The notes under the pieces: generated by a model | What the model was told of the DNA's origin: nothing | What the model saw: only the letters and a program-made list of their open reading frames with translations | Database searches by the model: none | Shown: in pieces, positions 1 to 64,000 of the stretch | Layout: every line of letters starts with the position of its first letter | How positions within the stretch are numbered: position 1 is the first letter of the stretch | Program-made: the position numbers and the translations under genes | Assembly: GCA_030533445.1 (NCBI GenBank) | Contig: CM060080.1 | Location: forward strand, 24,314,552-24,378,551 | Length of the DNA: 64,000 nucleotides | Direction: 5' to 3' | From: Cyprinodon diabolis | Taxonomy: Eukaryota; Chordata; Actinopteri; Cyprinodontiformes; Cyprinodontidae

Positions 1-1435
1 TGAAGGTGAGGGAGGAAGCTCACAGGTGCCCCTCGGCTCAAGCCTACAGCCGCTCGCTCCCCCACTCTGCAGTCACGCAAGCACTGCCCCCCTCCTGGCC
101 CTCGAACTGATTTTACTGCAGCCTGTGGGGGAAACCATACGCTACAAAGGCCCCGGGTCCACATTAATTTCATGACCGGGGTTACACAATCATAAATCAT
201 TTTGAAACTGGGAGAGAAGGAGGAGGTCGCAGCAAGGGTACTGCCATGACCCAATGATAAGACTGAACAGGAGAATATAAAAACCTGTAGTTTCAAGTTG
301 CTTTGGATTGTCATATTTTTGCCAGCAAGTTTTTTTTTATTTTTTTTTGGTTTATTAATGTTCATCTTTGAGCCTAATTGAAAATAGCTGTAATGACATG
401 CTTGCTGTATTTAACGAATCATATTTTCTCTTGACACGCAAGCTTCCAGGAACAGAACTGCAAGTTTTATAGGTCATTTGAGATTTACAAGTTTGTTTTA
501 CACTCCAGGAAACAGTCTCAGACTTTAATATAAGGCACACACACCCAATATCACTACAAACTGCAACTATTTCATACTTCTTTGAAACCTGTTGTGCATT
601 GCAAGAAAACTACAGATGCATTTTAGATTTAATGAAATTAGGTGGAGATTATCTCTTGAAGACATATGGCAGAGTACTCATTAGCTAATGATCTTATTAG
701 TTTCAGCGCTTTGGTTTCTCTAGTGTATTTATTATATCTGACAGATGATCTCACATTATTTCAATGTTTTCGTATTTAGTCACATCACAGTTACGATTCT
801 TAATGAATGTTAGATAAATCCTATAGGTTATAGTTCAACCCATTGGATTACATTTTTAAGAAGAAGAAACAAAATTATTATTTTTTTATTTCAAAAAACC
901 AACAACCTCAAAGCTGTGATGTGAGTTACAGTAGTTACTTAGTGCCCCATTGTCAATACAAAGAGGAACTCCCTTCTCATGAATTCACAGCTGAAAGATT
1001 TGGGGTTATGTCTTTACCAGATTTGCAGATCTAAACAACTAAAATATATATTGACCTGCATTTATCCACCTCCATCTTCCAACATGATGCTGCTACCATA
1101 ATGTTTCACAAGTGGGTTGGTGTGTAAAGGCAAGTGTTTTTCCAAATCAAAGTCCTATACAAGAGTAATACATATGACATAAAAAAACACACAAAGAAAA
1201 AGCTTTGCAGTGGGATAATAAAGGCAGGCAAAGAAAAAGATGTGCTGCACATTTAATTATGTTCATCTATCTTATTCTATATCCGTTGGTTGTGCTGTTC
1301 TTTTTACATCTCTTTGCAGGTGATAAGGCAGACTGAAGATCTTTTATCGTTATCTCCCTTTTATCTCCTCTTTCTTTCACGTTTTCTCCTTTTTTCTGTT
1401 TTTCCTTTCCTGTTCTACTTACATTGCAGTGTCCA

Positions 1436-1436
<1 letters not shown>

Positions 1437-1479
<43 letters not shown>
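1437..1479 (+). repeat. (ATCT)n microsatellite
   Basis: About eleven uninterrupted tetranucleotide units, read directly. Confidence 0.95.
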
Positions 1480-2518
1480 AAGACCAGATCTGCAGAGAAA
1501 GAAAAAGATAAAAGTCAATTTAAAAGATTCTCTTCTTCCACCTGAGCTGCAGCTCCTCAAGAGTTACCAAAGTTCTACAGCTTTTACATGAAGGTTTCAG
1601 TTATGCTGGGAATAAATTAGAAGTTTTGCTACAATTATTATGACTGAAGAGTAGAGCATAAATGCAGTGAAGATTTTTGAAAATGTTTTTCTAAAAGAAA
1701 GTTGAATATTTCTTTATGATTTCATTTTAATATGTGAAACACAATCCTGATAAAACATGAGATATCAATACTTTTACAAAACACTGTTGTTCTCCGCTAC
1801 ACATCTCTGTTATGTGATAAGAATTAGAGATGTGTACAGCTTCTCTCAAAACAACTTCTGTGGTTTGGAATTGAGAGTAATTATAAGTGTTTGCTCAGTT
1901 TGCTTCACCAAAGGAAATTAATCTACTCATTCTAAAACTTTCTTGCAGCCACATTTTTACTCTTGTTAAACTTTTATGGGCTTGCGTGAATATTGTACAT
2001 TCCTCACCAGCCTTATTATGAAATCATCTAGACTGACGTTCCCAGATGCGGGCTCCCTTTCAGACATATCAGCGATGCATTGATTTGAAAAACCATTAAA
2101 ACCGCAATCTGAATGTGCCTGAACTTTACAGATTTTTAAGCTGAGACAAAAGCACAGTTGTTAATTTTTTTTGCCATGGCAAACCTCTGCTGCTGATATT
2201 GATGAATTTGTTGACATATATGTTTCCCGCAGGACTTTGATTTGTAATCTCAGCTTGCACGGCAGCCTTGGTTTACAGCCGAGGTCTCGACGTATGGACA
2301 CACGCAGGTACACCACAGACGCCTGCTGTGCTCTGCATGAAAAGCCTCATTTAGAGCAGCACAAATCCCATGTGCATGGCAGTAATTACCACAGTTTTTC
2401 TCTGACACGCCATGGTCATTTACAAGATTAACCAGTCATAGATAAATAAATAAATCCTTCATGAATGTCTCTCCTAAACATTAAAGTCCACAAAGAAAGT
2501 TTATGTAAATATATATAC

Positions 2519-2546
2519 AGACACACACACATACACACACACACAT

Positions 2547-2600
<54 letters not shown>
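2519..2600. repeat. Compound (CA)n/(TA)n microsatellite
   Basis: An interrupted CA tract is followed immediately by a TA tract of about 48 bp. Confidence 0.95.
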
Positions 2601-2603
<3 letters not shown>

Positions 2604-5234
2604 AAATATGTGTGTAAAAAATTTTAAAATGTATGTTAAAATATGTTTATACTTGTTCTATATACAGTACAGTGCCAATGCATTGTTTCATGAGAAGAGT
2701 TAAAAACATCAATTTTCATTAAAAAAAATTCATGTTCACTCATACCATAAAAGGCAAAGATCTAAGTCAAACCTAAACCAAATTATGTATTACAACAATA
2801 TATGTATATGTAATTAATATAACTGTACTTAAACAGATTTTGAAACATGACAAGGAGTGCTCCAATAATGTGCAGCAAAAGTTAAAGATTGTTGAATGTC
2901 TTTTAAAACATAAATATACATTTCATTTTTACAAGGAGATGTAGAAAAGCCAGAGGTGAGTCGGCATATTATGTCAATTATAACATATTAACAGTGAAGC
3001 TGCTATGGGCATTAAGCTCTTCTTCTAAGTTTTTCACTATTGAGATTTTTGGCAGAAAATCAAATTTTGTGAATATTTAGATAATACCTATGGTGGTATT
3101 TCACAATGTTTGAAGTCTTTTGCCCTATTGTGCAGATACATTACCTTTCATGTGCATAACCTTACATACATTTTGTTTTTTTTTAAAAATTGAAGAAAGG
3201 AAAGGTCATATCACTTGATATTGTTGCATCTACAACAAATTAAAGTGTAAGGGATATGTTTTTTTCCCCTCATGCAATGTTTTTGTTCGGCAATAAAATA
3301 ATAGTATATTATGTATAGATAATATTTAAAGATGGATTCCAGTGGATAACGTCCTCTCAGGAAAGTTATTCCTGCAGGTAGAGATGAGGTCATTCCTTGT
3401 CAGCCAGTAGAAGCTGCTCTGTTGGCTCAGGATAATTATCTGCAGGCACGCAACAGACTAACCGATTTGAGGTTGGCCCTGACAGTGTGCATACCCCTCC
3501 AGCTTTTTTTCCCCCCTACCGCATGTTTTACCATCCACCTCTCTTTCGACAAGCTCACCAGTTGTGAAGGGGTCATATTTATCTAACTAATCATTCTCAC
3601 GTTGCATTCCACTGAAGATTTGGGGTTTCATGTAGAAAGTAAGGCAGGGCTTTCATTGAAACATGGAGTCATCCACACTAATGACTTGCAGAAGAGTGCT
3701 CCATCTCCTCATCTGAGTGAAGATAAATCAGATTTCAGTTTAGGAGCAGCTCAGGACCAAAGACTTTAAATGTGGCATGAGTACAAAAGGAGAGAAAACT
3801 CTTCAGGCAGTGAAATCCTGCCCTCTGGTGTCCAAAACATCTCACCCATCTTGTAAAATAAAAGGGTGCATTAAAGAACACTCACATCTTTTCCATGAAT
3901 CAGAGGAGTTTTTGAAAGCAAATAAAATTTAATAATTTATATATAATGCATAGCCGTAAAACTTTTATATTTTATAAATCAATGAAGATTCAAATGTGTG
4001 GACAAAGCTTGTGGCACAAACTAACTGGTGGATCACCTCCTGCTGCAGTGTGACCACTCTGATGCTCAGCAGAACCTTCTTAGATTAAGTAAAAAAGAAA
4101 ATTTCTAAAATTTTCATTTTCTTTTTAAAAAACAAACAAACAAACAAACAAAAAACAGTTTTAAATTTCACCCTTTAGTTTGACAGACTGCATGTGATGT
4201 AAATATATTAACTTGCAATTACAGCAGAAATGAAACAAAGTACACCCAAGCTATAATAAGTTCTAAGAACAATATTCTGTACTTCTTTAAAAGTTGTGTA
4301 ATTCAAATCAAGTAAAAACATATGAGCCAAACCTTTTTGTATCCTGTTTCTGAGGGAAAATACTATTTCTAACTGAACATAGTGACAGTTGTCCATTTTA
4401 AACTTTTTAGATTTAGAAATGCAAAATCATGCATTACTAAACACAGAACCTCAGTGGATTTAAGTGTAGATTTTAGGATGATGACAACATTTTCATTTTG
4501 TTTTTCTTTTCAGGATCTTTTAAATGTGGATTTGCTGATAAGCTTTATGTTAATTTCATGCTGCATAAACCCATGTGCACTTAAATTGAAGGCAATAAGC
4601 TAAGGGCCAGACATCCTCCTACAGGGTTTTCTGGTAAAATTGCATAATCAATGAAGCAAAACAGTCATATAGTATCACAACTTTGTTGTAGACCAGCGAA
4701 TACTAGATAAGTGTTTTTTTCTTTCTTTTTTTTTTTGTACCATTTGTTTTAATGGCTCCCATGATGATAGCCATGTAAAAAAAACCATGTGTGTACTATG
4801 GTTGTCATTGTCTGATTAGTTAAATCATGATTATGAATAAAAATTATCAAAAAGACAAGAAATCTGTCAGAGTGTAGATTTTTTAAATACTTTCCCTGCA
4901 AAGCACTTGATAAAGGCGACAACTGAAATGCAAAGATGAGCCCTTTAAGTTACATTTGCTTACTGCACACAAAAACCATGTTTCCCTTAAAACAAATCCA
5001 TCCTAAATTTCCTGGTTTGGCTAGCATTCAAAGGACTGTCTTTTGAAGAATCTCATAGTGATACACTTTAATAATTATGCTCCTACATTGATTGGGCATT
5101 AAATAATAATTAAAGTATTAATTAAAGCAAAAAAATAAATAAATAAATAAATAAATAAATAACAAAATAAAATAAAACAAACCTACCCTCCATGTCAAAC
5201 CAAACTGATCCAGTAGTTCATGCTGTCAGAAATC

Positions 5235-6085
5235 CAGTTTGTGTGTTCTGTTTTTGTTACTCCACCAGGTGGTGGCCCGTCCTCATTTGGCCTACCTGCA
5301 CACCTGCAGCTTGTTGCCTTATTACCTGTGGAGTGCTCTTAAGCTGCTGACTGCCACTACCTCAACACCAGAGTGTTTGCCAGTTTGGGGTACTCTAGCC
5401 ATGCTTAGTTTACCAGAGTCTAACCTGAGTTTTGTTTTGCCAGTTTGGGTACTCTAGCCAAGCTGAGTTTTGGCTGAGTCAAGTGGAGCTTTTTGTTTAC
5501 CTGAGTTTAAATCTTGCAGTTTTTGTCTTTGCCTCTCGGCAGGAAGTCATCCTGCAGACTGAATGTTTGGGACCTTCACTCCCCAGGAAGGATCTTCCGA
5601 GAACCAAACTGAGCTGAGGATTCGAGTTTGTGGTTTTGGATCAACCTTTTCCCCCAAGGATCGTCTGGGGCTTCTCTCTGAGCAGAGGATTCATCTCCAC
5701 AATAACCCGTTCAAGTACCGCAGGAAATCTAAGTTGCAGTCAGCTTCTCCGTTCACCAAGGAACAACCGCAATCTGGGTAAACCCTGTCCACCCTCCATC
5801 AACAAGACAATCACTGGAACATCCCACACAGACTGGATTCAAGGACACCTTTTTCTGGAAACATGAGTCTGCAACCTATTCCTCCTCTTCAAGTCTTCAA
5901 GATTCTAATTTCCAACTGAGCCTGAACTAACTGCAATGCTTTCCCTAACTTTCCAGTTCCGGTTCGACAGTGTTCAGAGCAGCACTGGACTCTTCTCATT
6001 ATTCTAATAAACCTGTTAAACTTTTCCCTGGTCTCTCTGTTTGGTTTTCTGCATTTGGGTCAGATCTTTAGTTAAATCATGACAC
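5235..6085 (+). mobile_element. Degraded LTR-like retroelement remnant
   Basis: A more GC-rich block than its surroundings. It ends with an AATAAA-containing segment, a TGCATTTGGGTC segment and then TCATGACA. The same kind of 3' end recurs at 28999..29528 and near 58870. Near 5385..5460 a segment of about 60 bp (TTTGCCAGTTTGGG..) is duplicated in tandem. No gag or pol was recognised. It could instead be the 3' part of another retroelement class. Confidence 0.4.
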
Positions 6086-6744
6086 ATGCAGAAAGAATCC
6101 CATCTAGGTCAGCAGGCATAAAAAATACTATACTTTTCAGACAACTGAATCTTTTTTCAGTTATTTTATTTTACTTTATTGCATATAACAGACCAAAAAG
6201 AAAACAGATTGAAAATACAAAAACTACACAATTGTCATTATTACATAGTATCAGCAAATAAAACACGATTATGCCAGAAGATGGAATTCCACTTTAGGGG
6301 AGGCAAACCCAAAAGATAATAGTTACAAAAAATTGCTTAATTGGTTTTAAATAGAAATAAAAAGGTATAAATTGATCTCCAAAACTCACTCAGCAGTGGA
6401 CATCTTCATATATGTAATAGTATATATTTAACTTGATTCTTTGCAAAAGTGGTCACAAAGATCACCAACATTAAGCTGTATTTAAGCAGGTTTAACATTA
6501 GACCAATGTAAACAGTAGACTTATTTAAAATGAATAATCCAGTCTTTCACAAATGGAAAATATATGCTGTCAAGAGCAGTGTACCACAGCTCCTCTGTCA
6601 TCTGAAGTCACATTAAAGTCTCTCTCCCAGCAACTGAAAACCCCTTAGATGTAGCCTACCGTAATAACATGAAGCTACGAGGTGTAAGATACCGGGGGAA
6701 AAGTGTGAATTTGGGAATACCAAAGCAAACAAGTATTCAAGTAT

Positions 6745-6835
6745 CGCATTCAAGGGTCCAGGGTGTACCCTGCCTCTTGCCATTAGACCCCCAGAGATAG
6801 AAACTGAGATCATTATAACCCTAATGGACTGGATG
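6745..6835 (+). mobile_element. 3' tail of a fish non-LTR/SINE family (degraded)
   Basis: Matches the pattern seen three more times here (12420, 40530 minus, 56500): CCAGGGTGTACCCTGCCTCT..., an AGAGATAG..CT.. segment, then GGATGGA. Copies of this tail are common in teleost genomes. Confidence 0.55.
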
Positions 6836-8507
6836 GAAGAATAAAAATAGACGAATTTAATAGATAAAAATAGACAAATTTAATCTTGGGTTTTTGTTTG
6901 TCCCTAATGACCCTATTAGTCTAAATTAAATCTAATGACCTCTTTGTATTAATTAGGAGGAAAACCTAAACCACTCAGTCCTCAGTAGGAGTAGTGCTTT
7001 GATTACTATTATATGGACATTACGACTATGGATCTGGGAAAACCCCTTCACTCTTGACATCCAAGATTTTGCTGGGTGAGTGACTTCATAGCAAAGTCTA
7101 GCTGGTCTGCTCAGTAAGTGTTTAATTTAACTGAAAGATCTTGCCCAAGCCACGCTGGAAGGGTAGTTGGAAAAGATGGTGATGGATGCTTGGTCATAAT
7201 TGAAAGCGCCACCTGTATACCTTGCACAGCAAAATATTTCCTCATAGTCCTGGTAGTTGTGGAGCTTTTCAAAACTCAGACAATGTTACCCCTTGGCTTA
7301 CTGGATTTGCTAGGTTTGGTGCGATCTGTCAATAGGTATGTCTATATCCATATCTAGAACCTCCTTCAATAGCTTTGTAACAGAAGTTGTTGTGCATTTA
7401 GTAGCTTCCTGATTTGACCAGTATATATAAGGTGTACAAATATTTGATCATCTCCTTCTTCCTTCTATATCGATGCATTTCTCTTGTAGACTTTTTGATT
7501 CCTTCTTGAGTGTGCTGACAATACTGTAGACTGCAAGTCCCCCATCAGACTGTTCTCCATATCTTTCACTTTCCCTTTCATCAGCTCTAGGTCTGACTAG
7601 AGCATAGCGATATGTAATTTGAAATGTAATTTAAAATTGCAGAGTTGTGTTAAAGAAGGCTCTGTGTATGCACCGTGATCATCTATCTTTCTGGTTCTTT
7701 TCCCTGAAAAGATATCACTCGGGACAAACTCATAAATAACTCTTCATAACTTATATGTATTAAATAACTAGGAAACATTGCAACAGGTTCTGATAGAAAT
7801 TGTAATCTTACTCAGATCAGAGAAATTGCTTAGAATGGACAGAAGGCGGCTGCTCATCTCCGGGCTCACCTCTCAGGAAGTGGCCCCGATTAATAGTTAA
7901 AAAGGCATTTTATGCATCTCCAGTCTGCCACATCATATTTACATCATACACATTAGCAGATGATTAGACATCCGTGGCTCCATCCTTATCAAAATATTCC
8001 ACTTTGTTCTGAGCTGAAGGACACTGCTCTCAAATCTTTGCCACGTACAGAATAAAGATTATAACTGTATATCCAGACAGAGGAACTGTCCTAATTAGAT
8101 TAACTATTGTGGGAAAACATCAGTTCTGACATGCAACAGACAGAAAATACCAAGGTGTAATAAACACAAATCTTCAGTGATAATTATCCTAACAGTCGCA
8201 TCATACATAATGATGTAGCCTAAAACGATGGACAATTTCTTCTAAGTAACATCAAATGTAGTCATTTAGGGGAATTAAGCTTTGGATAACCACTGACTGA
8301 TGGTGCAAGTCTCCTACATCAGGTCTTTGTACCTGAGAGTAGATCATAAATAGGAGAAAAATAGTGACTGCATCATTTTCTCTTAAAATAATTTAAGAAC
8401 GAATTTGTTTTTATGAACAGTTCTTGCATGGCATCATTGTCTCTGTGATAAAGATGAACCAGCAAAAAAGTTTTATGTAAGTAAATTAGGTATATCATTA
8501 GATCCTT

Positions 8508-8513
8508 TTTAAT
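8508..8513 (-). terminator. Candidate ATTAAA polyadenylation signal of the triple-GAIN gene
   Basis: ATTAAA on the minus strand, about 87 nt past the stop codon. No AATAAA was found nearer. Weak evidence, based on the hexamer and distance alone. Confidence 0.3.
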
Positions 8514-8599
8514 TTCTAAATTGTATCAGTTCACTTAAATTATTAAGCATATAGTAAATTAACTTAGGTTATATGAGGCTGGGAGGAAGGATAAGCAAC

Positions 8600-9803
8600 T
8601 TATCCGTAAGGTGATGTGTACACAGTCTGTGAGGATTGGCTGCTGCTCTGAGATTGCTTTTGGTCCTCTGGAAGGATCTTGCTGGAGAAGTAGTAGTAAA
8701 CAAACAGGAAGAATCCTACATGCAGAAAATGGATTGATTGTTTCTTTTTGTTATTCTGATATTATTCTGATTCAGGGCTGAAGATGTTTATTGTTATGTA
8801 TAGGCTTACCTTGAAAAGAGTTAAGGATGGTGAAGATGTAGTAGGAGGGAAGGAGCATAGGACCGTAGCTAAAAAATGCAAACCCCCATGTAATTCCCAA
8901 AAGGCAGAATAAACCCAGAAGAGAGAAAATCCTTGTCTTGGAGGACTCCTGGGTTTTTTTCTCTTTAGATGCATAGTGTTTGATATGCACTATGGTTACT
9001 ATAAATATGGTTAAAGTGAAGATGAACACAATACTATAGTAACCAATGTTTACACCTAAGTGAATGGTAGAATCAGGGATCCAGCACCTGAAAATCATGA
9101 AAGAAATGCATTTATTTTATAGCACAACAATCGTATTTAGAATTCAAAATATTGCTAAAAGGTTCTTACATGTTTACTGAGGTGTCGTTATTGCCAGAAA
9201 TCGTTACGTGATCATATTTGTTTGAGGCAACAAGTCCAAGCACCATAACAGCTGGAAGAACTGAACAACAATTGTTTTTAGGGATTTAATAATCTGCAGG
9301 CACACTAATTGTTTTTTTTTAAAGTGATTTCTTACCCCATCCAGTGCAGCAAATTTTGCAAAAGTAATATTTGACATCTGTGGGAATTTTGTGCAGATTG
9401 AAGTACAGGTGCAAAGCCTGCATGAAGAACCAAGTGAACGTGGCAAGCATGCTATAGTGCATAAACGCTGCCATCACCACACATGCTGCAAAGTTCTCCA
9501 GGTTAGCAATGGTCTCATTTAATAAAAAGCATAAGTTTAGGAAGAACAAGGCAATGAAAAGATTCATCAGGATCTGTACAGCTTGGGTGGCTTTAGTCTT
9601 CCTGCAAGGGGAATTCATCAATGTTAACAAAACACTGGAGAAAAAGAATCATTCAAATCAAATGCTAATTTTTTATACTTTTACCGTATGAGAAAATGCA
9701 TGAAGATAGCCACACCCAGGAAAAATATGGACATGCCACAGCCGGCTTTTGTGATTTGGGTGAGTGCTTCCAAGTGAGAGGGACTGATGTTCTCACCTGA
9801 TGA
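8600..9803 (-). other. 7TM domain exons of the triple-GAIN receptor
   Basis: Exons 9803-9685 (TM1), 9601-9336 (TM2-4), 9260-9170, 9087-8810 (TM5-7) and 8715-8600 (end of TM7 and short cytoplasmic tail). TM segments are readable: [94 protein letters not shown] and [20 protein letters not shown]. The Cys-Trp after the 9087 acceptor matches the conserved extracellular loop 2 CW. The C-terminal tail has about 25 residues and is Ser/Gln-rich. The stop is TAA at 8602..8600. Confidence 0.88.
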
Positions 9804-12800
9804 CTGATGACAAATCTTTAATAAACCTTTTTTTTCTTTTTTTTTTTACATATCAAAATGGATTTAAATATTCATAAAAATCTCCTACCATGAGGATTGC
9901 AAAAAATGTAAGATGAGAGCATTGGCATGTGATGTTGCCGTTGGACTCTTTCATCAGGCAACCATCTGTTATCCATTTTTCTTTGCCACCTGGGGGGAAG
10001 TCGTAACACGAAGGAAGGAAGGAAGGAAGGAAGGAAGGAAGGAAGGAAGGAAGGAAGGAAGGAAGGAAGGAAGGAAGACCTCCATTTATAGACTTAAAAG
10101 ATTTTCGAGACCTGTAATGTGAAGTATAAACAATAAAATACCTTCTTTACTTGTGCCATCCCAAGATACACAAGTAGCATTAGCTTCAGCCTGAATGGAG
10201 ATGGACAAAAAAAAAATCAGAATTACCGACACCAACTAAAAGTTATTATGAAAATAGTTAACCTCTCTCTCACCGTATTCACATCACGGAAGTGAATGTC
10301 GATGGTTTCTGAGAGGTTGGATATATTTACTCCCATATCTATCCCAAGAATTACGTTGTTTAAAAATAAACTGGTTTTGTTAAGCTGTTGAGATCAAAGA
10401 AATCACTGATAATTATTCCTGTATCTTACAAAAAAATAATATTACATTCTGATTTTACCTTCTCAATATCTGGGAAGCGCAAAACTCCCGCATATGATCC
10501 ATTTTTTTTCACAGCCATTTCACTGGCTTCTTTAGAAAGACGGATTGTTTGCATGGAGCCAGTAACCACATCATCCTTTTCCTTAAGAATCGATCACAAA
10601 CAGAGAATATAAAAGAAAAAATCAGATGGTATCTCAACATGTTTTTATTGTTCTGTTATAAAAGCTGGGTACCTCTACTTTGCCACTTGCATCAAAGCCA
10701 ATGTTGATGGTTGTCTTATTTTGTTGTGGCAGTCTTTGAATAACTCCAGAAATGTTCCCCATTTCAATGGTTGCTACTTGGGCATTCCCCATCATGTCCA
10801 CTATAGAACTCAGATTCTTCATTAAATTTCTGTAATTTTCCATTAACGATAACATTTTCTGACAATGCGATCAGATTGTGCCGATTTTTGTGCAATTTTT
10901 AAACCAACCTCACACATAACTTATACTTACGCTGCTTCCTCTGAGGTCAGAGGACGATCTGGTGCTCTAAAAGTTAGAGTTGCTCTTTTTACTTCTAGTT
11001 TCTTATTCTGTTTTCAAACCAAAATAGCGTACTTAGCTCAAAATGGAAAATGTCAGTATCATAGTTCATTGTGGTGTTAAATGTGTATTTGATGGTTTTT
11101 CTTACAATCAAAATGGCAAAGAATGTTAGATGAGAGCATTCACACTTGGCTCCATTGTCTTCCAAAGTTGTTTTGCAGCCGTTCATTGTCCACTTTGGAT
11201 TGGTGTCTGGTTGAAGGCAGAAGAAGATAGGCAAAAGATTTAACTCAAGTTAATATATAAAGAATGGTCACCCTCTTAGGATTTGTTTGAAATAAATTGT
11301 GAACTAAAATCTGTATTCGCTGTGATAACCATGTCATAGATTAATATGGGGGAAAACCTGTTTTCCCCCATATATATTAAACAGGTTCCGATACCATTTT
11401 CTGGCCCCGATACCGATACCCGATACCTGGCTGTGCAGTATCGGCCGATACCGATACCATAATAATGTAAAATAATTGCCATCATGGCTTTGTCAAGCTG
11501 CTGCCTACCTTTGTGAAGCAGGAAAAAATCTAATACAAAGTGAATCCAGTAGAACTTTTTATTGCCTACCAGGAGTGGGTGACAATAGTTGAATAAACTT
11601 ATGGCTCTCAAAATGGTATCGGTGCCCTATTTGTTGGTAGTCGCCGATACCGATACCACCATTTTAGGGCAGTATCAGGGCCCCGTCCGATACTGGTATC
11701 GGTATCGGTGCAGCACTATTCATTACCTTACTTAAGTAGAAATTTTGGCTATCTATACTTTACAGGTGTAATTATGTTTTAGACAACTTTTCACTTCTAC
11801 TATTTAAATATTTTACCTATTCTCTCTACTTTCTACTCCTTACATTTTAAAAATAGACTTGTTAGTTTTGTTTCATTTCTGCTCATTTTTGTTATGACGT
11901 GGTATTTAAAAAAAAATAATAATAATCAAAATAATTTGTTTCATCGAAACAATTCATTTCTTTGTGGTTGGACTTGGTCCTGCATTAACTTGTTGTTCAC
12001 CACATACCAAATTAAATTGTTTTTCAAGATGATGTACAGTTAAATTTGACACTTTTACCATTAGTTATAAAACTAAGAAACTTAGGTATAAGGAAGTTAT
12101 CATCCAGAATTGTACAAAAATGTTTCTTTAATAGCATAGTGCAGTAACCATTATAAGGTTTAATATTAATGTTTATTACTCAAGTAGAAGTATATCTCCC
12201 ACTGTTTAAAAACACTTTTTAATCAAGTAAAAGTGCCATTTTTAAAACTGCTTAAAGCATAAAAGTAAAAGTAATGCAGGAAAAAAGGTTAAGGACAGAT
12301 GCTTTAATACTTTTGACAGCTCTTGTTCCTTGGTCGTACACTCTCTAGCCACTCTGGTTTCCTACCACAGTCCAAAAACATGACTCTTGGGTTTATTGAT
12401 ATTCCTAAATTCCTTGTGTCTGTGTGCATAGTTTTGTGCCCCTGCTCTGCGACAGACTGGTGTAACCATAGACTGCTGGAGATAGGAACTAGTGCAACTG
12501 TGACCCTGATAAACTAGTGGAAGATGGATGGATTGATTCCATTCCAAGCTTTTACAATAAAGACAAATCTCTAGCAGTGGGTCAAATTAGTCAAAATGTT
12601 GCAATTTTATTTTAAAACCTTAACCTTAAAATATTCTAAGGTCATGTGCACCCAACAAACTTACCTTCTCTATTTTCAATTGTCCATGATACACAATTGT
12701 ATTTTTGTTCAGTTTGCATCTTGATAAAACAAAAATAAAAATCAGAAAATTTCCTTTATCAAGGAAACAATGTTACAAATTTTTACCATCTCGTTACCAA

Positions 12801-15800
12801 TGTAGCATCTTTGTATTGAATTTTGATGCGTTGTGACAGATTCGATATATTTCTTTCCATTTTAATTCCCAGCACTTCATCACTGAAAAGGGAATCATTG
12901 GAGCCATTTTTCTGAAAATAAAATCATGGTTCTGATATTTGCAGTACAAAAAAAAACTAAAATTGACATAACTCCAACCATAGCATAAATTCAAACTTAC
13001 ACCAATAATTCCTGGAAAAATCAGAATTCTGATGTGTGTTTCCCTTTGTTTTTTTGCCATTTCAATAGCTTCTTTTGGAAGGTTAATTTGTCTAGCGGGA
13101 CCGCCGTTTTTTTTTTGGAATTCCCCAAAAAGCTGCCAAAAGCACAGTCAACAAAAAAGTGAAACAATTTTTTAAATTATCATTTTCTCTTTCTTTGCCC
13201 AAAGCCCCATACCATTACATCTCCTCCAGCACCAAAGCCAAAGTTCATATCAGCAGAATTTTCTGGTAGCTTAGCAACCACTCCAGTGACATTGCCTATT
13301 CTGATTGCTGCTGTTTGAGCTCCTCCCATCTGTTTGGTATAGTTATCCGCCATCTCCATGATGTTTCTGTAATAGAAAAATAATTATATTAACATTCAGA
13401 TATATAAATGTATAGCTTCATTGCCACATATAGTGTATGTTTTATGTTATTAAGTAAGATACTTACAATATTTCCTCTGCGTCTAAAGGTCTGCTTTCGT
13501 TTTTTTCAAACGTCATCTCTGGTTTAGACGGCATCTTTGGTTTGAAACAAAAGAAGTCTTTTGCTCTCTTGCGCAACATCTCACCAGTAGCCCTCATAAT
13601 TCAAAATAATCAAAACCACCTTACCATGACAACGGCAATAAATGCATGAAGAGAGCATCGGCAGGTGACATTTCCAGCTGTTGCATTGGTGTCACAATGA
13701 TCTGTGGTCCAGTTTTGGCCTTGTGTACAAAAATAACCATAAAGACAACATTATAAGACACTAAATCAGAAGAATGAGACATACTTAAATTTACAAACAA
13801 ATGTATCACAGTCTTTTATGGAGCGTTCATTGAAATACATTTACCATGAAACTGTAAATAAATGTACCATTAAACAACACATTGAAAAATTAATTTACCG
13901 TTTATCTACCTAATACATCACTAAATAATCCATTGTTTCTTTTAATAAAACCGTGAAATAAGTCTTTAAATATTTCATGACATACCTAATTGACTGGTAA
14001 AGGTCTTAAACAGTTCAATGCTGTTAAATTAGGAGATATAAAAGTACACCAATAAATATTAATCTGAATAATTTCCAATTTTAATAATTTTTTTTAAATG
14101 TAAAAACCAAAGGTACTTTCTTGTAGTTGGGGCTAAAGAGTCATTTAAGTAATTTCTATCTCCCCCTCTTCTATTACTTCCACCCCCCTGCCCCCCCAAG
14201 ATGGTTATTACAGGTCTTTATACCTCACAACATGACCTAAATTGGGGTACTTTTTTATTCTCCAGCATAACTTGAGAAAGCATGAAGTAATATTAAGACA
14301 ACTTACAATATTTTATATTTAAAAGGCTTTTATTTCTTACCTTTGCTATCAGATGATACACAGAAGACACTTTTTTCGCTCTGGAATAGATAGTGACAAG
14401 CAAGGATGGAAAAATAAAAATGAAAGTTTAACTTCTTTCTTAATAATTTGTAGGAAAGTTTGTTGCAACTCTTTACCATGTCTACATTATTGTAGAGAAT
14501 GTCAATTTTCCCAGAATGATTGGTTGGTCCTATTTCAATCCCCAGGACTTTATTGTTCAAAAAAGAGCTATTTGACTCAAATTGCTGCAAAACAAATATG
14601 GTAGATGTTTATTAATGATATCAACATTTACAAAAACAGATATAAGATTATATCTCTTCTTACTTTAGGCATTCCTGGAAAAAGCAGAACTCCAATGTAT
14701 TTGTCCTTTCGTTCTGATGTTATATTATCATCTTTCTTAGATATTGTAATGCTGAGAACGATATCCATCTCCACGTCATTGTTTTCCGTTAGAAACTTGG
14801 ATGAGGAGAGTTATGTATTGATGAGTACTTAATCCACATACAGTATAAACACTTTGTTATTCTCTTTATGTTCCTTATTCAAAAGAAGGTGCATACTTGT
14901 ACTTCCCCATTGGATGTGAAACTAATATTCAATGTAGTCTGATCTTGATCTTGTTGTAGTTTAGTAATTGCCCCCGTTATTTCACCAATTTTAATGAATG
15001 CGGTCTCAGAATCTCCCATTTTGTCAAGGTAGGAGCTAAAATTATTCATAATATTTCTGTAATGAAAACAAAATCAATTAGGGTAACTCCTTGTCACTGA
15101 TAACATTATTCAACTATTTTGAAATAATAATACAGCCTCTGTTAGTGTTCATTTCATCCTTGCATTTGTTTCACTAAAGAAATACATTTACATCGATTTA
15201 TTTAGACTCATCTCATTGCTTAAGTGCTGAAAAGTTAGGTTCCGATGTTTATTCCCAGCCAGGTCAGAAGCTTCACAAGGGATTGTTTTTACACAAGATG
15301 TTATTTTAAGTCCAAACTCAAACGTGTATTCAATCGGATCTGTCAATCAAAACACAAATGGTAAACCACCTCCATTTATACAACATGTTTGTAGCCATAC
15401 TAACCACTCAAAGCTTTAAAAACTTTTTAAAACTTTAAAACCCTACAGCCATTTTCACCCAGTCACACTCACACTCACAAACAGATACATAAAAGTGTAA
15501 TGGCAGGAAGCTTGGATCACTAAAGACAGTTATTCCTCCCAGAGAGCCACAGCTCCCCCTAACATGCACACTAGTAAATACATTATATTGAGGAAATGAT
15601 TACAGAGATGTTTAATTTAAAAAAAATTTATAATAGAATACCCTGATGACTCTGTGACTCATTACATAGTTTAGAACAAGGGTAATCCAGACTCATTCTG
15701 ATATTTCTGCCACCTGCCAAAAAAAATAAAAAATAGAACAAATATAATCAAAAACCCTAAAAAAAAGCTACAGTATGCTTTTGCACAGGAAGGTTTGTAG

Positions 15801-17303
15801 CAGTAGAATATAGTTACCTGGATTTAAGCACTTGTGAACATTTAATATAGTCTCTATAGAAGAATAAAGCAAGCAAATAGAAAATATTAGAAAAGATTTT
15901 AATATTTTAACCTAAAGAGGAAAAAGTTTCACAGCTTAGTTTTAAAATCAATAATCTTCAATAGTACCTGTTGAATTGTGGAGGTCTGACATATTGCATG
16001 AAAAATTGCTCATTGGTTTTAGTATGACCACAATATCGTGCTTGCGTAGAGTCCCTTCATTTACAGTCAGCCTGTAAGTGCTGTTAATGAGTGGATCTAT
16101 TTTGGTGCTGCAGGAAAAATAGTCGCTGCTACAACAATCTGGAAAAAAGAATCCATGACATTAAACAATAAAGATGGAAAACTGTATTCATTTAGGAAGG
16201 TGATGACGATAGGCCAGCTAATAGAGAACTTTACCTGCGTAAGCCTGGTTTGCCTTGGTGTTGAAACAAAGCCGAGTTTCATATAGTTGTTTAAAGACAA
16301 CAGCTAAAAAAGTAAACAAAAGCAAATAAAAACTGAAGAATCATAAAACAACAAGAACAAAAAGTATAAACAAATAAACAAACAAAAAAAAAATGTTTCT
16401 TAGGACTTTCTTTTTTTCACAATTAATCCAAACTGACCTGATGGAGGAAAGGGATTACGAGCATTCTCTTTTGTACTAATGAAAAGTATGTTTTTGAGCC
16501 TGCGTTTACCCCTCATTCCTGTAAAAGATAGGAAAACATATATAGAACACATAACTGTCCAGGCTGAACCTAATAATTATTTTGAAAATCAACCAATGAT
16601 TTGATTACTTACCTGAAGCTTTGCAAACACGATTTTGATTCCCAAGTTGGTCCAATGGTTCGCAAGAGACCCTTTTCACACAAGTTGTCATTTTAGATCC
16701 AAACTCAAACATGTAATTAATTTTACCTGCGAATTAAAGCACAAGCAGAAATGAACTGAATTTATATAATACCTTTACAGTCATACTGACCTTTCAGATC
16801 TTTTAAAACCCGCCACATTTCCCCAAACACAATCATACAGCAATGCAGAGATTGATTGCAACTTGGGAATACGCTCCCAACTGGCCAAGGACACATAGAC
16901 TTGCGATTGGAGAAAACTGGAATCAAATCTACATTCTTCAAGATGACTGCAATTACCATAGGGCCACAGTAACCCTAACATGCACACTAGCGAACACAAT
17001 ATAAACTTAATGTCAACTGAGGTTTCATTAGAAATGTTATGGTAGAATACCTTGACAAGTCTGTAAATCATTATTAATATTTGAACATGGATTATCCAGG
17101 CTCAGTCTGATATTTCTGCCACCTGCAAAGAAAAAAAAAAAAAGCAGAGAAAGAAAGGGTAAGAAGGGGTATGCTTCAGGGCTATGCATTCATGGAAGAT
17201 GTACTTACCTGGCTTTAACCAGTTGTGAAGGTTTCTTATGAACTCTTTAGAATAATGAAAAACAAAAGTAGACAAGATTAGAAGAGGCATTCAGTGTATG
17301 AGG

Positions 17304-17387
<84 letters not shown>

Positions 17388-18207
17388 CAATGAGTAAAGT
17401 AAGTAAGTTTCACTGCTTAGTTTTCATAGCAATAATCTTCAATAGTACCTGTTGAATTGTGGAGGTCTGACAGATTGCATGAAAAATTGCTCATTGGTTT
17501 TAGTAAGACCACAATATCGTGCTTGAGAAGAGTCCCTTCATTCACAGTCACCCTGTAAGTGCTGTTACTGAGCTGATCTATTTTGCTGCTGCAGGAAAAA
17601 TATTCGCTGCTACAACAATCTGGAAAAAAAGATCCATGACATTTAACGTTCAAGATGTTACAATGTCCACATTTAGGAAGGCAAAGATAGGCTAGCTAGT
17701 AGAGAACTTTACTTGCGTTAGACTGGTTTCCCTGGACGTTGAAACAAAGCCCAGTTCCATTGACTTTATGAAAGAAAATGGCTAAAAAAAATAAAGTAAG
17801 CAAAAGAAAAATCAAAAAAATGACAATTATTAAACAAGCAAAAGAAAAAATAAATAACAAGACATTTTTATTTTTGTGTTATTCATTTTTATGTCAGGAT
17901 TTCTTATTTTTTTACACAATTAATCCAGGCTCACCTGATGGAAAAACAGGATTGACTGCAACTTCTTCAGCACTAAGAAAAAGTATGTTTTTGAGCCTGT
18001 GTTTTTTCCCTGTTCCTGTAAAAATATAGAATGACTTAAAAAAATACTACACATAACTAGAAACAAGATACTATTGCGTCTTCTAAAAAATTAAATGTTT
18101 CCTTACTGACCTGAAGCTTCACAAAAGTGGTTCTGGAGTAAAAACCCAGAGCAGAGAGCAAATATCAAAACTGGGATCCAGTGGTGATTTACGACCGACA
18201 GCAACAT
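8600..18207 (-). CDS. Adhesion GPCR with three tandem GAIN/GPS modules (ADGRG-like), 35 coding exons, 1287 aa
   Basis: Predicted cell-surface receptor of the adhesion GPCR family. Exons (genomic, transcription order): 18207-18111, 18015-17935, 17781-17713, 17619-17449, 17244-17209, 17122-17051, 16726-16613, 16518-16438, 16303-16235, 16138-15968, 15853-15818, 15713-15642, 15339-15192, 15056-14897, 14795-14664, 14584-14477, 14380-14341, 13719-13625, 13534-13467, 13366-13213, 13132-13001, 12911-12798, 12719-12665, 11206-11106, 11007-10931, 10829-10673, 10581-10459, 10384-10274, 10190-10142, 9989-9889, 9803-9685, 9601-9336, 9260-9170, 9087-8810, 8715-8600. They total 3864 nt, all borders are AG/GT, phases match throughout, and I found no internal stop. 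Protein order: signal peptide 1-31, N-terminal cassette 1 (33-213), cassette 2 (214 to ~390), GAIN-A (to 584), GAIN-B (585-792), GAIN-C (793-998), 7TM (999-1287). GPS and TM motifs ([38 protein letters not shown]) suggest group VIII, near ADGRG1/3/5. The ligand is unknown. The weakest calls are the acceptors of the 68- and 55-nt exons (13534, 12719). Confidence 0.85.
9889..11007 (-). other. GAIN module C with intact GPS (7TM-proximal)
   Basis: Exons of 77, 157, 123, 111, 49 and 101 nt total 618 nt, phase 0 to 0. Their sizes are closest to the single-GAIN neighbour (157, 129, 111, 49, 101), so this is probably the ancestral module. Motifs: RPLTSEEAA, NLMKNLSSIVDMMGNAQ, MGNISGVIQRLP, YAGVLRFPDIE, ILGIDMGVNISNLSETIDIHF and a CVSWDG...W..DGC...[16 protein letters not shown]. 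Cleavage is expected between Leu991 and Thr992, which would leave a TFFAILM tethered agonist next to TM1. The first acceptor was placed at 11007 because only that site gives the phase needed to join module B. Confidence 0.85.
10011..10078. repeat. (AAGG)n microsatellite inside a 152-bp receptor intron
   Basis: About 17 units lie between exons 10190-10142 and 9989-9889. On the transcribed strand it reads as CCTT repeats starting about 20 nt upstream of the acceptor of the GPS-C exon, so it may act as or disturb the polypyrimidine tract. Confidence 0.95.
11344..11373. repeat. Perfect inverted repeat (hairpin)
   Basis: Two 14-bp arms (ATATGGGGGAAAAC and its complement) are separated by 2 bp, beside the GATACC-rich element in the same intron. 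It may mark an element edge. Confidence 0.85.
11380..11720. mobile_element. Non-autonomous DNA transposon (MITE) with GATACC-rich inverted ends, in a receptor intron
   Basis: The left end is rich in CCGATACCGATACC and the right end in GGTATCGGTATCGG, ending near GCAGCACT. This inverted arrangement is familiar from short hAT-like elements in fish. It sits in the intron between exons 12719-12665 and 11206-11106. The left boundary is unclear and no coding capacity is seen. Confidence 0.55.
12400..12540 (+). mobile_element. Non-LTR/SINE tail copy inside a receptor intron
   Basis: Contains GCTCTGCGACAGACTGGTGT, AGACTGCTGGAGATAGGAAC and an AAGATGGATGGAT end, the same order as the copies at 40530 and 56500. 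Confidence 0.6.
13625..15339 (-). other. GAIN module A with degenerate GPS (probably not cleaved)
   Basis: Exons at 15339-15192 (3' part), 15056-14897, 14795-14664, 14584-14477, 14380-14341 and 13719-13625. Recognisable GAIN elements are the NIMNNFSSYLDKMGD helix, IKIGEITGAITKL, YIGVLLFPGMPK and NKVLGIEIG. The GPS reads CVSS...NWTTDHC...CRCSLHAFIAVVM. The four GPS cysteines are present, but the first conserved Trp is Ser and the HL/T tripeptide is replaced, with Ala578 at the Thr position. Autoproteolysis is therefore unlikely here. The exon ends in phase 0 and splices across a 90-bp intron into module B. Confidence 0.82.
15192..16518 (-). other. N-terminal extracellular cassette, copy 2 (tandem duplicate of copy 1)
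   Basis: Exons of 81, 69, 171, 36, 72 and 148 nt repeat the exon lengths of copy 1; the last one is extended and runs into GAIN-A. By hand count the 171-nt exons plus adjoining intron bases differ at about 11 of roughly 180 positions, so the duplication is fairly recent. Equivalent exons sit about 1.4 to 1.5 kb apart. The CCSSDYFSC and NFSCNMSDLHNSTG motifs are kept, so the disulfide pattern is probably preserved. Confidence 0.82.
16613..18015 (-). other. N-terminal extracellular cassette, copy 1 (six exons)
   Basis: Exons of 81, 69, 171, 36, 72 and 114 nt, all phase 1 to phase 1, encode residues about 33-213. The block has many cysteines (including DCCSSEYFSCSS and FSCNLSDLHNSTG), several N-X-S/T glycosylation sequons, a short EFIRNLHNWLKPG exon and a GGRNIRLSLD exon. 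I do not recognise a named domain. The single-GAIN neighbour has one equivalent block (60, 54, 165, 36, 57 nt, then a longer exon). The intron after the 171-nt exon carries a long TA microsatellite (17308..17380) that is absent from copy 2. Confidence 0.8.
17308..17380. repeat. (TA)n microsatellite in a receptor intron
   Basis: A long, almost pure TA run between exons 17619-17449 and 17244-17209. The equivalent intron of cassette copy 2 lacks it. Confidence 0.95.
18111..18207 (-). other. First coding exon: start codon and signal peptide of the triple-GAIN receptor
   Basis: The ATG at 18207..18205 opens a sequence with a hydrophobic core (WIPVLIFALCSGFLLQ), then Cys-Glu-Ala-Ser and a GT donor in phase 1. 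The neighbouring receptor's first exon (38307..38199) has the same layout and the shared elements HW...V...LLQN..C. That supports the start over the longer open frame covering 18119..18349, which lies in another frame and does not splice on. No TATA box or clear promoter was recognised upstream. Confidence 0.75.
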
Positions 18208-18359
18208 TTTCCAGAAGAGTGCAGGATGGCACGAGCATAAAAATGCGGCATAAAGTGAGAATTAAAGTATCAGAGCTTGTGGCTGCCTCTCTCAGATGAC
18301 TCAATTGTTTATCATTACTACAATCCATCTTCTGTGACATCATTACCATTCTTATTTGA

Positions 18360-21180
18360 CTTGCAAATAAAGAGTGGGAGCCATTTAACAGAGGGATCCT
18401 ATAGTTACAGAAGGAATAAAGTTAGTATTAGTATAACATGAGCTTTTACAGTTTTTTTGTTTTTTTTTAGTATTGTATTGTCCTTTAATAATAGTAATAG
18501 CAAGGTGCCATATTATTATCATACAGTAGATGTTGACTATGTTTACCATTTCTTATAGATTCTACCTGCCTTAAGTGGAACACTTCAAGTATTTTGGGGA
18601 ATTGTTCACAAATGGGGGGTATTGAAGTTTTAGATGTAACCGTTCAGTTTACTTGTTTTACTGGCACAGCCATAAATCCTGAGCAAAGACCCAGCATCCA
18701 TAGAAGCGGCTGAAATGAGCATCCTCCACTGGACAGCTGGGTACTCCATCCAAGAGCTGTGATTGCTCAATACCAAGAAGAAACATGGGTCGACCCGCTA
18801 ACAGTTGGTATTTGGTTATCTTCCCATTGGCAAAAAGAGCTGGGTCTAAACCCCTGCTGGTAAGCTGTGTGGCCTCTGTACCCCTGCAGCTGTGTGTCTG
18901 GTGACACCATATTATCGCACTTTAATCTGTCTGAATTATTCTTACCAGTGCTGTACCATATTTATAGAATGTAAACAGAGTTATTTTCGGCTTGTTAGAT
19001 CATAGGCGAATGGCACAGTGTGTTGACATCCATATGTTGCGCTCAATGGTATCACATAAATTAGTGGGTTAACCGGGCTCTGGCTTTTCCCACAGCATGT
19101 TGATCAGAGCTGAGGCGATTTTAACATGGGTCACCTACTGTGTCATTTGACCTGGGTTGACACAGGTCAGTGAGCTGATCCCACTGCCACTAAGAGCGGA
19201 TTGTTTCCGGGTTTAAACGTTTATTTTCCCAGCCAATGGGAAAGGGGCATAAGAGGGTTTTCCAGACATGCCCCACCGGATGCTCAACATGTTCTGGTAC
19301 CTTGAGAACACCTTGGCCTTCAATAAAAATGTGGCAGGAGGTTTGTATGGAAGGATTTTTATTTTAAAATTTTCACCGTTCATATTTGCATTTTTCAAAG
19401 ATTTTATTTAGCGTTTAATATGTGGGTGATCATCTCTTCTTAGTGGTCAGGAGTTTGCAGCTTTTCTAACCTAAAATCCCTTTTACTACTTGCACCAATT
19501 TTCATGCATGTTTTTTAAGATTCTGTTTTGGCATCCTTTATGTATTTGCATCAGCTTTGTGTTTGCAGGACATATCCACTTTTCCTATTTTCCATGATGC
19601 AGCTTTTCTCCTTTGCATCTTTGCATGTTTTGTGGGTTTGTGTTGTAATTTCTCTTAACACCTTAATTCCCTTAAATTATACCCTTTAATTCCTACAGCA
19701 GAACCACATTAAAACAATATAAGAATCACATGACATTAAAAACAGTTTATAATGCTTTAATATAACAAGGTAGGGCAAATAGTTGATATATCAACCCTGA
19801 GGCTACATGCAGTCGAAAGAACAAACAGGCCCCTATCTCCAGGGTGCTCCAGCTTTTAAACTAACTGGACTAATTTCCTGTCTGACAATGAGTACTTTAT
19901 TAGTGAGTCGGTGAAAAAAACTGAACTTAACTAAAATGATTTGTTTGCCACAAAGGGTGTTACCTGTTAACAACAAATGCTCCCTAATTACATGAATGTA
20001 TTCATAAGTGGCTTGTCTCTCACTCAAAGGAACAATGTAGTCCAGCTCTCCTCAAGTAACCTTGTAGCTTCTGTTCATTAAACAAGCTACAGAAACTCAT
20101 GTCGACAAAACAGTTCACCATAAGTTCATGGTGATCTGCCTTCCAAGCAAAGACTCAATTAAAGATGTCTCACAATGTTTTCTATGTTTTATACTTGCAA
20201 ATCTACACTTTTCAAATTAGCTGTTGATCCTAGCATTTACAGAGCTTTTGCTGCACTCAGATTTCACTTTTTTTTCCTGTAACAAAACTGTTGTAAAACA
20301 TCTTTATGTTTTTTTTGTAATTTACAGCAAAAAGTTGACAGGAATTCTAAACTAGAATCTCTTTTGTTTCCACAGTGTTGATTACCTCATCAAAAATACA
20401 GCTGAAAATGCACAGAAACCATAACACTGGTAATCAAAGTTGAAATATGATTAAATAAAAATATAAATCCACATCCACATGAACGTTACTGCCACTCACT
20501 AGAAAACTGGCACAACCATTCCACATAAATTTTTGGTTTGAGCTTCAGCGTTTGCTTTCCATATGAGGATGACTTGTCAAATCTAGTTGCACACTGCAGA
20601 TTAAGTGAAATTATCACATTTGAAGGGATAATTTGCTATTCGACTTCACAGTCAAAGTATAAGTTGTACCTATTACATTGATCTTTTAGATAAAGAAATT
20701 ACTTTGCCGATGTGCATTAGAAAATAATTTTCAAAAATGTTGAAAGCAAACACAGTGTTGGATGATTTTAACATAGCTTTTTTTTAAAAGCTACCAGAAT
20801 TCCCATGAGCTTATTTTGATTTGAATAGGTTTTACTTTTAAACATGACAAGCAAATTAGGTATGATCCAGAGTTTCCATTTCCTTCTTTTTTGACAGTTG
20901 TGTTGTTTGTCTCCCATGTGTGAAGCAACTAAATGCTTAGATCCCCTGCTTACTTAAAATTCAGTTTGATAAAAATGAAGCAAACAAATAGCAGTGCAGG
21001 ACACGTTTGCATATGGATCTCACTGAATAGAAAGTCTTTGTGACTCCTCATCGTAAAAGTCATTTGTTTGTGTTTTTGTTACATTGGGTCTGCTGTCCCA
21101 CACTACTGCTAAAGGATGTTAAATAATGTATACTTCTATGGTTAATAATATGTGACTAAGCACATAAACTTCAGTAATTG
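18360..21180. other. Intergenic, no supportable gene
   Basis: Upstream of the triple-GAIN gene. The somewhat GC-richer piece at 18.65..19.38 kb looks like decayed repeat, but I could not assign it. No promoter element was recognised. Confidence 0.5.
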
Positions 21181-21181
21181 T

Positions 21182-22164
21182 CCATCCCTCCAGCCATCTT
21201 CCTCCGTTTATCCGGGGTCAGTTTGCGGGGGTAGCATCTTAAGTAGGGAGGCCCAGATGTCCCTCTCCCCAGCCACTTGGGCCAGCTCCTCCAGGGGAAT
21301 CCCAAGGTGTTCCCTTGCCAGCTGAGAAAAATAGTCCCTCCAACTTGTCCTGGGTCTCTCTCTGGGTCTCCTCACACTGGGACGTGCCTGAAACACCTCA
21401 CCAGGGAGGCGCCTACGAGGCATCCTAACCAAATGCCTACAGTAAGCCACCTCAACTGGTCTGGCTCCTCTCGACATTGAGGAGCAGCGGTTCTACTCTG
21501 AGTCCTCCCGGATGACTGAGCTCCTCATCCTATCTCCAAAGGAGAGCCCAGACACATTATGAAGAAAACTCATTTCAGCCGCTTGTATCCAGGATCCTCT
21601 TCTTTCGGTCATGAAACCTCATGATCATAGATGAGGGTAGGAACGTAGATTAACTGGTAAATCAAGAGCCTTGTCTTTTGGCCTTTTGGCTTCACCACAA
21701 TGGATCGGTATAGCGCACGCTTCACAGCAGCTGCTGCACCAATCCGCCTATCGATCTCTCGCTCCATCTTTCCCTCATTCATGAATAAGACCCCAAGATA
21801 ATTTAATTCCCCCAATAGGGGCAGTACATCCTCCACAGCCCGGAGAAGGCACTCTACCCTTTTCCAGGTTAAGACCATGGTCTCGGATTTGGAGGCACCT
21901 CGTCCCAGTTGCTTCACACGCGGCTGCGAACCACTCCAGTAAGAGCTGCAAATCACGCCCTGATGAAGTCAATAGAACGTCATCTGCAAATAACGGGTTC
22001 CTAAGGCCACCAAAACAGATCCCCTCAACAACTGGCTGTGCCTAGAAATTCTGTCCATAAAAGCTATGAACAGAATCAGTGACAAAGGGCAACCTTGGCG
22101 GAGTCCAACCCTCACCGGAAACGAGTCCGACTTACTGCCGGGAATGCAGACCAGGCTCTGACAG
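21182..22164 (-). mobile_element. Rex3/RTE-like LINE, 3' half (C-terminal reverse transcriptase region)
   Basis: Minus-strand frames contain SKSETMVLTWK, YLGVLFMNEGKMEREIDRRI, RALYRSIVV, YVPTLIYDHE and, at 21208..21477, RPRERPRTSWRDYFSQLARE plus WASLLKMLPPQTDPG. This is the characteristic C-terminal end of a LINE abundant in teleosts that I assign to Rex3/RTE. Frameshifts and stops interrupt it. The 3' end near 21182 shows a GGATGGA-type tail. The rest of the element resumes beyond the L2 insertion, at about 23500. Confidence 0.7.
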
Positions 22165-23500
22165 ATTAGATTAGATGAGCTTTATTGATCTCACAGCGGA
22201 GAAATTCACTGGTCACATATTGGCATAGTAATTAAAGAAGGTGCAAACAAGGAGGAAAAAGGTGCATTTAGAATAAACAATATATATACAGTATATCAAG
22301 GTATATACAGTATATCAAGATAAATAAGGATTAAGGTGCAAGTGTACATGTATCACACACAATGAAAAACAAAATAGAAATAAGAAATAAAATTTTAAAA
22401 ATACAAGGGAGTAGCACAGAGATTTGAGGTGTCATATGTATAATGCGGATGGGTTACATACAGGTAGATTTACTTTTACATTAAAGTGTAGTAGGAGAGG
22501 AGCAACGGTGAGGTAGGGGTATGACTACGTATTCTATTCACATATATTGCACATTCAGCATATATAAATATAATATATAAATAAAAAAAAAATATAATAT
22601 AGCTGCACAGTGGTTGTTACAGGAGTTATTGTGTTTATAGTGCATTATTATAGAGTGTGGTGGCAGCAGGAATGAATGACCTGTGGTAGCGCTCCTTCTT
22701 ACAGACAGGGTGTCTAAGTCTTTGACTAAAGGAGCTGCTCAGCTCCTCTACAGTCTGGTGCAGAGGGTGAGAGGGGTTGTCCATGATGGATGTGAGTTTG
22801 GACAGCATCCTCCTCTCAGCCACTTCCACCACCGAATCCAGAGGGCAGCCCAGGACAGAAGTGACCTTCCTCACCAGCTTCTTCAGTCTCTTTCTGTCCT
22901 GCTCTGAGCTGCCAGGGGCCCAGCAGACGACAGCGTAGAGGAGGGCTGAGGCCACCACAGAGTCATAAAAGGTTTTAGGGAGGGTCCTGCTCACTCCAAA
23001 GGCCCTCAGCCTCCTCAGGAGGTGGAAGCGGCTCTGGCCCTTTTTATACAGAGAGTCAGTGTTGTGAGTCCAGTGTATACTGACATGAACACCTAGGTAT
23101 TTGAAACTCTCCACAGTTTCTATGTCCTGTCCCTGGATGTTCACGGGGAGGTGGGGTGGTGGTCTTCTGCTGAAGTCGACCACCATCTCCTTGGTCTTAC
23201 TGGTGTTCAGAGACAGATGGTTTCTCTCACACCAGTCCACAAAGTCCATGATGACCGACCGGTATTCCAGCTCGTTCCCTTTAGACACACAGCCCACAAT
23301 GGCCGAGTCATCGGAGAACTTCTGGAGGTGGCAGCTGTCCATGTTGTAGGTGACGTCCGAGGTGTAGAGGGTGAAAAGAAATGGAGACAGTACGGTGCCC
23401 TGGGGTGCCCTGGTGCTGCAGAGTGCCACCTCTGACTGGCAGCCATGCAGCCGCACGTACCGAGGACGGTCAGTGAGGTAGATGATGACACCGGTCACAC
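22165..23500 (-). mobile_element. L2-clade LINE inserted into the Rex3-like element
   Basis: A 315-codon minus-strand frame (22635..23582) carries L2-type RT motifs: GAPQGTV-like RAPQGTVLSPFLFTLYTSD, the catalytic KFSDDSAIVG, WCERNHLSLNTSKTKEMVVD, YLGVHV, YAVVCWAPGS, IMDNPSHPLHQTVEEL and RYHRSFIPAA. The first ~27 codons of that frame belong to the host LINE. The 3' UTR (22165..22634) ends with a TTTATTGATCTCA-type segment on the plus strand, as in other L2 tails. The element is 5'-truncated, so it is not expected to be autonomous. Confidence 0.75.
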
Positions 23501-24490
23501 AGAGGCCTGGTGCTCCATACTCCCGGAGTACCACCCACAGGACCCCCCATGGGACATGACCAAATGCCTTCTCTAGATTCACGAAACATGTGTAGACTAG
23601 TTGGGCAAACTCCCATGCACCCTCCAGGATCCTGCTGAGGGTGTACAGCTTATCCAGTTTTCCACAGCCAGGACAAAAACCACACTGCTCCTCCTGAAAC
23701 CTAGATTCGATTATCAGACGGACCCTCCTTTCCAGAACCCCGGAATAGACCCTGCCAGGGAGGCTTAAGAGTAAGAATCCTCTGTATTTGGAACACAGCC
23801 TCTGGTCCCTCTTTTAAAATAGGGGGACCACCACTCCAGTCTGTCAATCCAGGGGAACTGCCCCTTATGTCCTTGCAATGTTACAGAGTCGCGTAATCAA
23901 CAAAGCCCCACAACATCCAAAGCCTTAAGGTACTCAGGGTGAATCTTATCCACCCCTGGTGCCTTACCACTGGGGAGCTTTTTAACCACCTTACTGACCT
24001 CAGCACCAAAGATGGGAGAACCCAACCTAGAGCCCCCAGGCTCTGCTTCCTTAGTGGAAGACTTGTTGGTGGGATTAAGGACGTCTTCGAAGGACTCCGC
24101 CCACTGACATACGACATCCTTTGTCAAGGTCAGCAGCACCCCACTCCCACCATAAATAGTGTTGGTACTGCACCACTACTGGCTAGACCAGAATCGCTTC
24201 AAAGCCTTACATAAGTCTTTTTCCATGGCTCAAACTCTTCCAATGCCCGCGTTTTGTCGTAGGGACCAGCCAGCCACCTGCCACTTTGACTGTCGGTACA
24301 CATCAGCTGCTTCCGGAGTCCCACAAGCAAATAAAGCCCGATAGGACTCTTTCTTCAGCTTGAGAGCTTCCCTCACTGCTAGTGTTCACTAGCATGTTGG
24401 AAGGTTGCTGCTGCGACATACACTAACAACCTTGCAACCACAGCTCCAACTAAACAATAGAGCCACGGAACATGGTCCACTCAGACCCAA
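23500..24490 (-). mobile_element. Rex3/RTE-like LINE, 5' part
   Basis: Minus-strand segments read GGSRLGSPIFGAEVSKVVKK, GKAPGVDKIHPEYLKALDVV and NLEKAFGHVPWGVLWVVLRE. These are the RT N-terminal motifs expected upstream of the 21182..22164 segment. Order and strand agree with one element split by the L2 copy. Stops and frame changes mark it as dead. Confidence 0.7.
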
Positions 24491-25279
24491 TGGCCCCCCC
24501 TCCCTCAGAACGAGTTAAAGCTCCATAACTGTGTTTTAGTTTATTAAAGAGAGTGACAAAAGGTCAAAATATTGACTAAAAATGTATCCTGACCAATTTG
24601 GTCTACATTTTGCTATCTAAAGACCCTTGCTGCATGAATGACTTTGTAAAGTGTTTGCAGCTCCTTTTTGAATGTCATGAAATGCTGTGGATTCTTACAA
24701 GTTTACCCTCTTTGTCTTGACTTTTTGGTAAGGTGATATGTAGTTTGCCCAAATAGTTTGGTCAATTGTAATTGGCCTATTTCTACTTCATCTGCCTAGA
24801 TTTATCTCTTTATTTCTTATTACTGTTAAAAACATAATTCTACCGATTAGTCCTTGTACTTTTGTGGTTATTTATTGTTCTGTTTTTGGAATGAAAGAGA
24901 AAAAATCAGTGCAATTTGATTTCTCTCAATCTGTCACTGTTTAAATGGATTAAATAGGGAGAGTGGGTTTGTTAAATGCATGAATGCATTCAATTTGAAA
25001 CCAACAATGAAAATATGAGTAAAATATGCATATTATTCATTTATTTTCTTTTTTAATTCCAAACCAAAAATCAAAATAATATTTCTCAAATTTGATTTCA
25101 TAAAATAATGTAAAAAAACCAGAGAGAAGTTCCTTTTTAATTTAACAATTCCATTCTACCTTAAAAATAAAAAAGGATAAAAAGATGATGAACTAATTTT
25201 TAAACTTCCTTTGGGCTCTGAGGTAACACTAGTTTAATGAGACACAGGTGGCGTGTAAAATAATAAAGGAGAATCTGGA
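24491..25279. other. Intergenic, nothing recognised
   Basis: AT-rich unique-looking sequence with no motif-supported open frame. Confidence 0.5.
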
Positions 25280-25289
25280 CTGAAAAAAA

Positions 25290-25920
25290 TCAGTGAAAAG
25301 CACCCAAGTGGAGGGCTTTATACAAGCCTCCAATCAAAAAACGAACTGTTGATCTCCAATGGAGAATTTTACACGGTGACATCGCCACAAACTTGTTTTT
25401 ATCGGTTATTAATCGGGGTGTTTTATACGAGTGTCCTTTCTGCGGTCTGTCTGAACATGTGTTCCATGTTTTTATGGAATGCACAAGACTAAAGACAATT
25501 TTTAACCTTTTAATTAGAGTTTTTAGTCTTTTTGGGACAGTTTTTACAAAGGCTCTTTATAGGAGGCGTTTCCCAAAACAGAAAAAATAAGCCAAAGTCC
25601 CGACTTTTATATTTTTTAATCAGTGAAGCAAAGATGGTCATTTACCTGACCTGCAGAGAGTGCAGGAGGGGCCTGACCTTGATGCTGTGGCTCTGTGGAA
25701 GTGCAACGTAAAAGAATAAGGCTTGAGTTTCACCTCCACAGAGCCACACAGAAGGATTTTATTCAGGGGTTTTAATAACATTTTATGTACTGTGTCAGAT
25801 GAAGGAGAATTACATTTTAACAAGCTTCTCTTAATAATAATTTTTAACTGACACTTGTTTTATGTCAATTGTTTATAAGTTTTGAATTTTGTAAATAAAG
25901 TGTTGTTAAAAGTTAAAAGT
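25290..25920 (+). mobile_element. Degraded L1-like LINE fragment (RT C-terminal region)
   Basis: Plus-strand frames read VDLQWRILHGDIATNLFLSV, CPFCGLSEHVFHVFMECTRL and FGTVFTKALY, the zinc-binding C-terminal segment typical of fish L1-type pol proteins. A stop follows PKQKK at about 25590, and another frame then continues for about 100 codons. No intact ORF. Confidence 0.6.
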
Positions 25921-26159
25921 CTCTTAGTGTGTTATGGATGTAGGCAAACTAGTTGAAGTGCATTACCGCCACCAACTGATAAGCAGTTAAACGAGGAAAC
26001 AGGAAACAAGACTCACCCCAGAAAAAAATAAATAAATAAATAAAATGAGTTATAATATATTTTTCCGAACTGTATATTTTAACCCAACATAATGAAATAC
26101 ATAATCAAATTTATCATCATAATTACTAATTTGTCTTTATGCTAATGTAACTCTGCCAG

Positions 26160-27400
26160 GTTCTAATTTTCCTACTCGTTCTCCCATCATACTTTCAGCC
26201 AATATAAATACTTTTCCAATTTAAATCTGTCACTTCAAGGTACTTTTCTGCAGCTTTCACTATTATTCTGATTTTTTCTGTTTTCTTTGTCGTCTGAGCA
26301 CTACAATTGATTACTTCCACCATAAAAAGTAAAAAATCTTTCTTTTTAACAATCAATGAGTGTTTAGCAATTTTGGGGGACTCCAGAGGTTTCGGACTTT
26401 TAATTTGGGCCACTGTTGATTTGGGTCTTTCTAACTGGGATGGGATTCTTTTTTCAGCTTCAGCATAACTTATTCTGAGCTCCAGTTTCACTTTCCTTAT
26501 CTCCACCACAGTTACAGCATTTATTTTAACTTCATTACCACACTTTCCATATTCATGCTCTCCACACACCTTTCTCATCCTTGTTTGCCCTTACAGACAG
26601 CTGCTATGTGATCAGAGGTGATGAATTAAATGAAAACCTTACTGGGTGATTGCTTTTCTTCACGTTTTATCAACATTGATAAGCTGTCAGACCTTTCTCC
26701 AGTTCTTGTTGTTTTTAACAGTTTCACTTATTTTGCTTCTGCACCACTTATATTTTCAATAATCTCTTTGTCAGTTACTTTTACAGGAACTCCTCCAATG
26801 ACTCCCCTGCTTATTCTTTTGTACTCCACCAAGCTGCACTGAACTCTTTTCCCCTCAATCTTGTTGATGTGTATAGCTTTTCTGTGTTGAGCTCTGTCTG
26901 TGCATTTATTTATTTATTAACAGGTCTCCACTTTACAGGATTTTGGCACTTCTGACTTCTCCTACAATTTTTTTTCAACTGCACCGGATTCCAATATGCA
27001 AAAGGCTCTCCCTGATTAACTAGTTTTAATATGACATAATTATTTTGTTTTACTGTGGAATTTCTAGATTGTTCATCACTTGATTGTTCTGTACTGGACT
27101 CCCCTTCAATTGGTCTCCACTTTTTCCACTTTTCCTTCTTTTTTGACTATTCCATTCTTCTTTGTTTTCAGTATTTCCTTCTTCCATCCCACACAAAAAT
27201 TGCTTCCTGTTTCCTCGCTACTCACGTCCCAGGACATTTCTCCACAAGCGACTTTGAAACACGCAACCTGTCACTCCTCTCACAAGCCAACCCCTTTTCC
27301 AAAGAACTGAGTCCCAACCCTCAGTAAAGGAACTAAATGCCTTTTAAAGGGCTCATACTTAACTATTTAAAACTATTAAAAACCACTAGGGGTGTGCCAC
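26160..27400 (-). mobile_element. Degraded non-LTR retrotransposon ORF1 (gag-like)
   Basis: The minus strand shows GEHEYGKCGNEVKI (a decayed CCHC knuckle), RISYAEAEKRIPSQ, KKKDFLLFMVEVINC and a KIRIIVKAAEKYL C-terminus (26195..26578). Upstream sequence to about 27.3 kb continues in broken frames. The order fits the gag-like ORF1 of fish LINEs. It lies opposite in strand to the RT fragment at 25.3..25.9 kb, so the two probably come from different insertions or a rearrangement. Confidence 0.5.
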
Positions 27401-28990
27401 AACATAAGATTTGCTCAAACTAATGTAAAACTCCTCCATTAAAACCCACCAAATAACCCATGTAAAATAACCTAGCAGCCATATATAAAACATTTAAAAC
27501 CAAAGACCATAACTATAAATAATTCACATAATCCACACATCTAATCACAACTTACACAATAACTTAAAATTGCAGTGAACTATAAAAAGTGCCATGTACA
27601 TGCTTCAAATATTTCAGTTAAAGTGCATGTGCGTTCATTGCCAGTAATGAACTGGGCCTTCGTTACAAGGAGGTAAGACAATTTGCAGATGGATTAAGAT
27701 GATTTATGTTTAAAATAAGATAAAAATCTCTTTTATCTTATTTCTAGTGCATAATATCTAAATATCTTTATTTAAGACCAGAAATACTAATTCCTTTAGC
27801 AGATCAGCCCATTTAGCTGCTCAATTTGAGGGCAAAATCCCTGATATGGGATGATAGAAGAGAGTGTTACTGATTTGTTCATTTGACTGACTTAATATTT
27901 TGCCTGGACAATGCAACAATTGTTCAGAAATTACGGCTAATTTTAGTGAGGTAATTTTGCACCCAAGTCACGCAGCAGGACATAATAGATGGTTCTGAGT
28001 TATTATAAATCAAACAGGCTTATTTTTATACAAATATAATATGTTCAGTAGCCCTCTGACTATAGACCAATAAAAAATGGATGAAAACCTTGATGGTTGA
28101 GCATCTACATTGGTAGAACCATCAGCCACATCATGCTCAGGAGAGGATAGTGATGCTGAGAAACAAGGAGGCATCAGAGTTTACTGGTCCGAAAAATCCA
28201 GGGTGGACTTTGAGATTACAGAGTCAGAGAGTATGACAAGAACTGCAAGAACTGGGCAGAGATACTCAAAGTGGTGGTTGGGGCTTCTCTGCAAAAAGGA
28301 AAAAAAGTATCACGATTTGGATTCTGAATCAGGAATAATCTGTGTATCTGTGCTGATCAGAGCAGACCTGTCCAATCAGAACAAAAACAACAACAGAAAA
28401 CTCAGATGGAGCACTGGACTATGCTGCAAATAGGTGCGTCTTCAGCTGTGTAAATGTTGGATGGCAGAGCTGTTACAAAGCACTGAAAGTGTAATTTTTC
28501 TACTGTGGAAGCCTATACTACAAAGACTGAAATCATATATCACTCTTTTTTGGCGTTTCATTTCACTTTGTGTTTTAAGATCTGTATTTTTATGAATGAA
28601 ACATAAACACGTCAAATATATTGTGATTTTAGTGTAAGTTTCATACAGCTCCTTCTCTCTTTAACTACTTTTATTTACAAATAACCTTTTTAAATGTCAA
28701 TTCATGCTTTCATTTTCATATAAACATCTGATTCTGACTTTATGCTATTAATCACAAAAGTGACTGTATTTTCTATTTTTTGTAGAGATGTTCCTTGGCT
28801 AAATTCTCCAGTGTCTATTATTTCTTGCTTTTATAGTGTGGGTCTCTAGATTTTGTTGTGCAAAGCTGTACATAGCCATTACAGTAGGTATTCTAAAACA
28901 ATTAATTTAACCTTAAAGAGCATAAAATGTCAAATGGATTTAAGGTAATAAAGGTTAGGTTTAATTTCAGGATTTTAATAAACAAAGTTG
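27401..28990. other. Intergenic, no supportable gene
   Basis: A 107-codon plus-strand frame at 28110..28433 is Ser/Lys-rich. It resembles the 'DSDAE..SGI..W..KS..DFE' regions sometimes found in transposon-derived sequence, but nothing firm supports it. Confidence 0.4.
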
Positions 28991-28998
28991 TGGTATTC

Positions 28999-29528
28999 TG
29001 TCATGGTCTTGGTTCTGTTGAGTTTTCTTTGAGTTTTCAGTTTCACATTGATTCGTGTTTTTCTTTGTTTTCTAGTTTTATTGGTTTAATTCCTATTTTG
29101 TCGTGTTTTCTGGATGTATTTGAGTATTTCTTCGTTGCCCTCTGTTTCCCTCTTGTGTTGGTCCCCTTTTCCCTAGCTCCTTTCTAGAAGCCTCTTTTCA
29201 CACCTGCTCCAAATCAACTCTAGTCCTGTCTTTGTTCAGTCAGCCATAAATACTCTCCCTGTGCAGTTACTCGTTGCTGGCTTCTCTTCTTTCCCTATCT
29301 TTCCCCGGCTCCTTGTGCATGTTTTTTCGCGGATGACTCCGTGATTCTGGATTGTTTGCATTTTTGTGCTGGATTTTTGGATTCCTGCCTTGTTTAGCGT
29401 TTTTGTGTTGGGATTTTGGATTCCTCCCTCTGTTACCTGTTGTGAACACTCCATTAAAACTACAAAAACTCACCTTTGTTTCCTGGCCTCTGCATATGGG
29501 TCCCCAAAACCTCAACCAAACCCTGACA
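28999..29528 (+). mobile_element. LTR-like element, about 530 bp, possibly a solo LTR
   Basis: Starts TGTCATGGTCTTGGTT and ends AACCAAACCCTGACA, giving imperfect inverted termini beginning TG and ending CA. Inside are a CCATAAATACTC TATA-like segment (about 29245) and a CATTAAAA poly(A)-like segment (about 29453), the order expected of an LTR. Short ATT/ATTC matches flank it. No internal coding region or second LTR was found. A non-autonomous DNA element is the alternative. Confidence 0.5.
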
Positions 29529-29699
29529 GATTCATGTTAATAAGTTTAACACCAAAACTTATAATGGTCAGTATAATTTCATCCATGTTTGCAAGGAGAT
29601 TTTATATTGCACTCTATTTTCTGTCATTGCAATGTTTCATCTTTACTGCATTTTTTTCTTTGCACGTGTTCAGTGTGTTTGTCTAATGCGTTCGATAGT

Positions 29700-31200
29700 C
29701 AAATTTTTTTATTTGATAGTCAATTTTTGAGTTTGTTAGTCTAATCAAATGCTTATGCATTCCCACTTATTGTTGTTCACTTTAAATTTTTCTGACTCTA
29801 ACTAGTCCCGCAGTTTTCAACCGATTTCAACAATTTTGGTATCAAAACGTTCAGCTGCTATGTCTTTTGGTAAAGATATTTTTTGTAGTTTTCGCGATAT
29901 TCAACTTTTTCTGCGATTTTTTTGTCCCATTGAAATGCATGTAGAATTCTTAGATTTCAGCAAACTTCAGCTAAAGCTTCATCGTCTTTGACCTTTAACT
30001 ACTTCAGCATACTTTCAGCTAGAAACACCGTTCAACTTTTAAAATGTTTCTGTGTCTTTCTGCTATTACTGTTTAACTCTGCTTTTTGCTAAGTTTTACA
30101 GTTTTGCTTCAGTGAAGCTTCAAACTTTAAAAGAAAATTTTCAGATTTTCAGATTTATAATGGAAGTCTATGGACAGAATTCTTCAACTGCTAGAGTGCG
30201 TGCTATAGCTTTTGAGCTGTTCTGGTTTTTCCGAACAAATTCTTCTCAGTCCCTCATTTTTAACTCAATTGAAATAAATTATACATCAAAACGTAGGGAT
30301 TTTTGTCAGGATTCAGGAAATATAACCCTCATTTGTGTGGCATTTACGGTTTTCCGACAGTTTGGCCCAGACCATGAAGAAGTCCACACTTCCCCAATAG
30401 AAATCCAATGAGAGATTTTCCAAAAATCACAGACAAAATCCAAAACGATACATATTTTCTTATCGCTCCCATTTATTTACTATTTGATGTACTAACATGA
30501 AACTTGGTATAGAACATCTTCAGAACGTTCTAGCACTCACATTTAAGGAATTTCTTCAATATCATTTATGGTTTAGCTGTTTAGCTGACTTGTTCGGGCA
30601 TTGGAAAACGCTGATTCTGAGAAAAATCCTCAAACTCAGAAAATGCAAATTTTTACATCGTCACCGTGGCCAAATAGTGTTTAGTAGAAACATGAAAGTT
30701 GGCACAGTCGAAGCCGAAGGAAGGCTGACGCCAACAATGAAAGAATTTTTTGAATACCTTTTACGGTTTTAGCTCAACACTCGTTTGTTCGGAGGGATAG
30801 TTTTGCTTTTGACAGCTCAGCTCTACCATGGAACTCCATGTTATTTAATGAGACCAGCAGGATTTACAAACCTTTTTTATTTCTCCTTCCCATTAAGGTT
30901 ATGAATGAGCTACAGCCATGAAAGTTACCCCAATCGGAGACAAAGGATAGCTGTCGCTTAGATTGAAAGAATTTTTTAGATACCATTTACGGTTTGTCTT
31001 CAGCACTCGTTTGTTCGGAGCTGATATTCCCATTCAAAAAAGCCTGAGAGGAAAGGAACGAAAGTGAAGCGCTTTTCTCTCTTTCACTGACAGGCTCGTT
31101 AAGCGTTGTCAAGGTAACCGAGCTTCAAAGGGATTTTACCTCTGCCACTTTAAACAGCACATTTTAATCTAATGGAGGGAGACAACAATGATTTAATATT
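29700..31200 (+). repeat. Unidentified repeat block with three diverged internal repeats
   Basis: Three segments starting CATGAAA at 30497, 30691 and 30919 each run through AA(A/T)GAAT/GGAAT, TTTTT/TTCTT and TA..(A/T)TTTACGGTTT or TATGGTTT to a (T/C)TTGTTCGG core. Spacing is about 195-230 bp. The remainder is T-rich with phrases such as CAACTTTT repeated. I do not recognise the family. Open frames at 30052..30411 and 30497..30772 have no motif support. Confidence 0.5.
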
Positions 31201-34200
31201 TGGATATGGATACAATATGACTACTGGCCATGACCCTTCCCTTCACACGCAACCCTGATAGACTTTCAAAATAAGACTCCGGGGACCCTTCAAAATAAAA
31301 GCCCCTACATTAAACTCATTTTTGCCGTATGGCTCGTAGCTATGACCCAAACTCAACCAAATTCTTCAAATTACACTACCAAGGCCTGTTGACCACACAC
31401 CTCAGTGCATATTTCTTAATAAGGCTCTAAGATTTACACTCTAACAAAGCATCTGCTAACCTCGTAACATGCAGCCTAAGCCTGCCAACGGTGCTTTCAT
31501 CACCACAGCGGCTCATAACATGCAGGTTAGTTTTTTTTTTGATAAATTCAGCTCCTTAAGTGGTATTAGCTCTTTTTCTGTAAGCTTCTCTGTCCTTCCT
31601 CTGCTTCTAATGGTCAGTCTAGCACATAGGTTTGTAGATTTTCAATCTTCTAAGGATGACACTTTTTTCTTTATGCTGATCAACCGACACATTTTAAATC
31701 ATTTCAAATTGTTTTACCAAGTCTTGACATTTCCACAATTTCTAAATTTTGATACTTATTCAATACCATCTTCCTCAACATTTTACTTCCCATCCTTGAG
31801 CTACTCATTTTTTCTGCCAAATGATTCTACCCTACAAAATCTTCAGATGATTCAATTGTTTTCTGCAGTTTGAAGTTTCTGATGACTTCCTATCACATTT
31901 TCATATGTTATGCAGTTAATTCCAGATTTTTTAATTCAGCAAAAGCATTCCCACTTGCTGTTTCTCCGAAACAGCTTTTTCTAGTTCTATTTATTTTGCT
32001 AGTCTTTTTCTTTTTATATATATAAATATATAGGTGTCCAAGAGCTAGGTGATTGTCCAACAGCTTTGCTTTCACAAGTAGATCATTATGACTATTGCCA
32101 TAAGTTGGTACTTGCATATGAAACTTTATATATCTAGGGAGTAAAATCGTGTACAACAGACACAGAGACGGAAAGGGAGATGAGAATAAAGAACACATAA
32201 GAACTAAGGGGAGTGAGAAATAAATATAAATGAAGCTAAATATTCCCTATTTTTATGAAAGAAAAAGTTTTATTTCATCAACAGAATAGATTTTCATTTT
32301 TAAACAAGGAGGAGTAATAGTTAGAGAAGACTGTCACTTGGATTCAACTTCAGCCAAAAATGAAGACAACATATATCCTTGTTAAGTATAAAGTAGTGAT
32401 AACAAATAAAAATGATAATTAGTAGTTAAATAAATAAAATCACAATACATAAAACAGACAAAAACAAACTAAGAAGGTAAGTTCCATAAATGAGATACTC
32501 TTCAGGATTTTTTCTAAGCCCCTTAAATGTTTAACTTTTATCAAAAGTTTTAAACACATGGCTGGTCAAACTTTGAGTTTTGAAACACTCTTTGTTTTCC
32601 CTTTACCAAAAGAAAAACAAATGGGAAAATGGTTTCCACAAATTCAGGACTCCTTGGATGACATTAACCAAATGCCTTGCAGTGGTCCGATTTTATTTTA
32701 TTCACTTTTACTGAACAGACTTTATAAGGTATCAAGATCAAAGAACTGTTCTGACATGAGACTTGTTTCAGGAGCAGGGGGTTAGTAACTAGCTTATATG
32801 ACCCTTTGATAGTTGAAAGTACCCGACAGGACATTTAGCATTGGATCTCTTCTCATGACAAGGTATTTTCTCTGGCCCGCCTCTCTTGGAGATTTAGCAG
32901 ATGCTCTGAAATCCCGATCAACCAACCAGATGTCCCGGAAAAATCTGCAGCCATGTTGCATTACACAGACAATAACAGAACAGTTTTACAGAGATGTTTT
33001 TCTGCCATGCCGTTTCAGCTTAGAGAGAGTAGAGTGAAAACAACTATCATGTTAGGTTTTTATTATACTAGAGCTGTTTTTATTTTGGTTTCACACTTTA
33101 AATGATTCAAAGGATTAAAGGACATATATGTATTTCAAGGTTCAATCCATAAATAAGAAGTCATTATAAAATATAAAAACAAGGATGAATCAGAAAAATA
33201 TAACAATTGAAAGAGATCATCCCTTTGAGTGGTACCTATAAACTGTACAACTTTATTGAGAATAAAATTGAAGTCCTTTAGGGAAAAAAGAGATCTGTTT
33301 TTATGCTATACAATGATCAACATGGTACATTCTGACTTTAAAATAATTGCTATTGTTTGCCAGAAAAAAACTGTCAAATTTCAGAGCTCTCACCTTGTAG
33401 GACGGCCTAAATATTTTTAATAATCAGAGATGGGGTTTGTTTGTTCTAAAACATATAACACCAACTAATGAATCCAATCTTGAATGGATTTAAACTGTTC
33501 TTTTTTGCCTATTGAGTGAAATTTATCTTCATTAATCTAAGACATATGAAGATTTAGTGCCAATGCTGACAGGTATTTGCAGTTGTTATGAATACCTACT
33601 TAACCATGGCATACTTGTAGAGTAGCATATTTCCCTACTATTATACCTAAAAATATATCTTTATATTGTTTCTGTGTTGAAACCGATGTGACTAGGAAAT
33701 GCCATAAAAGGCCAAGCAGAAAACTGGAAACATTCAGTGGGTTAAATGACACATCTAGACATGCATTTAGCTATTTTTAAATATTCTTAGACAGACATCC
33801 TTAATTCTATACAGGTCTAAGATCTTATGCAACCATACTATTTCTATGTCTTTTCATTTTTACCCATTAAAATGTGAAAACTCCTTGGGTTTTAACAACA
33901 TTGTTGACTTTCCATAAAAACTTAGAAATCTAAATCTTTTGTGAAGATGGTTTTAGGTCCATCACTTTAACTTAAAATAGTACACACCAGCTTGGCAATA
34001 ATCTTTAAACGCTGGCTGATTTGAACAACCTTTCTGTGAAATTTTATCTCTGAAGCATGTTAAGTTTAGATGGCATACTATAAAAGGTCTACTTTAAAGC
34101 AATATAAGTTTGTCTAAAGTGATAGATTCAAGCTCATAATAAAAAGCATTACATCTATGTTCTCCATGGGTTTCTTATTAAGGTCCTCCTCCTGTCATGC

Positions 34201-34400
34201 TTTCCCCCCTTTTTTCAGATTTCGGTGTTTTACTTCAGATCTTCCTTAAAATTAAAGTTTATACCCATAATGAATATTGGTTAACAGTGTACAATGGAGG
34301 TACTGTAAGGAAATCAATTTAGGAAGATTATTCCTACATATTCACATCATTTACCCCCATACCGAAAATCCAGCAGCTAACTGTATGGATTTTTGCTTTT
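31201..34400. other. Intergenic, no supportable gene
   Basis: AT-rich. Plus-strand frames at 31469..31873 and 32558..33037 were inspected and show no domain motifs. The last ~100 bp hold the 3' end region of the single-GAIN receptor. Confidence 0.5.
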
Positions 34401-34414
34401 AAGATTAAAACCCA

Positions 34415-34425
34415 TTTATTTTATT
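34415..34425 (-). terminator. Overlapping AATAAA polyadenylation signals of the single-GAIN gene
   Basis: Two overlapping AATAAA hexamers on the minus strand (AATAAAATAAA), about 90 nt downstream of the stop at 34513. Position and sequence fit a normal vertebrate poly(A) signal. Confidence 0.6.
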
Positions 34426-34512
34426 AGTTATCTCTGATATTTTAAGCTATAGCTCCAATCCTTAAAAATTACAAATCCATACTAGTCACACTAGGGATGG
34501 GGAAAGGGGAAC

Positions 34513-37500
34513 TTATCCGGTGGAAGATGAGAGGTTCGTGTTTTCTGTCCCACTGCTCTGGGTTTCAAGTTGTTTTTTGTCATCTACAACTATCCTGCTC
34601 GAAAAGTAGTAGTAGACGAACAGGAAAAATCCTGCAAACACACAAACACATAAGGAGTTGGTTTGATTATTTTTGGAAATTTTGTCATTTCTGTGAAATC
34701 CAGCATGTTATGAGTTATGTTTTGGCCTACCTTGAAAGGAGTTGAGGATGGTGAAGATGTAGTAGGAAGGAAGAAGCAGAGTGCCATAGCTAAAAAAAGC
34801 AAATCCCCATGTGATGCCCAAAAGAACGAAAAGACTAAGAAGAGAGAGAAACCTTTTCTTGGTGGAGCCGTTTTTTTTGGCTTTTACATCTTTAGATGCA
34901 AAGTATGTGATCTGCACAGCAGTTAAGATGAATATGGCTAAAGTGAAGAAAAATACAATGATATAGTAACCAATGTTTACACCTAGGTGGATTTTAGCAT
35001 CGGGGATCCAGCACCTAAGTGTCATGAAAGAAACACAGTCATTTTAGAGCATGTAAATTCAATTTAAAATTGTAATTATCTGTATTATTTCCTCACATGG
35101 TTGCTGAGGTTCCATTATAAGCAGAAATGGGAATGCTATCATATTTGCTTGCAGAAAGAAGTCCAACCACAACCAGACTTGGAATAACTGAAAAGATAGG
35201 AGCATTTTCTTTCAGCTTTTAGTGTCAACTCAAATTAATTAATGTTTTAAACTCAGATCTCTTACTCCATCCAGTGCAGCAAATCTTGAACACGTAGTAT
35301 TTGATGTCTGTGGGAACTTTCTGTAGATTGAAGTACAGGTGCAAAGCCTGCATGAAGAACCAAGTAAACGTGGCGAGCATGCTATAGTGCATAAATGCAG
35401 CCATCACCACACATGCTGCCATGTTATCCAGGTTAGCAATTGACTCGTTTATCAGAAAAGTTAAGTTCAGGAAGAACAAGGCAATGAAGAGATTCATCAG
35501 GATCTGTACCGCTTGGCTGGCTTTATTTTTCCTGTATGTCAAATAGTTTATGTTAACAAAACGTGAAGAGAGCAATCATAAAATTTAAAGGCTGATCATT
35601 TAATATTTATACCTTATGAGAAAATGCATGAAGAGAGCCACACCCAGGAAGAACATGGACATGCCGCAGCCGGCTTTTGTGATTTGGGTCAGTGCTTTCA
35701 AGTCAGCGGCACTGATCTGTCCAGTCATGTCATCAGTGGAATTACTAGGATTTCCATTACTATCGGAATTTCCTATGCCGAACGGTGACTGGTTTTAAAC
35801 AAGAACATTAAGTTAGAAAACAAGAAAAATATTAAAAGTGGTTTTAAGAAATCACATGGAAAATGTCCTACCATGAGAATCGCAAAAAAAGTAAGATGAG
35901 AGCATTGGCATGTGATGCTGTCATTGACGATATTTGTTAGACAACCATCAGTGACCCAGCTTAAATTTGTTCCTGATGGACAACATAAAGAGGAAGTAAA
36001 AGGATGTTTAATGGATTAAATGACACTCAGTTATGAAACTGTATGTTCAGTAAAACAGTGTTTTTTTTTGTTGTTGTTTTTTTTAAACAGATGATAGTCC
36101 AATAAAATCTGTTGATAAATCATTCCAGAGTTGTTTTTTTTCAGATGACAAATGTCCTTATTTGGAGAAAATGTCTACAGCATTTAAAGAAAGGACATGA
36201 TTTAATCTATAAATTTAATTTAAAGTGAGATAAATCAGCTGATATATCACAACTCTTAACCCATTATTTATAATCTTTACAAGACGGAAAGATGACCTGT
36301 GAAAGCAACCTACCAGAGCTGTTTCTCCCATCCCATGATACACATGTGGCGTTCAATCCAGTCTGTATAAGAGCAAAAATGAAACGTTTTGAACAGAAAT
36401 TGAATATTGGTATAAACATTGTCTACATCTCTTTACCGTGTTCACATTGGTGAAATGCATGTCGATGGTTTTTGCGAGATTATGTATGTTTGCTCCCATT
36501 TCAATCCCCAGCATAGTATTATCCAAAAGTGAGTGATTTTGGTCAATCTGTTGAGAATAGAATACATATTCTATTAAATGATTATGTGTAGTTTTTATGA
36601 GAATAAGATCTTCCTTGGTTTTTACCTGAGGCATGTCTGGAAAAACCATAACTCCTGCAAATGTGCCATTTTTTTCAACCGCCATTTCACAGGCTTCCTC
36701 AGGAAGGTATACGCTTTGAGAGAAGTACGTCAACGGGTCTTTTTCCTCGAGAACCTATTACAAGCAGACAATATTAGAAGAATTCAGATTATATTCATGG
36801 TAACTTCTCTGTAATCTTGTGTAAACAGATACTACTAACCTTTACTTTCTTTTCCAATGTAAAACCAAATTTTTGGCTTGTTTGATTTTTCAAGGGCAGT
36901 TTAGCAATCACCCCTGTAACGTTGCCCATTTTGATCTCTGCTGTACTTGCATTTCCCATCCGGTTTAGCATGGAGCCAAGATCATTCATGATATTTCTAT
37001 AGAGATAATAATGATTTAGGTTAAGTAATATTACCATTAAAGTTGCACAAAGACACAGCTCGTGGTGGTTGTTTTTTTCTGTCCCTTTAATTGTGAGATC
37101 GATAACTTATATTTACACTGCTTTTGTAGCACTTATAGGCATGTCCGAGTCTTCCAAGGTGATAGCCATATCTGGGCTGATCCCTGGTAGCTCACAATTT
37201 TTCTCACAATTTTTTGTAAAATTTTTAAACTCTAAGTCATATTTCCTCTTTTTTAAATCTGTAAAAAGACAGATATATGGTGTCAATATAATGTTTCTTT
37301 GATATTTGTTTTAAAGGAACTAATAAACACAAAATGACCTTCACATTTCTCTTCATGACACTTGTCACATTTAGTCAGCCTGATGTTTCTGCCACCTTAA
37401 AACGAATTATGAGACCATGTTAGGAGCAATCACTTTTCTGAACAAATCCAGCTTTAATCAGGACACTTACCTGGTTTTAGGCAGTTGTGAATTTGTAGGA

Positions 37501-38307
37501 TGAGACCTGAGGGGAAATATTTCATTCTTTGTTTAAAGATAAAACAGTGCAAAAAAATTAGAATATTTGCTACTTTTCCAACAGTAGGGGGCAACCTTTC
37601 CTCTTTGCTGTTTATAACTGCAGGATTATTATTATTATATATATTATTTTTTTTACCTTTCTTCTCATATAAAGCTGATGGCATACATGAGAAATTTCCG
37701 GATGTATTCTGCAACACTACAATGTCTTGCTCTTGTAGGGAACTTTCATTCAGAGTTATTTTGTAGGTGGTCTCGCTATGCTGAGTTAATTCTACATTGC
37801 AGTCAAAATCTTTGCAACACACTAAAAATGCACAATGTCAGAAATATTAAGTTAGTAAGAACAAAACCTTCATTTTTTTTAAACCATAGAAAACCAGAAA
37901 GTCTCTACCTTCATTGTTTCTGTTTTCCTGGATGTTAAAACAAAACTTTTCCTTAACAGGAGCTAGAAAATAAAACCACAAAATATATATTTTTTCTTAT
38001 TTTGAATATCCACTTTAAGGAGAATATTTCATGATGAAAAGCCAAGCTTACTTGATGGAAAAGTTGTACTGTTATCAATTTTACCACCGATAAACAGTAT
38101 CTTTTTAAACTCTGTAATAAATATAAAACAAATAAATAAGTGTTAAAACGAAAACAAATACATACTAGTTATGAATACAAATATGTTACAGTATTTACCT
38201 GGTGCATCAGAAACAGCATCACAAACAGGGTTCTGAAGCAAAAGCCCCAAAGAGAGAATAAAGGTCTTGAAAACCAACATCCAGTGAAGATTTAGTAGCC
38301 ATGCCAT
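34513..38307 (-). CDS. Adhesion GPCR with a single GAIN domain (ADGRG-like), 17 coding exons, 701 aa
   Basis: Cell-surface receptor paralogous to the gene at 8600..18207. Exons: 38307-38199, 38111-38052, 37962-37909, 37821-37657, 37506-37471, 37395-37339, 37258-37117, 36996-36840, 36754-36626, 36547-36437, 36362-36314, 35972-35872, 35788-35613, 35531-35266, 35187-35097, 35014-34731, 34631-34513. The total is 2106 nt with consistent phases. Protein: signal peptide 1 to ~31, N-terminal cassette to about 207 ([23 protein letters not shown]), GAIN about 208-390, 7TM 391-701. The GPS is CVSWDG...SWVTDGC...[13 protein letters not shown], predicting autocleavage between Leu383 and Thr384. The TM1 exon has an extra Ser/Asn-rich stretch of about 19 residues ahead of TM1 compared with the paralogue. 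Group VIII (ADGRG1/3/5-like) is inferred from GPS and TM motifs; the exact subtype and ligand are unknown. Confidence 0.88.
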
Positions 38308-38688
38308 TTTTAGAGCATATAAGAACGATTAGTTTGAAGTAAGCCAAAGATTATATGCATGTTCAAGTCCTGCTTTCATGAAGAGCTGCTTCTTTCACAC
38401 CATTCAGAAGAATTCTGCATAACATTTATTTTTACCAAGCCACAGTATGTCCCCATGTGGTGTCATAGATATACTATTTCACTTGCAAATGCAGTCTCGT
38501 TGTTTAGCACTGTTTACTTGGGGACTATTTCCCTACATTGTGACTGATAGAGGGCTGGTTAATGTTTTTATGTATGCAAAATTGATTTATATAGTCACCA
38601 AAAATTTCTATTTTTGTGCATACATATTTTATAGACGCTTTCTTTTACTTCATCTAATCTAATTATCTGGTCTTATTTACCCTGAATG

Positions 38689-39646
38689 CAGGGGCGGATC
38701 TAGAAAAATATTTATGGCGTGGCGATAGGGGGGCAGGAATTTTTGAGGGGTGGCAACATATGGCTTTTTTTTTTTACACTGAATTTAATCACATTTATCA
38801 CAGTTTGGTGAGAATAGTATGACCAGTAAGTGTTTCATGTGAAACAGTTCTTATTAGAAATACATCGTACAATGTGATCTCACTTAATAGGAGATAGAAG
38901 AATGATTACACTACTGTTAGAGGGGCATTATCACAGGAAAGGTATTAAGGTAAGACACAGGTGCAGAGTCGCAGATATGTGAGATTGACTGTCAGAGAGG
39001 CAGCTTTGCAGCATTTGCACAAGAAGAAACTATAGAAAGAAAAAGTTACCCATCAGACATCTATGGACTGAGCTGTACTAAAATGTGCATTACTACACAG
39101 TAGAAATAAATGGGTCAAGGCACTCAAACAAGGTACTGGACATCTATGTATTGTTTACTCTGAACACACATTTACCCCAATTTTTCCTCAGTAACTTGAC
39201 ATACAGCAGTTAAGGCAAAATGAAAGGGACATTTCATGTCAGGCCTAACTAACATCATAGTTAGAGAAATAATGTTCTGCAACCTGATTTTTATCATCTC
39301 AAAATCAGCATTGCAGCTATGCTAGCAACATTGTGCTTTCATTATGATTTAATTTCTCGATAGATAGTTATTCAGTTTTTACCTGTTTCATCCCGTGACT
39401 CCTCTCCTCATGACCCCTGGCTCCCCATTCAGTTTTTAAAACAAATCAGTCTCAGTTGCTCTCACGTCATCTCGTGCTGCATCCATTGCGGTCCGACATT
39501 GGAAATTAGCGGCTGTAATTCTCAAATTGTCCATAATTTATAAGCCTCGCCACCCCTACCGCCAACTGGGGTGGCAGCAGGGGTGGCAAGGCTGTCATTT
39601 AGGGTGGCATTTGCCACCCTATGCCACCCCAGTAGATTCGCCTATG
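38689..39646. mobile_element. Non-autonomous hAT-type transposon with 8-bp target duplication
   Basis: The left end is CAGGGGCGGATCTAG and the right end, inverted, is CATAGGCGAATCTAC (imperfect terminal inverted repeats). It is flanked on both sides by CCTGAATG (38681..38688 and 39647..39654), an 8-bp duplication typical of hAT. Subterminal GGGTGGC motifs occur in both orientations. It is 958 bp long with no transposase frame and lies 380 bp upstream of the single-GAIN receptor's start. Confidence 0.8.
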
Positions 39647-40529
39647 CCTGAATGTCAATTCACTATAAAAAAAAAAGGTTTTCACAATGGCAGACCAATT
39701 TCCTGGTTGTGTATGTATGCTACTAAACATATTGCTGTTTACCTTTAAGTTATGTAATTTTTAACCTATTTTAACTCCCGAACTTCACTTTTTGCACTCT
39801 CATGTACTGTATGCAAATGACCAAAGTATATTGACTACTGTGTAGTGCTACACACTAATGTTAGACAGATACAACACAACACTTTGAAAAGTTTTGAACT
39901 TAAAGGTAAAACTCCATCCCAGAGGCACTCAGCTGATGATCTTGATCAACCCTGCAACCACTTGATGTTTTACCATCTGACCAGCTTTTGAGTAAAATCC
40001 AGACCCTCTCAGAGACTGTGATATTGCAAGTATAAGCATGATAAAATAAAAAAAGCCTAGAAAAATTAAAATCCTCTAAATTTAATTTACAGCTGGGGGT
40101 TCTATCACTGGCAATCAGGTATGGCTAATGAAATCTCCGAAAAGAGGAAAAATGTCATGCTCAAGTCTTTTAAAATAATAATAATAATAATTTTTAAAAA
40201 AGTATTTTAAGCATTTTAGCCAGAAAAGGAAATTCAACCTATTGCTAAGGGTTCTTGACTCCAGTAAAGCAGAGCATTGGGCCAAACAGCAAAAATATTA
40301 ATTTGAACATAAATTCCTTCTTTCTAACATTGGTTGAACAGGATGCAGGTTTTCCTCCCCTCTGCAGGACACCTACAAGGATGGAGGATGGAGCTTCAAA
40401 GGGCGTCCCTAAACCCTGAAGGAAAGCCATGAAGAACTACGCATGGACAGAACCCAAAAGGGGCCACACTCTTAAGATCACCTAAATGTTTACCCCTGAA
40501 GTAAAAGGGGCAGACATTCAGGTAAGTAT

Positions 40530-40675
40530 GTCCGTCCGTCCGTCCATCCATCCATCCATCCATCCATCCATCCATCCATCCATCCATCCATCCATCTTCT
40601 CCCACATTCTCCCACCTATCTATCAGGATCACGGAGGAGCTGGTCCCTATCTCCAGCAGTCTATATGTGAAAGGC
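40530..40675 (-). mobile_element. Non-LTR/SINE tail with (GGAT)n, minus orientation
   Basis: The complement reads AGACTGCTGGAGATAGGGAC, CTCCGTGATCCTGATAGATA and then about 60 bp of GGAT repeats. Same family as the copies at 6745, 12400 and 56500. Confidence 0.65.
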
Positions 40676-40699
40676 GGGTCCACTTATTACATTTAATTG

Positions 40700-43420
40700 C
40701 TATATAAGCCAGAAAAATCCTTTTTAAGTAAGTTTTCCTGTGTGTTCTAGACATTAGATCATTGTCTAAGCAGCTAACAGCTACATAGCATTAATAAATG
40801 TTTATGTATTTTAGTATTCCCTAAAGAGTAATCACTTTATGTAAAGAAATAATAATCTAAATGTTTTGATATCTGGCTAAGCATGCAATCTATTACAATA
40901 TTATTTCATCATTTCGTTGACATCTCTGATTTGCAGTGTGAATTAATTTGGACACATTCCAATTCCTCTAAACGAGTTTAAAAACTAATTTGACCACATT
41001 CCAACTTCATCAAAATCAACTTTGGTTCTCAAACACAAAAGCCACACTGAACTGTGATATGATTGCATCCTTTTAATGTTATATTTTCAAGCATTTCATT
41101 TGCCTTTTCATCTACATGTACTTAGGAGCTATACGTTTTAATTGGGTTTACTAGCTTTGTTAAGAATTTTTAGCTAAAATATGTTTGATCGAGAATTACT
41201 TTTAAAGATATATATATTTTTTATATTTTAAAAGGGCAATTATTAATGTTTTCTAAATATGTGCAAGGCTATATATTAAATGACTAAATATATAACTTTC
41301 ATATTACTTATATAACATAACATAAATGCATACATCTTCACAACATTTTTACAGTGTCCCCTGGGTGTACAGTAAAATTAAAAAGAGGCTGGTTAAAAAT
41401 TATATTTAAGAGGGTTTGAAAACCACATTTCAAAGATACCTTAGACTTTTGGGGAAAAAAGTCTAAGGTAAAATGTTTTGCCTAATACTCTGCTTTTACT
41501 TACAAAATGGTTAAGCTTTTTTTTTTTATATAAAAAACTAATATAGTACTTAACAAAAAAAAACAACAACAAAAAAAAACATACTAACATCCAAAGAGGG
41601 TGTAGGAAGTAAAATGGTCTGATGCTGCTTTGCTGCTTAAGAAGTTGGACCACTTAGTCTATGGAACCACTATAAAAGGCCATTGTGCACAAAAAATCCT
41701 CCAATATGGATGCAAAGAAACAATAAGGTGGGAAAGACACAATTAGGAAATAAGATTAGAAGGCAGTGGCAGTTAGTTTTCACATATTGACTTGTTGGTT
41801 TATCTTTTATCCCAGATATATTAAACTATCATTTCAAAGCCGCTTATATTTACTGAGGTTATCATTGTATTTAACCTTCATTTGATTATCTAAAACATTT
41901 ATCCAGAATGGAAAAGAGGAAAGTATTTTAGAAATATATAAAGGACATGTGCTGTTTTACTGAATTTGTTCATTACAAGTCTATACTGAAAGCAATTTGT
42001 CAACATGAGGCTGCTTTTAGCATTCTAATCCTACAGACTGGCATTTACAACATAAAACTAAAAAGTAAGTCCATGTCCTAGGTTCAGTTTTACATGATCA
42101 AACATTCCCTGTTTTCCTACTGGTGATCTGATGCAAATTAAGTAAACAAATAACTGCGAAACTTTAGCAGTGCCTGTTTGCATTTCCAGGAGAAAGGCTT
42201 GATTCATAACTGAACATGGTGATGGTTATACATTTGTCTATCCTAAATAAATACGGAGAGCATTACAGTACAGTGGAAATGTAAGGTAGATTGGAACGTT
42301 TTTGTGAGCTAATTAGAGAATAATCTATATAAAGATTTGTATACTAACAATTTGTTTATTGTGAAATCTGCAGTAAATTAATCAAATGTATGTTTTTTGA
42401 TGATCACAATTAATAAATGGCCTTGAATGCTAAAAACCGTAGGGTACCATATTAGGGTTAGGGTTAGCTAACCTAACACTTTACAGAAAATTTCTATCAT
42501 CTACATTTCACTTTGAAGCTGCAGCCCTAAATTAGATGTTTTTTTTGTTCATTTTTTTGTCCTTTGTAGCTTTGTTGCAAAGGACTGTGACATGAGTGTG
42601 GCATTATACTTACTTTTCCTAGGTAAATTGTAGTTAGACTATTTCTGCTCACTATCAACCACATCTATGTCACACTCCTCCACCCCTGTCACCACTGTAG
42701 CAGACTTCAAAACTTACAAAACCTCCATGTTTTGCAAACACTTTAAGGAAGTCCATAGACCAGATAGGTTTTGCCATACACAGCTTCTTTATCAATTATA
42801 TATATATATATAAATAAATATATCACTAGATACATGTTACATTTCAAAGAGTTTGGAAAAGTGTACTGGAATGGTCTCCATGTTGTGTCATATTCTTGAT
42901 GATTGCCCAGCAAAATAACTGTCTTCCAAATTTATTTCATACTGGTACTTTATCTAAGAGCCGGTGTTCAAGACTTGGGAAGGAGGTTGATTTTCAGGAC
43001 AGTAGTATACGCCTTTTATGAAACACCATCTGCAAACCCAAGTTGAATTTCAAGCCATATGCAAAGCAGCCAAGCATCTCAATAGACAGTCAGATACAAA
43101 ACCAAAATGATGAGCTAGGGCCCCTTCAGTGGAACATTTGTGTCATTGAGAGGACACAGCTGAAAATATGTTTTTAAACTTAATTTGTGATAAAGGAACC
43201 ACCTTAAATTGTATTCTCCAGCAGGAAGAATTTAAATATCAAGAATTAATTTGTGATAAGGCAAGTTCCTATAGTTTTGTTTGTATGTCTGAATGCAGAG
43301 TTTAAACCCATGATTCCCATAGATAATCTGACAGTAAAGAAGGAGTGAAAAAGAAATTTAGATAATAATTGTTTTCAAAATAAACATAGACAATGGTGAA
43401 ATACTACCATCAATATACAG
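40700..43420. other. Intergenic, no supportable gene
   Basis: AT-rich, with a short TA microsatellite near 42797. Some stretches (42.6..43.1 kb) look like decayed repeat, but I could not place them. Confidence 0.45.
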
Positions 43421-43429
43421 ATAAGTTTA

Positions 43430-44640
43430 TGTCATAATACATTTCCATTTTCTGACCCAGGATCAAAAAGGGTTTTTGGCAGATTTAGACCCATATAGAG
43501 TTTTTTGGAACACCGGATTAACATCTGATTTAATAAATGAAATGTTTTCTTTCAAGCAAATGTATTCTAAGTCATTTTGTGTTGTTCAGGAACAGAAAAT
43601 AACCACAACAAGCTGATATGTCACTATTAGTGAAAGTTTCAGATTGCAACCAGGAGGTGTTGCTGTTCCCTGCCTTATAGGCAGATGGCTCAGGTACATA
43701 AATGGGCAGATTCTAAAACAGATATTAATTCTGGATAAACTAACCATTTTAATTGCATTGACCAATTGAATTGCATGGTTAAAGGCATTTTCCTAATGTC
43801 AACTCTTGCTTTAAGGTTTTCTATAAGATGGGAAAATATAGTGGTTGGTGTTAAACAGATTTTTTTGGAATATCATGTCGATTTCATTCCAAAATAATCA
43901 CTCATCACTCTAAAGTGCAACGTTTTCCAATATTGAGGAGATGGTCATAAACTTATTTAAACCACAATTTATTATATAGCGAGAAATGTTACCAAGTTGA
44001 TTCAAGAAAAACCAAAAGAGGTGGAGTAGAATTCTTAGGTTGGTTCAACAGACAGTTGATCATTAGTGTAAAATACAACAGTGGTCTCTGTCTTGCCTTA
44101 ATTGATACCTCTAATTGTACAATGGGGAAAATCCTTGTCCCATCTAGTTTAAAAATAAGATCAACCAGTAGGGGTTATAGAGGGTCTACCTGGCACATAC
44201 CTCACTGTTACTAAAAAGGTTTGGATCTGTTCCCTTTTAAGTATGAAAAAATTCATTGATTCGAGTAGAACATCTTGAACCATCTAAGAAAGATATCAAA
44301 ACAAAACTTCTCAAGTGCTGGAAAAACATATTATTGTGTTAAGAAGTGTCACCATTAGCCATTATGTAATTTGTTTTAAAAAAGTTATGCATTTTTTATT
44401 CATGAAAAAAGAATGTCTTGCTCACAATACAGTAAGCATGTTTGTTCTGGACATATAATATTTCATATACTTTCACTTAGTTAATCAGGTTTTCATTGTT
44501 GTTTTTAAGTCCATGATTTTATAAAGAAATGGGTCTATAACTGCAAGGATCAATGTCATTCTTGCCATTTTGCATGAGGATGCAGACATTAGCATCACAT
44601 AGCGTAGATATTTCTTTTTTGTAAATTCAAATCAAGGGTA
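43430..44640 (-). mobile_element. Heavily degraded L1-like reverse transcriptase region
   Basis: The minus strand near 44.6 kb reads NVCILMQNGKNDIDPCSYRP followed by ISF, the hallmark 'L..K..(D)...C.SYRPISL' of L1-type RT. Downstream frames are full of stops, and only fragments compatible with later RT motifs can be seen. Extent is uncertain. Confidence 0.4.
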
Positions 44641-44689
44641 AAACCCAACATTGATTATTAGTTGAATGATAATAATGGATATCTCCTTA

Positions 44690-45610
44690 TTCACCAAGGT
44701 TTTTTTGTCTTTAACTCAATGTTGCCTTCATTTAGAAGGGATTGAATTGATTTCAGATAATAAAGCAAAAAATCTTGGTGTTACTTTTAATTAGGACCTC
44801 TCATTTAAATCTCATATCAAATAGGTCTCTAAAATTTCCTTCTTTCATCTGCGGAACATTAGAAAAATCCTGTCCAGGGGTGATGCTGATAAACTAGTCC
44901 ATGCATTTATTACTTCAAGGTTGGATTATTGTAATTCTTTACTATCAGGAAGTCCCCAAACTGTAGTTAAAAGCCTTCAGCTGATCCAAAATGCTGCAGC
45001 CAGAGTTCTGATGAAAATTAAAAAGAGAGATCATATCTCTCCTATCCTGGCTTCTCTTCACTCTTTTCCTATTAAATCCAGAATATAATTTAAAATTCCC
45101 CTTCTGACATATTATAAAGCCTTCAATGGCCATGCTCCATCTTATATCAGAGATATGATTGGTCCTCATTTTCCTAACAGAGCACTTTGCTCTCAGTCTG
45201 CAGGTTTAGTAGTGGTTACTAGAATTTCTATAAGTAGAATGGGAGGCGGAGATAGACACCATGTCTACTTTTAAGGGTAGGCTTAAAACTTTCGCTTGTG
45301 ATAAAGCTTATAGTTAGAGTGGTTCAGGTTATCCTGAGCTATCTCTATAGTTATGCTGCTATAGGCTTAGACTTCTGGAGCATATGGGGACCGTTTTTTA
45401 ATAATTCTGCTTCAATCTATCTCTATTCTCCCATTCTGCAGAATTTGTTAGTTCATTTTCTCTCACTGCTTTTCCTCACAGTAGCTTCATCTGGTCTTTT
45501 CCTGTTTGGCTGTGACGCCATCCTGGAGAGGGGTGTCAGCTAGACTTAGACTTAGACAGATTTTATTTTGTCATTTTGTACACACAAGTGTAAACAAAAA
45601 TAAATTTTGT
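44690..45610 (+). mobile_element. Degraded LINE (RT C-terminal region) with 3' tail
   Basis: Plus-strand frames read NLGVTF, DLSFKSHI, FHLRNIRKILS, DADKLVHAFITSRLDYCNSL, LQLIQNAAARVLMK, RDHISPILASLHSFPIKSRI and APSYIRDMI. This is the familiar C-terminal end of a widespread fish non-LTR element. Stops, for example after SRI, and frame changes inactivate it. A separate repeat (AGACTTAGACTTAGAC..TTTATT, 45541..45610) adjoins it. Confidence 0.65.
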
Positions 45611-45619
45611 TAAGTACAG

Positions 45620-48600
45620 CTCTCTAGACTATTTCAGTTTTTAATTGATAATGGCTATGCTGCTGTCATTAAGATCTTTGTTTGTGGGTGTTGGAGTTCA
45701 GCCTGTTTTTCAGTGTAGTCCTGGTTTTCTGACTGTGACTAACTGTATGTGCTTTCATCACCTGACATTGGAGCGGACTCTGAGCTCGTCTGCCTGACTG
45801 TGGGCTTCCTGGACAGGGCTGCCAATGGAGCTGGTTAACAGTTGCTATTTGTATTTCTGCTTCTTTTACATAACATAGCCTACCTAAAGCGAATGAATGA
45901 AGTTCCCAGCTGGCATTGATGAGGTGTAGTAACGCCGGAGTAGTTCTTGCTTTTGACAGATGTCAAGTAGTCCCCCGTCAGTGCTACACACATTGCCTCT
46001 ACCAACTTTTCCTTTTCACGGATTTCTCTATGTCATGCTTGTCCTTTATTCTCCTTATGATATTTCACCTTGCAGGTAGTTTCAAAAATGGGTCACCTTT
46101 GGCCGCCTGGGGAACAAGGTGGAGTCTATCATCTTCGCTCATGCTGATGGGCTGGAGGCTGGTGGCTATCTACTAAGCAAAGAGATTGGTAATCCTGGCT
46201 GAAAGCTATGCTTTTGGGCTGCCTCAGTTGAACTCAAATATTATAGTTAGACGAACACGACTCTTCAACTGCATGTGCTAATACTGCACTACATCAGTGC
46301 TTGGCTAAGGGATGCTTTGTTTTAGGTAGTACTTGAAACTGGAATTTCACATTGCACAAGAAGCAAACAGCTTTACTCTCTTCGAGATTTTCATTGGGAA
46401 GCTGCTAAAAAATAAATTTATCCTGAAGCAAACCTGGCAGCTTTATAGCTGCATCCTTGGCTGTTAGTTATTAACAGCCATGGAGTTATGGATACTTTTC
46501 TTGTTATTGATTTATTCATTGGATGTTTTTGTTCAATATAGATTGTCATATTTTATTTTTTATTAACTCATTGAAGTATGTCACTTTTGGCTCTTTTTTA
46601 TTATAATTTAGGTCATGGGTAAATAGTTTCAAATCTTTGAAAAAAGTTAATAAATACTTTACTGCAGGTTTTTTCCAAAAAGTCCATAATTTATGTCTGA
46701 TTTGGATTTTACTACTGAAATTCAATTATTTAAGGTATTAAAATGTGCTTCTTATGTACTGTTGCTTTAGAAAGGTTTTTAGAAGTGAAGGATTTTGATA
46801 TCCTGAACACAATCATGGCAAATTTCATAAAACTGCCCCTCTTAAGATTTCAGCAAGCAATTTTATCTTCTTAAATATCAAACGGTTCCCTGCCCGTATT
46901 GGCAGCATTAACCTATTGCAGGTGTTTATTTTTACAAAGTATCACTGACCAGTCTTGACAAAAGTGAGAAATGGTTTTTATACCTCAAGGCCAGTCGATA
47001 AACATGCAGAAAGGGGGAAGGAGAGGTGCATTACAGAAGATGAACTTTATATGAACCTGTAAAAAATGTGCTAATACTGCCTCCTGGTGAAAATATGACA
47101 GCTGGTGCTACAGGCACCTGTGATGAAATATTTAACACAATATAGACCTTAATATTACAAAGGCTGTTTTGATCTAAAAACCTCTGGCCTAAACCAAGGA
47201 TAGGCTTTATGTTACCATAAACAGGGAGAAATCGGATCAATTACAGAAAAACTATATAAATTAAAGTCTCTGTAGATGTGAACAGTTTGGTAATATCTTG
47301 ACTTGACTCTGGGAAGCTGTAAAACCAATTTTCAGCTCAGAAGGATCTATTAATGAATTTAAGTCCTAGTTTTCCTGACTGGATTTATTGATGGATTTAT
47401 ATATTGACAGTTTTCACAATGAGCCTAATTATGGCAGAGTTCAATGTAGGCGGGGGGGGGGGGGGGGGGGGGGGGATCTAATAATCAAACAGTTATATAA
47501 TTCAGAATCAAAAGCAAACTGCATTAAAATAAAGATGATACTGTATTTAATGATAGATATTGTGAGTAACTCCAATGATAATGTGTTTTTGCCACTCAGT
47601 AATAAACAGACTTGTTCCTGATCTGATGTAAATCATGGCTTAAGACCTTTTTTTGTTTTCTACAGCAGCTAAACCTCACTCTGCCAGAGCTATGAGCTCT
47701 GTGCCGTATGGCAGATGAATATTTGATGTCCCCTAATGGATCTTTTGCTGTCACGCTGGAGCTTTTTCCATCCCACCTCTTTCACTAGAGAGCTGTAGCA
47801 GTGATGTTTGGTCAGCATTTGTTGTAGGAATCTTACCCAATGAATCTGGTTGTTTGGTGGAGTAATGTGGCAGCTGCTGTTGTTTCAGCAAGGGAGATTC
47901 CCATGCAGACAACTGCTGGAAATTCTGGCGCTTCGTGTTGGACAGAGCAGTTTTGTGTACACAGAGACTCTTCGTAACCCTTGCCACAACCTTATTATTG
48001 CTTATCAAATAGCCCACAGGTCAACTACATACCCACCAATAAAACATAGATATGTGTCAATATTTGTATGAGCCAGGTATGAAATATTGTCTATAAATCA
48101 CATTGTAGATATTTAGAGCCAAGCACATGAGAGATCAGACACCACTGGGCTTTCCAATTTAAAAAGTGACATTGAGGCATTGCAGTTACACATTTGCTGG
48201 ATGACCTCATCCTCCATGCAGCACAATCTATAACTATCTAGCAGAGATGTCACTAAGAGTAATGTTTCACTCTTGGCTTGGCACGGTAAAATGATCTTGT
48301 AAACAAAGTGTTTGGGAGTCTTCAGAGTTTTTGATAGAGGATATGAAGAGATGAAGTAGGAGCGTGCGTAGTCTGGTGTTGGGATTTGGAATCTCCGATA
48401 GTGTTTTCATGTAAAAAGCGCCTTTTTTGACGCATTTGCATGTATGAGCATGTATGTACAGTATATGAGTCCTTTAAATGCCATTCTAGGATATTCTTTT
48501 TGTTCTTGTTTTGGACTTAGGATTACACTGAATGTCCATTGTTATAATCAGGAGGATGACTTCATACTTTAGCAAGGAGCACTTTCCCTGAAAATGTACA

Positions 48601-49915
48601 CAAGCAAGGAGATTGTGGAAATAATCAAAAATTTTTTATGCTTATGAGCATTTCCTAATATGCTCCATATGATTTCAGTGGGTACCAGTTTAAAAACAAA
48701 ATGCACTATTATTGCAAGCGAAATAGGTTTTAACTTCAGGTTGGATAGAATTGTGCAGCGGAAGAAATAGTTAACATTGTTTTTATTATAAAATAAATAT
48801 ATAAAATCCAGGTAATTTGTATTCAAATCTGTTTACTCTGAACACCGTCTTATGAAACTGGTTTATGAAGGTCTTGTAGATTTGTTAAAGAATATACGTT
48901 AATAAAAGGCAGCAAAAAGACCAAGCAACATGAACACTGTGACTTTGAGGAGAGTTTTAAAGCAGGATCAGGTCAATTGATCTTTCTTTAATATATCAAG
49001 AAATTGCCTAAACACGAATGCACAATCTATATAGAGAAGCAGATGAGAGGCCACCTATACAGAAATGCAATGCTCAGGAGGGAAAATATTTTGGAGACAT
49101 ATCTCTACAGAGAACAACAAAATGCTTCTATTACAAAGAAGACATAAATACAAATGTTCATTTTTTCTTACCACTTCAAACGTCAGATCCACAAAAACTG
49201 TCCATCAAATAAAACATCACTGTACAGATTTTTCTGACTATAACACTAAAAAGGAAAATCATCTCTACTTTTCCTACTTACCAATTTTCATCACAATTCT
49301 GACCAACCTCACAGCTATTCTCAGAAACATTGCAAGCAATGATGCGTGGAGAACAAGCTGTAGGAAGCAGGGTTACCAGAACAAAATTATGTTATTTTGT
49401 TCATGCAGCTGTAAGATAAAAAAAAAAAATTCACTTCTTGTAGAGCATGTAGCAACCTTAACTAAAACCAGCCCTCCATCTAACAGGTCTGAGATTCCTA
49501 AGTCTGCAGAATATGAGAGAACAGCTTCTGGTCGAACTGTTAAAGCTGGAGTCAAAAAGTTCCCGTCTAGCTTCTGACAGCGTTTTTCCAATTGATGCTT
49601 CCCTCTTTAGATAGTAAAATGGTCAATAAGTAACCTAAGTGGTACCTATGTTTCATAGCCCATTACTTGTTAACATCTGCTAAGTCTTCATTTCACAATT
49701 TGCTCTTGGTGGGAAAACCAGAGAAGTTTTAGAGACTATAAATAGTAATTTCCAAGGATGATGTTTTATAGGAATGTTTATATATAGGAATTCTGAACTG
49801 AAACTTTAGTGAGCAGAAAATCTTTTACCCCGACTGGTCTTTATCTTCCCATTGATGATTTTTCAGATTTTATTAGAAGGATCTGTTAAATCATCTGTTA
49901 TCCTTGGCTGACCGC
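45620..49915. other. Intergenic, no supportable gene
   Basis: No spliced or intact coding sequence recognised. It includes the homopolymer G tract at 47452..47475. A 170-codon plus-strand frame at 49065..49577 has no recognised motifs and a Lys/Thr-rich, low-complexity character. Confidence 0.45.
47452..47475 (+). repeat. Uninterrupted poly(G) tract of 24
   Basis: Read directly. An unusually long G homopolymer in AT-rich surroundings. Confidence 0.9.
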
Positions 49916-49919
49916 TGCA

Positions 49920-50530
49920 TGCCGGACCTGGAAAGATGAAGCAAAAGCAAGGTTTATGTATATGGCACATTTTAATGGCAACACCATTCAAAGTGCTGTA
50001 CTTGGAAAAGAAGAAAAGGAAAGTAAATTACAGTGGCATAAATTATTTGCAGCACAACTAATTAAATATAACAAATTATTATTATACTAAAAAGAAAGGT
50101 TACAGTAATAAAAAAGAAGGAAAGGACTAAAAGATTTAAAAATTCTGTTCAGACAGCACAGACAAAGGCCATGCTAAAATTTATAAACCCTAACTTTTTC
50201 AAACCCATTACAAAGCAACTAATGGTTTAATTGCTTTCACTGTTTTCTTTTGGTCAGTTCCAGACTTGTGGAGCATAAAAACCAAAAGATTCTTCTCCAT
50301 GTTGGGTTCTGTAGAGTAAATTTGAGCCAGAAGACCTGAGAGATCTGGGTGGTTGATACATTGACAGCAAGAATAAAATGTATTTTTGAGCTAAGTCATT
50401 CAGCGATCTAATCACTAAGTATTTTAAAATCTGTTTTGTGAGATAAAGGGAGCCAGTTTATTGACTTCAGAAGTGGAATGGTGTGCTACACTTTATTTGA
50501 TTTAATCCTAGAGAAGTTCTTCGGGTGATA
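49920..50530 (+). mobile_element. Retroelement 3'-UTR-like remnant
   Basis: Begins GCAAAAGCAAGGTTTATGTA, a form of the TTTATTTGTATAGCAC box common in fish retroelement tails. It continues with long AT-rich text and a CTTCTCCATGTTGGGTTCTG segment. No coding remains seen. Confidence 0.35.
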
Positions 50531-50899
50531 AAAGGCCGACTTTGTTACTTTCATTTTGTGCCCTTTAGTTTCAGGTCTGAGTCCATCCCTACATCCATTA
50601 TGTGAATCTAATTGGTGCATTAAAGCTTTATTAACTGAAGTTGTGTGCTTTTTTTTAGAGCTCTGCCTTTGATAAAAAAAATAGGACTCGCTCTGTCTGG
50701 GACTTTTTTTTTTTTTTGCAAGCCCAGAATGAAGGAGCCTAATGTGGAATCTAAATAGCTAATGCCTAGTATTGAACCCAATGAGATACAGCCTGACAGG
50801 CCTGCTGCTGAGCCATAACCATCACACCTGGAGAGCATCAGTTGATCAGCAATAGCAGCAAGTATATAAGCATAGACCTTTTGCTGCATGCTGTCAGAT

Positions 50900-51560
50900 T
50901 ATGGGAACATCCATGCAATAACACTTCTGAAAAGCCTGTTCAAGTTACTGGATTTTCAGGTTTTACCACAGCACCATTATCAGGTTTCCTGTGATAACTG
51001 ATGAGTGATTCATCTCCTAAGCTAACCTTGAGCATTTATATTTATATTAAATTCTGTTCTTGCTGCAGAGTTCATGCTTGGACCTATAAAGCTCATTATA
51101 GACATTTAGGTATGAAGTTATTACAGATACATTAAAGTAATTTCATATTAGTAATCATATTGTTCTTGAATGCTTATAGCTGGTTAATTTCTGTATAGGA
51201 AAAAAAGAGAAGGTATATCAGCTGAGTCAAACAGGGTTCAATTTAAGGCCTTCAAATAAGTCACAAACTATTTACTTCAGCAATTACTTTAGGTTTTTGT
51301 CTTTAAATCATCTTGATGTATCTTTACTACACTTTAATCTTCCATTAGTGTCTGCATCAACAGATTAAACAATCTCACCTTCCTTATGTCATTCAATACA
51401 AGGCCATGTAAATGTAAGTTTGTGTCACACATGTAACCTACTATTTTTGTGGGAAATAGAAATGTTTTCATAGTAACCCTGAAAAAAAAAAACAAAAAAA
51501 ACAATCATCTCAGGTCACATTATAATATATTTATATTTAAAAAAAATCTTCTTCACCCAC
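50900..51560. other. Intergenic, nothing recognised
   Basis: AT-rich, with no motif-supported frames. Confidence 0.45.
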
Positions 51561-51564
51561 TGCA

Positions 51565-51800
51565 GGCGGTCTCCCCCCTTCTTTATTCCAAGACTGGGTA
51601 CTCTACCAGAGGCCTGGGAGCTTGAGGATTCTACACATTATCTTTGCTGTTCCTAGAGCTGCACTTTTCTAGAATGAGATGTCTGATATATTTCGAGGTA
51701 ACCAATCCTCAAGTTTGAGGGTCACTGCCCCGAGGGCTCCAATGACCACAGGTACCACTGATCAAGGTTTTCTCCAGCTCTCCCCTCGTATTTCTGTAGT
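51565..51800 (-). mobile_element. Rex6/R4-like LINE 3' end, inverted and diverged copy
   Basis: The complement aligns in order with the 3' coding end of the copies at 53.7 and 54.2 kb: GGGGAGAGCTGGAGAAAA, GTGGTCATTGGAGCCCTCGG, GGAACAGCAAAGATAATG, then CTCAAGCTCCCAGGCCTCTG and TAGAG. It is broken by small indels. It is followed by the large TA array. Confidence 0.65.
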
Positions 51801-51801
51801 T

Positions 51802-51889
<88 letters not shown>

Positions 51890-52046
51890 TACATATGTAT
51901 ACATATATATATACATATATATATATATATGTATATATATATCTATACATATATATATATGTATAGATATATATATATGTATATATATGTATATATACAT
52001 ATATACTCATGGGCTGGAAGTCCCAAGATATATATATATATATATA
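51800..52046. repeat. Long interrupted (TA)n array
   Basis: Mostly TA with GTA and CATA interruptions. A short piece reading ACTCATGGGCTGGAAGTCCC (about 52005..52024) is embedded in it. Confidence 0.9.
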
Positions 52047-53651
52047 CAGTGGGGCAAAAAAGTATTTAGTCAGCCACCAATAGTGCAAGTTCTCCCACTT
52101 AAAAAGATGAGAGAGGCCGGTAATTTTCATCATAGATATACCTCAACTATGAGAGACAAAATGAGAAAAAAAAATCCAGAAAATCACATTGTCTGATTTT
52201 TAAAGAATTTATTTGCAAAATATGGTGGAAAATAAGTATTTGGTCAGTTACAAACAAGCAAGATTCCTGGCTCTCACAGACCTGTAACTTCTTCTGTAAG
52301 AGGCTCCTCAGTCCTCCACTCATTACCTTCATTAATGGCACCTGTTTGAACCCGTTATCAGTATAAAAGACACCTGTCCACAACCTCAAACAGTCACACT
52401 CTAAACTCCACCATGGTCAAAACTAGAGAGCTGTCAAAGGACACCCGAAACAAAATTATAGACCTGCACCAGGCTGGGAAGTCTGAATCTGCAATAGGTA
52501 AACAGCTTGGTGTGAAGAAATCAACTGTGGGATCAATTATTAGAAAATGGAAAACATACAAGACCACTGGTAATCTTACTCGATCTGGGGCTCCATGCAA
52601 GATCTCACCCCGTGGGGTCAAAATGATCACAAGAACGGAGAGTAAAAATCCCAGAACCACACGGGGGGACCTAGTGAATGACCTGCAGAGAGCTGGGACC
52701 AAAGTAACAAAGGCTACCATCAGTAACACACTACGCCGCCAGGGACTCAAATCCTGCAGTGCCAGACGTGTCCCCCTGCTTAAGCCAGTACATGTCAAGG
52801 CCCGTCTCAAGTTTGCTAGAGAGCATTTGGATGATCCAGACGATGACTGGGAGAATATCATATGGTCAGATGAAACCAAAATAGAACTTTTTGGTAAAAA
52901 CTCTACTCGTCGTGTTTGGAGGAGAGAGAATGCTGAGTTGCATCCAAAGAACACCATACCTACAGTGAAGCATGGGGGTGGAAACATCATGCTTTGGGGC
53001 TGTTTTTCTGCTAAGGGACCAGGACGACTGATCCGTGTGAAGGAAAGAATGAATGGGGCCATGTATCGTCACATTTTGAGTGAAAACCTCCTTCCATCAG
53101 CAAGGGCATTGAAGATGAAACGTGGCTGGGTCTTTCAGCATGACAATGATCCCAAACACACCGCCCGGGTAACGAAGGAGTGGCTTCGTAAGAAGCATTT
53201 CAAGGTCCTGGAGTGGCCTAGCCAGTCTCCAGATCTCACCCCCATAGAAAATCTGTGGAGGGAGTTGAAAATCCGTGTTGCCCAGCGACAGCCCCAGAAC
53301 ATCACTGCTCTAGAGGAGATCTGCATGGAGGAATGGGCCAAAATACCAGCAACAGTGTGTGAAAACCTTGTGAAGACTTACAGAAAATGTTTGATCTCTG
53401 TCATTGTCAACAAAGGGTATATAACAAAGTATTGAGATGAACTTTTGTTATTGACCAAATACTTATTTTCCACCATATTTTGCAAATAAATTCTTTAAAA
53501 ATCAGACAATGTGATTTTCTGGATTTTTTTTTCTCATTTTGTCTCTCATAGTTGAGGTATATCTAGGATGAAAATTGCTGGGCTCTCTCATCTTTTTAAG
53601 TGGGAGAACTTGCACTATTGGTGGCTGACTAAATACTTTTTTGCCTCACTG
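52047..53651 (+). mobile_element. Complete Tc1/mariner transposon, 1605 bp
   Basis: Terminal inverted repeats of about 200 bp (52047..52246 and 53452..53651) begin CAGTGGGGCAAAAAAGTATT on the left and CAGTGAGGCAAAAAAGTATT on the right and are nearly identical. TA dinucleotides flank both ends, as expected for Tc1 insertion into a TA repeat. The element holds one full-length transposase ORF. The similarity of the ends and the open frame indicate a young copy. Confidence 0.93.
52413..53435 (+). CDS. Tc1-family DD34E transposase, 340 aa, apparently intact
   Basis: Cuts and pastes the surrounding element into TA sites in the nucleus. The start ATG has an ACC ATGG context at 52413. Residues about 1-110 form the paired-like HTH DNA-binding region ([52 protein letters not shown]). 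The catalytic domain shows the first Asp in [10 protein letters not shown], the second in [12 protein letters not shown] and Glu in [10 protein letters not shown]. Exactly 34 residues lie between the second and third acidic residues. A glycine-rich [15 protein letters not shown] box is present. Length fits the family norm of about 340. No frameshift or stop. Whether it is expressed is unknown. Confidence 0.95.
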
Positions 53652-53683
53652 TATATATATATCTATATATATCTTGGGACTTC

Positions 53684-53715
53684 CAGCCCATGAGTATGGG
53701 CTGGAAGTCCCAAGG
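53684..53715. repeat. Palindrome at the junction of the Rex6/R4-like copy
   Basis: GGGACTTCCAGCCCAT and its complement ATGGGCTGGAAGTCCC flank a 4-bp GAGT centre. The left arm is also the inverted counterpart of the piece at about 52005..52030 on the other side of the Tc1 element. Confidence 0.85.
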
Positions 53716-54206
53716 TCAAAATGGAAGACACCTCCTAAGGTAGTTGAGAATGACCGAGCTAAGATCCTATGGGACTTCAAGATCCAGACTGACAAACAGG
53801 TGATGGCTAACCAACCAGACATCGTGTTGATCGACAAACAGCAGAAGAAGGCAGTAGTGATAGATGTGGCAATCCCAAGCGACAGCAACATCAAGAAGAA
53901 AGAACACGAGAAGCTTGAGAAATACCAAGGGCTGAAAGAGGAGCTAGAAAAGATGTGGAAAATAAGAGCAGCAGTGGTGCCAGTGGTAATTGGAGCACTG
54001 GGGGCTGTGACCCCCAAACTGGGAGAGTGGCTACAGCAGATTCCAGGTAAAACATCAGAGGTCTCTGTCCAGAAGAGCGCAGTCCTAGGAACAGCTAAGA
54101 TACTGCGCAGAACCCTCAAACTCCCAGGCCTCTGGTAGAGGACCCGAGCTTGAGGATGACACATACCACCCCTGGAGGGGTGAGAAAACAGTTTTTTTTT
54201 ATTTAT

Positions 54207-54215
<9 letters not shown>
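53694..54215 (+). mobile_element. Rex6/R4-like LINE 3' end, copy 1 (5'-truncated)
   Basis: Encodes the C-terminal restriction-like endonuclease of an R2/R4-type LINE. The open frame 53641..54138 includes KAKILWDF-like RAKILWDFKIQTDK, PDIVLIDK..VVIDVAIP (a PD..D spacing of 14, within the family's PDX12-14D) and [15 protein letters not shown]. The 3' UTR ends GTGAGAAAACAG, then T-rich sequence and a TA tract. It is about 99% identical to copy 2 over roughly 480 bp. Confidence 0.75.
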
Positions 54216-54241
<26 letters not shown>

Positions 54242-55049
54242 CCACAGACAAATAGAAGAAGTGGCTGATATCAAAAAATCCTACCAGTGGCTGGAAAAGG
54301 CTGGACTGAAGGACAGCACAGAGGCAATAATCATGGCAGCACAAGAAGAGGCACTCAGTACAAGATCAATAGAGGCCAGGGTCTACCACACCAGGCAGGA
54401 CCCCCAATGCAGACTGTGCAAAGATGCATCTGAAACAATACAGCACATAACAGCAGGGTGGAAAATGCAGGCAGGAAGTGCATACATGGAACGCCACAAC
54501 CAGGTAGCTGTCATAGTGTACAGGAACATCTGCCATGAGTATGGGCTGGAAGTCCCAAGGTCAAAATGGAAGACACCTCCTAAGGTAGTTGAGAATGACC
54601 GAGCTAAGATCCTATGGGACTTCAAGATCCAGACTGACAAACAGGTGATGGCTAACCAACCAGACATCGTGTTGATCGACAAACAGCAGAAGAAGGCAGT
54701 AGTGATAGATGTGGCAATCCCAAGCGACAGCAACATCAAGAAGAAAGAACACGAGAAGCTTGAGAAATACCAAGGGCTGAAAGAGGAGCTAGAAAAGATG
54801 TGGAAAGTAAGAGCAGCAGTGGTGCCAGTGGTAATTGGAGCACTGGGGGCTGTGACCCCCAAACTGGGAGAGTGGCTACAGCAGATTCCAGGTAAAACAT
54901 CAGAGGTCTCTGTCCAGAAGAGCGCAGTCCTAGGAACAGCTAAGATACTGCGCAGAACCCTCAAACTCCCAGGCCTCTGGTAGAGGACCCGAGCTTGAGG
55001 ATGACACATACCACCCCACGAGGGGTGAGAAAACAGTTTTTAGTTTTTT

Positions 55050-55056
<7 letters not shown>
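54242..55056 (+). mobile_element. Rex6/R4-like LINE 3' end, copy 2 (5'-truncated)
   Basis: The open frame 54150..54983 runs through the TA tract into the element. Its zinc-finger region reads CRLCKDASETIQHITAGWK; the final ligand of the C-C-H-C set is Trp instead of the expected Cys. After that come RHNQVAVIVYRNI and the same restriction-like endonuclease as copy 1. It lies directly after the TA tract ending copy 1, in the same direction, and is followed by another TA tract. RT domain absent. Confidence 0.75.
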
Positions 55057-55093
<37 letters not shown>

Positions 55094-55096
<3 letters not shown>

Positions 55097-55380
55097 TTCA
55101 GTTCAGTTTATTTATATAGCGCCAAATTCACAACACATGTCATCTCAAGGCACTTTACAGTTCAACCAGATCATACAGTCAAATTGATACAAAGTTTTCT
55201 ATCTAAGGAAAACCAGTTGATTGCATTGACTCATTGACTCAAATACAATCCCTCACACTAAGCATGCTTGCTGCGACAGTGGAGAGGAAAAACTCCCTTT
55301 TAACAGGAAGAAACCTCCAGCAGAACCAGGCTCAGTGTGAGCGGCCATCTGCCGAGGCCGACTGGGGTTCAAGGAGACAG
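55094..55380 (+). mobile_element. Retroelement 3'-tail repeat between TA arrays
   Basis: Starts CAGTTCAGTTCAGTTTATTT and ATAGCGCC, then CATCTCAAGGCACTTTACAG, AAACTCCC, AACAGGAAGAAACCTCCAGC and CAGGCTCAGTGTGAGCGGCC. This is a very common teleost repeat block. Non-coding here. Confidence 0.6.
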
Positions 55381-55390
55381 AAGCAGAGAT

Positions 55391-55408
55391 ACATATATAT
55401 ATACATAT

Positions 55409-55497
<89 letters not shown>
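55391..55497. repeat. (TA)n microsatellite, about 105 bp
   Basis: A nearly pure TA run. Confidence 0.95.
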
Positions 55498-55499
<2 letters not shown>

Positions 55500-55500
<1 letters not shown>

Positions 55501-56280
55501 ATAGGAATTATGGCGACAGTAATGACCTAATCTTTCTGCGAATTTCATCACATTTTAGGGTGCCATCTGTTTATCTATGAACCCATTCACACTCCCATTC
55601 CAATCATCACTCATCCATCACATATTTAAGAATGCTATGATATCACCATCGTGCAGCCCCTCCCTCAGGCATCTTACCATGACATCAGGGCCTGTTGCCA
55701 GGTGGGGGGTTACTCCCTCGGCCTGGTGACTAATTAACCCACCCCTTCTTGTGGGTCAGTGAACTTAGAGCAGTAACCTTATCTAGGACCTTGAAATAGA
55801 TGCAGGCAGGTCTGATGGGATTCACTGAAGCAACCAGAGGAGAGGGAAATACAGTAGAGCAAAGCATGTGGTAATGGTCAGTTCATCTGCCTTTAGATTT
55901 GAGGGAAACAGAGTAACACTGAGGTGTGAATGATCTGGGAGGGATACACAGGAACAAAAAGATTACAGACCATGGATCAGTGTTATTATGCAGGCCTAAC
56001 TGTGGTGATGAGAACCACTCAAAGGAAGGGTTGATGGGAATTGAAGGTAAATAGTTTGCCATGAGGGATCATTGTGCTGTCCACTGAAATTAGGAGGGAA
56101 GTGTGACGTTAAGGGGCTACTAAGTACCTTAGTATTTAGCACTGCTGCCTTGTAACAAGAAGGTTCTGGGTTTGATTCCTGGCTTGGGATCTTTCTGTAT
56201 GGAGTTTGCATATTCCCCCTGTGCATGCTTCAGTTTTCTCTGGGTATTCCAGCTTCCACCCTCAATAAAGACATGACTTT
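55500..56280. other. Intergenic, no supportable gene
   Basis: Short open frames only. 56.12..56.28 kb has a tRNA-SINE-like flavour (GGTTCTGGGTTTGATTCCTG), but I cannot fix its limits. Confidence 0.4.
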
Positions 56281-56284
56281 CAAT

Positions 56285-56497
56285 AATAATAATAATTGAA
56301 CTTTATTGATCTCACATTGGAGAAATTCACTTCTGCATTTTACCCATCCCCTTGGGGAGCCGTGGGCTGCCATTGTGGGGCGCAGTTTGGGGTTAAGGGT
56401 CTTTGCCCAGAGACACAGATTGGCAGTCTCTGGGAGTGGGGCTCAAACTCAGAACCTCAGGATTCCAAGCTCTATGCCTTAACCACTAGGCCACCCT
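56285..56497 (+). mobile_element. L2-tail/SINE-like repeat
   Basis: Begins TTTATTGATCTCACATTGGA, as in L2 3' tails. It continues GGGGTTAAGGGTCTTTGCCC and ends TTAACCACTAGGCCACCCT. A related copy lies at 61115..61310. Confidence 0.6.
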
Positions 56498-56665
56498 GAA
56501 TGGTTGTTTGTCCTGTTTCTCTCTGTGTTGCCCTGCGATAGACTGGAGATCTGTCCAAGGTGTACCCCGCCTCTCGCCCATGGTAAGCTGGAGATAGGCA
56601 CCAGCATCCCAGCTGGGATAAAGTGTGATGGAAAATGGATGGATGGATGGATGGATGGATGGGTG
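56498..56665 (+). mobile_element. Non-LTR/SINE tail with (GGAT)n
   Basis: Contains TTGCCCTGCGATAGACTGGA, CAAGGTGTACCCCGCCTCTC, AGCTGGAGATAGGCACCAGC and a run of about seven GGAT units. The best preserved of the four copies in the window. Confidence 0.75.
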
Positions 56666-56669
56666 GATG

Positions 56670-58110
56670 TTAAGAAAATAAAAATAAAGAGATGATGTAT
56701 ATGAATACTCCTCAAAGAATGCTTGAACATTTGGTACATTAGTTTCGACTGCAAAACAAAAAGAATGTTGTGAAAAATGAAAGAAACCAGCTGTCATTTT
56801 AATTTTTTTGTATTCTAGCACTCCTCACCACCTATTTCCTTCCGTAAATCAAACAATCAAGAAGAAATCAAGTTATTTCAATTTGACAGATATCCACAGA
56901 TCAACTTTCTGTATGAAATGACATTTTTTTTTTCTTACAGTGGGATAGGATTTATTTCAAAATGACAGAATAAGACATTTTCTTTTTGCTCCAATTTTTT
57001 TGACAAGGACTTAACTATTTCTACCTTGTTTGTTCATTTGTGTAGATTAAAACTCTTTGATCACCGGTCACCGCTGGATGGCTCCATCCTCTTCCTCTCA
57101 AGGTACAAATCTTGTAATGTTCCGACTATCAATCTGAAAATCTCCCTGGAGCTTTAACTTTAAGTTGACAGATATCAGAAGCTGTTGATATTAAGGCTAA
57201 TTATTAAAAGGTCATGAAAAATTCGTATACAATTGACAGGAAAGTGAAATCTCACTAACAAGTAATAGCATTGACTATGAATTCAAAATAATTAGTTACC
57301 TGCATTTCCAGCAAAAGTAATTTGTGCACCTTAAAAGATTTTTCATGACCGGATGCTTCAATGTAATTTGTTTTGACTTCCATTTGACTGTGAATTGTGA
57401 GTATTTTTGAAGTAAAAGGAAACATGATACATAGCTTTCTTAAGCTTTTATGAACAATATCGGAAAAGTGAAAAAATACCGGTAATGATTTTTCCGCTGA
57501 AAGGCCAAGGATTTAAAACCCCAGGATCTTGTGGATCCTGGATAATGGGGATACGGGGGTATTCAACAGCCCATAATTCCTATTACTCTCAAATACAACT
57601 GGGACATTTATACAATTCAGTCTGGGGATAAAGTGTGCCACATCTTCAGTCCAGAAGGTTGCGGAAATAAGAACACAACACTGTTTTTTCCCTCCTTGCT
57701 ATTATTTGTTGTTTCAAAACAACAAATATCAATTCATTACTAGAGTTTAGTTAAGGAGTTGATTAATCTCTTCAATTATAGGTTAAATCAATCAATCTGA
57801 CAATCAATCAATTAACTTTGTGACCAAAGTGTTGAACATAAAATCAACATTACAGATAAAAGAATGCAAAACAACAAAACAATAAACATTTGTGAAATAA
57901 CCTACAAAATATTACATTGTGTTACTGAATCTGTAAAACCAGTCTGTGTTATATGTTTTAGGCCTGGCCCTATAAACCCCAAAGTCAGTAGTGGTACAGA
58001 TCAGGGTAGGCAATTTGTTCAAGAGCATGGTTACACTGACTTAAAAGGTCCGAAGACACCTTCTTAACCTAGCTTTAGGTTGAGATGATGGGGGTACAGT
58101 GTGAGTTTAA
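56670..58110. other. Intergenic, no supportable gene
   Basis: No recognisable exons or domain motifs on either strand. Confidence 0.45.
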
Positions 58111-58117
58111 GGAATTC

Positions 58118-58157
58118 ACATTGTACCACGAAACCCTGTGGTTTTGTGGTACAATGT
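58118..58157. repeat. Long hairpin-forming inverted repeat
   Basis: 18-bp arms (ACATTGTACCACGAAACC and GGTTTTGTGGTACAATGT, one mismatch) around a 4-bp loop. Confidence 0.85.
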
Positions 58158-58359
58158 AAGCTGTAGCTGCGTGAAGACTGCTGGCTGAAAGACGTCTGGG
58201 CTGAGGTTGAGGTCAGTTCCTTGTCGAGTTCGAGGGATATGGCCCTGAGGAGGGGTTTTAAGTATCAGCCAGTGACATCTTGGATCCTGCTCTCATTCAA
58301 GACTTTTATGACCTGCACCCTGACATTCCAGGTCTGTACAGAGCCGCACTTAATGAGGG

Positions 58360-58880
58360 GGCCGATGTCACATGCTGTGCTCCTGATTCATTCTTTTTTA
58401 TATATTTTTTCTTTTTGCCATTTTGTATCTGGCTCAGTTGTTTTTTAGCTTTTTGTTTTTTTAACTTCCTGTTTTATTTTGGTGCACTAATTTCTAGTCT
58501 CATTTCAGACTACTTCACTTCCTGGGATTCTCCTTTAATCAGCCTCACCACTTCCTCAACTGGTTCACCTGTGCTTTGTTGTCATTTGCCTTGCCTGTTT
58601 AAATCTTTCCCTATGCAGCTTTTCTTTGCCACTTTAACTTCCTGCCCTTGTGTCAAGTGTGTTCCAGCATTTATTCTACTTTGCCTCATATATATTTTTG
58701 CTCGATTTGTTTTTAACTTACTTCTGCCTACCTACATCTGCCTTTGAGTATATTTTTGCCAGTTTCTTCAACACAGTGTGATGACCTCGGTCTGTATTTA
58801 ATTTTCGTTGATATAATTTCACTGAGTCACGACTTGCATTTGAGTCCTCTTTTAGTCTCCTTGTGACAGGTGGTAAGGCC
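58360..58880 (+). mobile_element. Degraded LTR-like element
   Basis: Pyrimidine-rich text with TTCACCTGTGCTTTG, CCTGTTTAAATCTTTCCC and an end reading TTGCATTTGAGTCC ... TTGTGACAGG. It resembles the 3' ends of the blocks at 5.2..6.1 kb and 28999..29528. A 155-codon frame over 58280..58747 is hydrophobic but shows no domain. Confidence 0.4.
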
Positions 58881-58889
58881 TAACCTGAG

Positions 58890-60700
58890 CGAAGAACCTA
58901 CCTTTACTAGAAAACAAGAAATTTAGTCATTAGAAGTCAATAGAAATGTTAAAAATCATTCCAGAAATGGCTCCTTAACAAGAAACTAACTGTTATCTAA
59001 CAGTTCAGGCTGCTCTTTACAGAGGCCTGAGTTCCTCGAACAGGATTTACAAGTTTGAAAAGCAGCTGGTGGAAATTTACGGGTTAAGCTTCTTTCTTGT
59101 GTTCATTTAACAATAGTCATACCAGACACAGAAAACAAAAAAGTTTGACAATATTTGATAATTTTTCTTTTATTGTCCTTTCTACTACTGTCAGTACTGT
59201 ACGGCTGTAAACTAGCTGGATGACATCGAAAGCTTTACACATTTGTGATCCTTTAATTTTAGTCTTTTACACAAATTCCTTTTTTTTTGTTCTCTAATAC
59301 AGACAAACAACTGGTTTTGATCCATTCAACAATTTTAGCAAGACAGTTTATTTCAGAAAGTGAAACTAATTAAAACTAATTGTTTGAGTTAAGAGGGTGT
59401 TAAATGTGTAGTACTTTTGACGTCTATTTTCATCTATAACTTCTTTGCCCTCTGGAAGTTGTGAATAGGTATGCTTTAATTTTGTAGAGAAGTAGATGCT
59501 GTCCTCTTTTGGGGGGACCCACATTGCTATCACAGCTTGACTTATTAGAAGTCCTTTTGTTGAACGTGGTGTGCTTACTCCTTGCCATCTTTGCCTTGCA
59601 GGTGGCCAGGAGCTCCCTGCTGAGCTCTGCAGTATCCACATTAGCCCAACAAAAGAACCAGATTAGGCCACCTGGGAAAGCTGGGGAAGCAGAAATGCCT
59701 GCATCCCTGCAATTACTGCTTTCCTTTGTGTTCAACCATCTACCTACTTCTGTGTCACAAACTTTATACTATAGTTTTACTTGAATATCATTGATAACAT
59801 GCATCTTAAAGAGTCTTATAATTGTATAGGCTATATTAAGAGATTACATCAATTTGTTATAGTAATATATCTCAAGTATATTTCGGCAAATTTTGAAAAT
59901 ACAGCCAATGGAAACCAGATAATCAGTATCTATAAAATATAAAGTTTTTAAGACTTTTCTGTTGCATTAAGGTTTTGTACATAAGCAGTCACGGAAAAAG
60001 ACTGTTGACTTGAGGGTTGTCCATTAGTGGTCACTGACAGCCCCCACAGGAGGAGTAAGCCACAAAAGGTCATTGCCAAAGAACCTTACTGTTCACAAAG
60101 TGCTTTATCTATGCAGCCTAATGGTAGATAAATAGTAAGGAACACTGGAGTCAGTGCTTTAAGGCCAAGACATTAAATAGGCTTATACTAGCATGTGGTT
60201 TGTACGGCTAATCCTAAATATGAGGCTACTGATATTTAGCACCCATTCAGGAGCTTTACCTTTTTTTTTCAATAGTTCAGGCTGATCTGTGATTCATGTG
60301 TGCTTCTTAGCATATAATTCTATTTTTTTTGTAATAAACAAATATTCAAGAATTTATGCATATGCAATTATAAAAAAAAACATTTATACTATTATATTGT
60401 TTATTAATTAATGTTCTAAATATTTCTTTTTTTTTTGGCACAGCCACAAAACCAATAGCTGAAGGTAGGGCTCAAAGCTACAGTTTCAGTTGTCAGTGTG
60501 AAAGGGAAATCCAACCTGTGTAGTGCAGAGTAGAAGAAACCATGCAAAGTAAAGCCATGTAAAGCTGCTATTGTTGATGGAAAAGCAACATGTTTCCACT
60601 ACAATAAACTCTGGCCATCTCCTCAAAGATGATAGGAAAGCTCATGGGACTCAAAAACTCAAGAAAATTAGGGTTTTTTTTCAGAGAAAGAAACAATGAC
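58890..60700. other. Intergenic, no supportable gene
   Basis: Overlapping frames on both strands at 59366..59784 make this the most coding-like patch. The plus frame reads LLSQLDLLEVLLLNVVCLLL and the minus frame SKHTTFNKRTSNKSS. I recognise neither, and a transposon remnant is plausible. Confidence 0.4.
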
Positions 60701-60720
60701 TGTCCCCTCTCTTACCAGTG

Positions 60721-61735
60721 TTATATTTTTAGATAGTCAAAGACATTTTTACAAACAGGGTATATAAGTCTTTCACTAGAGGAGCTGTTCAGATCCTCTA
60801 CACTCTGGTGCAGGGAGTGAGAGGTGTTGTCCATGATGGCTGCAAGCTTGGACAGCACCCTCCTCTCAGCCACTTCCTCCACAGAGTCCAGAGCGCACCC
60901 TAGTACAGAAAAGGCGTTTCTCACCAGTTTGTTCAGTCTCTTTCTGTCCCGCTCTGCGCTACAAGGGGCCCAGCAGACAACAGCGTAAACGAGGGGCTGA
61001 TGCCACCAAAGATTCATAGAAGATTTTAAGCAGTAGCCTGCTCACTACAAAGGACCTCAGCCTACTTAAGAGAGGGAGGCGGCTCTGACATTGACGTGAA
61101 CACCCAGGTACTTCATAAAATAATCATTTATCTTTTCTGATCTACATTGGAGAAATTTGCCTCTGCATTTAACCTATTCCCTTGTGGAGCAGTGTGGGGT
61201 TAAGGATCTTGCTCAGGAACCCAGAGTGCTGGCTGTGGTTGTCGAACCGAGTACTTGCAACCTTCTCAGAGCACAAACACACTGCTCTAACCACAAGGCC
61301 AACCCTACCCTTGCTGCAGACTGCAAACTCTGACTGACTGCCGTGCAGCCACACATGCTGAGGGCGTTCAGTAAGGTAGCTAACGGTCCAGACAGCAAGA
61401 TGTTTGTCCACTCCAGCGTCCTCAAGCTACCCCTTCAGCAGCGCTGGTCTGATGGTGTTCAAAGCGCTGGAAAAGTCAAAGAACATGACTCTCACTGCGC
61501 TCCTGGTGATCTCCAGGTGGGTGAACGGCTGCAGGTAGATGATGGCATCCTCCACTCCAATGTCAGGTTGGTAAGCAAACTGCGGCGGGTCCAGGGGGGC
61601 TTAGGTGAGCTAGGATGAGGCACTCCCTGGTCTGTAGATGCAGCTGAGGACCTTGGAGAGCTCATCAGCACAGTTCCTCAGTAGCCTTGGGGGGATGCCA
61701 TCTGTTCCTGAGGCTTTGAGGCTAAGGCTGAGGCT
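60721..61735 (-). mobile_element. Degraded L2-clade LINE, itself interrupted by a SINE-like repeat
   Basis: The minus strand reads YAVVCWAPCSAERDRKRLNK, LVRNAFSVLGCALDSVEEVA and ERLIYPVCK at 60721..61017, matching the L2 copy at 22.6..23.5 kb. Further up are YLTERPQHVWLHGSQSEFAV (about 61350) and KASGTDGIPPRLLRNCADEL (about 61700), in the right order for the N-terminal RT part. 61115..61310 is a separate inserted repeat. Confidence 0.7.
61115..61310 (+). mobile_element. L2-tail/SINE-like repeat inserted in the L2 remnant
   Basis: Related to 56285..56497: TGATCTACATTGGAGAAATT, GTGGGGTTAAGGATCTTGCT, then CTCTAACCACAAGGCCAACC. Confidence 0.55.
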
Positions 61736-61739
61736 GAAA

Positions 61740-63837
61740 ACAGAGGGAAAAAACACCTGAAAACGGTTAGAAACTAAAAACAAAATAATTGACCTACATG
61801 GTATATTGTAGGATGCATAACAGAGATAGATTGGCTTCATATGACACGATCTTACCAGCAAACCAAATGCGGCAGTGAATTATATACCAAAACAAAACTC
61901 ATCTGGATCATCCCAATAAGCTTTGAATGAAGAAAAATCTAAAAATGTATTATTTATCTGGAAGAAATTTCCCCATTGTGGGATAATAAAAGGGATTTAC
62001 AGATGCACCTATATGGGTGGCATATACCCAAGCATATGACTGAATTAACTAGAAGAATGTTGTATTATGTATGCATGATTTCTATTTCCTCAGTGAAACT
62101 AAAAACAATATTCAAAGTACAAAAGTAAGCCCTTCATGAAAAAATCTTCTTTGAAGAGATTTATTTTCATTTTTTGATCAAGCATCTGGAAGAAAACAAA
62201 CCTAACCGCTCACTGAGTTCAGATTTGATCCAGCAGAGATGAGAAGAATAAGAGTTGAGTTTGGGGGCAGATTAAAAACTTCACAGCACATTTATCAGCA
62301 GTAAAAAATCAATAGTCTTGATTTTATTTGAACTTCATTGGAAGGAAGAACTCAGAAAAACACAAATGTTCATTAGTGTTTGTTCTTCTTTCACTACAAA
62401 AGGGAGGAGAAAGCAAACTGATGCCTGAGGGGGAAGAAGGGGGGCTGTTTAGAGAAAAAAACTGAGCAAAAGAAATGTTTTTATTAAAGAATCCTAGTGC
62501 TGTACGGTATTTTCCTTTTCATTTGGGACAATCATTGGTAATGATGTATGCAAATATTCTTTTTTAATGAATATTTGATATCACTGAGATGCTGAAGCAG
62601 AGATAAAAAAAAATGCATTGTCCAAAACCTGTAGAAGTTATCAGGGGCATGCTAATCAATAAATCATTGTGTCTGACGTACTCCTGCATCAAAAGGTATG
62701 AAATTTGCAGTCAGCTGGGCAGAAGCCAGAGCAAAGGATAAGAAAGAAATACGCTGGCTGTCTGAATCCAAACATAAAAGAACAAAGCTACTCTTGGGGG
62801 GAGGTATTGATTGAAAGCCACAATAAGGTGTGAAGAGTTCAGGTGCATGTGAATATGGATCTGTGAATCTGTATTTTGCTGGGACAGATGTGTGGGTTAT
62901 TTTGAGGTGAAGGGTTGTAGGTTCAGCCTCCCAGCAGCTGCAAAAAGTTTCTAAATGTTAGAGGAAAACAATACCTTTTGTGTTTTTGTTTTGTTTGTTC
63001 TTTATGTGTAATCGCTATTTCTTTTAGTTGAGGTTTCATTGTCTTCATGAAATTACATGTTTTTTGGTTGTTATTTTTTTAGGAATATGAATGTCTTGAG
63101 GAAAGCATCTGCGGATGAGAGATTACGTTTGAATTCTATTATCTAAATTCCCTTCCACTTGAAAGGGGACCCTTGCCCTCTATTAATAATTGACATTTTA
63201 TTACTGATCCTCCTCATAGTGGCAGGCTATTGCTTTGATGTAAGCCATGTTGTTTTATCAGTCCTGTACTGTCTATTGATTGCTGGACAGATAGGAGGAC
63301 TATCAAAGGGATTCCTCATGGGGCATTCAACATAGGGTCACCTCATACTCCTGGAATGTGGTTTCTCCAACTCACTCTCACTTTTACGCCTATCATTCTA
63401 ATTCCATTTTCCGCTTGTTATATTTGGTTAATTCGAGCACGCTGCCTGTCTCGGTTAAATATCAACAAAAATAACAAAGCTGTTTCAAATGACATCATCA
63501 TCATCCTCACAAGTGGAAGGACAAGATGCAAACAACAATAGAGGAGAGCAAACTGTCAAAGCAAATAAAGGTCCACTTTAGAGAGCAGGTATTGCTGGAT
63601 GGACTGGTTTTTCCTTATTTTCTGATCAGTCTTATGCTTTGGCTGAAGGTTACAGCTTACGATGATCTCATTCATTGTGCTCATTACACTTCACTGCAGA
63701 TTTTTTTTGTCATCTGCTGGTTTCAATGGATGAAACAAATATGAAGTGTTATGAAAATAATCAAGGACTCAGGATTCTCCTCTAAAATCTTGCCAAGATA
63801 TGCAACTATGGCAGGCTCATACGAGAAATTAGAAAGA

Positions 63838-63868
<31 letters not shown>

Positions 63869-64000
63869 AGACTTCTTAAACTCCACTCTCTAATACAAGA
63901 CAAAAACATTATTTTAGTGGAAATGTATTGATCCATTAGTTTGGACACCGTAATATTCTACATTTTATAAAAGTGAGACAGCAGGATATGAAAATTTGAA
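61740..64000. other. Intergenic, no supportable gene
   Basis: Short frames without motifs. A poly(T) tract occupies about 63842..63868. Confidence 0.45.

Follow-up and report, generated by a model that had tools for sequence, protein, structure and literature searches.

Adhesion GPCRs usually have a single GAIN domain directly before TM1. The locus studied here, in a stretch of 64,000 nucleotides of Cyprinodon diabolis DNA (the window), raises the question of whether one such receptor carries three successive GAIN/GPS modules before one 7TM, and whether this is an inherited architecture. We have placed the exons independently from the minus-strand sequence and obtained the numbers given before in a first-pass annotation, that is, 35 exons with matching phases (18207..8600, all coordinates of this gene being on the minus strand) and a CDS of 3,864 nt coding for 1,287 aa. 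All the introns (34/34) are GT-AG. The domain order from start to end is a hydrophobic start, N1, N2, GAIN-A, GAIN-B, GAIN-C and 7TM. Exon 1 (18111..18207, phase 0 to 1) contains the start codon and a hydrophobic N-terminus that resembles a signal peptide by eye. Exons 2-7 (16613..18015) and 8-13 (15192..16518) code for two copies of an N-terminal module, N1 and N2, and the last of them also encodes the start of GAIN-A. Module A follows in exons 14-18 (13625..15056; GPS-A exon 13719-13625) and has orthologues in four other species. Module B, delimited by exon placement and the Pfam GPS, occupies exons 19-24 (11106..13534; GPS-B exon 11206-11106). Module C, the only one with the 7TM next to it, occupies exons 25-30 (9889..11007; GPS-C exon 9989-9889), and exons 31-35 (8600..9803) code for the 7TM and a short tail with the stop codon. 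The introns of 90 and 98 bp said to lead from GPS-A and GPS-B directly to the next GAIN module were found at 13624-13535 and 11105-11008. Both the A-B and the B-C joints are predicted ones, as given by the gene models.

The exons of GPS-A, GPS-B and GPS-C all end in phase 0, the TM1 exon begins in phase 0, and exons A.2, B.2 and C.2 all begin in phase 2. Modules B and C each begin with one extra exon (68 and 77 bp) that starts in phase 0 and ends in phase 2. Each of these two modules is therefore a phase-0 unit whose duplication or skipping should be harmless to the frame, and we infer that whole GAIN modules, flanked by phase-0 introns, can be gained, and perhaps also left out, with the frame preserved. 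The 1,458-bp intron before GPS-B includes a repeat (11750-11340) rich in GGTATC motifs, perhaps a remnant of a mobile element. Elsewhere in the window, a frame of 392 aa (22635-23813, minus strand) reads by eye like a retroelement reverse transcriptase and another of 361 aa (52350-53435, plus strand) like a Tc1-type transposase.

The Pfam GPS profile (PF01825) matched three stretches of the single protein (92 bits over its full length), and 7tm_2 gave one match with 109.5 bits, against a cut-off of 20.6. When the pieces were excised, GPS-B and GPS-C scored 48.0 and 59.2 bits with PF01825 and GPS-A 20.4, below the cut-off of 22.5. The modules are homologous to each other, with pairwise alignments over nearly the full module length at 28% identity for A-B (E 1e-24), 37% for A-C (E 4e-38) and 40% for B-C (E 1e-42). 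With such identities over nearly all their length they are diverged copies and no recent assembly repeat. This bears out the earlier description of three successive GAIN/GPS modules before one 7TM. We have also looked by eye in the six-frame peptides of the locus for 7TM pieces between the GAIN modules and saw none, so that lost 7TM copies between the modules were discarded as an explanation. The tblastn listing for the window covered matches outside 8500-18300.

The assignment of this gene to the adhesion GPCRs (class B2) follows from its secretin/adhesion-type 7TM and from the GAIN/GPS directly before TM1, where the GPS-C and TM1 exons are joined in phase 0. It departs from the usual single-GAIN design in having three GPS-bearing modules, and this count is a variation within the family and no ground for exclusion. 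Most of the named database matches were ADGRG-named fish proteins, which places its nearest relatives in the ADGRG subfamily, and the best matches of the C+7TM part of the Xiphophorus hellerii protein to solved structures were G2, G6 and G3. The GAIN fold of module A was recognized by way of its goodeid orthologue; by sequence, module A alone matched solved GAINs with an E of 0.16 at best. For the structure models we used hand-chosen subsets of the 133 relatives found (52 rows in one model and 36 in the P0118 alignment). The P0003 model was good for C (blocks mostly 73-95) and of low to middling confidence for A and B (blocks about 25-85). In the P0118 model, module B was misaligned in the input and had a pLDDT <50. 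Both models are therefore unfit for judging the fold of B and speak neither for nor against it. Module B is considered a putative GAIN by homology only.

A single-GAIN relative, which serves as an internal control, is found in the window, 16 kb from the triple gene. This paralogue (34513..38307, minus strand) has 17 exons and 701 aa, with one N module, one GAIN/GPS and one 7TM (one GPS and one 7tm_2 by Pfam). Its exon phases are the same, and the triple gene corresponds to the plan of the paralogue with six N-module exons and five GAIN exons repeated. The GAIN-C exons are 63-76% identical to the GAIN exons of the paralogue, and the 7TM exons (9803-8600 versus 35788-34513) 70-89%, with TM1 at 89% and TM2-3 at 88%. 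As to the origin of exons B.1 and C.1, we compared them with the N2.7 exon, exon 7 of the paralogue and the GPS-TM1 introns (11 comparisons, 200 shuffles each). Only matches of 12-13 bases, between the two fused introns and the GPS-TM1 intron of the paralogue, exceeded or equalled nearly all the shuffles; they may give a weak hint, and no proof, of the duplication breakpoint. In a tree of the 7TM the two window genes grouped together (86/84), and an array-type clade was 8.6 log units worse (p-AU 0.064). Gene conversion in the 7TM part of the two window genes is possible.

The N-terminal module, which contains cysteines, is also present twice, a feature absent from the first-pass annotation. 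N1 and N2 are 64% identical, with 70-81% identity in the introns and 70-94% in the exons. Each of the poeciliid and goodeid array proteins carries one N-terminal module, and among the proteins seen the doubling appears only in the window gene. From this distribution and the 64% identity of the copies, the doubling is younger than the split of A, B and C. The values for N1 versus N2 were dN 0.22, dS 0.29 and dN/dS 0.74 (NG86), and selective constraint on the doubled module looks weak. Exon 4 is 94% identical between the copies versus 70-76% in the other exons, which suggests local gene conversion. A comparison of N2 alone with the PDB gave no match except 1wgm at E 0.14, and it yielded no sign of kinship with the PLL domain of ADGRG1/GPR56.

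The same array is found in other fishes. The top three of 117 database proteins align with 98-100% of residues 390-1287, with an identity of 55%. The first-pass annotation had proposed to look for two or more GPS in other teleost ADGRG-like genes, and the counts over the 117 relatives, obtained using a GPS profile made from 110 of them, were one GPS in 111, two in one, three in three and none in two. The proteins with three are Poeciliopsis prolifica LOC129365643, Xiphophorus maculatus LOC106699841 and X. hellerii LOC116709664 (listed as 'isoform X2'), all named 'uncharacterized protein', and their database gene models are collinear with the window gene across both joints. The one with two GPS (P0004, Channa striata, 895 aa) has repeated 7TM fragments and is probably a model joining exons of adjacent genes, with no tandem GAIN. 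A search with the A-B-C alignment retrieved 20 proteins, 16 of them new (133 in all with the earlier 117). In the gene models of the goodeid Xenoophorus captivus, N+A+B lie on a contig of 17,977 bases and C+7TM on another of 11,548, and the deposited models of Ataeniobius and Fundulus contain C+7TM only. Among the relatives found, Gambusia affinis, Poecilia mexicana and P. reticulata have single-GAIN proteins only, perhaps by loss of the array or because the models are incomplete. Kryptolebias (Aplocheiloidei) and Nothobranchius are present with single-GAIN proteins, and the three families looked up among those with array parts all belong to Cyprinodontoidei. The three-GAIN design extends beyond this locus, and equivalent unnamed models were already deposited. 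The earlier statement that no triple-GAIN receptor had been described holds for the open-licence PMC literature, where our search found no description of a receptor with several GAIN domains (the available part of PMC13197933 has no mention of more than one GAIN or of tandem), and has to be qualified by these deposited models.

We have examined the age of the modules in a tree of 60 rows (array modules, 42 hand-chosen single-GAIN rows and the window paralogue). The five A modules form a single clade (100/99), and the seven C modules come together at 93/63, or 96/89 once P. mexicana P0006 is included, as sister to the single-GAIN paralogues (95/92), and the window C module is nearest to that of Fundulus diaphanus. 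The B modules are split in the free tree, the one of the window with the goodeid B (99/97) and the poeciliid ones with a Kryptolebias single GAIN (88/87). Constrained as one clade, they gave a likelihood 1.23 higher than the free search (p-AU 0.526), and in a tree of 44 rows (32 hand-chosen single-GAIN rows among them) four B modules group (92/56). The trees argue firmly that module A was distinct before the window, goodeid and poeciliid lineages split; the same is likely for module C, and for module B the trees would allow it.

Taken as a whole, it is highly probable that we are dealing with a cyprinodontoid ADGRG-type adhesion GPCR with three successive GAINs, which would have originated by tandem duplication within the gene of five to six GAIN exons. 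The proposal that internal duplication made a new architecture agrees with the collinear poeciliid models, the two-contig goodeid models and the single-GAIN neighbour with the same phases, and the three-GAIN receptor looks like a real, inherited architecture.

The sequences around the cleavage site differ among the modules. The canonical GPS cleavage motif is H-X-S/T, and the motif by itself is insufficient for cleavage, according to PMC13062082. The GPS-A exon of the window reads C-x-C-S-L-H-A-F, and at positions -2, -1 and +1 the window has L-H-A, both Xiphophorus have H-Q-A, Xenoophorus has H-H-A and Poeciliopsis H-K-T. The first-pass annotation had not recorded the missing motif of GPS-A. 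Four of five GPS-A sequences therefore have no H-X-S/T (the two Xiphophorus modules being identical to each other), and the predicted loss of cleavage is not universal, since Poeciliopsis retains H-K-T. GPS-B (C-x-C-S-H-L-T-F in the window) has H-L-T in 4/4 sequences, the window and three poeciliids (the goodeid B end is unreadable in its model), and GPS-C in 7/7. Behind GPS-B the strand reads T-F-F-A-I-L-I in the window versus T-F-F/Y-T-Y-R-M in the poeciliids, and behind GPS-C it reads T-F-F-A-I-L-M. These differences bear on the possibility that the three-module mRNA is one of several splice forms of a cassette of alternative GAIN domains, the main forms joining GPS-A or GPS-B to TM1, or the N module to GAIN-C. 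The phases described above would permit it, and the label 'isoform X2' of the X. hellerii protein implies other forms in that annotation. However, all three full-length poeciliid models contain three modules, and both the loss of the GPS-A motif in four of five sequences and the poeciliid GPS-B without a Stachel-like strand are what is expected of modules with no 7TM behind them. We consider this cassette unlikely.

Modules A and B have an open reading frame over their 395 codons, and in a simple simulation, with indels ignored and no formal test, 0/500 copies were still open at 0.3 changes per site. The four GPS cysteines are kept in 16/16 array-type modules with a complete GPS. Identity between the window and its orthologues was 45-57% for A, 39-47% for B and 61-69% for C, and the faster evolution of A and B versus C could be due to relaxed constraint. 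This faster change, the tandem paralogue 16 kb away and the weakly constrained N module would fit a decaying or mis-joined locus, in which remnants of neighbouring tandem receptor genes that lost their 7TM were merged in the gene model only, and A and B would not be part of the translated receptor. Against it, every frame and splice site is intact, the order of modules is the same in several species, the cysteines are retained in every complete module and no 7TM piece was seen by eye between them, making a decaying locus very improbable. Chance or an artefact in the assembly of the window genome, by collapse or false tandem, has a negligible probability and was ruled out, as the modules differ from each other at 60% or more of their residues and the same array is found in models of three other species, from other assemblies.

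For a three-GAIN receptor made by internal duplication, we can propose how the modules would work. GAIN-C adjoins the 7TM and keeps H-L-T and a Stachel-like strand, so it should be the classic unit of autoproteolysis and tethered agonism. GAIN-A, with the fold and cysteines kept and the cleavage nucleophile lost in most species, would probably be a rigid uncut spacer or a ligand-binding module. GAIN-B keeps H-L-T and may cut itself, in which case the ectodomain would be held non-covalently both at C and at B; the strand freed at B would have no 7TM to act upon, is no longer Stachel-like in poeciliids and would give no direct signalling. We propose only tentatively, as something possible and still rather doubtful, that both B and C cut themselves and the ectodomain is stripped by force or ligand in two separate steps. 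A step at B would remove the N-terminal and A modules and reset adhesion without signalling, and a step at C would free the Stachel, with signalling following.

The nearest relatives by sequence are the single-GAIN fish proteins of the teleost ADGRG family (G2-like, G5-like, G6-like and G11), one of which neighbours the window gene. They share with it the GAIN/GPS directly before a class B2 7TM and differ in having one GAIN versus three. The solved GAIN structures of ADGRG3/GPR97 and ADGRG1/GPR56 (7qu8 and 5kvm) belong to receptors with one GAIN and then the 7TM, unlike the three of the window gene. In the cleavage-resistant ADGRB2 and ADGRB3 the uncut GAIN is located before the 7TM, whereas here two domains lie between the 7TM and the GAIN that has no motif, GAIN-A. 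The usual view is that a receptor has a single GAIN domain and that this domain is tied to the 7TM, and the window gene would be a natural series of copies within one gene, freed from the 7TM for a time sufficient to differ in the cleavage motif and the Stachel strand and yet retaining the four GPS cysteines. With such an array one can ask directly which features of a GAIN domain serve folding and which serve agonism or cleavage, and also whether these domains may work as plain modules of the ectodomain.
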